The notes under the pieces are model-generated. The model was not told the DNA's origin. It did no database searches and worked only from the letters and a program-made list of their open reading frames with translations. Of a stretch of 39,405 bases of DNA, positions 1-39,405 are shown piece after piece. The first letter of the stretch is position 1, and each line of letters opens with the position of its first letter. The DNA comes from a virus. The DNA is taken from IMG/VR virus record IMGVR_UViG_3300042291_000198, positions 1 through 39,405 of that record; one strand, written 5' to 3'. The translations under genes were made by a program, and so were the position numbers.

Positions 1-140
1 TTTTTGTTTTAACAAAATTAAGCAAATACTCATTAGTTGCGACAACATCATCAGGTCGCCTACGAGCATTTGTATTACCCATAAGATATTGCGCAACCTG
101 CATATTAGTCTGGTCAGAAACAAATATACTATTAAAACCT
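1..140. repeat. Terminal direct repeat, left copy
   Basis: Bases 1-140 are identical to 39266-39405 except at position 127 (T here, C at 39392). This is the usual overlap left when a circular or circularly permuted genome is assembled as a line. The repeat lies inside one reading frame that continues cleanly across the join, which supports circular closure over a true packaged terminal repeat. Confidence 0.95.
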
Positions 141-820
141 ATTTCATTAATAAACTTTTTAGCATCCAAAATAATAGGGTCAATACCATTAAAAGGCACT
201 TCAGCCAATATCGCCCATTCAGTTATTAAACGAAACATCTCAGACAAGGTAGCCGCAGACTGAGGAAATGGGTCACTATTAATAAAATAATCCTTTGCGG
301 ATTCATCATCTTTAACATGAGCATATACAAGATTTGCAACTCCACTTATATTAATTATTGGTTCGTAAATTAAAACATCTTCCGCTTTCCAACCTGAATA
401 ATATGGTTTGGTTCCAGCAGTCAAATATCGTTCAGGACCATAAAAAGTATTGTCACAACGCCAACTATCAGCATCCTCATATATTGGTTTAGAGTTCATA
501 AAATAGAAAATGCCTCTGTTCTGATAATCCAAAGCAGGGTTCAAATATTGAGCCACCCGTTCAAAAGGTATTGCGCTGACATACTCTTCTTTGTCTCCGC
601 ATTTAGCAACAAAACTGTGGACTGTTTGGATATTCCAATAATGATAAAAAGATACAAGTAGTTTTCCATCAGGCATACGGTTCAAGTCGTAGTGAATATA
701 TTCTTCGTCACCAGCAGGTGTTCTGCGAAACAGTTTCACGGATTCATCTGTGATGCTGTCAAGCATATAAAAAAAATTGTGATGTTTGAAATTATCTATG
801 TTGTAAGTTTTTGTTTCCAT
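1..820 (-). CDS. Orphan late protein of 363 aa, N-terminal part
   Basis: The minus-strand frame opens with ATG at 820 (METKTYNIDNFKHH), behind a good ribosome binding site GGAGAC, and stays open to base 1. Joined across the circular overlap it continues in the piece at 38994-39405 and makes 363 residues in all. I recognise no domain. The protein is rich in Tyr, Phe, Asn and Asp, looks soluble, and has no signal peptide or membrane segment. It lies between the tail adhesin and the large terminase. Its codons use more A and T than the flanking structural genes, which may mean a recent arrival. A virion accessory or host-range role is possible from position only. Confidence 0.85.
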   Translation of the reverse strand, partial: METKTYNIDNFKHHNFFYMLDSITDESVKLFRRTPAGDEEYIHYDLNRMPDGKLLVSFYHYWNIQTVHSFVAKCGDKEEYVSAIPFERVAQYLNPALDYQNRGIFYFMNSKPIYEDADSWRCDNTFYGPERYLTAGTKPYYSGWKAEDVLIYEPIINISGVANLVYAHVKDDESAKDYFINSDPFPQSAATLSEMFRLITEWAILAEVPFNGIDPIILDAKKFINEIGFNSIFVSDQTNMQVAQYLMGNTNARRRPDDVVATNEYLLNFVKTK

Positions 821-828
821 AATGTCTC

Positions 829-1866
829 CTATGGTCCGTAGTATTGAAAGACAACAATGCCTGTACCACCAGAGGTAGCAGCACGGTCTGAACCTGTAGC
901 GTTGTTTGCGCCACCTTGACCACCACGCCCAATATTGTAAACGGCTGCGTTAGCGCCAACCTGAGAACCGTTGGCGTTTTTCACACCACCACCGCCGCCA
1001 CCGTTACCCCAAAAACCATTTCCTGGTCCACCAGCACCTGCAGCATTCAATACTGCGTTGCCACCGTTGCCATCCATTCCTGCACCGCCGCCGCCCCAAT
1101 AATTAAGCGTACCTTTATTGTTTATAACATGAACAGAGCCGCCTGTGTAAGCAGGTCCATCTCCAGCACCAAGATTTCCACCTCTACCTAGGTAATAGCC
1201 ACCTTCGCCACCGCCAGCACTAACAGCGTTAAAGTTTATACCACTTAAAGTGCTACTTGTACCACTGCCTCCATTGCCTCCTCCTGTGCCTCCTGGTCCT
1301 GCACCACCACCACAAGACCAAGACAATGTACCATTAGGTCCAGTAAAAGGAACATTGCTTCTTACAACAAGACCACCAGCGCCACCTCCACCGCCATAAG
1401 CACCGCCGCCGCCTCCACCAATTAAAACAAGAACAGGAATATTGGCAGGGTTTACGCCAGCAACCGTAGGAACAGTGAAAGAACTACTGGTAGCAGAAAC
1501 AACTTGTCTTAAAGTCCAAGTTGCAAACGAAGTAGTACCAGAAGTAACAGAACCAATACTGGATGTTACTACAGCACGAACATAATATGTAGTTGCAGCC
1601 GCATCAAGCACTGTTGCTTTTGTTAACCCAGCAACAGTTGCGCTAGAAGAAAAAGAACCAGTACCAGACCCAGAACCCGCAACGGAAGTAAAAGAACTAA
1701 AGTTAGAAGCCGTACTGTAATGAAACACAATAGTCGTGTTGGCTAGGTTTCCATTAATCGTAGCGTTAAAAGTTGCACGGCTTTCCGTAACACTAGTTGC
1801 TGCATTGATAGTTACTTCGGGTAAAAGATTTATTGCACCACCAAAAAATCCACGGCGGATTGGCAT
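829..1866 (-). CDS. Gly-rich tail-tip adhesin (copy A)
   Basis: This 345-aa protein has an N-terminal beta-rich region of about 115 residues that resembles a fibronectin-III-like fold (motif TTYYVRAVV). The rest, from about residue 150, is packed with Gly runs such as GGGGGGAYGGGGGAGG. Gly-rich domains of this type form polyglycine-II sandwiches in the gp38-type receptor-binding adhesins of T-even-like phages, so a receptor-binding role is likely but inferred. It starts 2 bases after the fibre gene ends at 1869, so the two are probably coupled. A paralogue with the same order of parts lies at 26544-27557. Confidence 0.8.
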   Translation of the reverse strand: MPIRRGFFGGAINLLPEVTINAATSVTESRATFNATINGNLANTTIVFHYSTASNFSSFTSVAGSGSGTGSFSSSATVAGLTKATVLDAAATTYYVRAVVTSSIGSVTSGTTSFATWTLRQVVSATSSSFTVPTVAGVNPANIPVLVLIGGGGGGAYGGGGGAGGLVVRSNVPFTGPNGTLSWSCGGGAGPGGTGGGNGGSGTSSTLSGINFNAVSAGGGEGGYYLGRGGNLGAGDGPAYTGGSVHVINNKGTLNYWGGGGAGMDGNGGNAVLNAAGAGGPGNGFWGNGGGGGGVKNANGSQVGANAAVYNIGRGGQGGANNATGSDRAATSGGTGIVVFQYYGP

Positions 1867-1868
1867 GT

Positions 1869-3539
1869 TTAACCCAAATCACCAATAACAACATACGAGT
1901 TGGTAGCAACACAAAAAATTGTGGCTGCCGAATACTGGGCACGCAAAGTCAAAGCAGGAGTACCAACAACCGTCACACCACTCCCAGCAATAGTAACCGC
2001 ACCAGAACCATAACGAAGAACATCAATACTTTGTCCTACGGACAATGCAGTAGCGGTGGTTAAAGTTAGAGTAATTCCTGAAGTGTTAGTGCAATAATAA
2101 AATTTACCAGCATCAGCCGTAGGAACAGGGTTTAAACTTGCAGATTGCGTGGCAACTGTTTGGGCTAGCGAAAAACCACCCGTAGGACCAGTTGCACCCG
2201 TGTTGCCCTGAATTCCTTGGATACCTTGAATACCTTGCGCACCAGTAGCCCCAGTAGCACCAGTAGCACCCGTAGGAACAGTAAAGTCAAAAACAGCAGC
2301 AGAAGAAGTACCACTATTGGTTACAGACGCTGAAGAACCAGCCGTACCTGTAGTTGTGGTACCTACAGATATTGTTGCTGCAGCACCATTAGTTCCAGCA
2401 GTACCAGTAGAGCCAGTAGTTCCTTGGATGCCTTGGATACCTTGCGCACCAGTAGCCCCTGTTGCCCCAGCAGGACCTGTAGGTCCAGTCGGTCCAGCAG
2501 GACCCGTAGGTCCAGCAGGACCCTGAATACCAATAGGTGCGATGACAAAAATTACCTGATGATTGTTAGAGAACCCTGTTGTACCTGTACCAGTAGAAGA
2601 AACATAAGTAACAGGAATATCTAGATAAGAGTTACCATAATCAGTAGGTGTACCACTAACAGTCCAAGTCTGTGAATTAGTAGAGTTGTTTTGGTCTTGA
2701 ATATATATTCTGTCGTTTGTTTTAAGAAACCCAAGAAACAAATCAATATCGTTACCCAAATCATCCAGATGGTTAATTTGAAACTGTGTAGCACTTATTT
2801 GTGTAGCATTATTATAGGAAATATGACCACTAAGAGGGTTGCCGCTAGTGCTGCTAGTTTTAATCTGGTAATTATAGAAAGTAGATGATTGTCCTTGTGG
2901 ACCCGTAGGTCCAGCAACGGTGCTTGCAGCACCAGTTGCGCCAGTGGCTCCTGTAGCGCCTGTAGCGCCTGTGTTACCTATAGGACCTTGAATTCCTTGA
3001 ATACCCTGAATACCTTGTGCGCCTGTAGCACCAGTGTCTCCTTGTGGAATTACAAAGTTAAAAATTGCTGCGGCAGTATTGCCACTATTGGCGACTGTTG
3101 CAGATGTTCCTGCGGCTCCAGTCGTGGTTGACCCTACAGTGACCGTAGCAGCCGTCCCAGTGGGTCCTGTGGAGCCTGTGGCTCCTATTGGTCCTTGAAT
3201 ACCTTGAATGCCTTGAGAACCAGTGGGTCCCGTAGGACCAGTATCGCCCGTAGCACCAATAGGACCCGTATTGCCTGTAGCGCCAGTATTGCCGATTGGT
3301 CCTTGGATTCCCTGTATTCCTTGAATACCAGTTAAACCAGTAAGACCCGTAACGCCCTGTAAACCTTGGGGTCCGACAGGACCCACATTAGCGGCGGAGA
3401 CAACGGAGATTAAACCAGTTGTTATATTCCCAGCAACAGCATTAGCCAGTTTAACGCTGTAATTAGAAGTAGCGTCAACATTTAAAACATAATTGGCGGG
3501 AGCGCCAATTTGAACCGTATAATTAGTAGTGGTTGGCAT
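1869..3539 (-). CDS. Collagen-like tail fibre
   Basis: This 556-aa protein carries several blocks of Gly-X-Y triplets (GPTGPTGPAGATGATGAQG and GIQGIQG types) separated by beta-rich spacers. Two spacers repeat a TxTVGxTTTGxAGxSAxVxNSG pattern, so the shaft is internally duplicated. A non-collagenous region lies in the middle. The last 80 or so residues (CTNTSGITLTL, later LRAQYSAATIF) match the C-terminus of the fibre protein at 27557-28126. Phage collagen-like segments form trimeric shafts, and the C-terminal domain probably docks the Gly-rich adhesin encoded next. The many triplet repeats make length variation between strains likely. Confidence 0.87.
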   Translation of the reverse strand: MPTTTNYTVQIGAPANYVLNVDATSNYSVKLANAVAGNITTGLISVVSAANVGPVGPQGLQGVTGLTGLTGIQGIQGIQGPIGNTGATGNTGPIGATGDTGPTGPTGSQGIQGIQGPIGATGSTGPTGTAATVTVGSTTTGAAGTSATVANSGNTAAAIFNFVIPQGDTGATGAQGIQGIQGIQGPIGNTGATGATGATGATGAASTVAGPTGPQGQSSTFYNYQIKTSSTSGNPLSGHISYNNATQISATQFQINHLDDLGNDIDLFLGFLKTNDRIYIQDQNNSTNSQTWTVSGTPTDYGNSYLDIPVTYVSSTGTGTTGFSNNHQVIFVIAPIGIQGPAGPTGPAGPTGPTGPAGATGATGAQGIQGIQGTTGSTGTAGTNGAAATISVGTTTTGTAGSSASVTNSGTSSAAVFDFTVPTGATGATGATGAQGIQGIQGIQGNTGATGPTGGFSLAQTVATQSASLNPVPTADAGKFYYCTNTSGITLTLTTATALSVGQSIDVLRYGSGAVTIAGSGVTVVGTPALTLRAQYSAATIFCVATNSYVVIGDLG

Positions 3540-3544
3540 TGGCT

Positions 3545-3883
3545 TTACAGCCTAGTTACATCAGGCAAAACAGTACATTTACCACTAAGAATAGTAGTAA
3601 CAACTCCATCAACAGTTCGCTGCAAGTCCCACTGGGCAACACCCACAGTTATAAGCGCAGACGAAGTAGCAGACAATGTCAAAGTAACTTCACCACCAAG
3701 AGCGTTTGTAACCGCACAAGCAAAAGATGCAGCAACAGTAGCCGAATCATAGGTATAACGAATCTGACTAGCAAAAACAGAACCCGTCAAGTTCATAGCC
3801 GTACCATCAGCATTTTTGAATGAGAAAACAAAAATCTCGGTATCACCACGAGTAATCTTAATATTTTGAGTTGCGGGCACCAT
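3545..3883 (-). CDS. Putative baseplate/fibre N-terminal-like (BppU-N type) protein
   Basis: This 112-aa beta-rich protein contains the pattern ITRGDTEIFVFSFKNADG followed by MNLTGSVFASQIRY. That arrangement is typical of small phage proteins resembling the BppU N-terminal domain, often encoded just before tail fibres. It lies between the zinc ribbon gene and the collagen-like fibre, so a role in fibre attachment is plausible. No close ribosome binding site is visible; instead the element AAGGAACA lies exactly 14 bases before the ATG, as at three other late genes. Confidence 0.65.
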   Translation of the reverse strand: MVPATQNIKITRGDTEIFVFSFKNADGTAMNLTGSVFASQIRYTYDSATVAASFACAVTNALGGEVTLTLSATSSALITVGVAQWDLQRTVDGVVTTILSGKCTVLPDVTRL

Positions 3884-3903
3884 ACTAGTAGGGAACCTGT
3901 TCC

Positions 3904-4017
3904 TTAATCGGAGTCACGCATATGGTGAACCTTGCGGGGTTCTTCTTCAAACCAGCACTCAGGGCACTCTCTAAGACTAGATGGGTACTCACAGCCACAC
4001 TTAGGGCACTCAACCAT
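3904..4017 (-). CDS. 37-aa zinc ribbon protein
   Basis: The frame runs from ATG at 4017 to TAA at 3904-3906 and encodes 37 residues beginning MVECPKCGCEYPSS. Two CPxC knuckles (CPKC and CPEC) spaced about 14 residues apart form a classic zinc ribbon. The start lies inside the end of the small terminase gene (AATGGTTGA), so translation is probably coupled. The rest is acidic and then His-rich at the end. Small zinc ribbons often bind nucleic acid or stabilise complexes; the partner here is unknown. Without this gene the 126-base gap after the small terminase would be unexplained. Confidence 0.75.
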   Translation of the reverse strand: MVECPKCGCEYPSSLRECPECWFEEEPRKVHHMRDSD

Positions 4018-4435
4018 TACCTGCATCCAAACGGGCAGTCTGCTCAGTCACAGCCATACTAGCAATCAAATCCTCAAGGTCTTTGTCACTAATCTCAGCC
4101 AAAGACTGGGTGTGGTTTACCGTCACCTGTGTAGGAGCCAAACGGTTTGTAGCCTGCAGATAGAGTTGTGCTGCTTTGTTGTCCCCGCCCAGAGCACGCT
4201 GATAAACAGAGTCCAATAGTTTCTGGGTTCGTTCTGGGGAACCTTGTAGTTCTTCTACTCGTTTTTGCCATTCGTTTTTAAAAACGGGTTTCTTCATCCA
4301 GCGTCTTAGGGTTGAGGTGTCCATGCCATTTTCTTTGGCGTAGGCTTCTGTTGTGGATGGTACACGCATGGGGGCGGGTACCAACAACCAGTTCATGTAT
4401 TTTTCTTGGCGTTCGTCAATAATATTTTCAGACAT
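4010..4435 (-). CDS. terS: Terminase small subunit
   Basis: This 141-aa protein has an N-terminal helix-turn-helix region (STTEAYAKENGMDTSTLRRW, about residues 27-47) like those small terminases use to bind the packaging site. Helical segments follow (RTQKLLDSVYQRALGGDNKAA), which would form the oligomerisation core, and then a C-terminal tail that could contact the large subunit. It is the first gene of the minus-strand late unit. The large terminase lies about 4.7 kb further along the circular map, beyond the fibre module, which is an unusual split. The identification rests on residue pattern and genome context. Confidence 0.75.
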   Translation of the reverse strand: MSENIIDERQEKYMNWLLVPAPMRVPSTTEAYAKENGMDTSTLRRWMKKPVFKNEWQKRVEELQGSPERTQKLLDSVYQRALGGDNKAAQLYLQATNRLAPTQVTVNHTQSLAEISDKDLEDLIASMAVTEQTARLDAGNG

Positions 4436-4448
4436 ATAGATGTTGGGT

Positions 4449-4504
4449 TTGTTCCTTGGCGACCACGGAGAGTGGTCGGATGACTACTCTCTGCTAGGGA
4501 ACAA
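4449..4504 (-). promoter_or_regulatory. Structured 5' leader of the late transcript
   Basis: TTGTTCC at 4449-4455 pairs with GGAACAA at 4498-4504. Inside, GAGAGTGGTC (4468-4477) pairs with GACTACTCTC (4482-4491) around a GGAT loop. This competes with a second stem, CGACCAC with GTGGTCG (4460-4466 and 4472-4478). The minus-strand -10 at 4517-4512 would start RNA close to 4505, so this fold would be the extreme 5' end of the late mRNA. Two mutually exclusive hairpins suggest a switch or a stability element. The small terminase ATG is at 4435. Confidence 0.5.
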
Positions 4505-4511
4505 GGGGGGG

Positions 4512-4517
4512 ATTATA
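4512..4517 (-). promoter_or_regulatory. Candidate late promoter -10 (TATAAT)
   Basis: The minus strand reads CCTATAATCC here, a perfect TATAAT in the gap upstream of all late genes. No good -35 is visible at 16-18 bases. A strong -10 with a poor -35 is common in actinobacterial hosts. It is placed to start the late transcript just before the structured leader. Confidence 0.4.
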
Positions 4518-4554
4518 GGGGGGGTTAAGCAACCTTGTGGGTTGCGAGTCCCCC
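4518..4554. promoter_or_regulatory. GC-rich hairpin in the divergent control region
   Basis: GCAACC (4529-4534) pairs with GGTTGC (4540-4545) around TTGTG. An outer GGGGG (4520-4524) pairs with CCCCC (4550-4554) across an internal loop. No T-run follows on either strand, so it is not a simple terminator. It lies next to the late -10 and may be an operator or a leader structure. Confidence 0.45.
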
Positions 4555-4590
4555 AGACGAGTAAGCCATCAGGTTCAGTCAAAGGATAGT

Positions 4591-4633
4591 TCTATAGTAC
4601 TATAGAGCAATACCACCCAGTAGGTGGTATTGC
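4591..4633. promoter_or_regulatory. Palindrome plus perfect hairpin, probable early operator
   Basis: TCTATAGTACTATAGA (4591-4606) is a perfect 16-base palindrome. Directly after it, GCAATACCACC (4607-4617) pairs perfectly with GGTGGTATTGC (4623-4633) around the loop CAGTA. No T-run follows. The pair lies 8 bases before the early -10. A related arrangement (CTATAG followed by a GCAAT hairpin) is found at 12090-12122 before the replication genes, so both may bind the same regulator. Confidence 0.55.
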
Positions 4634-4640
4634 GTAACAG

Positions 4641-4646
4641 TACAAT
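4641..4646 (+). promoter_or_regulatory. Candidate early promoter -10 (TACAAT)
   Basis: TACAAT lies 6 bases before the GTG at 4653. The expected transcription start therefore falls on the start codon, which predicts a leaderless mRNA, a frequent mode in actinobacteria. The -35 is not recognisable and would overlap the 4607-4633 hairpin. Confidence 0.45.
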
Positions 4647-4652
4647 AGAGGC

Positions 4653-4781
4653 GTGGACAACCAAGTGAAACAAATAGTAAAATGGACTTTAAATTTAACA
4701 ACCTACTTGACCACAATAGTCCTAGTATTGGGGACAGTCATCTCCTTTTGGACTCTGAGGACAGACAAGGACCTAGACTAA
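4653..4781 (+). CDS. 42-aa single-pass membrane peptide, GTG start
   Basis: The frame starts with GTG at 4653 (VDNQVKQIVKWTLNLTTYL) and ends with TAA at 4779-4781, which overlaps the next ATG as TAATG. Residues of about 13-35 form a hydrophobic helix (YLTTIVLVLGTVISFW), with basic residues before it and an acidic tail after it. There is no ribosome binding site at proper spacing; the -10 TACAAT places the RNA start on the GTG. As the first early gene it could act on the host membrane, for example in superinfection exclusion, but this is inference. It has no recognisable family. Confidence 0.55.
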   Translation: MDNQVKQIVKWTLNLTTYLTTIVLVLGTVISFWTLRTDKDLD

Positions 4782-5056
4782 TGACACCACAAGAAATCAA
4801 AGCAATCCCCGACTGGACCGAAGTACGAGTCAAATGGCAAGATGCTTACTGCCCAGCGTCAGGCTGGCATGACACTCAAGACTATGAGCCACGCAACTCC
4901 GAAGCAACCACCCTAGGGAGAATCTGGCATGACTGCCAAGAAGGTTACCTGACTGTGGTGGGTACAATCTTTGAAGCAGAGATGCCAACACCAGAATGTG
5001 TTGGCGACATAAACCATATTCCAATCGGCTGGATTACCAGCATCACCAGACTATAA
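4781..5056 (+). CDS. Early hypothetical protein, 91 aa
   Basis: I do not recognise this protein. It starts at ATG 4781 (MTPQEIKAIPDW), behind AAGGACC and coupled by TAATG to the membrane peptide. An ATG at 4682 in the same frame adds 33 unlikely residues, has no ribosome binding site and would overlap the membrane peptide gene, so I rejected it. The protein is rich in Trp (WTEVRVKW, GWHD, RIWHD, GWITS), Asp and Glu, with two Cys, and looks like a small globular beta protein. It is followed after 14 bases by the DUF6321-like gene. Confidence 0.7.
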   Translation: MTPQEIKAIPDWTEVRVKWQDAYCPASGWHDTQDYEPRNSEATTLGRIWHDCQEGYLTVVGTIFEAEMPTPECVGDINHIPIGWITSITRL

Positions 5057-5070
5057 AACCTAGGACAGTA

Positions 5071-5346
5071 ATGGCAGCCAAAAAGAAAACCACCCCAGCA
5101 TGGACAAGAGCCGAAGGCAAAAACCCAGCAGGCGGACTCAACGCCAAAGGACGGGCATCCTACAAAGCACAAACAGGTGGAACACTAAAGCCACCCGTGT
5201 CAGCCAAACAAGCAGCCAAATCACCCAAAGCAGCAGCACGACGAGACTCCTTCTGCGCCAGAATGGGCGCATCCAAAGGACCACTAAAAGACACCAAAGG
5301 ACGCCCCACCCGCAAAGCCCTCGCTTTGCGTAAGTGGGACTGCTAA
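5071..5346 (+). CDS. DUF6321-like small basic protein
   Basis: This 91-aa protein begins MAAKKKTTPAW, has the segment GKNPAGGLNAKGRASY, and ends KGRPTRKALALRKWDC after SFCARMGASKGPLKD. This conserved pattern is widespread in marine and freshwater phages, where it is annotated as DUF6321 or left hypothetical; its function is unknown. The very basic charge suggests nucleic acid binding. The start at 5071 has TAGGACAG upstream; a longer start at 4996 overlaps the previous gene and adds unlike residues. It lies just before the tRNA. Confidence 0.8.
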   Translation: MAAKKKTTPAWTRAEGKNPAGGLNAKGRASYKAQTGGTLKPPVSAKQAAKSPKAAARRDSFCARMGASKGPLKDTKGRPTRKALALRKWDC

Positions 5347-5356
5347 CAAGACACCT

Positions 5357-5431
5357 TCTCCTCTAGCATAACGGCAGTGCAACGGACTGTTAATCCGTCA
5401 AGTCTTGGTTCAATCCCAAGGGGGAGAGCCA
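5357..5431 (+). tRNA. tRNA-Asn (anticodon GTT), CCA encoded
   Basis: The acceptor TCTCCTC (5357-5363) pairs with GGGGAGA (5421-5427), with one G-T pair. The D arm is GCA/TGC. The anticodon stem ACGGA/TCCGT encloses CTGTTAA with anticodon GTT. The T arm is CTTGG-TTCAATC-CCAAG. The discriminator G is followed by an encoded CCA (5429-5431). All arms are complete. It is the only tRNA I find, and the candidate giant ncRNA begins directly after it. Confidence 0.93.
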
Positions 5432-5479
5432 ACCTAGGGTATCAAACCCATACGCCATATAGGTAGCATGGACATTCAT

Positions 5480-6407
5480 CCACCCCCCTATTGCAAGAAG
5501 GGTGCCCCCCTCTGTAGGTACCCCTAGTCCCAAAAATAGACGCCCTCGGAATTGGTTCTATATTACTTATACACGAGTGGGGGCGCACCCCCCCGTGCCT
5601 CCCCCCCATGCGAGGCTAGACCATGATGGTCAATGATTATAACTGTTCGCTATTGTACCTAGCGCCCCTATTGCTGGCTATAATGGTGAGCAATGTGCAC
5701 ATAATGCGTGCATGATGGAGGCATGTTCAGGTCATGCGGGTATGCGTCATGCACACAGTTCTGATGTGCGATACGGTGCGCATTATGCGGTGGGTATTGC
5801 GTGGCTATGGGCGACGATTCTCGTCGTGTTGGGGCGCATGTAGGCGAGGAAATGAAAAAAAATAAAAAAAATCTTTCCTATATGCCATAAGGGTTTGCGG
5901 ATGTTTCGGTAGTTAGTTTCGTTATGAGTCGTAGTAATTCGGAATTGATGCCCTTACTGTATTGGTTGTTCGGCACTACTTTCGTGGTGTCGTTCGCCAC
6001 TAGTCACGGGATGCCTAGTGGTGCCGTGTTGTGGTGCTATCGGGATGATGCACTGCCACGGCGCTTAGTACAGCGATGCATGGCTCATGGTCATGGCTGA
6101 GGTGCTGAGGTTGGCGTCATAATGTCGTAACAGTTCACGAGAGTAGTGTGGATTCATGGTTACGGTGGCATGGCGTAAGTGATTAGGGACACGGTGGGCA
6201 CAATGGGTGCTGATGCCGTGTCTCATAATGGGTACCGTGTGGCGTGAAGATAAGCCTCACGGTATGTGCCATTCTTGCGTGGTAATCGCAGATGTAGCAT
6301 GGACATAATGTTCATGTCGTAGCATCCACAATTACCGTCCACACCCTAGCGGGTTCGTCACGGTGCAATTCCGTGGTGTGGTTCCAACACTCTAGCAATT
6401 CCGCTAG
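5480..6407 (+). ncRNA. Candidate giant structured ncRNA (GOLLD/ROOL-like size and setting)
   Basis: The 1 kb between the tRNA and the gene at 6432 has no credible reading frame but a near-continuous chain of stems. Those seen by eye are 5481-5485/5500-5504; 5572-5575/5594-5597 around GGGGG/CCCCC; 5597-5601/5612-5616; 5619-5623/5627-5631; 5670-5674/5690-5694; a 12-bp stem 5700-5711/5776-5787 enclosing hairpins at 5721-5737 and 5751-5769; 5812-5817/5821-5826; 5888-5893/5951-5956; 5971-5979/5984-5992; 5997-6003/6015-6021; 6021-6028/6057-6064; 6126-6131/6159-6164; 6186-6194/6216-6224; 6233-6239/6258-6264; 6281-6286/6331-6336 enclosing 6302-6318; 6339-6345/6375-6381; and 6392-6396/6403-6407. GOLLD and ROOL are known phage-associated RNAs of this size, often next to tRNAs. 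Membership is my inference; a novel class or a structured origin remains possible. Ends and strand are approximate. Confidence 0.55.
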
Positions 6408-6431
6408 TCGTTGATTCATAAGGAGAATATT

Positions 6432-6764
6432 ATGAAAATTACAGACTTGTCACCACTTGTGACACCATTCGCCAAGGGCAAGACCCGTAAGGCATCATCA
6501 TGGACTATCGTGGACAGTGTGGACGATATGGGCGTGGTTCGTGCCTTGTTTCATTACACCACTCTCATGGCTGAGTATGTGCATAATGATGATGACGGCT
6601 CATGGTGGCTAGGTGTTGTGTCTGTTGGCCATGGCTCAGTGAGTGACCAGAAGGCTATGAATCAGTTACTGGCTCAGCATGGCTCAGACTTGCGCTTCAA
6701 GCGTGACGGTGGCAACCCACGCTATGTGAACACCATCACTGGCGCTACGGTGTCCACTCGCTAG
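6432..6764 (+). CDS. Hypothetical 110-aa protein upstream of the MoxR-like gene
   Basis: I do not recognise a family. The start at 6432 follows AAGGAG at ideal spacing; a longer start at 6411 lacks a ribosome binding site. The sequence is a small alpha/beta protein with a Trp pair (DGSWWLGVVSVGHGS), a likely helix (DQKAMNQLLAQHGSDL) and a C-terminal beta strand region. Its leader AGGAGAATATTATG is repeated exactly at the VWA-like gene (8149), so the two may be translated at matched rates. It is the first gene after the candidate ncRNA and probably belongs with the following two. Confidence 0.75.
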   Translation: MKITDLSPLVTPFAKGKTRKASSWTIVDSVDDMGVVRALFHYTTLMAEYVHNDDDGSWWLGVVSVGHGSVSDQKAMNQLLAQHGSDLRFKRDGGNPRYVNTITGATVSTR

Positions 6765-6776
6765 GTTGTCCTAGCC

Positions 6777-6782
6777 TATAAT
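6777..6782 (+). promoter_or_regulatory. Possible -10 (TATAAT) before the AAA+ gene
   Basis: TATAAT lies in the 65-base gap between the genes at 6764 and 6830, followed by a strong ribosome binding site (ACGGAGGT) before 6830. I see no good -35, so the promoter is tentative. The gap may simply be a translation leader. Confidence 0.25.
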
Positions 6783-6829
6783 GTCCTTATCCCTACTATT
6801 ACTCTTATCTATTTACGGAGGTAAATAAA

Positions 6830-8122
6830 ATGGCTAACAAAATGCCAATCGTCCTATCCATTGACTACGCCACGGAGCGTGTCACCTACCATGAGTTCGG
6901 GTCAACCCGTGAACGGACTGACCGATTCAGTTTCCTATCCAAAATGGGGCAAATTGCAGCACTAAATTATAGTGGCTTCAAGTTCACTGGCATGCCAGCG
7001 ATGCGCTGGTCGCTTGCTGAATTGCTTCAAGCGTGGAATTCACAGTGTGCCAAACTTTATGGCTCACCTACCCCAACACCAAAGGATGTACCCATCGTGG
7101 CTACAACACCCAAACCCGTACCATCAACACCCAAGGCACCTGCCACTGGCATAGATGCGGTACTGCGTGACATCGTCACGGAAGTTCTGGATGGTTATAA
7201 TCCTGCCCCAGATACTGAGGCAATCGGTGCAATCGTCAATGACGCCATGGCTCCTGCCCTTGCGTCATTCGCTGATGTGACAGAATCGCTAGGCGTCCTC
7301 ACCGATACCGTGGCAAGATTACAGCCCAAAATTACCCATATCCACATTCCTAATCATGAGATAAAGATTATGGATGGGGTACAACATCACATGTTCCCCA
7401 AGGTATTGGCGAACATCAGTGATGGCACACCTACCTATCTTGTAGGTGAGGCAGGGACAGGAAAGTCACACATCGCAGAGCAAGTGTCCAAGGCGCTAGG
7501 TGTGGCGTTCTCGTCTAAGTCATGCAGTAGCCAATCTACGGAATCTTCGCTACTTGGTTATATGTCTGCCACTGGCGATTATGTCACTACGGAATTCCGC
7601 AAGCGTTTTGAGTTGGGTGGCGTGTTCCTACTGGATGAGGTGGACAACGGTAACCCGAATGTCCTCACAGTGCTCAACAGTGCGCTCAGTAACTCGTTCA
7701 TGGCGTTCCCTGATGGCATGGTCAAGCGCCATGATGCCTTTGTGCTTATCGCTACCGCCAACACCTTTGGTCATGGCGCTAACGCTAAGTATGTGGGGCG
7801 TAACCCATTGGATGAGGCTTTCCTGAATCGCTTCGCTAACCTCACCATCACATACGATGAGAACATTGAACAGGCGATGTTGGATGCAGTAGGGCTTGAC
7901 GCTTCAATGTCCGCCAAATGGCTCAACATTGTACGAGTAGCCCGTAAGAATGTGTCCACCTATGGTCTGCATGTCGTGGTGTCACCTCGTGCCACGGTGT
8001 ACGGTGCCAAGATGCTCCGCCATGACGGTGTCTATAATCTCGGTGAGGTTGTTGAGGCAACCATCACCAAGGGCGCAACCCCTGAGGCTTGTGAGAAAAT
8101 TCTCATGGGCTTGTCACTGTAA
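6830..8122 (+). CDS. MoxR-like AAA+ ATPase
   Basis: This 430-aa protein has a variable N-terminal region (1-165, with a Pro/Thr-rich linker at 79-105) and a complete AAA+ module. The Walker A is GEAGTGKSH (206-214), the Walker B VFLLDEVDN (265-273), sensor 1 VLIATANTFG (about 305-314), and the arginine finger region is LDEAFLNRF (R334). This matches the MoxR/dynein-related AAA_5 type, which remodels or inserts cofactors into protein complexes together with VWA-domain partners. The next gene encodes a VWA-like protein, so the pair is probably one machine. Its target in phage infection is unknown. It has the strongest ribosome binding site in the region. Confidence 0.88.
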   Translation: MANKMPIVLSIDYATERVTYHEFGSTRERTDRFSFLSKMGQIAALNYSGFKFTGMPAMRWSLAELLQAWNSQCAKLYGSPTPTPKDVPIVATTPKPVPSTPKAPATGIDAVLRDIVTEVLDGYNPAPDTEAIGAIVNDAMAPALASFADVTESLGVLTDTVARLQPKITHIHIPNHEIKIMDGVQHHMFPKVLANISDGTPTYLVGEAGTGKSHIAEQVSKALGVAFSSKSCSSQSTESSLLGYMSATGDYVTTEFRKRFELGGVFLLDEVDNGNPNVLTVLNSALSNSFMAFPDGMVKRHDAFVLIATANTFGHGANAKYVGRNPLDEAFLNRFANLTITYDENIEQAMLDAVGLDASMSAKWLNIVRVARKNVSTYGLHVVVSPRATVYGAKMLRHDGVYNLGEVVEATITKGATPEACEKILMGLSL

Positions 8123-8148
8123 GTAACGAAAGCAAATAGGAGAATATT

Positions 8149-9003
8149 ATGCAAATTATAAATAACATCCCGAAACATCATTATGAGGTGTTCGGCTCAC
8201 TTGGCGAGTTCGCTAAGTACGCCATGGCTAATGAGGCACCTAAGTCGTCTAACAAGAAGGAAACCTTTGACGATGGTGTGTCATGGCAGGGTGACACCAA
8301 GACGCTCAGCGAGGCGTGTGATGTAGCCCGTAATGGTTATGGCGCTATCCGTAGCGATGTGGACAGCATCCTTGACAAGGTGACCGAACGCCTAGACATG
8401 AAGTTCAGCGAACATTATGTGACCGAGTACGCCACAAGCGGCTCATCGGTGGACATGGGGCGTTTCGTCACTGGCGAGCCTGAGTGTATGCTTGAGTTCC
8501 TCCCTGAATCATCGTCAACCATGGGGCGTGTTGTAAAAATAATCGTTGGAGGTACAGCATCGGCAAGCATATTGGCGTCAGACATTATAGCCCGTGGCGT
8601 TGCTGTGGTTGCACTGCTTGAGACTATCCACAAAATGGGTGTGGGTGTTGAGTTGTGGTGGGAATCATGCATTGAAGGCAACGACAGCAAGGCATATTCT
8701 ACGGTGGTCAAATTGCATGACAGCAATGACCACCTTGACATTGACAGCGTAATGTTCTCAATGGCTCATCCTGCGATGCTACGCCGATTGACATTCTCGG
8801 TGCAGGAACAATCAGCCACTGCCAGCGAGCAACGGGCTACTAGTGTCGGCAGTGGTTATGGCTACCCACACGACATGGCGTACACAAAAATTCAGGATTA
8901 TGATGTGGTTGTAGAAAAACTGCAGGATGGTCGTGGCGACATTGTGAAAGACCCGTTCGCTTGGGTGCTCAGCACTGTTCAGGGATTGGGGTTGGCAGAA
9001 TGA
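8149..9003 (+). CDS. VWA-like partner of the MoxR ATPase (DUF7192-like)
   Basis: The 284-aa product has an N-terminal helical part and then GRVVKIIVGGTASAS, IIARGVAVVALLETIHKMG and VEL (residues 126-169). This strand-loop-helix order resembles a von Willebrand A-like domain. The usual DxSxS metal site is replaced by GGTASAS, so metal binding may be lost. From memory this pattern fits DUF7192 proteins that accompany MoxR-like ATPases in actinophages. It starts 26 bases after the ATPase gene behind AGGAG. A joint role in remodelling a host or phage complex is inference. Confidence 0.65.
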   Translation: MQIINNIPKHHYEVFGSLGEFAKYAMANEAPKSSNKKETFDDGVSWQGDTKTLSEACDVARNGYGAIRSDVDSILDKVTERLDMKFSEHYVTEYATSGSSVDMGRFVTGEPECMLEFLPESSSTMGRVVKIIVGGTASASILASDIIARGVAVVALLETIHKMGVGVELWWESCIEGNDSKAYSTVVKLHDSNDHLDIDSVMFSMAHPAMLRRLTFSVQEQSATASEQRATSVGSGYGYPHDMAYTKIQDYDVVVEKLQDGRGDIVKDPFAWVLSTVQGLGLAE

Positions 9004-9248
9004 GTGCCGATTATAAAATGGACATGCCAGCCATTGGATGCATATATTATGTGTGCCTTGGTGATGGTGGCAAATGGTTTGTGATTCGTTACGAGGATGC
9101 GTACCGTGATGGTGGGCAGTTCTGTAACGAATACGAACATACTTACGGCTTTAGCAATAAGGCTAGTGCTTGTAAGTGGGTGTTGAAAGACGCCAAACAA
9201 ATAGCATCATGGGAAGATTCCCATAATGAGAAAGTAGAAACACAATGA
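9000..9248 (+). CDS. Hypothetical 82-aa protein
   Basis: I do not recognise this protein. It starts at ATG 9000, overlapping the stop of the VWA-like gene as ATGA, so it is coupled to it. The sequence (MSADYKMDMPAIGCIYYVC...) is rich in Tyr, Trp and acidic residues, contains four Cys, and looks like a compact beta protein with a C-terminal helix (ASACKWVLKDAKQIASWED). It is the first of a run of very small overlapping genes that extends to 12069. Confidence 0.7.
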   Translation: MSADYKMDMPAIGCIYYVCLGDGGKWFVIRYEDAYRDGGQFCNEYEHTYGFSNKASACKWVLKDAKQIASWEDSHNEKVETQ

Positions 9249-9397
9249 AAAAGTCAGTAAACATTGACGATTATGTCCTTGCTAATACACTGGTACTGCC
9301 AGAGTGTGAGGATGCAGAGGCTATAAAAGCGGAGTTGTATTCCATCATGGAAGAACTGCATCGTTTAGATACAACAAGAAAGACAGGCATAAAATAA
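9245..9397 (+). CDS. Hypothetical 50-aa protein
   Basis: This short frame starts at ATG 9245, overlapping the previous stop as ATGA, and ends at TAA 9395-9397, which overlaps the next start as TAATG. The product (MKKSVNIDDYVLANT...) is mostly helical and acidic in the middle, with a basic C-terminus. Coupling at both ends and tight packing are the main support. Function unknown. Confidence 0.7.
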   Translation: MKKSVNIDDYVLANTLVLPECEDAEAIKAELYSIMEELHRLDTTRKTGIK

Positions 9398-9588
9398 TGC
9401 GTACCCCATCAACCTATAACCCACGCTTGGTTTGTCCACGCTGTGAGTCATACATGTATCCACCACGGACAGCATTGTCACGACTGGACAACACCACGAT
9501 GGTGTGTCCGTCTTGTGGTCAGGATGAAGCAATAGAGCAGTGGCAGAATGGTTCTGTCACTGATTATAAAAAGGAAGGTTCACGATGA
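9397..9588 (+). CDS. Small zinc ribbon protein, 63 aa
   Basis: The product has two CPxC knuckles, CPRC (residues 13-16) and CPSCG (37-41), a standard zinc ribbon arrangement. Pro, Arg and Tyr residues between them suggest nucleic acid or protein contact. It starts in a TAATG overlap with the previous gene and ends in an ATGA overlap with the next. It is one of several Cys-pair proteins of this phage (3904-4017, 11165-11344, 30492-30749, 37132-37365). Partner and role are unknown. Confidence 0.75.
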   Translation: MRTPSTYNPRLVCPRCESYMYPPRTALSRLDNTTMVCPSCGQDEAIEQWQNGSVTDYKKEGSR

Positions 9589-9854
9589 ACAAGTTAGAAA
9601 CAAAATACCAACGAGAAGCAATGCAGGTTTCTTTGGAATGGCACCTTGTAGAGTTGCCCGAAGATATGTCACCCATGGATGTTTATAACAACCTTGGGCG
9701 TCTGCTAGACGAAAACGAGTATTGCATGGTGTGGGAGCCATTGGAAGATTGGTCGCTAGATGCGCTAAAGGATTCTATTTGGAATCTCAAGGCACAAGTA
9801 CTTGCCACGATGGTAAGCATGGCGTCATATGTTGATAACGGAATGAAAGACTGA
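9585..9854 (+). CDS. Hypothetical acidic 89-aa protein
   Basis: I do not recognise a family. The start at 9585 overlaps the previous stop (ATGA), and GAAGG precedes it. The protein is acidic and mostly helical, with segments SPMDVYNNLGRLLDENEY and LDALKDSIWNLKAQVLATM. No Cys pairs or membrane segment are visible. Small acidic early proteins of phages are often inhibitors of host enzymes, but nothing in the sequence points to a target. Confidence 0.7.
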   Translation: MNKLETKYQREAMQVSLEWHLVELPEDMSPMDVYNNLGRLLDENEYCMVWEPLEDWSLDALKDSIWNLKAQVLATMVSMASYVDNGMKD

Positions 9855-9856
9855 TT

Positions 9857-10093
9857 ATGGAATACCCAGATTATTGTTACTGCTCATCCAATGGCGAGTG
9901 TCGCCATTGTTTGGCACTATTAGAAACCCTAGAAAAGGAAAAAGAAATGAAAACAACATACCAAGAGGTGCTGACGCTACTGCTGTCAGTGGCTCCCAAC
10001 GCTACAATAAGCGTGGATGATGACGGACAGGTCATAATCCACACAAACCTGACCGACATTGGCGGTTCAGGATATTTGGAGGAAATGCAATGA
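9857..10093 (+). CDS. Hypothetical 78-aa Cys-containing protein
   Basis: The product starts MEYPDYCYCSSNGECRHCLALLETLEKEKE. Four Cys (CYC, C, C) and one His in the first 18 residues could bind a metal. A second part (MKTTYQEVLTLLLSVAPN...) follows. An internal ATG at 9948 is preceded by AAGGAAAAAGAA and could start a separate 48-residue protein, so the annotated start is uncertain. It overlaps the next gene as ATGA. Confidence 0.6.
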   Translation: MEYPDYCYCSSNGECRHCLALLETLEKEKEMKTTYQEVLTLLLSVAPNATISVDDDGQVIIHTNLTDIGGSGYLEEMQ

Positions 10094-10296
10094 AAACAGA
10101 AAACAGCCCTACATACATTGGGTATAACGAAAAGATGGGGGCGTGGGCTTTCAGCCCGTCCCTCATTGAAGGCGTGGACAAACAGTGGGATGCCTCTGAT
10201 TGGACATGGGATGATGTCAAAAACTTTATGACTTTTGTTGCGGAAAATGCCAAAGAGGAATACCTTGATTGGCACGCTGTAAAGGTGGTCAAGTGA
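10090..10296 (+). CDS. Hypothetical 68-aa protein
   Basis: I do not recognise this protein. It starts at 10090, overlapping the previous stop, with GGAGGAAATGCA just upstream giving a good ribosome binding site. The sequence is Trp-rich (KMGAWAFSPSLI, QWDASDWTWDDVKNFM) and acidic. A WDDVKNFMTFV helix follows the Trp cluster. The stop TGA at 10294-10296 overlaps the next ATG. Confidence 0.7.
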   Translation: MKTENSPTYIGYNEKMGAWAFSPSLIEGVDKQWDASDWTWDDVKNFMTFVAENAKEEYLDWHAVKVVK

Positions 10297-10550
10297 TGGA
10301 CGAGTACCGTTATGAAGCGCCGATACCACACATAGTGTCTGTCGGTGTGTGTTGGTTTGTGCTAACATTATTCTTCACATCATGTGTTGCTATGGAGTTC
10401 TTCAACAAGTCAAATTGGTCAATGAATACAGGCTCTTTGGGGTCTTTGTTTCTTACATTTATAATTCTGGTGGGTTCTACCAGATTGCTATTCGCAAGTG
10501 TGAAATACACTTACAAGTCTATGTTGGCACAAGCCAACAAGAAAAAATAA
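10296..10550 (+). CDS. Two-pass membrane protein, 84 aa
   Basis: The start at 10296 is coupled to the previous stop (TGATG). Two hydrophobic helices are clear: about residues 12-33 (IVSVGVCWFVLTLFFTSCV) and 48-68 (SLFLTFIILVGSTRLLFAS). A short polar loop lies between them and a basic tail ends in NKKK. This predicts a small inner-membrane protein with both ends in the cytoplasm. It lies in the early cluster, so superinfection exclusion or host membrane change is more likely than lysis, but this is inference. Confidence 0.75.
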   Translation: MDEYRYEAPIPHIVSVGVCWFVLTLFFTSCVAMEFFNKSNWSMNTGSLGSLFLTFIILVGSTRLLFASVKYTYKSMLAQANKKK

Positions 10551-10565
10551 CTGGAGGTTATTGTA

Positions 10566-11165
10566 ATGTCAAATTTAGTATCGGGATTGTTCCTGCCGTC
10601 AGGTGCTTGCGTTGAGCCGCAACACATTCTGGTGGATGGATATAAAGATATCCAAAAATATGTCGGAGGTAACTTTGATTGTGTGTCCACAAATGTGGGT
10701 CGTGATGATGTTTCCTTTGAGGGCTATGTGCATGATGAGGGGCTACTAATCGGGTTGGAATATAACTACCTCGCTAGTGCGCTTTTTGGTCGTGACCTTG
10801 TCGGTGATTGTGTGCTGTTGTGGGGTTTGTCTCCTGACGGTGAGCGTGATGGTGACAACTACGACATGCCTGCCGAGATGGTTGAGTCCATCACAACAGA
10901 ACTGCTTGAGGGTGTAGCCGTTGCCTACAACACAAGCGTGGTTGTCTCTGCCATTATGGAGTTAGCAATTCATTCAGGCATGACAACCAAGTCTGAAGCA
11001 GACCGTGTCATTCATAATCTGCATGAAGCATCCGTGAACGGTACCGACAACACGGAACCTGAAGCGCAGTTGATTGCGATTATGCAGAAAGTTGCGGACA
11101 TGCCACAATGCCCCGATGATGTCCGTGAATTCATTCAGGACTTCGCCAAGAGAGGAGACTACTAA
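10566..11165 (+). CDS. DUF3846-like protein
   Basis: This 199-aa protein has an N-terminal part (KYVGGNFDCVSTNVG, then EGLLIGLEYNYLASALF, then GDCVLLWGLSPDG) that follows the usual pattern of DUF3846, a domain of unknown function common in phage and plasmid early regions. The second half is helical (VESITTELLEGVAVAYN and SEADRVIHNLHEASVNG). It has a strong ribosome binding site (GGAGGT). It ends in a TAATG overlap with the next gene. Function is unknown; confidence in the family is moderate. Confidence 0.65.
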   Translation: MSNLVSGLFLPSGACVEPQHILVDGYKDIQKYVGGNFDCVSTNVGRDDVSFEGYVHDEGLLIGLEYNYLASALFGRDLVGDCVLLWGLSPDGERDGDNYDMPAEMVESITTELLEGVAVAYNTSVVVSAIMELAIHSGMTTKSEADRVIHNLHEASVNGTDNTEPEAQLIAIMQKVADMPQCPDDVREFIQDFAKRGDY

Positions 11166-11344
11166 TGTCTAGCGCAAACAAACCAACAAAAAAACCTGAG
11201 GTGTTTCGTAAGGGGGTGTGGTCATGCAGTAGATGCAATGCGATTGTGCATATCTATCTCAACATGACAGCACCACCTACATGCCACAACCACATCGGTG
11301 AAGGCTATACGGTTATGACTCGTGTGTCAGGATTGAAAGTATAA
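11165..11344 (+). CDS. Small Cys/His protein, 59 aa
   Basis: The frame starts at ATG 11165 (TAATG overlap) and ends at TAA 11342-11344, again overlapping the next start. The basic N-terminus (MSSANKPTKKPEVFRKG) is followed by WSCSRCNAIVHIYLN and PPTCHNHIGEGY. CxxC plus CHNH makes a likely single zinc site. It resembles small zinc-binding phage proteins, with no known function. Coupling on both sides supports it as a real gene. Confidence 0.72.
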   Translation: MSSANKPTKKPEVFRKGVWSCSRCNAIVHIYLNMTAPPTCHNHIGEGYTVMTRVSGLKV

Positions 11345-12069
11345 TGGAAACAGAAATTGGCTGCGGGGTCGCAGAACATTCTTCGGCGTGTTTATGCGAT
11401 GTAAAGATTATAAACCCACTACCACCACTGGCGGATTGCATCCGTGATGGTGTAGCGGACTTGTTTATGGGTTCCAGAGTGTGCGAAATACAGGGCTACG
11501 GCGTACCGTGGAACAGGCTCAGCATGCTTGACTACTTCACAGACATGGTTGAGTATTGGGATGCGTTACATGCTGAACAGGAATTGTATGCTGTTGTGGA
11601 TACCGATGTCGTCATTGACGCCACGGAACCCACATTCACTCGTTGGGGAAAGACACGAGAGGCTATACAATCTTGCATGGACAAAAAGGGAGTCACACTC
11701 AGTGGCGTTATACGACACCTTGGGCTTGACTGTCAAGAAGCCATGAACGCTTTGACCGCTAATCGTGGTTCTAAAGAGTGGACATTTGAGCGTATTGACG
11801 AACTAGAAAGACTAATGAAACTAGGGGTTTCTCGTAAAGTTATAGCCCAAAAGTTAGACATACCATTTGGCAATGTCCGTGGTCTTGCTCACTTGTTCAA
11901 GTCAAAAGAAAAAGACACAGCAAAAGCGAAAGCCAGAGTGTTGCTAAACGAGTTGTGTATGAATCCTGATTATAATGCTGCAACAATTATGGAAATAATT
12001 GTTACAGAAACAGGAGTGCAATACACGCCAAGTGCAATCACAAAACGCAGGACAAGGACAATGGGCTGA
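11344..12069 (+). CDS. Helix-turn-helix protein, possible early/middle regulator
   Basis: This 241-aa protein has an unrecognised N-terminal half (1-105). Its C-terminal half has several helix-turn-helix-like segments: GVTLSGVIRHLGLDCQEAMN, LGVSRKVIAQKLDIPFGNVR and a final YTPSAITKRRTRTMG. The LGVSRKVIAQKLDIP stretch is the best DNA-binding candidate. It is the last gene before a 96-base gap with a hairpin operator and promoter, so it could control the replication genes that follow and, through the similar element at 4591-4633, the first early promoter. That regulatory link is inference. Confidence 0.6.
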   Translation: METEIGCGVAEHSSACLCDVKIINPLPPLADCIRDGVADLFMGSRVCEIQGYGVPWNRLSMLDYFTDMVEYWDALHAEQELYAVVDTDVVIDATEPTFTRWGKTREAIQSCMDKKGVTLSGVIRHLGLDCQEAMNALTANRGSKEWTFERIDELERLMKLGVSRKVIAQKLDIPFGNVRGLAHLFKSKEKDTAKAKARVLLNELCMNPDYNAATIMEIIVTETGVQYTPSAITKRRTRTMG

Positions 12070-12100
12070 CCCGTGCGTTACAATAACTATACTGTCTATA

Positions 12101-12122
12101 GCAATGGTATTAGAACCATTGC
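12101..12122. promoter_or_regulatory. Hairpin operator before the replication genes
   Basis: GCAATGGT (12101-12108) pairs perfectly with ACCATTGC (12115-12122) around ATTAGA. CTATAG lies directly upstream, as at the 4591-4633 element. The right arm overlaps the -35 of the candidate promoter (TTGCCT at 12119-12124), so a bound protein could block RNA polymerase. No T-run follows. Confidence 0.5.
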
Positions 12123-12146
12123 CTATCGTTGTCCATGCAATACTAT
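12119..12146 (+). promoter_or_regulatory. Candidate promoter of the replication block
   Basis: TTGCCT (12119-12124) and TACTAT (12141-12146) are separated by 16 bases. The start would be near 12153, about 13 bases before the ATG at 12166. A second CTATAG at 12149-12154 gives a loose T7-promoter look, but no T7-type polymerase is encoded. Confidence 0.4.
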
Positions 12147-12165
12147 TACTATAGAAAGAAACTAA

Positions 12166-12999
12166 ATGAGATTTGACTTAGAAACAAAGCGTGTGTATGT
12201 ACGCCAGTCTTGGCTGAACGACCTAGTAATCTGCCCTGAAAGGGCTAGATTCAAACTAGACAAACCAGAAATGTCAGGCTCAAGCGACGCCACCATTATG
12301 GGTACAGCGTTGCATTACGGAATTGAACAAGTGCTTGCAGGTGCCAACCCTATGACCATCGCAGACCTTGCGTTGGAACATTGGGAGCAACTCAAGTTGG
12401 AACCATACAAAACCACCAACCTAAAACCTGAGGAATCCGAAGGGCAAATTCGTGGCATGGCTCAAGCGTTCGTTGACAATATCCTGCCAGAAGTGTGCCT
12501 CGGTGGTGATATAGAATGGAAGTTCAAGTTCCCACTAGGGCTTACAGTCGGCGAGTGGGAAGTGTGGTGCGAGGGCACCATGGATTATGTTGACCCGAAT
12601 GGTGTCATCTGGGATTGGAAAACATCCAGCCGTGCATATTATGCGAAAGAGAAGCAGGCTCAATCCATTCAAGCAACCGTGTACTCGGCTGCGTTGGTTT
12701 CTATAAAGAAATGCGAATATCCAGTGGACTTTCGTTATGGCGTAATGGTGCGACAGGAAAAACCTAAGCACCAAATCGTTTACATGTCACGAACTGCCGA
12801 CCATGAAGAATGGCTACGCCACAATGTGAAGCCCGCCATTCAAATGGCGCTACACATTGGCGTCACGAACCAAAACTGGATTATGAACGACACCACTGCT
12901 TTGTGCAGTGCGTCGTGGTGTGACTACTGGAACCTGTGTAAAGGTGCGCGCTTGACAGAAACGCAACTGTCGCTGCCATATTATAAGGTTGCAATATGA
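12166..12999 (+). CDS. Cas4/RecB-like PD-(D/E)XK nuclease
   Basis: The 277-aa product has the full RecB/Cas4 motif set: GTALHYGIE with H50, EGTMDY with D140, DWK at 150-152, and QATVYS with Q169 and Y173. C23 in VICPERARF and C247, C252 and C258 near the C-terminus (CSASWCDYWNLC) form the cysteine set that holds a 4Fe-4S cluster in Cas4 and AddB proteins. It probably processes DNA ends during replication or recombination. Its own promoter with a hairpin operator precedes it. It overlaps the next gene (ATGAG). Confidence 0.85.
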   Translation: MRFDLETKRVYVRQSWLNDLVICPERARFKLDKPEMSGSSDATIMGTALHYGIEQVLAGANPMTIADLALEHWEQLKLEPYKTTNLKPEESEGQIRGMAQAFVDNILPEVCLGGDIEWKFKFPLGLTVGEWEVWCEGTMDYVDPNGVIWDWKTSSRAYYAKEKQAQSIQATVYSAALVSIKKCEYPVDFRYGVMVRQEKPKHQIVYMSRTADHEEWLRHNVKPAIQMALHIGVTNQNWIMNDTTALCSASWCDYWNLCKGARLTETQLSLPYYKVAI

Positions 13000-13364
13000 G
13001 CGAGGACACAGCAGGTGCGGAAATCGTACTGGAAGCCTACGGGCTTGTTACTGGCGACAGAAAAAAATCCTACAGCCACCCCTTGCATGACTACACCAAA
13101 GTTGTAGCCATCTTTGAATCTTTCACAGGAGTAAAACTGACAGTGCGCCAAGCGATTATGTTTATGTTGTCCGTGAAATTTGCTAGACTTCGTACCAACG
13201 AAGAAAACGGAATTCTGCACCACGATAGTCTCGTGGATGCAGTAGGATACTTAGCATGTCTCAACATGATTGCTACCGCACAAGAAAGTGACAAAGTGCG
13301 AACTAGTAATTTACAATCTCCAACAACAACCACTACCACAAGGAGTGTACCCAATGGTCAGTAA
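12996..13364 (+). CDS. DUF6378-like protein
   Basis: This 122-aa protein shows the DUF6378 pattern: AEIVLEAYGLVTGDRKKSYS, HPLHDYTKVV, SVKFARL and DSLVDAVGYLACL. The family is frequent in actinophages and other phages. It has a fold suggestive of small helical nucleotide-handling proteins, but its role is not established. It starts in an ATGA overlap with the nuclease gene. The C-terminus is Thr-rich (TTTTTTRSVP) and overlaps the next gene by 11 bases. Confidence 0.75.
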   Translation: MSEDTAGAEIVLEAYGLVTGDRKKSYSHPLHDYTKVVAIFESFTGVKLTVRQAIMFMLSVKFARLRTNEENGILHHDSLVDAVGYLACLNMIATAQESDKVRTSNLQSPTTTTTTRSVPNGQ

Positions 13365-13815
13365 AGACCAATCCATCATCATGCAGGTTTGCGCTAAGAT
13401 AGCGTCCGAATTGACACCCAAGACAGATAACCTGTCATCCAACATTATGGCTTTTGCCGAAGCATACGATTCAGTTTGTGACATCATTTTACCGTCACAA
13501 GGTTTGTCCACTGCAACAGCACCAGCCGTAGCCACCCCAGTGGCGCAGTCATTCCCGACACCACAAGCAGTAGCACAGGACGAAGCGGTATTCACCAACG
13601 CTTTCCCAACCGCAACAGCGTCATCCACAGGAACAGGATTCACTGTACGCATCAAAGGCGAACAGCACGGACCAATCCCTGCATGGCTGAACGAGGCTTG
13701 TGCCGTTAAAGGCGTAAACGAAGTGTGGGATAACCGCAACACAGTAGCCGCTAATCCAAAGCGCCCTTGGTTTAAATCAACCACAGGAAACGATGCCTTT
13801 TGGGCACCACGATAG
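13354..13815 (+). CDS. Putative replication accessory / DNA-binding protein, 153 aa
   Basis: The start at 13354 follows AAGGAG at good spacing; a longer frame from 13270 overlaps the previous gene and is rejected. The N-terminal 60 residues are helical (IMQVCAKIASELTPK). An Ala/Thr/Pro-rich linker follows, then a C-terminal domain (GFTVRIKGEQHGPIPAWLNE, NPKRPWFKSTTG) rich in basic and aromatic residues. It sits between the DUF6378-like and helicase genes. A single-strand-binding role is possible from position and architecture, but I see no canonical OB-fold signature. Confidence 0.6.
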   Translation: MVSKDQSIIMQVCAKIASELTPKTDNLSSNIMAFAEAYDSVCDIILPSQGLSTATAPAVATPVAQSFPTPQAVAQDEAVFTNAFPTATASSTGTGFTVRIKGEQHGPIPAWLNEACAVKGVNEVWDNRNTVAANPKRPWFKSTTGNDAFWAPR

Positions 13816-13830
13816 GAAAAAAATAATCAT

Positions 13831-14913
13831 ATGACTTCCGCAACTTATGCGGAACGATGGGATGCATTAGGGCGTGGGGAGACAATCCCCACGCCCGACT
13901 TGTCTGTCGTTCCAAAAATCAGACAACATTATAATCCTCTAGCCCACGCAGCCGACGACTTTGTGCACTGGGCGCAAAACCCAAGCGAACGAATCTACCT
14001 AGGCTTCCCCGACATTGACGCAGAGATGCGTGGCATCGCCCCAAGCGAGATGTGCCTAATCAACGGTTACAGCCACTCAGGTAAAACCATGTTCCTCCTG
14101 CAGATACTCTTAGCGAACCGTGACAAGTCCGTTGTGTACTTCTGCCCTGACGAACCTAAAACATTGACGCTTATAAAGTTGACCTGTTTAATGCACGGCA
14201 TCCCTGCCGACATTCTGGAACGCCAAATCGCAAACAACGACAACCAAGCAATCTCGTTATTACGAGAAACAGCGAATGATTCATTCCCGAACCTAGCCGT
14301 GTTTGACCAGATGATGACACTCAACGAAATGGAACACGCCCTCGGTGAGGTGCGTGACATGTGGGGACAACCAGCCCTGTTGGTGTTTGACTATCTAGAG
14401 TTACTACAAGGCGGTGGCGAAGATGTCCCATCCAAAGCCAACACGCTCAAGAGTTTCGGTAAGCGCCATAATATTCCCATGCTTGTACTGCACCAGTCAT
14501 CCCGTTCTGCAGGTGCAGACGGACGCAAGATGACCATATCCTCAGGTGCCTACGGTGGTGAACAGCAAGCAACCCATGTCCTTGGTGTGCGCCGTAAAAA
14601 GTTTGACATTGAAGCACAAATCCGTGAGATAGAAGAACGGGTGGACACATCCAAAAACACCGAACGCCTACTTGAACGACTAGACACGCTCCAGTACGAC
14701 CTGCGAATACATCAGAACACAGTTACAATCAACCTTGTCAAATGTAAACGCCCAGCGTCCCGACTCATTGACGACATTGACTTTGAGATTGAACAAGGCA
14801 CAGGACGCCTGACACGATTACGCAACGGCGAATTTGCGTCCAACATTACGACAGTTGCCGACTTGCCTCCAGTGGGTGAGCAACTGTCACTAGCCGATGA
14901 CGATTGGATATAA
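13831..14913 (+). CDS. DnaB-like replicative helicase (RecA fold)
   Basis: This 360-aa protein has Walker A GYSHSGKT (79-86), an acidic motif YFCPDEP (103-109), Walker B LLVFDYLEL (183-191) and a VLHQSSR motif (219-225), then LGVRRKK and a C-terminal NLVKCKR segment. This fits phage DnaB-family ATPases with a short N-terminal region. It probably unwinds DNA at the fork. It is directly followed by the primase gene, the usual helicase-primase pairing. A helical stretch (252-290) is inserted in the C-terminal region. Confidence 0.85.
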   Translation: MTSATYAERWDALGRGETIPTPDLSVVPKIRQHYNPLAHAADDFVHWAQNPSERIYLGFPDIDAEMRGIAPSEMCLINGYSHSGKTMFLLQILLANRDKSVVYFCPDEPKTLTLIKLTCLMHGIPADILERQIANNDNQAISLLRETANDSFPNLAVFDQMMTLNEMEHALGEVRDMWGQPALLVFDYLELLQGGGEDVPSKANTLKSFGKRHNIPMLVLHQSSRSAGADGRKMTISSGAYGGEQQATHVLGVRRKKFDIEAQIREIEERVDTSKNTERLLERLDTLQYDLRIHQNTVTINLVKCKRPASRLIDDIDFEIEQGTGRLTRLRNGEFASNITTVADLPPVGEQLSLADDDWI

Positions 14914-14915
14914 CC

Positions 14916-15821
14916 ATGGAAGCAACAACACTAGACAGATACATAAAACTATTCCGTGGAAGAGGCGATGTTTACGGAAGCGAAACAGGCTCATGCGTTA
15001 AGCAACCGCTAACTCGTGAAGTGTTCCATAATCATTTGATGGGGGAAACACCAATCGGTGTTTACCCCATGGTGCCCCTAAAGAACGACTGGTACACAGT
15101 GTGGGGATGCACGGACATTGACACAGGTGACCTTAAAAGCACAATCTCAATCCGTGACTCACTCGCTGCTGCAGGTGTCCACGCCTATATTGAGAAGTCC
15201 CGTAGCAAGGGCTACCATGTTTGGGTGTTCGCATCCGAGCCAGTCTTGGCACGAGACATGAGGCGCATGCTGTTGGCTGCGCATCAGGTTGCAGATTATG
15301 AAGCCCGTGAAGTAAACCCCAAACAAGAATCACTGGCGAGTACCGCACAATACGGCAACTATGTCCGCCTCCCATATCCAAACTATAATGACTTGACAAT
15401 CCCTAATCGCCGTGTCATCACCGATGACGAAACACCAATCTCTCTTGACGCCTTTCTTGACGATGCCGAAGCCCACCTCACACACCCAGACACCATTGCC
15501 CGTATAGCCTCCTTCTACAAGCCCCCAGTAGCCCCCACAGCCCATAACACAGACTATGTGCCATGTGAGTCCCTACCAGACGCCATGCGCCCTCTCAGCG
15601 CCCTAGGAAAGGTCATCTGGCGTGATGGTCCACTGCCCAACAATGACCGTTCCCGAACCCTAGCCAAACTAGGACACGAATGTGTTCGCAGTGGACTCAA
15701 CCCCAGCCAGACACACATTATACTCACAGACGCTGACCTGCGTTGGGGCAAGTACCACTTGCGGACACACGGCGAACTAGAAATTGATAAACTCGTGTTA
15801 CGAGTTTATCAAACAACATAA
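14916..15821 (+). CDS. Archaeo-eukaryotic-type primase (PrimPol/TOTE-like)
   Basis: The 301-aa product shows the three hallmarks of the AEP primase fold: an hhhDhD motif (GCTDIDTGD, D67 and D69), the sxH-type motif KGYHVW (H101), and a basic NYVRLPYP region (about 148-155). This resembles the primase domain of TOTE and LigD-type proteins, which can extend as well as prime DNA. No DNA polymerase is encoded, so this protein may do more than prime, or host polymerase is used. I use ATG 14916 just after the helicase stop; a TTG at 14904 in frame is less likely. Confidence 0.83.
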   Translation: MEATTLDRYIKLFRGRGDVYGSETGSCVKQPLTREVFHNHLMGETPIGVYPMVPLKNDWYTVWGCTDIDTGDLKSTISIRDSLAAAGVHAYIEKSRSKGYHVWVFASEPVLARDMRRMLLAAHQVADYEAREVNPKQESLASTAQYGNYVRLPYPNYNDLTIPNRRVITDDETPISLDAFLDDAEAHLTHPDTIARIASFYKPPVAPTAHNTDYVPCESLPDAMRPLSALGKVIWRDGPLPNNDRSRTLAKLGHECVRSGLNPSQTHIILTDADLRWGKYHLRTHGELEIDKLVLRVYQTT

Positions 15822-15838
15822 AGTCGTAGAAAACTATA

Positions 15839-16186
15839 ATGTCAAAACAACACACCATCGTAATCCCTAATCGCCCTACACCAAAAGGACGCCCCCGTTT
15901 GGGACGCCGAGGTCGTGTGTTCACACCTGTCAAAACACTAGAAGCAGAAGCCCTAGTGCGTGGCGCATACATGATGTCAGACGGACCCGTATTTGAAGGA
16001 CCCGTATGGCTACGCATAGAGTTCACACCAACCAGCATGGAAATCACCGTAGGTGAATCCACACTGGAAGTTTCTAAACTACGAGGCGACATAGATAATT
16101 ATGTCAAAACAGTTATGGACGGACTTAATGGCGCTGCTTGGGCAGACGACAAGCAAGTACATCTGGTGGAAGCGTGGAAAGCATGA
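15839..16186 (+). CDS. rusA: RusA-family Holliday junction resolvase
   Basis: This 115-aa protein has the RusA signature: basic PTPKGRPRLGRRGR near the N-terminus, then GDIDNYVKTVMDGLNG with D84 and D86, and WADDKQV with D103 and D104 as the remaining catalytic acids. Its length is typical. RusA cleaves four-way junctions, resolving recombined or branched phage DNA before packaging. ATG 15839 follows GTAGAAAACTATA with a weak ribosome binding site. The stop overlaps the next start as ATGA. Confidence 0.9.
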   Translation: MSKQHTIVIPNRPTPKGRPRLGRRGRVFTPVKTLEAEALVRGAYMMSDGPVFEGPVWLRIEFTPTSMEITVGESTLEVSKLRGDIDNYVKTVMDGLNGAAWADDKQVHLVEAWKA

Positions 16187-16677
16187 CCGACGCACCAGTA
16201 CCAGCAGGCAAATTCTCGGATTATGACATCCCAAACAAAAAGTTTGACTTCCGCACCGACCTAGCGTTCGGTAAAAAAGGAGAAAAACTAGTTGAGGACT
16301 TTCTAGACTCCATGGAGTCGGGAGCCTTTGAAGTAAAAACAGACCGATACCGTAACGGTAAAATGGTTTTAGAAATGGAACACAACCCCCGAAGGTTGCG
16401 TGACGAAAACGACAAAGCCGTATGGAAACCATCAGGGTTGTCCGTCACCAAAGCAACATGGTGGGTTTATGTTCTCACCCTAGACGGCACCCAAGGTGCG
16501 TTCCACATTATAAGTGTAGAACGCATCAAACGCTATCTCAAGGTTAACAAGGACATCTATAAGAAGTCCACGATGATAAACATGGCATGGTCATCATCCA
16601 ACCCATCCCGTGGGTACCTGTTGCTACCAGAAGCCATAACCGACCTGATGACCAACGAGGCTTACGATGCAGTATGA
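16183..16677 (+). CDS. PD-(D/E)XK-type phage endonuclease
   Basis: The start at 16183 overlaps the RusA stop as ATGA; an upstream in-frame start at 16138 is inside rusA and has no support. The 164-aa product has a conserved Glu helix (FGKKGEKLVEDFLD), then FEVKTDRYRNGK with an ExK core (E50, K52), a LEME strand, and KPSGLSVTKATWWVYVL. This order fits a compact PD-(D/E)XK nuclease in the VSR/restriction-like superfamily. It probably acts with RusA in DNA repair, host DNA breakdown or fork processing. Confidence 0.72.
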   Translation: MTDAPVPAGKFSDYDIPNKKFDFRTDLAFGKKGEKLVEDFLDSMESGAFEVKTDRYRNGKMVLEMEHNPRRLRDENDKAVWKPSGLSVTKATWWVYVLTLDGTQGAFHIISVERIKRYLKVNKDIYKKSTMINMAWSSSNPSRGYLLLPEAITDLMTNEAYDAV

Positions 16678-17032
16678 CCTAGGTAGGAAACTGCCAACAT
16701 CAGCATCCGAAATTGAAGTGCTAATGCAACCCTTCATGTACGCATCAAGTGACGACCTAGAAACGCCACCAGAACTGCTAGAAGCAGTGTCCCACTGCAT
16801 GTCCTTGCTAAGCGAAGCGGACCAGAATGTATTATACGAAATCTTTTACGACAGAGTAACTTATGAGGTACTCGCAGATAATCTCAACATTAAAGCCAAA
16901 TCACATGCGTGGCGCAAGACACGCATTGCTTTGGAACGGTTAAAAACCGAAATGTTAAAACACCCAATATTTATAGAAATAAACGAAAGACAAAATGGTC
17001 AACCTAAAGGAACTAAAGGAAACACTCAATGA
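16667..17032 (+). CDS. Sigma-70 region 4-like helix-turn-helix protein
   Basis: This 121-aa protein has LLSEADQNVLYEIFYDRVTY, then EVLADNLNIKAKSHAWRKTR and IALERLKTEM. This is the helix-turn-helix order of sigma region 4, the part that reads the -35 element. Region 2 is absent, so it cannot work as a full sigma factor. It may instead help host polymerase switch to the late genes, as small region 4-like proteins do in other phages. Being last in the early unit, it is timed for such a role. The link to late promoters is inference. Confidence 0.65.
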   Translation: MQYDLGRKLPTSASEIEVLMQPFMYASSDDLETPPELLEAVSHCMSLLSEADQNVLYEIFYDRVTYEVLADNLNIKAKSHAWRKTRIALERLKTEMLKHPIFIEINERQNGQPKGTKGNTQ

Positions 17033-17147
17033 ACTACAACGAGAAGCCAAACAGATGGGGTTACCACTCGCACGCATTGCCGACATCACGGATGTCACCA
17101 AAGTTATTACACTCATTAAAGCAGGAAGAACAAAAAATGAAAAATGA
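16995..17147 (+). CDS. Hypothetical 50-aa helical protein in an overlapping frame
   Basis: The frame starts at ATG 16995 inside the end of the sigma-like gene and stops at TGA 17145-17147. The product (MVNLKELKETLNELQREAKQ...) is strongly helical with a heptad-like pattern, then LARIADITDVTKVITLIKAG. It looks more protein-like than the competing frame that starts at 17029. The ribosome binding site is weak. It overlaps the next gene by 11 bases. Confidence 0.55.
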   Translation: MVNLKELKETLNELQREAKQMGLPLARIADITDVTKVITLIKAGRTKNEK

Positions 17148-17283
17148 ACCAGACTGGGAACAAGTAGCCCACGAACTAGCATACTCCATAATGTGTTTGG
17201 AAGAAGATTGCGACACACCAAAAGTGTGGCGCAAAGCATGGCGGGCACTTAACTCATACGAAGAGGCATGCCTTGAACTCTAA
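17137..17283 (+). CDS. Hypothetical acidic 48-aa protein
   Basis: I chose ATG 17137, which has AGGAAG at good distance. The product (MKNEPDWEQVAHELAY...) is helical and acidic. An in-frame ATG at 17029, coupled to the sigma-like stop (ATGA) and behind AAAGGAAA, would add 36 residues but overlaps the 50-aa frame at 16995. Which pair of starts is real cannot be settled by eye. Function unknown. Confidence 0.55.
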   Translation: MKNEPDWEQVAHELAYSIMCLEEDCDTPKVWRKAWRALNSYEEACLEL

Positions 17284-17284
17284 A

Positions 17285-17443
17285 ATGACACCGCACGAAG
17301 AAGCAGGCTGGGACATGTACCGCAACACGCATAAAGAACTACGCCTGTTGCGCATAGCAGCCCGTAAACACGCCACAAACCCAACGAAAGAAACATTAGC
17401 CAGACTAGAAGAAATACTGGACAGACATAATGACTACAAATAA
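17285..17443 (+). CDS. Hypothetical 52-aa basic helical protein
   Basis: The frame starts at ATG 17285, just after the previous stop, and ends at TAA 17441-17443. It overlaps the start of the next gene (17430) by 14 bases. The product (MTPHEEAGWDMYRNTHKELR...) is one or two helices with many Arg and His. No motif is recognised. Dense packing of the block supports it as a real gene. Confidence 0.6.
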   Translation: MTPHEEAGWDMYRNTHKELRLLRIAARKHATNPTKETLARLEEILDRHNDYK

Positions 17444-17675
17444 CGACGACGAATACCTAGATAAAGTAATCAAAGAATTAAACATAAAGTTTAACTCGTT
17501 AGAAGAAGAAAAGGAAACCACTCTAGTGGTTGAGTTTCACATTACAAAACTAGGTGCCAGAAACATGATTGACGAATGGGACCTAGCAAACGCAGGCGAC
17601 GAAGAAGCATTTGAAAACTCCATGGTTAATTATGACTTTATAGTTAACAGCATGGAAGAACAAATCTATGACTGA
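17430..17675 (+). CDS. Hypothetical acidic 81-aa protein
   Basis: This is the last gene of the plus-strand unit. The product is strongly acidic (NNDDEYLDKVIKELNIKFN, then EEEKETTLVVEFHITKLG and ANAGDEEAFENSMVNYDF). A DNA-mimic-like charge is possible but not shown. Its last 10 bases overlap the end of the endolysin gene on the other strand, so the two transcripts must cross with no terminator in between. Function unknown. Confidence 0.7.
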   Translation: MTTNNDDEYLDKVIKELNIKFNSLEEEKETTLVVEFHITKLGARNMIDEWDLANAGDEEAFENSMVNYDFIVNSMEEQIYD

Positions 17676-18124
17676 ATTCGGTCCTCAATGCGCTTCTTGT
17701 TAGCCCAATCAGTTTTTGTGGTTTCAACATGCAACCAAGCAGCCCACGACTGACCCATTCCGTGCGCATTGGGTGTGGCTTTATGCCAACCCTGCTTCGG
17801 TGTCCAAATCACACAACCAACATAATCAACAATCATCTGGATGCCGTACTCTTTAGAGTTGTTAACCAGTTCCTTCATAGCCAACTTGCCAGCAGCCCGT
17901 GTAGGGTAACGCCAGTCAAGTGCAGCGCCAAAGTAGTGCGTGGACAAAGCACCGCCACCACGAACCTCACGCTTGTTTACAATACCAACACTGGTACCGC
18001 CATAACGCTTCAATAGGTAATCTTTCCAAGCCACAACATTAGGGCTAGGTTTGCCACCAAAACGAGCCTTATCAAGTTTCGTCCCTTTTTGCCAGTTATA
18101 AAAATCAGTTTTATTTACGGTCAT
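17666..18124 (-). CDS. M15-type peptidase, probable endolysin
   Basis: The 152-aa product carries the M15 zinc-peptidase signature STHYFGAALDW (H63 and D70 as ligands) and a third ligand in WLHVET (H132). This family cuts peptide cross-links in peptidoglycan (D-Ala-D-Ala carboxypeptidase or L-Ala-D-Glu endopeptidase type). It probably lyses the host at the end of infection, or acts in the virion during entry since it follows the internal virion proteins. There is no signal peptide, so export would need a holin. The start overlaps the previous stop as ATGA. The Cys/Trp-rich segment YVGCVIWTPKQGWH shapes the pocket. Confidence 0.8.
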   Translation of the reverse strand: MTVNKTDFYNWQKGTKLDKARFGGKPSPNVVAWKDYLLKRYGGTSVGIVNKREVRGGGALSTHYFGAALDWRYPTRAAGKLAMKELVNNSKEYGIQMIVDYVGCVIWTPKQGWHKATPNAHGMGQSWAAWLHVETTKTDWANKKRIEDRIQS

Positions 18125-21100
18125 TTTCCTACCATTCCTCTATCTTCTAAAGCCTGCATTAAATCAGACAACTTAAAACCTCTAGATATAAGTTCACCAC
18201 GCTGCTGCCTTGGACCAACCTTACGCACAGGCACACCAATTTCAGTCAACACACTAGTCAACCAACGCTCATTATAAGTAGGTTTACCACCAACGAGTCC
18301 ACCACTCAAACGCTGTGCCTTACCCAATAACGGAATTACAGAACCCATCTGCGTGGACAACTCATCGGGAATAGTCAACTTGCCCTCGTCATTACGAGAC
18401 TCAACACCAGCAAGTTCCAACAACTTAGCAATCCCCTTGTCCAAGCCTCTAGCCTCTGTTCCTTCATCCCTAAATGGAATGTTTGTTCCATACTGTTTAC
18501 CAGCCCCAAACTCTAAAGGAGTTTTTATAAGCGGGTTGGCTTGACTAATCAAACCCGAAAAACTAACCAACTTCTTAGAAGTAGAACCCATACGAGACAT
18601 CGGCATGTCGGGGTTCAACACCCAATCATTAAACAATCCCATCGGACCAGACTCGCTCAACCACTGAGGTTGTGCGATGTCACCAGTTACAGGGTTGCGT
18701 TCCTGCATCTGCCTATAAGCATTATAAGATGATGGGCGCAGCAACTGCTCAGTCCACTGCAACGGAAGATTCTTGGTAGTCCAAATCCAGAAAGGGATAA
18801 ACTGCTTTGCAGTTTCATCCAATGCAGACAAATCAGTATAATCAAAATGGTAACGACTAATACGATAAACAGCATCGTCAAAAGTTCCACCAGACTTTAA
18901 TGTATCCAAAGCCATAGGCAAACGAACAGCACGCTCAACAAAATCATTACCCTTAGCAAACCAGTCGGTAACACGGTTCTTCTGAACCTTCTGCAACGCC
19001 TTGTTACCAAAACCGCCATTAACTACAGGTGACCTGAAATCGTCAGCAATACCACGACCAGTAGCCTCGGCACCACGCAACGCTTCGTTCCACATCTTAA
19101 TCTCAGCAGGGTCTGTAATGTTCAAACCCTTGGGTCCAAGCCAGCCGTCAACACCATGCTTACGCAACGCCGTAGTAGCCTTCAACCCAAGACGCATATT
19201 CTCGGTGGAAACACCAGCGACACTGTTCATAAAGGTAGCCGACATGGCGTTACGCACCAAGAAACCTGTGGACATTGTGGCGTAAGTTTTAAACGCCTGA
19301 TGATATTCCATATATGCACGGCGTAATGGTCCCCACTCCGCACGACTAGCAAGCCTGTCAATATTAGGTTTCATAACCGCAGCAAACTCAGGCGGTATCT
19401 GCACACCCAAGCCTTCAAGAACTTCCCAACCTGCTTTAATGTCGTCACGCATTACAGAACCAACAAGTCCTTCCATTGCTGCGGCACGCTGCTGTATAAT
19501 GTCAGGTATAACAACACTATCCAAATAAGCCAACTGCGCCTCATCAGCACCCAACTGCGTAGTAATTCGTTCCCAAGCCTTCTTGACAGGAGTGTTCTCC
19601 AACTTGGCAGTAGCGTCAATACGGGCGTTGACTCGTGTAGCCCACGCCCTTGAATCTGTCCCAGCCTGACCAGTTGGAGGGTCAAAAGCGATTGCGTGCG
19701 AGAGATTATCAATATCTGCACGCAACGCCTCGCCAGTTCTTTCAGTCCAACGCTCAATCACACGCCTAGAATCAAGTAGCGTGGACAACCGTGCTTCTTG
19801 TTCCGCCTTACGCTTCAACACACTTTGAAGAGGCTGACCACTCATCTTAGCAATACGGTCATTTAACAAAACAATAGAGTTATTTAACTTCTCTTCCTTC
19901 TTGTTAAGAATAGTTATAGCCCGTTCACGAGTAACCTTGACCTTCCTGCCCCCCTCCATAATGTCAACCAAACCAGACTCTAGGTATTCCGCATGTGCTT
20001 TTTCGGCTGCTTTCATACGGCGAGAACCCTGCGACTTCAAGCCACCAACCTTGCCAGAAACACCCTGAACTTCAGCACGAACAGCCTGACGAGCAACCAA
20101 AGCATCAGCCAACTCCCCACCAGCCGAAACAACTTGTTCCTGCATTTGCATCGCCTCAAAAGAGGCAGTATGCAAATCACCATCAGTAATAGACTGAATA
20201 AACTCATCACCAGCAGTAAAGTGAACAGGAGCAGTAGTTCCCCTCATCATTTCGTCAGTTAAATTCTTCTGTCCATAAACACCAGCATAATTAAAACGGT
20301 CAGGAAGCAACAAAGAATAAGCACCATCAGCCATTGCATTATCGGAACCATAAACAACACCACTAGGAAACAATAAAGGCTTACCAGTGTTGCCGACACC
20401 TTCTTCAACCATGGCACGCATAAAGTCATTAAGCATCTGCCCACCGACAACATCACTGTTTTCAAGGCTTGCAGAAGCGGCAATGTCATCAAAAATGTTA
20501 CGCATTACATCAAATGAATCCAAATAAAGAGAATCAGGAACAACACCATCAAAAACTTGATACTGCATAGAAGTAACCATAGCCATCAAGTCAGATAACT
20601 CAGGGTAAACCTGTTCAAACATTGGGTCAACAGTTCCACCTTCAAGCAAGTCATCAAAAGTGGATTTGAATATACCCTCGTTGTCCAAGCCAGACTGGCG
20701 CAATGCAAACGCAACTGCGTCACCAACGCCACCCTCAGGGTCCCAGAACTCCGAGAACACTTCAGGTTGGCGCATGTCCAGAATCTGGTCAGGAGCCAAA
20801 GCATGAACAGCGACACTGTCAGGCGCAGTCAAGAAAGCATTTCTTGCTGCAGCCATCTCGTCAGTAGTTAAATCAGCCCCACCAGTAATTATAGGTCGTG
20901 TTGAAACAACACGATACATAGGGTCAGTATTAGGGTCAAAAGGACGAACCACAAGGTCGTCCGCAACACCATAGATAAGACCATCTTCGCTATAATCAGC
21001 CTTGAACTTAACATCAGCCAACACCGTATGACCATCAATTTGCTGAGACAACACTGCCTCTAAATCACGCAAATCATTCATCTGTTGCGGGTCAACATTT

Positions 21101-23562
21101 ATAATGTCAGCAAGTTGCTCTTGCAATCCAGCCATTTGTTTTTCAAGTTCTTTCAACTGTGCAGAATCAGAAATACCAAGTTTACGGTTAATGTTGTCTA
21201 GCATTTTAGAAGCACTAGGAATACGCTTAGCATCAGGGTTCAACTGCAAATAAACAGCCTTTAGAGAGTCATGGGCTACAAGTTCCGTAGCCTTGCCAGC
21301 ATCAATGGAAATCTTTATGTTGTTTATATCTTCAATTAGGGCTTTATGGATGTCAAGGAATGAACCACGGGCTGCTTCACCTTTGGACGCAGCCAAAACA
21401 TACGCAGCCGACAAATCTTTTTCTATTTTAGCAATAGTGGCACGGACAACAGCAACCTTAGAATCAATGACTCTTAGTTCACCAGCCTTAACGCCGAGTG
21501 CTTTACCAGCAAACGCCACAGCATCGTTAGCAGACTTTACAGCAGCCTTGGTTCCACCATTAACAGCACTAGACAAAGCACGGCGAACCTTCAAAATGTC
21601 AGCATGGATACCAGTCAAGTTCTTAACAAGAGCAGCATCGGGCACAGCCTTCTTGTTTATAATCTGGGCAACATTTCCACCGAAATCCATTAAGCGACGG
21701 ACATACGCTTCACGCCCACGGGCGGTAGCCATACTGTAGGCGTAACTATCTGCAATAGAAGCAATGTCCGTGTGAAAAAACTTGGCATCAGGAATACCAA
21801 CAGCCTTGGCATAGATACCGTTTAGTTCTTCAATGGTTCCCTTTAATACAGGTTCGTTCATGAAAGTAATCTTTTCAAGTGTGCCGTCAGGCAACACCCT
21901 TGGCTTACCAATTTTACGGTACATAGCAGCACCACTGTTGGCACCAATTTCTGCTTGTGTTAAATCACCAGTGTTAAAACCAAACTTAGTGAAGTTTTTG
22001 CTTTTATCTTTATACATCCAACGAAGTGCATCATCCGTTATACGGTGATGCACATAATTTTCAATAAACCCAACATCAGTCATACCAGCCGTATAATCAA
22101 CATTAAACTTTTTGTAAACAGCGTTTACTTCTTCACGCAAACCATCTTGCCAAACCTTTAGCCTGTTAGCAAACTCACGCTTTGCAGGGTCAGACTCTCT
22201 AGCCAACAAGTCAGCGTCCTCTACAAGTCGTGCAATATCGTTTTCAAATCCAGCATCACGAATTTCTTTAATAGTGTCACGGAAACCATCAAGGTTGTGT
22301 GCATAAGAAACCGACCTGTAACCCTTTGCAGTGTTAGCCGCAGTATAGTTTGCTATCTCATTTATAATCTGCTGGTCGTCCAAACCAAGTTTGCGTCCAG
22401 CACCAATAGTAGCCAAACCAACTCGTGAAGCAGGAGTAGCAGCAACACGGACATAACGACCTGCTGCGGTTTTGTTAACAACATCGCCAATACCTGCACG
22501 AATGTTGCTACCAATACCAGACTTACCAGAAATAGTTTTAGCAAGAATCTCGGTCTTGGGCACAACCTTTCCCGCAAAACGAATACCAAAATCTATTCCT
22601 TCGGCAGCACGCACCTCTTTAGGGATTACAGAAGCGCCATAACGCATAATGTCGTCCAATGTCCCTGCCAACTGTGGGTACTTGGTTAGCATTTCGGTTG
22701 AACCGAACTTGACTGCAAGTGCGGTTCTTCCTGCTTTACCAATGTAGTTTAACGACCCAACACCCAAGTAGGTGGTAGGGTCAAACACAATACTGTTTCC
22801 AAGACCCAAACCCATGTCTGTCCATTTGTTACCCGTAGGTGTAGCCATAAAGTTTTTATCTTTTGTTTGGGAAACAAACTCTGTAAATGAACCTTTGGGT
22901 TTTTTGTCTGTTTTTGGTGCTTCAACAAAAGGAAGCAAGTCAACAGCCAAGCGAATTTTAGATATTGGGTTTCCAGTCATAGCCCCAACTGCACTACCAG
23001 CATCACCAAATACGCCACGACTTACATCGTCTATCTCGGAAAGTCCAGATTGTATTCCTCTAGAAACAAACTGGGTGGCATCACCCAGTTTTTTAAGTCC
23101 AGTACCAGTAATTTCAACAGCACCACCAAGTGCTTCTTTAAGCAAGGACAACGGATTAGAAACAACAGACTGGCTATAATCACCCTTGTTAACCAGCGCA
23201 TCAATAGCCTTTACAGCCTTGTTTTTTTCTTTCTGCGTCATAGTTCCAGAAGCAGCAATTCTAGCCAATGCTTTATTATATGAAGAGTTTAGTTTAACTC
23301 CTTCTTCTGCAGGACTAGTTTTTAAACCACCTTGTTTAGAAGCGGTGTAGTTTTTGATTGCTTGTTTACCAAAAGGGTCAATCTTGGCGGTACCAGTTTT
23401 ATCAACAACAGTATCTGGGTCAAACAAACTAGCCTTAGGCTTTGGTGCAGAACTAATACTGCCAGCCTTTGGTTTGGCTAGTTTTGCTGTTGGGTTTGAT
23501 TTTTCAAATATGTTTTGATTATCGGTACCATCATTAGAAAACGGTGAACGAACAACAGCCAT
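18121..23562 (-). CDS. Giant internal virion / ejection protein, 1813 aa
   Basis: This single frame takes up about 14 percent of the genome. The N-terminus is Lys/Pro/Ser-rich and low in order (about 1-110). Long helical stretches follow (LALRQSG and coiled segments such as LKELEKQMAGLQEQLADI). A middle section of unknown fold (about 850-1100) has YRVVSTRP and VYGSDNAMADGAYSLL. The C-terminal third has FLVRNAMSATFMNSVAGVS and FIPFWIWTTKNLPLQW, hydrophobic parts that could insert in a membrane. Size and position match the large ejection protein of podoviruses (T7 gp16 role). I do not see a clear transglycosylase catalytic motif. It starts in a TAATG overlap with the gene before it. Confidence 0.72.
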   Translation of the reverse strand: MAVVRSPFSNDGTDNQNIFEKSNPTAKLAKPKAGSISSAPKPKASLFDPDTVVDKTGTAKIDPFGKQAIKNYTASKQGGLKTSPAEEGVKLNSSYNKALARIAASGTMTQKEKNKAVKAIDALVNKGDYSQSVVSNPLSLLKEALGGAVEITGTGLKKLGDATQFVSRGIQSGLSEIDDVSRGVFGDAGSAVGAMTGNPISKIRLAVDLLPFVEAPKTDKKPKGSFTEFVSQTKDKNFMATPTGNKWTDMGLGLGNSIVFDPTTYLGVGSLNYIGKAGRTALAVKFGSTEMLTKYPQLAGTLDDIMRYGASVIPKEVRAAEGIDFGIRFAGKVVPKTEILAKTISGKSGIGSNIRAGIGDVVNKTAAGRYVRVAATPASRVGLATIGAGRKLGLDDQQIINEIANYTAANTAKGYRSVSYAHNLDGFRDTIKEIRDAGFENDIARLVEDADLLARESDPAKREFANRLKVWQDGLREEVNAVYKKFNVDYTAGMTDVGFIENYVHHRITDDALRWMYKDKSKNFTKFGFNTGDLTQAEIGANSGAAMYRKIGKPRVLPDGTLEKITFMNEPVLKGTIEELNGIYAKAVGIPDAKFFHTDIASIADSYAYSMATARGREAYVRRLMDFGGNVAQIINKKAVPDAALVKNLTGIHADILKVRRALSSAVNGGTKAAVKSANDAVAFAGKALGVKAGELRVIDSKVAVVRATIAKIEKDLSAAYVLAASKGEAARGSFLDIHKALIEDINNIKISIDAGKATELVAHDSLKAVYLQLNPDAKRIPSASKMLDNINRKLGISDSAQLKELEKQMAGLQEQLADIINVDPQQMNDLRDLEAVLSQQIDGHTVLADVKFKADYSEDGLIYGVADDLVVRPFDPNTDPMYRVVSTRPIITGGADLTTDEMAAARNAFLTAPDSVAVHALAPDQILDMRQPEVFSEFWDPEGGVGDAVAFALRQSGLDNEGIFKSTFDDLLEGGTVDPMFEQVYPELSDLMAMVTSMQYQVFDGVVPDSLYLDSFDVMRNIFDDIAASASLENSDVVGGQMLNDFMRAMVEEGVGNTGKPLLFPSGVVYGSDNAMADGAYSLLLPDRFNYAGVYGQKNLTDEMMRGTTAPVHFTAGDEFIQSITDGDLHTASFEAMQMQEQVVSAGGELADALVARQAVRAEVQGVSGKVGGLKSQGSRRMKAAEKAHAEYLESGLVDIMEGGRKVKVTRERAITILNKKEEKLNNSIVLLNDRIAKMSGQPLQSVLKRKAEQEARLSTLLDSRRVIERWTERTGEALRADIDNLSHAIAFDPPTGQAGTDSRAWATRVNARIDATAKLENTPVKKAWERITTQLGADEAQLAYLDSVVIPDIIQQRAAAMEGLVGSVMRDDIKAGWEVLEGLGVQIPPEFAAVMKPNIDRLASRAEWGPLRRAYMEYHQAFKTYATMSTGFLVRNAMSATFMNSVAGVSTENMRLGLKATTALRKHGVDGWLGPKGLNITDPAEIKMWNEALRGAEATGRGIADDFRSPVVNGGFGNKALQKVQKNRVTDWFAKGNDFVERAVRLPMALDTLKSGGTFDDAVYRISRYHFDYTDLSALDETAKQFIPFWIWTTKNLPLQWTEQLLRPSSYNAYRQMQERNPVTGDIAQPQWLSESGPMGLFNDWVLNPDMPMSRMGSTSKKLVSFSGLISQANPLIKTPLEFGAGKQYGTNIPFRDEGTEARGLDKGIAKLLELAGVESRNDEGKLTIPDELSTQMGSVIPLLGKAQRLSGGLVGGKPTYNERWLTSVLTEIGVPVRKVGPRQQRGELISRGFKLSDLMQALEDRGMVGK

Positions 23563-24347
23563 TATAAATTACCAAGATTCTTTTTAATTAAATCCGCTTT
23601 AGAAAAACTAGCAGCAGATTTCTTTGATTTTTTTAATCCACTAGTCAAACCAGTTTTAAACAATTTCTCATACTCGGCAGTTGCATAAGGGTCGGTAACG
23701 CCTTTTTCTTTAATAATTTTAAGAAAGTCTTGCGTTTTTTTTTCAACAAACTGTTCATTATTTGGAACCTCACTCAAACCTTTGAGTCCAGTAAGTTTCT
23801 GAAGATAATCTTCACCAGCAGTGTCTTTGCTTTTAATTCCTAGTTTGACTTTTTGTTCATTAAAAGCCTTGAACTGTGCTTTTTGTCTAGACGCTTCCAC
23901 TTTTTGAAAAGAAGAAATTTCTTTGGGGTCTTGCATTGGTGTTAAAATGTCATTTATTTCTTGTTCAGATAAACCATATTCTTTTGCCATAAGAGGAATA
24001 CGCTCTCTAGTTGTAGCAAGAGTTTTATTTATACCAGCAGGGCTTGTGTCTTTAGCAATAGCCTTCCAGTAGTCCTGAACAAAAGGCTGAAACTTTTGCC
24101 CCATAGACATGTATTTATATTGGACACTATTAGCAACTTCTGTAGGATTATAAACATGGCTAGGGTCAAACTGCTGATATGGCGAAACCGCCTCACCAGC
24201 AGTTTCTTGAAACTTTTGAAGCAAACTAGGCGAGGACAAGAAAGCCTTCAGGATTTGTTTCTTAGAAAGACCAGTTGATGCAAGGTCGTTACCGCTAGCC
24301 TCTATAACCATAAGAATCTGTGCAGGTGTTAAATTTTTCTTAGCCAT
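23562..24347 (-). CDS. Internal virion-type protein, 261 aa
   Basis: The product begins MAKKNLTPAQILMVIEASG and is helical, Lys-rich and Gln-rich (LSEVPNNEQFVEKKTQDF). It contains a helix-rich region with RIPLMAKEYGLSEQEINDI and no membrane segment. It lies between two other core proteins and ends in a TAATG overlap with the giant protein, which suggests joint assembly inside the capsid or ejection channel. The ribosome binding site AGAGG is well placed. No family recognised with certainty. Confidence 0.65.
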   Translation of the reverse strand: MAKKNLTPAQILMVIEASGNDLASTGLSKKQILKAFLSSPSLLQKFQETAGEAVSPYQQFDPSHVYNPTEVANSVQYKYMSMGQKFQPFVQDYWKAIAKDTSPAGINKTLATTRERIPLMAKEYGLSEQEINDILTPMQDPKEISSFQKVEASRQKAQFKAFNEQKVKLGIKSKDTAGEDYLQKLTGLKGLSEVPNNEQFVEKKTQDFLKIIKEKGVTDPYATAEYEKLFKTGLTSGLKKSKKSAASFSKADLIKKNLGNL

Positions 24348-24376
24348 AATAAACCTCTATATATACCTTTAATGTT

Positions 24377-25666
24377 CTATTTCTTTGGCTTGGTAGGCAG
24401 TTTAGGCTTGTTTACCGCTTTGCCCTTTTTCTTGGGTACACCATAAGAAGCCGTAGTTTGCGCCCGTGTCGTAGCAGCCGCCTGCTTACCAGACATCACA
24501 GCATCAATACCCTTGGCAAGCAACTGGTTCTGCAAATCAGTAGCACTACCCTGCGCTGCTGTACGACTTGCCTGAAGCCCAGCAAGTTCCGCACGACGAT
24601 TGCCTTCAATGCCTGCCTTGTCTTGTCCTTGCAAAGTAGCCAAAACAGTAGCCAGATTTGACTTGCCAGCCGCCTGTGCACCCCTAGCAGCGTTCTGAAG
24701 CCCCGTATAATAATCAGTTTCAGCACCAGCCAACTGCTTATTGCTACGCCCAAACAAATCAGCAATTTGTTTGCTAGTAGCAGCATCCATATTCTGCTGT
24801 TCCTGAGCAGACTGACCAGTACCACCATAAGCCGCAAGCATGTCACCCAAACCTTGAGTAGGTGCAGCAACATTAGCCACAGAAGCATCCTGATAAGCAG
24901 ATGTACCTTTAAGCCCAGCCAACAAATCAGTAGTAGCAGTATCAATAGCGCCAGTTGCTGAAGTACGCTGCGTATCAATATACTTTTGCAAATTAGCAAT
25001 TTGAGTATCATAATAAGTGTTTGTATCACCAACAGCAGGAGTATAAATATTATCTGCTGCAGTCTTGGCATTATTATACGCTGTTTGCGCAAGTGCACCA
25101 TACTGCGTCTGGGCATCAGTACCAGCCTGTGCCTGAATATCGGCAGCACTCATACCAGCACGATAAGAGTCAGCATTTTTTCTTGCTTCTTCTGCTGCTT
25201 TTTGCGCTGCAGAAGGTCCACTGCCGCCCTCATTAAGATAAGCGTCAAACAACGCTTGTTCTTGAGGTGTTACAGTTTCCCCATTAAGAACTTTAGTAAC
25301 AATATCTTCAATAAATTTAGGAGTTAAAACAGTGCTAGGAGGTCCAGTGGCACCCGCACCAGAACGACCAGAAGCATCAGTACGAGGAACAGGAGTATAA
25401 GCACCGACAACTTTGGATTTTGTTTTTCCTGCAGGTGCCTTAGGTCGTGTATCTGTTCGTGTATCGTTAGATGCATACTGTCTTGTAGGTAGCGTGGTTC
25501 CAGTAGGTGTGTCAAACTTTGTTGACGGACCACTAGACTTAGCCTTCTCTCTAGCAGCAGCAGCCCTATCCTGTGCAGCAGCAAATTCAGCATCGCCAGC
25601 CTTAACTGGTGGTGTTACTTCTTCAAATTTTCCTGTACGGGGATTAAATTTTTGTCTCGGTGCCAT
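24377..25666 (-). CDS. Ala/Gln-rich internal virion-type protein, 429 aa
   Basis: I start the gene at ATG 25666 (MAPRQKFNPRTGKFEEV), behind AGGAG; a start at 25699 overlaps the previous gene. The N-terminus is Pro/Thr/Lys-rich and disordered. The central and C-terminal parts are long helices very rich in Ala, Gln and Thr (AAQKAAEEARKNADSYRAG and similar), typical of podovirus inner-core or ejection proteins. The end is a Lys-rich tail. High Ala/Gln content makes long alternative-frame shadows on both strands here. Confidence 0.68.
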   Translation of the reverse strand: MAPRQKFNPRTGKFEEVTPPVKAGDAEFAAAQDRAAAAREKAKSSGPSTKFDTPTGTTLPTRQYASNDTRTDTRPKAPAGKTKSKVVGAYTPVPRTDASGRSGAGATGPPSTVLTPKFIEDIVTKVLNGETVTPQEQALFDAYLNEGGSGPSAAQKAAEEARKNADSYRAGMSAADIQAQAGTDAQTQYGALAQTAYNNAKTAADNIYTPAVGDTNTYYDTQIANLQKYIDTQRTSATGAIDTATTDLLAGLKGTSAYQDASVANVAAPTQGLGDMLAAYGGTGQSAQEQQNMDAATSKQIADLFGRSNKQLAGAETDYYTGLQNAARGAQAAGKSNLATVLATLQGQDKAGIEGNRRAELAGLQASRTAAQGSATDLQNQLLAKGIDAVMSGKQAAATTRAQTTASYGVPKKKGKAVNKPKLPTKPKK

Positions 25667-25673
25667 AATACTC

Positions 25674-26111
25674 CTAGTAGTTCCCAATAGACTTAACATC
25701 TATAGCCGTGTTTATAATGTTTCTGCTTTTTTCAAGACGCAACTGCGCAAGGTAATCATCCAAACCCGCCTGTTGTCCACGCTCAGTATCAGCCAGATTG
25801 TTCATGTCCATGTTTTGGTTTTCTGTTTCACGACCTAAATCTTTTTGCAAAGATTTGGCGTACTCTTCTAAACCAGCAGTACGAATACCAGACTTAACAT
25901 TAGGTCCACCCAGTCCACGACGACCAAAAGATGAAACCAACGGTTGGAAACCTTTGGTGTATCTTTCGTTTATATCGGTCATAGCCCGTGAGCCACGCAA
26001 CTGACCAAAGAAAGCGGACTGTTGGTTGGCTATTGATTCTTGTTTGCGTTTACGCATTGCAGCGTTAGCAGCAATGCCGTAATCGCCATATTGTGCTGAC
26101 ATGTCACTCAT
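25674..26111 (-). CDS. Internal virion-type protein, 145 aa
   Basis: This 145-aa protein (MSDMSAQYGDYGIAANAAM...) is helical and basic in the first half (RKRKQESIANQQSAFFGQL) and has a Gly-rich loop (FGRRGLGGPNVKSG). It starts in an ATGA overlap with the 46-aa gene before it and is followed by the Ala/Gln-rich core protein. Position and composition resemble the small internal core proteins of T7-like phages. No domain recognised. Confidence 0.65.
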   Translation of the reverse strand: MSDMSAQYGDYGIAANAAMRKRKQESIANQQSAFFGQLRGSRAMTDINERYTKGFQPLVSSFGRRGLGGPNVKSGIRTAGLEEYAKSLQKDLGRETENQNMDMNNLADTERGQQAGLDDYLAQLRLEKSRNIINTAIDVKSIGNY

Positions 26112-26248
26112 CGTTTTTCCTTCTTCAAAATATCAATCTCTAACTGTAGTCGTGCAAGTTCTTTCACCAACGACTGAATAATACTGACCATTGCTGAACC
26201 GTTATATTGCGTGGACAACAAGTTAATAGCGGCAGGGTTCCAACTCAT
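26108..26248 (-). CDS. 46-aa coiled-coil protein
   Basis: The frame starts at ATG 26248 (MSWNPAAINLLSTQYNGSA), overlapping the previous stop (ATGA), and ends at TGA 26108-26110, again an ATGA overlap. The second half (VSIIQSLVKELARLQLEIDI) is a clear amphipathic heptad helix. It fills an otherwise empty 130-base gap in the tail block. A trimerising or assembly role with tail proteins is possible. Function unknown. Confidence 0.7.
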   Translation of the reverse strand: MSWNPAAINLLSTQYNGSAMVSIIQSLVKELARLQLEIDILKKEKR

Positions 26249-26544
26249 AATAGTTTTTCCTTTGGTATCCATCGGCATGTTTCTTCATCCCAGTCCACAT
26301 CTCCTGATGGTCGGGGTGCTATAAAAGCATCTCGTTGTGGGTCATAAGTATTGCCTATTCCCGCATAGTTTTTGCGGAAGGTGCCATTGTATGAGGTTTG
26401 AACATAGGTTCCTTCACCAAATTGTTGACAGAACGCTTGACCTACGGCTTCTGATTCGTTGCCTTGTTCATCTAGGATGTCGTCGTTTGAAACGACGATA
26501 ACTCTGATGACTGTGTTGTTTTCTAGTTGTGCAAAATGTGCCAT
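26245..26544 (-). CDS. Conserved aquatic-phage tail-region protein (AHFAQLENN type)
   Basis: The 99-aa product starts MAHFAQLENNTVIRVIVVSN and continues with SEAVGQAFCQQFGEGTYVQT and RKNYAGIGNTYD, ending near FIAPRPSGDVDWDEET. This sequence pattern recurs in many marine and freshwater phages near tail fibres, with unknown function. I chose the start at 26544, which overlaps the adhesin stop as TAATG, over 26559. It may be a chaperone or a fibre-associated structural protein, by position only. Confidence 0.75.
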   Translation of the reverse strand: MAHFAQLENNTVIRVIVVSNDDILDEQGNESEAVGQAFCQQFGEGTYVQTSYNGTFRKNYAGIGNTYDPQRDAFIAPRPSGDVDWDEETCRWIPKEKLL

Positions 26545-27557
26545 TAGTAAGGTCCCCAATAAGTAGCATTGCAGTATCCTGAACCGCCATTGAATCCGTT
26601 AGGAATGAAATCAACCCCAGCGCCACCTGTGCCTCTGTTTGCTATTCCAGCCCCATTAGGTGTGCCTCGTGTGCCACCACCCACAAGACCGCCACCACCG
26701 CCGCCACAGAAATCAAAAATACCTGCTGGTCCACCGTTACCACCGATGCTGCCAGAAGCATCACCACCGTTACCTCCAAGACCTGCACCGCCACCGCCAG
26801 TTACCGAAAAAGCAATCGTGCCAAAATCCCAATTACCACCAGAAAATCCATTGCCGCTACCGCCGAAGCATAAATAACTATCTCTAATATAATCTCTTCC
26901 AGATTGTCCACCAGTCCCACCAAAAAAACCAAAACTAGTTGGGCTACCATCAGCACCACTACTACCAGCACCACCGCCACCAATAGTTACGGGAACAGCA
27001 GTAACACCAGGAACATAAATGTTGGTATATATACTAAAAGTACCGCCAGCGCCACCACCCGTTGTTCCAGCACCACCGCCACCAACAGCAACAATTTGGG
27101 TAAATGTGTCAATAGCCAAACCACTAGTACCTGATGTTGGTACTGGGTTATTCCAAGTTCCACTGCTAGTAAATGGGTCTGTGCGTTCACGGTATGTGTT
27201 GAACGAACCACCAACAGAACTAGTTGTTGTGAACCCACTAGAGTTAGTAACCCTGAAACGAACATAGTAAGTGCTTGGCGTGCCAGTAACACTTGGAGTT
27301 AATCCTGTGGCGTTGTAAGTACAAGCCGTACTGGTAGCACCCTGTGTAATTGTTGAGTTAGTAGAAGCAGTGAACCAAGCCGAGTTACCAGAAGCAAACG
27401 ATGATGAAGGTGAATGTTGAAACTCAACCAAAGTGATATTGCGGTTTCCTGTAGTGTTTACAACCGCATTAAGGACGGCACTGTTTTGGTTGTAATTAGT
27501 GGTGGCACCAACAGATAATGTTGGTTGCACAAAGGTACTGGCAGAAGTTAAAATCAT
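26544..27557 (-). CDS. Gly-rich tail-tip adhesin (copy B)
   Basis: The 337-aa product matches copy A (829-1866) in order of parts: a fibronectin-III-like N-terminal part with STYYVRFRVTNSSG (against TTYYVRAVVTSSIG in copy A), a hinge, then Gly runs such as VGGGGAGTTGGGAGG to the end (GGSGYCNATYWGPY, against FQYYGP). The start 27557 overlaps the fibre stop as TAATG; an upstream start at 27587 is inside that gene. It is probably a second receptor-binding tip, giving the phage two different adhesins. Sequence outside the shared features has diverged widely, so the duplication is old. Confidence 0.8.
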   Translation of the reverse strand: MILTSASTFVQPTLSVGATTNYNQNSAVLNAVVNTTGNRNITLVEFQHSPSSSFASGNSAWFTASTNSTITQGATSTACTYNATGLTPSVTGTPSTYYVRFRVTNSSGFTTTSSVGGSFNTYRERTDPFTSSGTWNNPVPTSGTSGLAIDTFTQIVAVGGGGAGTTGGGAGGTFSIYTNIYVPGVTAVPVTIGGGGAGSSGADGSPTSFGFFGGTGGQSGRDYIRDSYLCFGGSGNGFSGGNWDFGTIAFSVTGGGGAGLGGNGGDASGSIGGNGGPAGIFDFCGGGGGGLVGGGTRGTPNGAGIANRGTGGAGVDFIPNGFNGGSGYCNATYWGPY

Positions 27558-28126
27558 TAGGGAATAGTATCCCCAGTTAATAGCCATTCACCATCTGAAA
27601 GTTTAATCAAAGTAGCAGCAGAATATGTTGTACGCAATTTTAAACCATTAGAAGAACGAACAGGAACAAGAGCATTAGAAATACTTACCACTCCTCCACC
27701 ATAGTTAATAACAGTAATAACAGTACCGTTAGCAAAAGGTACAGAAGATGTTGGTACCGTAAGTGTAATTCCAGCGTTACAATATAAAGTACAGTTTGCA
27801 TCAGTAATGAGTAAAGAACCACTGGCTGTTTTGTTAACCAATGTTGGGGCTGCAAGTTTAGGTGAAGTAACAGAAGCATCTGTAATTTTTACAGTAGTAA
27901 CAGCATTGCTGGCAAGGTCGTCAGCAACAATGGTTCCATTAAGAATCTTGTCACTAGTAACAGCATTAGGAGACAATTTTTCGTTAGAAATAGAGCCACT
28001 GTCAATGTTTGTACCAGTAGAAAGCCCCTCAGCAAAACTTTTTACAATACCAAAGTTAGTATTAACTTGTGATGCTTGTGCAGGTGTCCCCGCCGTGAAT
28101 GTGTTTAAACCAGAAATAGTAGCCAT
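27557..28126 (-). CDS. Tail fibre with shared C-terminal domain
   Basis: This 189-aa protein begins MATISGLNTFTAGTPAQAS, a typical virion-attachment type start of podovirus fibres. A repeat-like shaft follows (SISNEKLSPNAVTSDKILNG, TIVADDLASNAVTTVKITD). The C-terminal 80 residues (CTLYCNAGITLTV, then LRTTYSAATLIKLSDG) match the C-terminus of the collagen-like fibre at 1869-3539. Like that fibre, it is followed at once by a Gly-rich adhesin. It is likely the shorter of two fibre assemblies. Confidence 0.8.
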   Translation of the reverse strand: MATISGLNTFTAGTPAQASQVNTNFGIVKSFAEGLSTGTNIDSGSISNEKLSPNAVTSDKILNGTIVADDLASNAVTTVKITDASVTSPKLAAPTLVNKTASGSLLITDANCTLYCNAGITLTVPTSSVPFANGTVITVINYGGGVVSISNALVPVRSSNGLKLRTTYSAATLIKLSDGEWLLTGDTIP

Positions 28127-28127
28127 A

Positions 28128-29786
28128 TTATCCCTTTACCCTTCTTGGAACCCATTTGTATCCAATACTGTTAATACCCCAAGGTTTTGTAAGTTCCCCA
28201 GTAAAATTGAGTTGAACAGTTCTTGCCAACCCAAGATTTTGTGCTGTTTTTATGCTTCCACCCAAAGTAGAACCAGACCATACAGATGCGTTAATATCTT
28301 CCCCTACACCTTCATAAGTCCAGTTGTCACCCCAAACCATTCCAACATTGGTACTGGTTAAGTTAATGGTAAATTCTCTTTTCTGAGAACCATTAGCCTC
28401 CTGATAATCATGAAAAACTTTTACATTAACATTCTGGGTTGTTTCAGTTTCACGCATAACCAAATCAGGACGGCGGAACATTTTGCGCTGCAAAAATGAG
28501 CCAGCGTCAAACCACTTAGTTCTGTATGTCGTTGCAAAACCATCAATGGCACCATTAACTCTTATGGAATCATAATCTTCATTATATTTGTCAACCTGAA
28601 CAACGGACTGCACAACAGGATGACAAGCAAGTCTTTGTTCCTCATTTAGACTGTTTCTAAAATCTGTACCGCCACGAACGCCATAGTTGTCGTATGTAGA
28701 AAACATTGTGTATGCACCCATAGATGGGTCATAAACAATGTTTACAGTTTCAATGTCAACAATATCTACAGTAGAGTAAGGCATGGACACCCAGAGTCTC
28801 CTACCAAGCCACGACAACGATATTTTGTTTGTAATGTTGTTGTTGATATATCCAAGGTCAAAAGCGGAACGCAACGGTTCAAAGATGTTTGTTATTGTTG
28901 AACCATCAAAGAAATGAAGTCCTTTGCGGTTGGCGTAAAAGAAAACACCTTCTTGGGCAACAACAAAAGCATCCGACCCTGTGCATCCAGTGTCTCCAGA
29001 TATTTGAACAACACGGAAATCGGTGCTGTTATAACCTATAATGTAGTAAATAGCATAATCTTTAAAAACAACCAAACCACCGTTAACAACACAAATACCA
29101 GTAATGCGATTTCCGCCACCTTCAATATCAATATATTCATCTTGTTTCCAGTTGTGAGGAATGTCCTCATATGACCAACGCACACGATTGGGAAAATCAG
29201 TGTCAACACCGCCTTCAACTTCTCTTGTTCCAGCCACAAACATGCGGTTAGCATGCGCAACTATAAAGTTAGCCCTAGGCATTTTAAGAACACCAGCAGC
29301 GGCGGTGGATTGCCAAGCGTCAGGTGCGGTACCACTAGGAGTTAAAGTAGTACACACACTAGGAATACCACTAGATACAACACCATCCCACCTATAACCA
29401 GCAGCGCCGCCTTGTCCAGCAACCATATATAATGAAGTACCCCAAGAAGCAGCAGAAACGCCATCTTCAGCCGTGCTTACGATGTCCCCGCCAGAATGAG
29501 TCATAACATTCCAAGCAGAACCAGAATAATAAAAAATCTTTGTATCATTAGCCAACAACAACCGTGGAGTAGAACCATAAAAAGGAATCAAACGATGAGG
29601 GGACCAAGTACCCGCAATCGTTGTAGCAGGCAACCGTGCCATACCACCACGACTAAAAACACCACCACGAGGGTCAACCTCAACATTAAGCATCTCAGGA
29701 GATTCATTATCTTTCAACTGAAACTGGTCAGACCTGAGGTTTAAACCACCAGTGAAATCTTTCTGTTCATAAATTTCAATAGCCAT
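28128..29786 (-). CDS. Tail nozzle / tail tubular-like protein
   Basis: This 552-aa protein starts MAIEIYEQKDFTGGLNLRSD and contains NVEVDPRGGVFSRGGMARL and RLIPFYGSTPRLLLANDTKI, then a series of beta-blade segments. This is the common pattern of podovirus tail-tube nozzle or stabilisation proteins (T7 gp12 / P22 gp10 role) in aquatic phages. It follows the adaptor gene in a TAATG overlap and precedes the fibre, the usual order. The aromatic, beta-rich sequence supports a propeller-like fold. Confidence 0.72.
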   Translation of the reverse strand: MAIEIYEQKDFTGGLNLRSDQFQLKDNESPEMLNVEVDPRGGVFSRGGMARLPATTIAGTWSPHRLIPFYGSTPRLLLANDTKIFYYSGSAWNVMTHSGGDIVSTAEDGVSAASWGTSLYMVAGQGGAAGYRWDGVVSSGIPSVCTTLTPSGTAPDAWQSTAAAGVLKMPRANFIVAHANRMFVAGTREVEGGVDTDFPNRVRWSYEDIPHNWKQDEYIDIEGGGNRITGICVVNGGLVVFKDYAIYYIIGYNSTDFRVVQISGDTGCTGSDAFVVAQEGVFFYANRKGLHFFDGSTITNIFEPLRSAFDLGYINNNITNKISLSWLGRRLWVSMPYSTVDIVDIETVNIVYDPSMGAYTMFSTYDNYGVRGGTDFRNSLNEEQRLACHPVVQSVVQVDKYNEDYDSIRVNGAIDGFATTYRTKWFDAGSFLQRKMFRRPDLVMRETETTQNVNVKVFHDYQEANGSQKREFTINLTSTNVGMVWGDNWTYEGVGEDINASVWSGSTLGGSIKTAQNLGLARTVQLNFTGELTKPWGINSIGYKWVPRRVKG

Positions 29787-30502
29787 TATAGATTCCAGTT
29801 TGCGATGTTGCTACCCAGCGATTTAATCCATCCATTATATGAACCATTCCTGTGCATGCCAGCAGACAACAACATAGGATTATGACTAGTTGGTGTTGTG
29901 GCGTTTTTAAGCGCCAAAGCAACACCTTCATCAAAAGAACCTTTATACATTTGAGCCATAGTTGTATCTTCCAACTGTTGATACACACGGCTACAAGCAT
30001 AATAAACCAAAGCAAAATGCAAACTAGGAACAGCGTCCACTTCGCCACCTTCGGTTTGCCAATCCAATGGTTCACGATAGCCACGACAAACCAACTCGCG
30101 AGAATCATCAGGAGTAGGATACAAATGAATAGACCCACCCCAGACAGCATAAAATAATGGGTTAGATGGCGAATCATAAGCACCAATATAGGTTTGCTCA
30201 GCCATGTCAAAACCAACCATACTCAGACGAACACCAGACTGGGTGTTGTCCACAATGCTAGAAATTTGACCCAAAGGTTCGCCAGTTATGGTGGCAACCT
30301 CATATGCACGAACATTAGTTTGTGTAGTGAAAGTAAACGAATACTCCAAAAACGACCAGCGTTTTTCCATATCCAAAATACGATAGTAACCATCACGGAT
30401 ATAAAGATTCAACAAAGAATCCGACAAATCCACCGCATCTAAATCCGTAATGTCACGAACAGCCTGACGAATATCGGCTGCCGTCATAGTATTATACGCC
30501 AT
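29786..30502 (-). CDS. Head-to-tail adaptor protein
   Basis: This 238-aa protein has a helical N-terminus (MTAADIRQAVRDITDLDAVD, then LLNLYIRDGYYRILD), a beta-rich middle, and a helical region LHFALVYYACSRVYQQLED, which is typical of podovirus connector adaptors (P22 gp4 / T7 gp11 role). It joins the portal to the tail tube. It precedes the nozzle-like protein with a TAATG overlap, matching the expected order. No enzyme motif is visible. Confidence 0.72.
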   Translation of the reverse strand: MAYNTMTAADIRQAVRDITDLDAVDLSDSLLNLYIRDGYYRILDMEKRWSFLEYSFTFTTQTNVRAYEVATITGEPLGQISSIVDNTQSGVRLSMVGFDMAEQTYIGAYDSPSNPLFYAVWGGSIHLYPTPDDSRELVCRGYREPLDWQTEGGEVDAVPSLHFALVYYACSRVYQQLEDTTMAQMYKGSFDEGVALALKNATTPTSHNPMLLSAGMHRNGSYNGWIKSLGSNIANWNL

Positions 30503-30749
30503 CAGAAACCTCCGCCAACGCTACGGTTTCCTGCTTAGCCAAACGACGACCATGCCCAGCACAATAGTCAGAACCCTTAGTACGAAAACCCTCGCAAGAA
30601 TCATTCTCGGCAGAACACTTATTACCCCGACCCAAATAAGGACCAGACGGTGCAGCCAAACTAGAACCAGCCATTTGACCAGCAGGCAGCGTCCCATACA
30701 CGGGAACACCATAAAGGGCATGGGAAGGAACAGAACCGATAATACTCAT
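30492..30749 (-). CDS. Small Cys/His metal-binding protein, 85 aa
   Basis: After a Gly/Pro-rich N-terminus, the segment KCSAENDSCEGFRTKGSDYC is followed by AGHGRR, giving three Cys and one His spaced for a zinc site. Related small proteins are found near head-tail genes in many phages, without known function. The start has no close ribosome binding site; the GAACA element lies exactly 14 bases before ATG. The end overlaps the adaptor start by 11 bases. Confidence 0.7.
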   Translation of the reverse strand: MSIIGSVPSHALYGVPVYGTLPAGQMAGSSLAAPSGPYLGRGNKCSAENDSCEGFRTKGSDYCAGHGRRLAKQETVALAEVSDGV

Positions 30750-30771
30750 ACCAATAAGGACTTTGTTCTAA

Positions 30772-31587
30772 TTACTTCTTTTTAAGAAGAAAATCAATCA
30801 AATTCTGCTGTGCAACCTTTTTTTGCTTAGGACTTTTAGCAGCATCAACAGCCTTGCGTAACTCCCCAGCCTGAACAGACGGACCCTTTTTAAGGGCTGT
30901 CAATCGTTCAGCATCCTTGGCTTTACGGATAGCCTCACGCTCAGAATAAGTCAAAGCAGACTTGGGCACCTTTTGTCCACGCCCCATTAACTCCCTGTCA
31001 GACTTTATAATACCTTTAGTCTTATCCGCCTCATAAGACCCCTTGGAGGGCTTAGGAGGGCGCATACTAGCCTTAGGGGGTACAGCAACAATAGAACCTT
31101 TAACATCAACAGGTTTAGCATCAGTCTTGGGCTTGGACAACGGTTTGGAATCAGTGCCACTAGCAATTTTTATAGACCGACGACCCTGACGCTCCGCTTC
31201 ACGAATTTCAGCAGCAGTCTTGGGAAGAGTGCGACCCTTGAGGGACGGTGCCCGTGGAGGACGAGCAGGCGTTGACAAAACCGTTTTAGGTTTAGTGGGT
31301 CTTGGCGGTGCAGGTTCAGGTTTTAGTGTGCCACTAGGCAATGCTTCCCCAATTTTTTTGGGTTTAACAGGCGCAGTTGGTTTTGCTTTAGGGAAAACAG
31401 AAGTAGGAAAGTCAGCATATTTTGTGGAGTTAGCCACTTCAGAAAATGACCTTAACGACTTTGGCATTGATTCTACTTGACGGGTGCCGATTTTGCGTGC
31501 AGTCGGTGCTTGGTTCTTAAACACTTTAGCAATCAATTTAGCCAAGTCTTTAGGGACGGGAACTTTAAGATTTGGTTTCTTAGCCAT
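30772..31587 (-). CDS. Lys/Pro-rich virion-associated protein, 271 aa (MAKKP 1)
   Basis: The product starts MAKKPNLKVPVPKDLAKLIA and is largely low complexity, Lys/Pro/Ala-rich (KPKTDAKPVDVKGSIVAV and similar), with a helical C-terminus (LRKAVDAAKSPKQKKVAQQN). The strong positive charge suggests contact with packaged DNA. It is the last of three consecutive genes whose products all start MAKKP. RBS AAAGGCAAG precedes the ATG. Not recognised by family. Confidence 0.65.
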   Translation of the reverse strand: MAKKPNLKVPVPKDLAKLIAKVFKNQAPTARKIGTRQVESMPKSLRSFSEVANSTKYADFPTSVFPKAKPTAPVKPKKIGEALPSGTLKPEPAPPRPTKPKTVLSTPARPPRAPSLKGRTLPKTAAEIREAERQGRRSIKIASGTDSKPLSKPKTDAKPVDVKGSIVAVPPKASMRPPKPSKGSYEADKTKGIIKSDRELMGRGQKVPKSALTYSEREAIRKAKDAERLTALKKGPSVQAGELRKAVDAAKSPKQKKVAQQNLIDFLLKKK

Positions 31588-31589
31588 AA

Positions 31590-32069
31590 TTACTTGCCTT
31601 TAGGTTTAGTTTTAGATTTAGGAGTAGCAACAACATTCTTCTTGCCTTTACCTTTGGTTACAGAGTTAACGACGGGGGCAAGTTTTCCTACACCTTTAGA
31701 AACAGCAGCGTCAGTAGCCAACGCAGCACCAATACCAGTACCAGTTTTGGCTATACCACGAACACCTTTAGCAACCTTGCCGCCCTTGACAGCCATGTCA
31801 ATGCCTTTATAAAGTTTCCCGTAAGGAACCACATAAGAAGCAACATTGCCGACAACACCAGCAACATCCTTTTTGGAACCTTTACCTGAAACAATTTTGG
31901 CTAGTTCCTTACTAGACAAAAAGTTTTCAGCAATACCTTTACCAACTTTGTTTTGGTTTTTAGGTTGTGAAATCCAGTTAGCGGCTTTATAGACACCCTT
32001 GCCAACTTTGGCTGTGTCAGAAACCACACCACCAATAATGTCACGCAAACCTTTGGGTTTTTTTGCCAT
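31590..32069 (-). CDS. Basic virion-associated protein, 159 aa (MAKKP 2)
   Basis: The product starts MAKKPKGLRDIIGGVVSDTA and has Gly/Val/Ala segments (GNVASYVVPYGKLYKGIDMA, then KTGTGIGAALATDAAVSKG) with flexible amphipathic helices and a Lys-rich tail (KGKGKKNVVATPKSKTKPKGK shortened here to its charge pattern). The start overlaps the stop of the previous gene in TAATG. The amphipathic, glycine-zipper-like stretches could insert into a membrane at infection, as inner virion proteins do. This is inference. Confidence 0.63.
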   Translation of the reverse strand: MAKKPKGLRDIIGGVVSDTAKVGKGVYKAANWISQPKNQNKVGKGIAENFLSSKELAKIVSGKGSKKDVAGVVGNVASYVVPYGKLYKGIDMAVKGGKVAKGVRGIAKTGTGIGAALATDAAVSKGVGKLAPVVNSVTKGKGKKNVVATPKSKTKPKGK

Positions 32070-32779
32070 TATCGGAAACCAGTACGGTCCTGAAATTCAC
32101 GCAACACCTTGCGGGCTTCACGCCTAGCCTCTGCAGTTTTTGCATCAGTAACAGCCTTCTTCAAGTCAACATTCTTTTGACCATCAGTACGGGTACGCTT
32201 GGCAACACCTTTGTTGATACCAGTAGATTCTCTACCTGCAGCAGCAGCAGCATCCTTGGGAATATACTTTACACGACCTGTAGTTGACTCATAACGACCA
32301 GTGGCTCGTTTAGCCATAACTTCACCACGACCAATTTGCTTACCATAAGAAGTAATAATTTTGTCGTTTTTTGCTTTTTGAACAAAAGCCTCACCCAGTT
32401 TAGTGTTTTCTTTTTTAGATTTGGTGTTTTTCTTTACACCATCTTTAGATGCTTTAGAAGGTGAACCGTCCCAGTTTTTTCCAGCCTTTTTCATGTCCGC
32501 CATGTGTTTCTTGGACATAACATCGGTCAACTTCATATCCGCACGCTTAGCAGCCGACTTGTCAACCTGAGCCAAGCCACGGCGACCCGCTTTGCGGATA
32601 GCAGTAGCATTACGAACATTAGGGCTATTGGAAAGAATACCGCCCGCTTTGTTTTCAATAGTGGTCAAAATACGCTTAGCCTGTTTTGACTTGCTTCCAC
32701 CCTGCATGAGTGCCTTTTTAAGCATACGACCCAAATCATCACTGATTGGTCCGAGAGAGATTGCTGGTTTCTTAGCCAT
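32069..32779 (-). CDS. Basic virion-associated protein, 236 aa (MAKKP 3)
   Basis: I start at ATG 32779 (MAKKPAISLGPISDDLGRML), directly after the previous stop; a longer frame from 32827 lies inside that gene. The protein is very rich in Lys, Arg and Ala with long helices (VTDAKTAEARREARKVLREF near the C-terminus). It shares the MAKKP start with the two genes that follow it. A DNA-contacting head protein is plausible from charge and position between capsid and tail genes. Confidence 0.65.
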   Translation of the reverse strand: MAKKPAISLGPISDDLGRMLKKALMQGGSKSKQAKRILTTIENKAGGILSNSPNVRNATAIRKAGRRGLAQVDKSAAKRADMKLTDVMSKKHMADMKKAGKNWDGSPSKASKDGVKKNTKSKKENTKLGEAFVQKAKNDKIITSYGKQIGRGEVMAKRATGRYESTTGRVKYIPKDAAAAAGRESTGINKGVAKRTRTDGQKNVDLKKAVTDAKTAEARREARKVLREFQDRTGFR

Positions 32780-32780
32780 T

Positions 32781-33107
32781 TTATTTTGCCGTCCTTGCGG
32801 TTTTGATTGAAATATTTGCTGTACCACTAGTATATGATGTCATTTCCACACGAAAAAACTCTATATGTGCTTCATGTGAGAAAATTCCATTAACGGTAGT
32901 GGTTGCCTGCTGGTCATAATTGTTTGCACGACCAAGGGACTGCATGCACCAAGGCAAATAATTTGTTCCATCCATAGAACCACTAAGAGAGATGGTTCCT
33001 ACCCATGTTCCAGAAACCTGAACCGCAACAGTATCGGCGTCCGCAATTCCATATTCTACTTTTGCGTTTAATGCGCCCAATGTTCCTGTTGTAGTTCCTA
33101 CAGTCAT
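32781..33107 (-). CDS. Capsid-associated Ig-like/beta protein, 108 aa
   Basis: This 108-aa all-beta protein (VEYGIADADTVAVQVSGTWV, then GTISLSGSMDGTNYLPW) matches small beta-sandwich proteins encoded next to phage capsid genes, which decorate the capsid or tail. It follows the major capsid gene after a likely terminator, so its dose may be lowered or set by a separate promoter. RBS TAGGACA is 7 bases before the ATG. Confidence 0.62.
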   Translation of the reverse strand: MTVGTTTGTLGALNAKVEYGIADADTVAVQVSGTWVGTISLSGSMDGTNYLPWCMQSLGRANNYDQQATTTVNGIFSHEAHIEFFRVEMTSYTSGTANISIKTARTAK

Positions 33108-33142
33108 TTTACTTTGTCCTAGCCTATATTGTTATAATGTTT

Positions 33143-33188
33143 ATGTGAAACAAGACAATGGGGGGACACACAATGTGTGACCCCCCAT
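33143..33188 (-). terminator. Terminator after the major capsid gene
   Basis: ATGGGGGG (33158-33165) pairs with CCCCCCAT (33181-33188), and inside it CACAC (33167-33171) pairs with GTGTG (33175-33179) around AAT, with one A-A mismatch. On the minus strand the stem is followed by TGTCTTGTTT, a T-rich tail. It lies 15 bases after the capsid stop codon. It probably acts as a partial terminator that raises capsid yield over later genes. A weak promoter (TTGTCT-16-TATAAC) overlaps its tail. Confidence 0.7.
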
Positions 33189-33202
33189 AATGCCCCGTAT
33201 AA

Positions 33203-34135
33203 TTACGCTGTTTTAGCGGTCAACTTACCCTGACGCTTACGGTTACGAACCGTGAGGTTTCCGTAGCACAAGATAAGTGCATAACGGGCATCCATGTTTT
33301 CAGGGCGAACAAACGCCGTGTTTTCAAACCACTTACCAGAATGACCGACAAGTGAAAGGTACTTTGAGTTGATGAAGAACATTGTGCCAGCAGGCGCATG
33401 AACATCAAAAGTTACAGGAGCAGACTTGAAAAGCAGGTTCTGGAAACCAGCATCTGCAGTCTTTGTGTCTGTGTAACGCAGTTGTGGCTGCAGAAGTGAC
33501 TCATACTTTTCAAACAATGTCTGTGTAGTAAGGACCATATCTGGATGGTCGTTACCAACAGAAACGCTGTTGTAAGCAGTAGCCATTTGTCCAAGTGTCA
33601 AAGCACCAGCAGTGTTTTCCTCGTATGAACGCCAGTATTCGTTACCAGCAGTAGCCGAGTTAATTCCACCAACAGTGTTGCCTGTTTCAATCAAGTTTCC
33701 AAGACCGTTCCATGCGTTAGAAGCAGAACCGTCAGCAAAGAACATCTGGTTGAAACCTTCACGCATTGACTCTTCAGCCTGCATGATTTTGGCTTCCAGC
33801 AAGTTAATAACTTCCTGTTCTCCGTTGTTCTTGGCTTCTTCAATACCAGAAATAGCGATTGAAGCAGCGTACTGCTTCCAATCAAATTCTGCTGCTGAAA
33901 TACCAGTCTGAGGTGTAAGTGAAATGGTGTCGTAGCCAGAATATGCAGCAACAGTGGTGTTCAAACCATGAACCAAAGGTTCAACGATTTTAGAACCGCC
34001 GTTAAGCATGCGGATACGACCCTTATTCATAAGGTGGTAGGTCAACGGACGAGCCGAAAACACATTGTCTGTGAGTTGGTCACGATAGTTGGCGAGTGTA
34101 GTAGTTAGAATTGCATCAAAGTTCGGGTTAGACAT
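33203..34135 (-). CDS. Major capsid protein
   Basis: The 310-aa product has the layout of an HK97-fold major capsid protein: helical N-arm (ILTTTLANYRDQLTDNVFSA), an E-loop region (GGSKIVEPLVHGLNTTVAAY), a spine-helix part (EEAKNNGEQEVINLLEAKIM) and a C-terminal beta part (KSAPVTFDVHAPAGTMFFIN). It follows a scaffold gene and portal gene in the standard order. A strong ribosome binding site (AAGGAAA) and a terminator after the gene fit very high expression. Confidence 0.83.
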   Translation of the reverse strand: MSNPNFDAILTTTLANYRDQLTDNVFSARPLTYHLMNKGRIRMLNGGSKIVEPLVHGLNTTVAAYSGYDTISLTPQTGISAAEFDWKQYAASIAISGIEEAKNNGEQEVINLLEAKIMQAEESMREGFNQMFFADGSASNAWNGLGNLIETGNTVGGINSATAGNEYWRSYEENTAGALTLGQMATAYNSVSVGNDHPDMVLTTQTLFEKYESLLQPQLRYTDTKTADAGFQNLLFKSAPVTFDVHAPAGTMFFINSKYLSLVGHSGKWFENTAFVRPENMDARYALILCYGNLTVRNRKRQGKLTAKTA

Positions 34136-34154
34136 GATTTAATTTTCCTTAATT

Positions 34155-34937
34155 TTAGTTTGCTAATAGTTGTCGTTTGGCGGCAGCCCAAGCATCAGAC
34201 ACGCTGTTAATAGAAGTAGCAGAATCATCCGTGGTACTAGCAGTGGCAGAACTGCCACCAGAAATAACACTCGCATCACGCTTAGCCTGCACAACTTCAG
34301 ATTCCTTTAGTTGCGACTGGGCAGCAGCCTGAGACTGTAATTCTCTTTGGTTCATAATAACATCAAAAGCCATTTGCTTATATGTTGCTTCCAAATCAGT
34401 TGAACCACTGCGAATCGCAGCCTGAACAACTTGGTTTGTATCAAAATCCTCATACTTAGCCTGCAAACGAGAAATCTCTTTCTCAATCTGCTGCTGGGAC
34501 TGTTGCTCCTCAAACTGTGCAAGCCGTTTATCAAGTTGGGACATTCTTGCATCTACAGGGTCCATATCCTCATCATATGAGTCAACCATTTCCTGTGCTT
34601 GCGCTTCAGAAATGCCGTAATGGTTCCGTAATAGATTCAAAGTTCCAGCAGGGTCGTTCTCCAGAGCAGTTTGTAGCGTTGAAGCAAACTGTAAAGCCTG
34701 CCTTTGTTCCGCTAACTCCTGTGTCTTTTGAGTGTAGTCCGCTTGTCGCTGATAACCAGCAATAGCCTCAGTAAAAGAAACATCTCGTTCCTCGCCATTT
34801 AGTTTAACTGGTACTCTATAATCAGAATATTCGTTAGGGTCTAAATATTGCTTTTCTGTGGTTGTGATTTCCTCACTGGAATCAGTTGACCCTATTGTGG
34901 GTTCTGCATCAGGTGTGGGTGCGAAAGTATCGCTCAT
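34155..34937 (-). CDS. Capsid scaffold protein
   Basis: This 260-aa acidic protein has a disordered Thr/Ser/Glu-rich N-terminus and a long coiled coil (LDKRLAQFEEQQSQQQIEKE, then ISRLQAKYEDFDTNQ), a low-complexity Ser/Thr region, and a small basic C-terminal helix (VSDAWAAAKRQLLAN). This is the typical layout of phage scaffold proteins, which bind the capsid protein by a basic C-terminal helix. It lies between portal and major capsid genes and starts behind TAGGAG. Confidence 0.8.
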   Translation of the reverse strand: MSDTFAPTPDAEPTIGSTDSSEEITTTEKQYLDPNEYSDYRVPVKLNGEERDVSFTEAIAGYQRQADYTQKTQELAEQRQALQFASTLQTALENDPAGTLNLLRNHYGISEAQAQEMVDSYDEDMDPVDARMSQLDKRLAQFEEQQSQQQIEKEISRLQAKYEDFDTNQVVQAAIRSGSTDLEATYKQMAFDVIMNQRELQSQAAAQSQLKESEVVQAKRDASVISGGSSATASTTDDSATSINSVSDAWAAAKRQLLAN

Positions 34938-34975
34938 TTTTTTCTCCTAGAGTCCAAAGGTTGCTCTACATATGG

Positions 34976-35004
34976 GATACCCGTTCCTTTTTGGAACGGG
35001 TATC
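34976..35004. promoter_or_regulatory. Perfect 12-bp hairpin between portal and scaffold genes
   Basis: GATACCCGTTCC (34976-34987) pairs perfectly with GGAACGGGTATC (34993-35004); the loop is TTTTT on the plus strand and AAAAA on the minus strand. No T-run follows on the minus strand. It lies in the 76-base gap after the portal stop. A role as mRNA processing or stability element separating portal dose from scaffold and capsid is likely. Confidence 0.6.
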
Positions 35005-35013
35005 ACTCTGGTA

Positions 35014-36741
35014 TCACTGTTGTGGAGGCTGTTGTGCCATCATGGCAGCAATTTCAGGAGGCAAACCCTGTGGTGGACCACCTTCAGGAGGCATACCACC
35101 CTCTGGTTGTCCCTGCATCGCTGGGTCCATAGGAGGAGGAGGCACGGACAAGAACTTCTCTGGGTTCTTAACATTAAAGCCATCACGCAACACATGAGCA
35201 GCAAGTTCTTGCATGTTGACAATACCAGAAGCAGCAAATGGGGTCATAGCGTCAACAAGTTGCAAAGCACCTTGGCGACGAACAGCCTCATTATTAGGTT
35301 TCGTAGAACCACCGACAACATCAAAGTCAAAGTCGCCCTCAAGGTAGTCACGGTCAAACTGAATCCACGCAGGTTCACCATCTTTACCAGTCACACGAAC
35401 AACCTGCTCACCAGTCATGTACTGCTGAGCCAACATAAGCATATTCTTAGCAACCTTAGAGATAGCCATTTCAATAATAGCCAACTTGTCTGCTGTACGG
35501 GCATTGGCAGCATCCGTAATGGCTGAAACCTCGGTAGCGGTACGGCGAATCTCAGGAAGTCCACCAGTCATAAACTCAGGCAAACCAGTAATACGGTCAA
35601 TGTCGCTAGAAATCAGTTGTGACTGGTTATAAAACTCTGGAGGGCTAATAACCGCAGGGAAAGCAACTACCACACCACCCAATGGCTCATCAGACGACAC
35701 TGGAACCATAACATTGTCCTCGTCAGACTCCAACGCTGTACGACCAAACTGGTCAAACGCTGATTCCTTATAGAGATACTTACGGCTGAAACGCTTACGA
35801 TGGTTCATCATTTGCGAACGAGTCTCGTTCAACTCACGCTGAAGTGGTTCAATCTGTTCCAAGTCACCAATAGGGTAGAAACAGTCAGGAACATCAAAGT
35901 TACGAACCATAACAAACGGATGCCCAAAAGCATACGGAATCTTAGTAGGCTTTATGAGGAAGTTTTCTCCACCGATAGCAAACACACTTAGGGTGCGGTC
36001 CACAATATTATAGTATTCCCAAATTTCGGCATAACCATAATTTTTGTCGTACACCTTACGAGAAGATGGGTCCTCAGAATAACGAGACACAGCCATAACC
36101 TCAACATCGTCCCGTGCAGCCTTGTTATAACGCTTATCTGACTTTACATCAGCAATAGGACGGCGGATACGCTGAGCAATCCACTTCATATCATGCATGC
36201 TGGTAGCATCCGAGTCCACAAACACATCAAACGGCGAAACACGCTCAGCAAACGGTGAATCCTGAAGAATAATAGTGTTTGGCTGTACTTCTCCACCTGA
36301 TTGTGGGTCGTTGTCGTCGCCTTCTTCGCCAATGGCTGCTTCTTCAACAAAACGATAGCCAGTTTTAATCCATCCATGACCACAAATCAGTAGGTCTTTA
36401 ACTGCACGGCGGAATTCTTCTTTAATGTCACGATGTTTCCACCAGTAGTTAACTACCGCCTCGGCAATGACTGCCTGAGCAGCATTGTCGGGGCTTACAG
36501 CATTAACCGTAATCTTAGGGTAGTTAACAGCAATGGCAGGGGCAATAACATTGATGGTTGAAAACGAAATGTTAATTAACATTCTATCTTCATTGCTGTA
36601 CTGGTCGTAATGTTTACCTTTATATAGGTCAACAAGACGACGCCAGACAGCGTCGTACCCTTCATCTTTGCGCCACTTTTTAGATGCTTCTAAATGCTGG
36701 CGGTATTCAACAAGTTTGTCGGATGAAGGTTTACGAGCCAT
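35014..36741 (-). CDS. Portal protein
   Basis: This 575-aa protein has the features of a P22-like podovirus portal: helical N-terminal region (VEYRQHLEASKKWRKDEGYD), a wing/clip region (VSPFDVFVDSDATSMHDMKW), the stem region and crown helices (RTADKLAIIEMAISKVAKNM). The C-terminus is Pro/Gly/Gln-rich (PEGGMPPEGGPPQGLPPEI). It is in the standard place after large terminase and before scaffold. It starts in a TAATG overlap with the membrane protein gene. The portal forms the dodecameric DNA channel and starts capsid assembly. Confidence 0.85.
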   Translation of the reverse strand: MARKPSSDKLVEYRQHLEASKKWRKDEGYDAVWRRLVDLYKGKHYDQYSNEDRMLINISFSTINVIAPAIAVNYPKITVNAVSPDNAAQAVIAEAVVNYWWKHRDIKEEFRRAVKDLLICGHGWIKTGYRFVEEAAIGEEGDDNDPQSGGEVQPNTIILQDSPFAERVSPFDVFVDSDATSMHDMKWIAQRIRRPIADVKSDKRYNKAARDDVEVMAVSRYSEDPSSRKVYDKNYGYAEIWEYYNIVDRTLSVFAIGGENFLIKPTKIPYAFGHPFVMVRNFDVPDCFYPIGDLEQIEPLQRELNETRSQMMNHRKRFSRKYLYKESAFDQFGRTALESDEDNVMVPVSSDEPLGGVVVAFPAVISPPEFYNQSQLISSDIDRITGLPEFMTGGLPEIRRTATEVSAITDAANARTADKLAIIEMAISKVAKNMLMLAQQYMTGEQVVRVTGKDGEPAWIQFDRDYLEGDFDFDVVGGSTKPNNEAVRRQGALQLVDAMTPFAASGIVNMQELAAHVLRDGFNVKNPEKFLSVPPPPMDPAMQGQPEGGMPPEGGPPQGLPPEIAAMMAQQPPQQ

Positions 36742-36935
36742 TACTTAGAGCCAACACCAAACGCTGTATCGTCAGGATTTAGGTAACGCAGAATTGGTGG
36801 TACTGCTGCAGCCATAAATGCTGCCGCAATATCGGACCAACTGTTAGCGCCGACAAGAACAGCCGACAATACTGTTGCTAGAACGGACCGTCCGTATGAT
36901 GCTAGGGCTTGTTTTTGTGTTTCTTTAATTTTCAT
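36741..36935 (-). CDS. Holin-like small membrane protein 1, 64 aa
   Basis: The product has a basic N-terminus (MKIKETQKQALASYGR) and one long or two short hydrophobic helices (SVLATVLSAVLVGANSW and IAAAFMAAAVPPILRYL). This resembles small holin-like proteins of actinophages. It overlaps the second membrane protein gene by 4 bases, and the two may act as a holin and antiholin or a two-part pore. It lies far from the endolysin gene, which is unusual. Confidence 0.6.
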   Translation of the reverse strand: MKIKETQKQALASYGRSVLATVLSAVLVGANSWSDIAAAFMAAAVPPILRYLNPDDTAFGVGSK

Positions 36936-37132
36936 TTTTCTTCTTTTCCTTTATGCCAGCCAATATGACCGTCAATTTTAGTTCCAACTTCATCAACCTT
37001 GTATAAAACCCGATTAAGCAGTTCACGCCCCTCGGCATGTTGGCTTGTATTCTCATTACGCAATTTCTGCATAACAACCATTATAGGTCCACCAATGATG
37101 GCAACAATAATTGGTACAAGCCATGCTTCCAT
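36932..37132 (-). CDS. Holin-like small membrane protein 2, 66 aa
   Basis: A single N-terminal hydrophobic helix (VPIIVAIIGGPIMVVMQKL) is followed by a charged helical tail (NENTSQHAEGRELLNRVLYK and VDEVGTKIDGHIGWH). This is typical of small phage membrane proteins with an N-terminal anchor, often labelled holin or DUF2746-like. It starts in a TAATG overlap with the zinc ribbon gene and ends in an ATGA overlap with the next membrane protein. Confidence 0.6.
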   Translation of the reverse strand: MEAWLVPIIVAIIGGPIMVVMQKLRNENTSQHAEGRELLNRVLYKVDEVGTKIDGHIGWHKGKEEK

Positions 37133-37365
37133 TAGAAGCCGTAATCTTTTGCAGGGGCAATCGTTATGCCTTTAGCCTTGGCGTCGGCAAACATCTTATC
37201 TTGCTTTTCACGAACAGTGTCACCATGGAAGTTTTCCTTGCCGTAAGTAAAACCAAGGTTAATACCACGCACATGGCATTTAAAACAAACATCACCACGC
37301 CTTTGGGTACCTTCTGAAGTACAAGATTTACCACATTCCAAACAATTATACTCATATAAACCCAT
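37132..37365 (-). CDS. Zinc ribbon protein after the large terminase, 77 aa
   Basis: Two Cys pairs (CLECG at about 9-13 and CFKCH at about 27-31) form a zinc ribbon. The C-terminal helical half (NFHGDTVREKQDKMFADAKA) has many Lys. Similar proteins lie next to terminase genes in actinophages, which suggests a link to packaging. The start has no close ribosome binding site; AAGGAACA is exactly 14 bases upstream, directly at the terminase stop codon (TAAGGAACA). Confidence 0.7.
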   Translation of the reverse strand: MGLYEYNCLECGKSCTSEGTQRRGDVCFKCHVRGINLGFTYGKENFHGDTVREKQDKMFADAKAKGITIAPAKDYGF

Positions 37366-37385
37366 AATAATAGATTACTTGTTCC

Positions 37386-38987
37386 TTATTGGTAGTTTGC
37401 GGTCTTGGAACGAATATTATGACCACCAATCGGTGTTTTACCCGCACTAACCTCACTATAGAGATGCTGTTCCCACCATAAAAGACTATTTTTAGGTACA
37501 GACACATCCCCACGGTACATAGGAAGCCAAACATAGTGAATCATCTGGTTAGCAATAGCCAAACTAATGGTTCTGTCGTCGTGAGGCGACCCAGCCGTCT
37601 TGCCGTTCTCCTTACGAACATAAGTCCGCAACTCGGCAATGGTTCTGTAGCAATATAAAGTGATGTCTCCATCCCGAAGGGCTGCAGCCAACTCGTCAAT
37701 CGCCAATGGTTTGGTCGCACTAGTTGTGCGCCAACCCAAAGTCTCAGATTGTTCAGGATTACGCTGGGACAACCGACGCTGACGGTAAATATTACGGTAT
37801 CCGTACTTCTGAGATGCCTTGAGAGTGGTCAAGCCGTGGTTGTTGGACTCCACACCCAACAAAGCCTGATTATACCACCATCCAAGGTCCGACAGTAACT
37901 CACCAAACAGGTCTGGCTCTATATGTCCATGCCAAGTAGCCACAATCTCACCCGTAGCAGCATTAATGACATGGGCGGAACTGTAGTCGCCATGGCTCAA
38001 GCCTTCAGCGACATCCGCCCCAATCACATACACACAATCAGCCCTAGGAAAGTCCCAAATGCTTAGGTTGCCGTCATCACCGTCACGGAACTCATAATTT
38101 TTGTTTGAATACACATGAAGATAACCAACCAAAGGGTCAATAGTGCTAAAAGTATCTAACAGGTCAATGTCAAATACTGGGTTACCAGATTTGACAAATG
38201 CTTCTTCAGGACTACGAGGGTATTCTTGGTGCAACTGCCAACTTGGCATGTTTTTTGTTTTAACTTCGTACCAGTCGTCGTCACGGTCACCCGCACTCCA
38301 TGGAAAGAAAATACCTTCAAACTGGTTTGTTCCCGTTTGGGAACCAACCCACAACTGGTGAAAGAAGTTACCAGACCCATTAGCGGTGGACAAGCCAATT
38401 ACACGACCACCGACATCGGCAATCGGCTCAATAGAAGCCCACGCTTCCTCAGGGTTAGGTAAGAAACCCCATTCGTCCACAATAACCAAGTACACCGACT
38501 CACCACGAGCAGGGTCAGAACCAGAAGGCAACGACTCCAGTGCCGACTCATTTTCAAACACCATTTTCAACTGATGGTCAGTGGTTTGTTTAGGTCCTCG
38601 TTCTTTCATCCACTGCGGAAGAAACCGAAACCCATACTTAGACTTAGCCAGCAATTTGACCGACTCTCGTTCGGTTCTACTAAGCATGACTATAAATCTG
38701 TCTGGGCGGAAATATACCAGCCAGAAAGCGTATGCTGCAGCCAGAGTGGAGAAACCAATCTGGCGTGCCTTTAGTACGACACTGTATCGTGCTGACATCC
38801 ATACTTGCATTGTTTCTATCTGTGCGTCACGCATCTCAAACATTATACGCCCCTTTTCGGGGTGTTTAATACTCCAGTAGTTTTCACAGAAATAAACAAA
38901 CGCTTCTAGTTGTTCTTCTAGTGTGGCGTCGTCTGCGCCACGGCATTTACGCCATTCTTTTTCATGTATTAATGATTGTAAGTCCAT
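37386..38987 (-). CDS. terL: Terminase large subunit
   Basis: The 533-aa product has the full large terminase layout. The ATPase has Walker A-like KARQIGFST (73-81), Walker B YLVIVDEW (166-173) and coupling motif LSTANGSG (199-206). The nuclease domain has VIGADVAEGLSHGDY (321-335) as first acidic site, GVESNNHG (378-385) and HDDRTISLA (469-477) as further metal sites. This motor pumps DNA into the capsid through the portal and cuts it. No ribosome binding site is obvious at the ATG; the previous gene ends 6 bases upstream. Its partner small subunit lies beyond the fibre module. Confidence 0.93.
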   Translation of the reverse strand: MDLQSLIHEKEWRKCRGADDATLEEQLEAFVYFCENYWSIKHPEKGRIMFEMRDAQIETMQVWMSARYSVVLKARQIGFSTLAAAYAFWLVYFRPDRFIVMLSRTERESVKLLAKSKYGFRFLPQWMKERGPKQTTDHQLKMVFENESALESLPSGSDPARGESVYLVIVDEWGFLPNPEEAWASIEPIADVGGRVIGLSTANGSGNFFHQLWVGSQTGTNQFEGIFFPWSAGDRDDDWYEVKTKNMPSWQLHQEYPRSPEEAFVKSGNPVFDIDLLDTFSTIDPLVGYLHVYSNKNYEFRDGDDGNLSIWDFPRADCVYVIGADVAEGLSHGDYSSAHVINAATGEIVATWHGHIEPDLFGELLSDLGWWYNQALLGVESNNHGLTTLKASQKYGYRNIYRQRRLSQRNPEQSETLGWRTTSATKPLAIDELAAALRDGDITLYCYRTIAELRTYVRKENGKTAGSPHDDRTISLAIANQMIHYVWLPMYRGDVSVPKNSLLWWEQHLYSEVSAGKTPIGGHNIRSKTANYQ

Positions 38988-38993
38988 AATTTT

Positions 38994-39405
38994 TTATTTG
39001 TTTTGCAGGGACAAAGCCAAGTCTTTCTTTTGTTTTAACACACTCCACCGAAATGCGTAAACTGGTTTCCCATTAACATAATTATCAGGAATTAAAGGTA
39101 CACAATCTTTATAATCATCTAAAAAGAAATCTCCCTTAATGAACATATTTGAAAGGTCCTCAGCAAATTCATCTTCAGCAGACTGAATATCCCTTAGGAT
39201 TTCAGCCTTAACATCCCCGTATTCTGGATAGCAAGACAGCAAACTAGCCAAAGACATATGAGCCATTTTTGTTTTAACAAAATTAAGCAAATACTCATTA
39301 GTTGCGACAACATCATCAGGTCGCCTACGAGCATTTGTATTACCCATAAGATATTGCGCAACCTGCATATTAGTCTGGTCAGAAACAAATACACTATTAA
39401 AACCT
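38994..39405 (-). CDS. Orphan late protein of 363 aa, C-terminal part
   Basis: This is the end of the gene that starts at 820. The frame enters at 39405 in register with the piece at 1-820 and stops at TAA 38994-38996. An internal Met at 39368 looks like a start but is only a result of the linear cut. The segment NTNARRRPDDVVATNEYLLN lies in the overlap. The C-terminal part is acidic, then ends in KQKKDLALSLQNK. Function unknown; see the entry at the left end. Confidence 0.88.
   Translation of the reverse strand, partial: GFNSVFVSDQTNMQVAQYLMGNTNARRRPDDVVATNEYLLNFVKTKMAHMSLASLLSCYPEYGDVKAEILRDIQSAEDEFAEDLSNMFIKGDFFLDDYKDCVPLIPDNYVNGKPVYAFRWSVLKQKKDLALSLQNK
39266..39405. repeat. Terminal direct repeat, right copy
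   Basis: This is the same 140 bases as the left end, with one difference (C at 39392 against T at 127). The change lies in a codon for Val in both versions (GTG in this copy, GTA in the left copy, minus strand), so it is silent and fits population variation. Confidence 0.95.

Follow-up and report, generated by a model that had tools for sequence, protein, structure and literature searches.

Evidence for a new family of large structured RNAs encoded upstream of an AAA ATPase gene in phages

A noncoding stretch of about 870 nt in a phage genome encodes what is almost certainly a member of a new family of structured RNAs. The RNA lies on the plus strand at 5541–6407 of the window, by which we mean the whole 39,405 bases of an IMG/VR virus record, and it was identified through homology to about 70 contigs and covariation among the homologues, with no Rfam match to the RNA. 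Taken together, the findings are probably best explained by a large phage RNA that acts in trans, similar in kind to GOLLD and ROOL but forming a class of its own; its role is one that we infer.

The window carries a P22-like portal, a terminase and a DnaB-like helicase together with many small genes, and the nearest named relative of the phage is MW202803.1, an uncultured podovirus from Manatee Spring whose terminase is 50% identical. The habitat is probably aquatic, as guessed in the preliminary description of this DNA and as suggested by the spring-water source of this sole named relative. A tRNA-Asn (GUU) at 5357–5431 on the plus strand, called by ARAGORN and by Rfam (RF00005, 58.5 bits), stands immediately 5′ of the RNA in the window's clade. 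It is 80–85% identical to the tRNA-Asn of Streptomyces phages Annadreamy, Faust and Limpid, its nearest named relatives, a likeness that may weakly suggest that the host is actinobacterial. A scan of host contigs returned AAA relatives only, in Runella, Spirosoma and one archaeon. Directly downstream of the RNA follows a 110-aa ORF (6432–6764, plus strand), assigned to no family and with a 71% identical relative in L002; it starts with ATG at 6432 and has the Shine-Dalgarno sequence AAGGAG at 6420. Next comes a gene for an AAA_5 ATPase of the CobS/MoxR-like type (6830–8122, plus strand; Pfam PF07728, 5e-17; PHROG 249), a protein labelled 'porphyrin biosynthesis' in other annotations. The block of RNA and AAA gene is flanked by DUF6321 and DUF7192 proteins (window 5071–5346 and 8149–9003).

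The preliminary description had pointed to about 1 kb free of genes directly after the tRNA, and this was borne out. Between the tRNA-Asn, which ends at 5431, and the 110-aa gene there is no ORF of at least 60 aa (5432–6410), and the longest ORF on either strand of 5432–6431 has 58 aa, where shuffled sequences average 96 aa. The gap of L004, the nearest relative, is 85% identical and differs from that of the window by single-base indels among other changes; ORF lengths and these indels mark 5541–6407 as noncoding. Folding energy gave z scores of -4.4 on the plus and -7.1 on the minus strand against 20 shuffles, and of -2.5 and -1.9, respectively, under a Markov null in which a coding window reaches -2.7. 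Thermodynamics alone is thus moderately unusual and not decisive, and the strong evidence is comparative. A C-rich leader separates the tRNA from the structured core (5432–5540, plus strand), recognized from the sequence and 89–97% identical to L004 in 60-nt bins. Because the consensus fold of the window and L004 covers only the last bases of this leader, the structured part was set at about 5541–6407; the leader is possibly part of the precursor. A sigma-70 scan revealed no convincing promoter of the RNA's own.

Relatives were fetched through the downstream AAA ATPase gene, and nearly all close ones have an ORF-poor gap of 0.8–1.3 kb in the same place. A pattern search with the signature GYRCCCCCCCRTGCYYCCC returned 66 stretches in viral contigs, which together with the earlier loci gave 45 non-redundant segments, roughly 35 of them family members. 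Counting the loci of one contig once, about 70 IMG/VR contigs carry the RNA, in about 35 non-redundant sequences that fall into several clades, with an RNA length of about 850–900 nt. Profiles of the clades match about 100 loci, always in the same place, and gave zero matches in shuffled sequences. With nhmmer, the clade B profile finds window positions 5529–6102 at an E-value of 2e-23. Profiles built without the signature link the clades to one another: the window's clade A to B (1e-22), B to L108 (2e-43), B to H (5e-18), F to the H member L142 (1e-9) and F to G (2e-37). Two more scans, with exact patterns tailored to the clade of the window, yielded no clear new close relative. Of the 79 loci that contain both the RNA and the AAA gene, all 79 have the gene at most 2.5 kb downstream in the same orientation; this count leaves out the other 22 loci, where the available sequence ends before the AAA gene. 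Homologues of the ATPase also exist without the RNA; in MW202803.1 the gene sits at the corresponding place, the RNA is absent and the unannotated gaps hold ORFs. The tRNA-adjacent setting stressed in the preliminary description applies to the window and does not generalize: some clades have a tRNA-Asn or tRNA-Lys ahead of the RNA and others have none, so the tRNA neighbor is no defining feature of the family.

The proposal of a giant structured RNA is upheld by covariation in the homologues together with the absence of coding. A column-by-column covariation analysis of all pairs in 12 sequences found two significant pairs, both canonical, and had little power; for this reason a helix-level statistic, the second one tried, was adopted, which considers every possible 4-bp helix against a null that replays the substitutions on the tree in 40 simulations. 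This tree-based test found significant helices in three clades of related phages. Clade G (12 sequences) has 11 distinct helices at E<=0.2, all of which reach E<=0.05 and nine E<=0.025. Clade F (six sequences) and clade B (five sequences) each have five helices at E<=0.2, in both cases including two without an equally good null window. One helix was found in clade H, and two at E 0.1 in the pair of window and L004. The changes are illustrated by a stem that reads GGAC/GUCC, GUGC/GCAC, GACA/UGUU, GGAA/UUCC or GUCC/GGAC in different members. An independent RNAalifold run gave clade G a consensus of 163 pairs, and in 59 of them both sides have changed while pairing is kept. Covariation-supported structure thus extends over hundreds of nucleotides. 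The share of G-U among pair cells is 12–17% on the plus strand vs 4–8% on the minus strand in every clade, an asymmetry that places the RNA on the plus strand.

For the window itself, the hairpin density seen in the letters proved real, with 33 helices of at least 4 bp between 5541 and 6428 in the RNAalifold consensus with L004. This fold contains 22 double-compensated pairs, concentrated at 6123–6167, 6232–6265 and 6281–6336, which are not independent support because the fold was derived from both sequences. When L004 alone was folded, 14 double compensations were counted vs 3.0+-1.7 expected (maximum 8 in 2000 shuffles), and folding the window alone gave 7 vs the same 3.0+-1.7. With only two close sequences available, support for the helices of the window itself comes from a single pairwise comparison together with homology. 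Near the 5′ end, a GGGGG/CCCCC hairpin with the C-rich signature GYRCCCCCCCRTGCYYCCC (5579–5601, plus strand) recurs in the alignments of nearly all clades. A long-range helix of 10 bp with one compatible change is predicted by the fold with L004 to join the core to the 3′ end (5826–5835/6381–6390, plus strand). The hairpin at 6031–6056 (plus strand) carries the motif GUGCUAUCGGGAUGAUGC, conserved where clades A and B are aligned with related sequences, and its core CGGGAUG is common to 8 of 8 aligned sequences. Further along the plus strand of the same two-sequence fold, the helices 6123–6131/6159–6167 and 6132–6139/6147–6154 contain three double-compensated pairs each, and the hairpins 6232–6243/6254–6265 and 6281–6295/6322–6336 contain four each; within the first of the two helices, the 4-bp stretch 6126–6129/6161–6164 scores E 0.1 when the tree-based test is applied to the two sequences.

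The 3′ end of the RNA holds a tRNA-like module (6339–6381, plus strand), made of a closing stem 6339–6344/6376–6381 and a T-arm at 6359–6375 (CACGG-UGCAAUU-CCGUG). In the fold with L004 a long-range pairing to 5897–5902 is a competing alternative to the closing stem. The module is followed by the hairpin CUAGC-AAUUCC-GCUAG (6392–6407, plus strand), seen in the sequence and in the same fold. In most clades a hairpin lies immediately ahead of the downstream gene; it has a stem of 4–8 bp with a G-C closing pair and a 7-nt loop U[U/G]C[A/G]AUU, position 6 of the loop being rarely another base. The T-stem is stacked on a second helix that encloses one or two further arms, and in clade G RNAalifold draws the module as a four-way junction with a 7-bp closing stem. 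Stems differ between clades and vary in step, whereas the loop is near-constant. A descriptor of the T-arm had 57 matches on the plus strand, about ten of them true tRNAs, vs 11 on the minus strand and 2–5 in shuffles; the clades of L013 and L016/L018 are without the motif. In its T-loop, G-C closing pair and stacked helix the module resembles the acceptor/T-arm half of a tRNA, but it is called neither as tRNA nor as tmRNA by ARAGORN or Rfam, has no anticodon and no clear CCA end, and its loop often reads UGC instead of UUC. A candidate pseudoknot of a UAG linker with CUAY after the module found no support, with mean energies of -3.9 kcal/mol for own and -3.5 kcal/mol for cross combinations (permutation p 0.15).

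Several other small elements were observed around these genes. Clade G has a second, different T-arm copy directly before the AAA gene (L042 3865–3916, L041 3864–3915, L045 3871–3921, L046 3870–3920). In other phages where the AAA gene is also present, a compact tRNA-like minihelix lies between genes (L079 4132–4175, L080 5880–5923); it reads AGTCTAG-AATGGTTCAAG-CGGAGG-TTCGATT-CCTCCG-CTAGACT-CTAG, followed by eight T in L079, and has no Rfam match. A Shine-Dalgarno sequence sits in or beside a small hairpin loop (UAUUUACGGAGGUAAAUA, AAUAACUGGAGGUUAUU) at 6809–6829 and 10545–10565 of the window and at gene starts of L004, L042 and L020; such a hairpin precedes the AAA gene and one other, not most genes. 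Two leader elements of about 100 nt and about 80% identity precede two consecutive genes in L013 (3480–3600 and 3875–4003), which suggests duplication. The 5′ end of the clade G RNA contains a conserved CUACCUCC (A3 columns 24–29, for example L042 about 2619–2624) that is complementary to the downstream Shine-Dalgarno sequence, resembles the 16S anti-Shine-Dalgarno and is absent from the window's clade.

The preliminary description had left the choice between GOLLD or ROOL and a new class, and the latter branch is the one that stands, because the GOLLD, ROOL, OLE and HEARO models are unmatched in the window and the relatives scanned. Searches with Rfam 15 (4227 families) at gathering and at permissive thresholds turned up nothing but tRNA and chance-level hits in the window and the relatives; for the window, the tRNA stood alone even when the E cutoff was relaxed to 1. 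With permissive filters, the GOLLD and ROOL models stayed unmatched both in the window (E cutoff 5) and in fifteen relatives (E cutoff 3). We found no description of the RNA family in the literature searched, where coverage of subscription papers and bioRxiv preprints was limited. In kind, the closest RNAs are GOLLD and ROOL. GOLLD, found according to Rfam in Lactobacillales, lake and phage sequences, is likewise phage-encoded, longer than 800 nt, elaborately structured, often located beside tRNA genes and without a protein product. The window RNA is also phage-encoded, longer than 800 nt and near a tRNA gene, although the tRNA is absent in other clades, and the new family differs from GOLLD in having no covariance-model match. 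ROOL is also a large RNA of phages and prophages, of function not known and near tRNA islands; the new family is without a match to its model as well, and its members exceed in length the 659-nt ROOL of PMC12286853. A highly diverged GOLLD or ROOL missed by the Rfam models would have the similar size, the phage origin and the tRNA neighbor of some clades in its favor, but it is very improbable given that, even with permissive filters, neither model matches any of several clades. Being Rfam-negative and closest in kind to GOLLD and ROOL, the family is therefore of a known kind and in no described family testable here. GOLLD assembles as a 14-mer RNA nanocage. Both GOLLD and ROOL are RNA-only nanocages by cryo-EM (PMC12286853). 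Comparable in size are lnc001 and lnc002 of phage K and a transcript of about 800 nt in ICP1, the latter likened by description only; these are abundant transcripts of 0.6–1.2 kb from ORF-less gaps, and lnc002 adjoins tRNA genes (PMC9241854, PMC7567579). A link to the phage K RNA through the AAA gene was rejected: the lnc002 region is unmatched by the clade profiles, and the annotation of the surrounding 12 kb lists no AAA gene.

Other explanations concern the level at which the region acts. It could be a giant cis-regulatory leader, the 5′ UTR of an operon of the 110-aa gene and the AAA ATPase that, for example, presents or hides a ribosome-binding site. We keep this, the main rival, as a fairly unlikely reading because of the fixed AAA neighbor on the same strand, within 2.5 kb at all 79 loci, the extra T-arm copy that clade G has immediately ahead of the AAA gene, and the Shine-Dalgarno sequences in hairpin loops (CUGGAGG) before downstream genes in several clades; the duplicated leader element in L013 points the same way. 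Against it, in the window the 110-aa ORF stands between the RNA and the AAA gene, the Shine-Dalgarno sequence of the first gene there (AAGGAG, 6420) lies outside any such hairpin, and conserved gene order may simply be a property of such small phages; the leaders known to us are also far smaller than about 870 nt. The intervening ORF and the existence of AAA genes without the RNA lead us to lean towards action in trans rather than in cis. Some element acting as DNA, for instance a replication origin or a packaging region with hairpins, would fit a noncoding, hairpin-rich region near the divergent start of the rightward genes, but the G-U strand asymmetry and the one-sided T-arm motif suggest selection on an RNA strand, and helices span hundreds of nucleotides, so that this account is scarcely credible. 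As for degenerate or very short coding genes, small ORFs arise by chance, yet the longest one is below the shuffles, and single-base indels and compensatory changes reduce this explanation to a negligible one.

Under the preferred reading of a large RNA acting in trans, the RNA would be transcribed with the rightward operon and, in the window's clade, as part of the tRNA-Asn precursor. It may then fold into one compact body in which long-range helices hold the 5′ core and the 3′ end, and act as a stable RNA or RNP particle, after the pattern of GOLLD and ROOL. The T-arm module might serve as a cap for the 3′ end, help to mature it or mediate docking through its T-loop; RNase P and tRNA 3′-processing enzymes recognize a T-arm stacked on a closing helix, which is why capping or maturation is proposed, and a part in processing or docking is offered as a tentative suggestion. 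More speculatively, and unlikely in its full form, the RNA could be a self-contained RNA or RNP machine in infection, its tRNA-mimicking 3′ domain recruiting tRNA-processing enzymes or the translation apparatus, with the AAA ATPase as a partner. To our knowledge, very few large structured RNAs have been described in bacteria and phages, and we know of no function for GOLLD or ROOL. The family adds a giant phage RNA with natural covariation data, a recognizable tRNA-like end and a constant protein neighbor, features that are concrete handles for structural work, perhaps on oligomerization, and for function.
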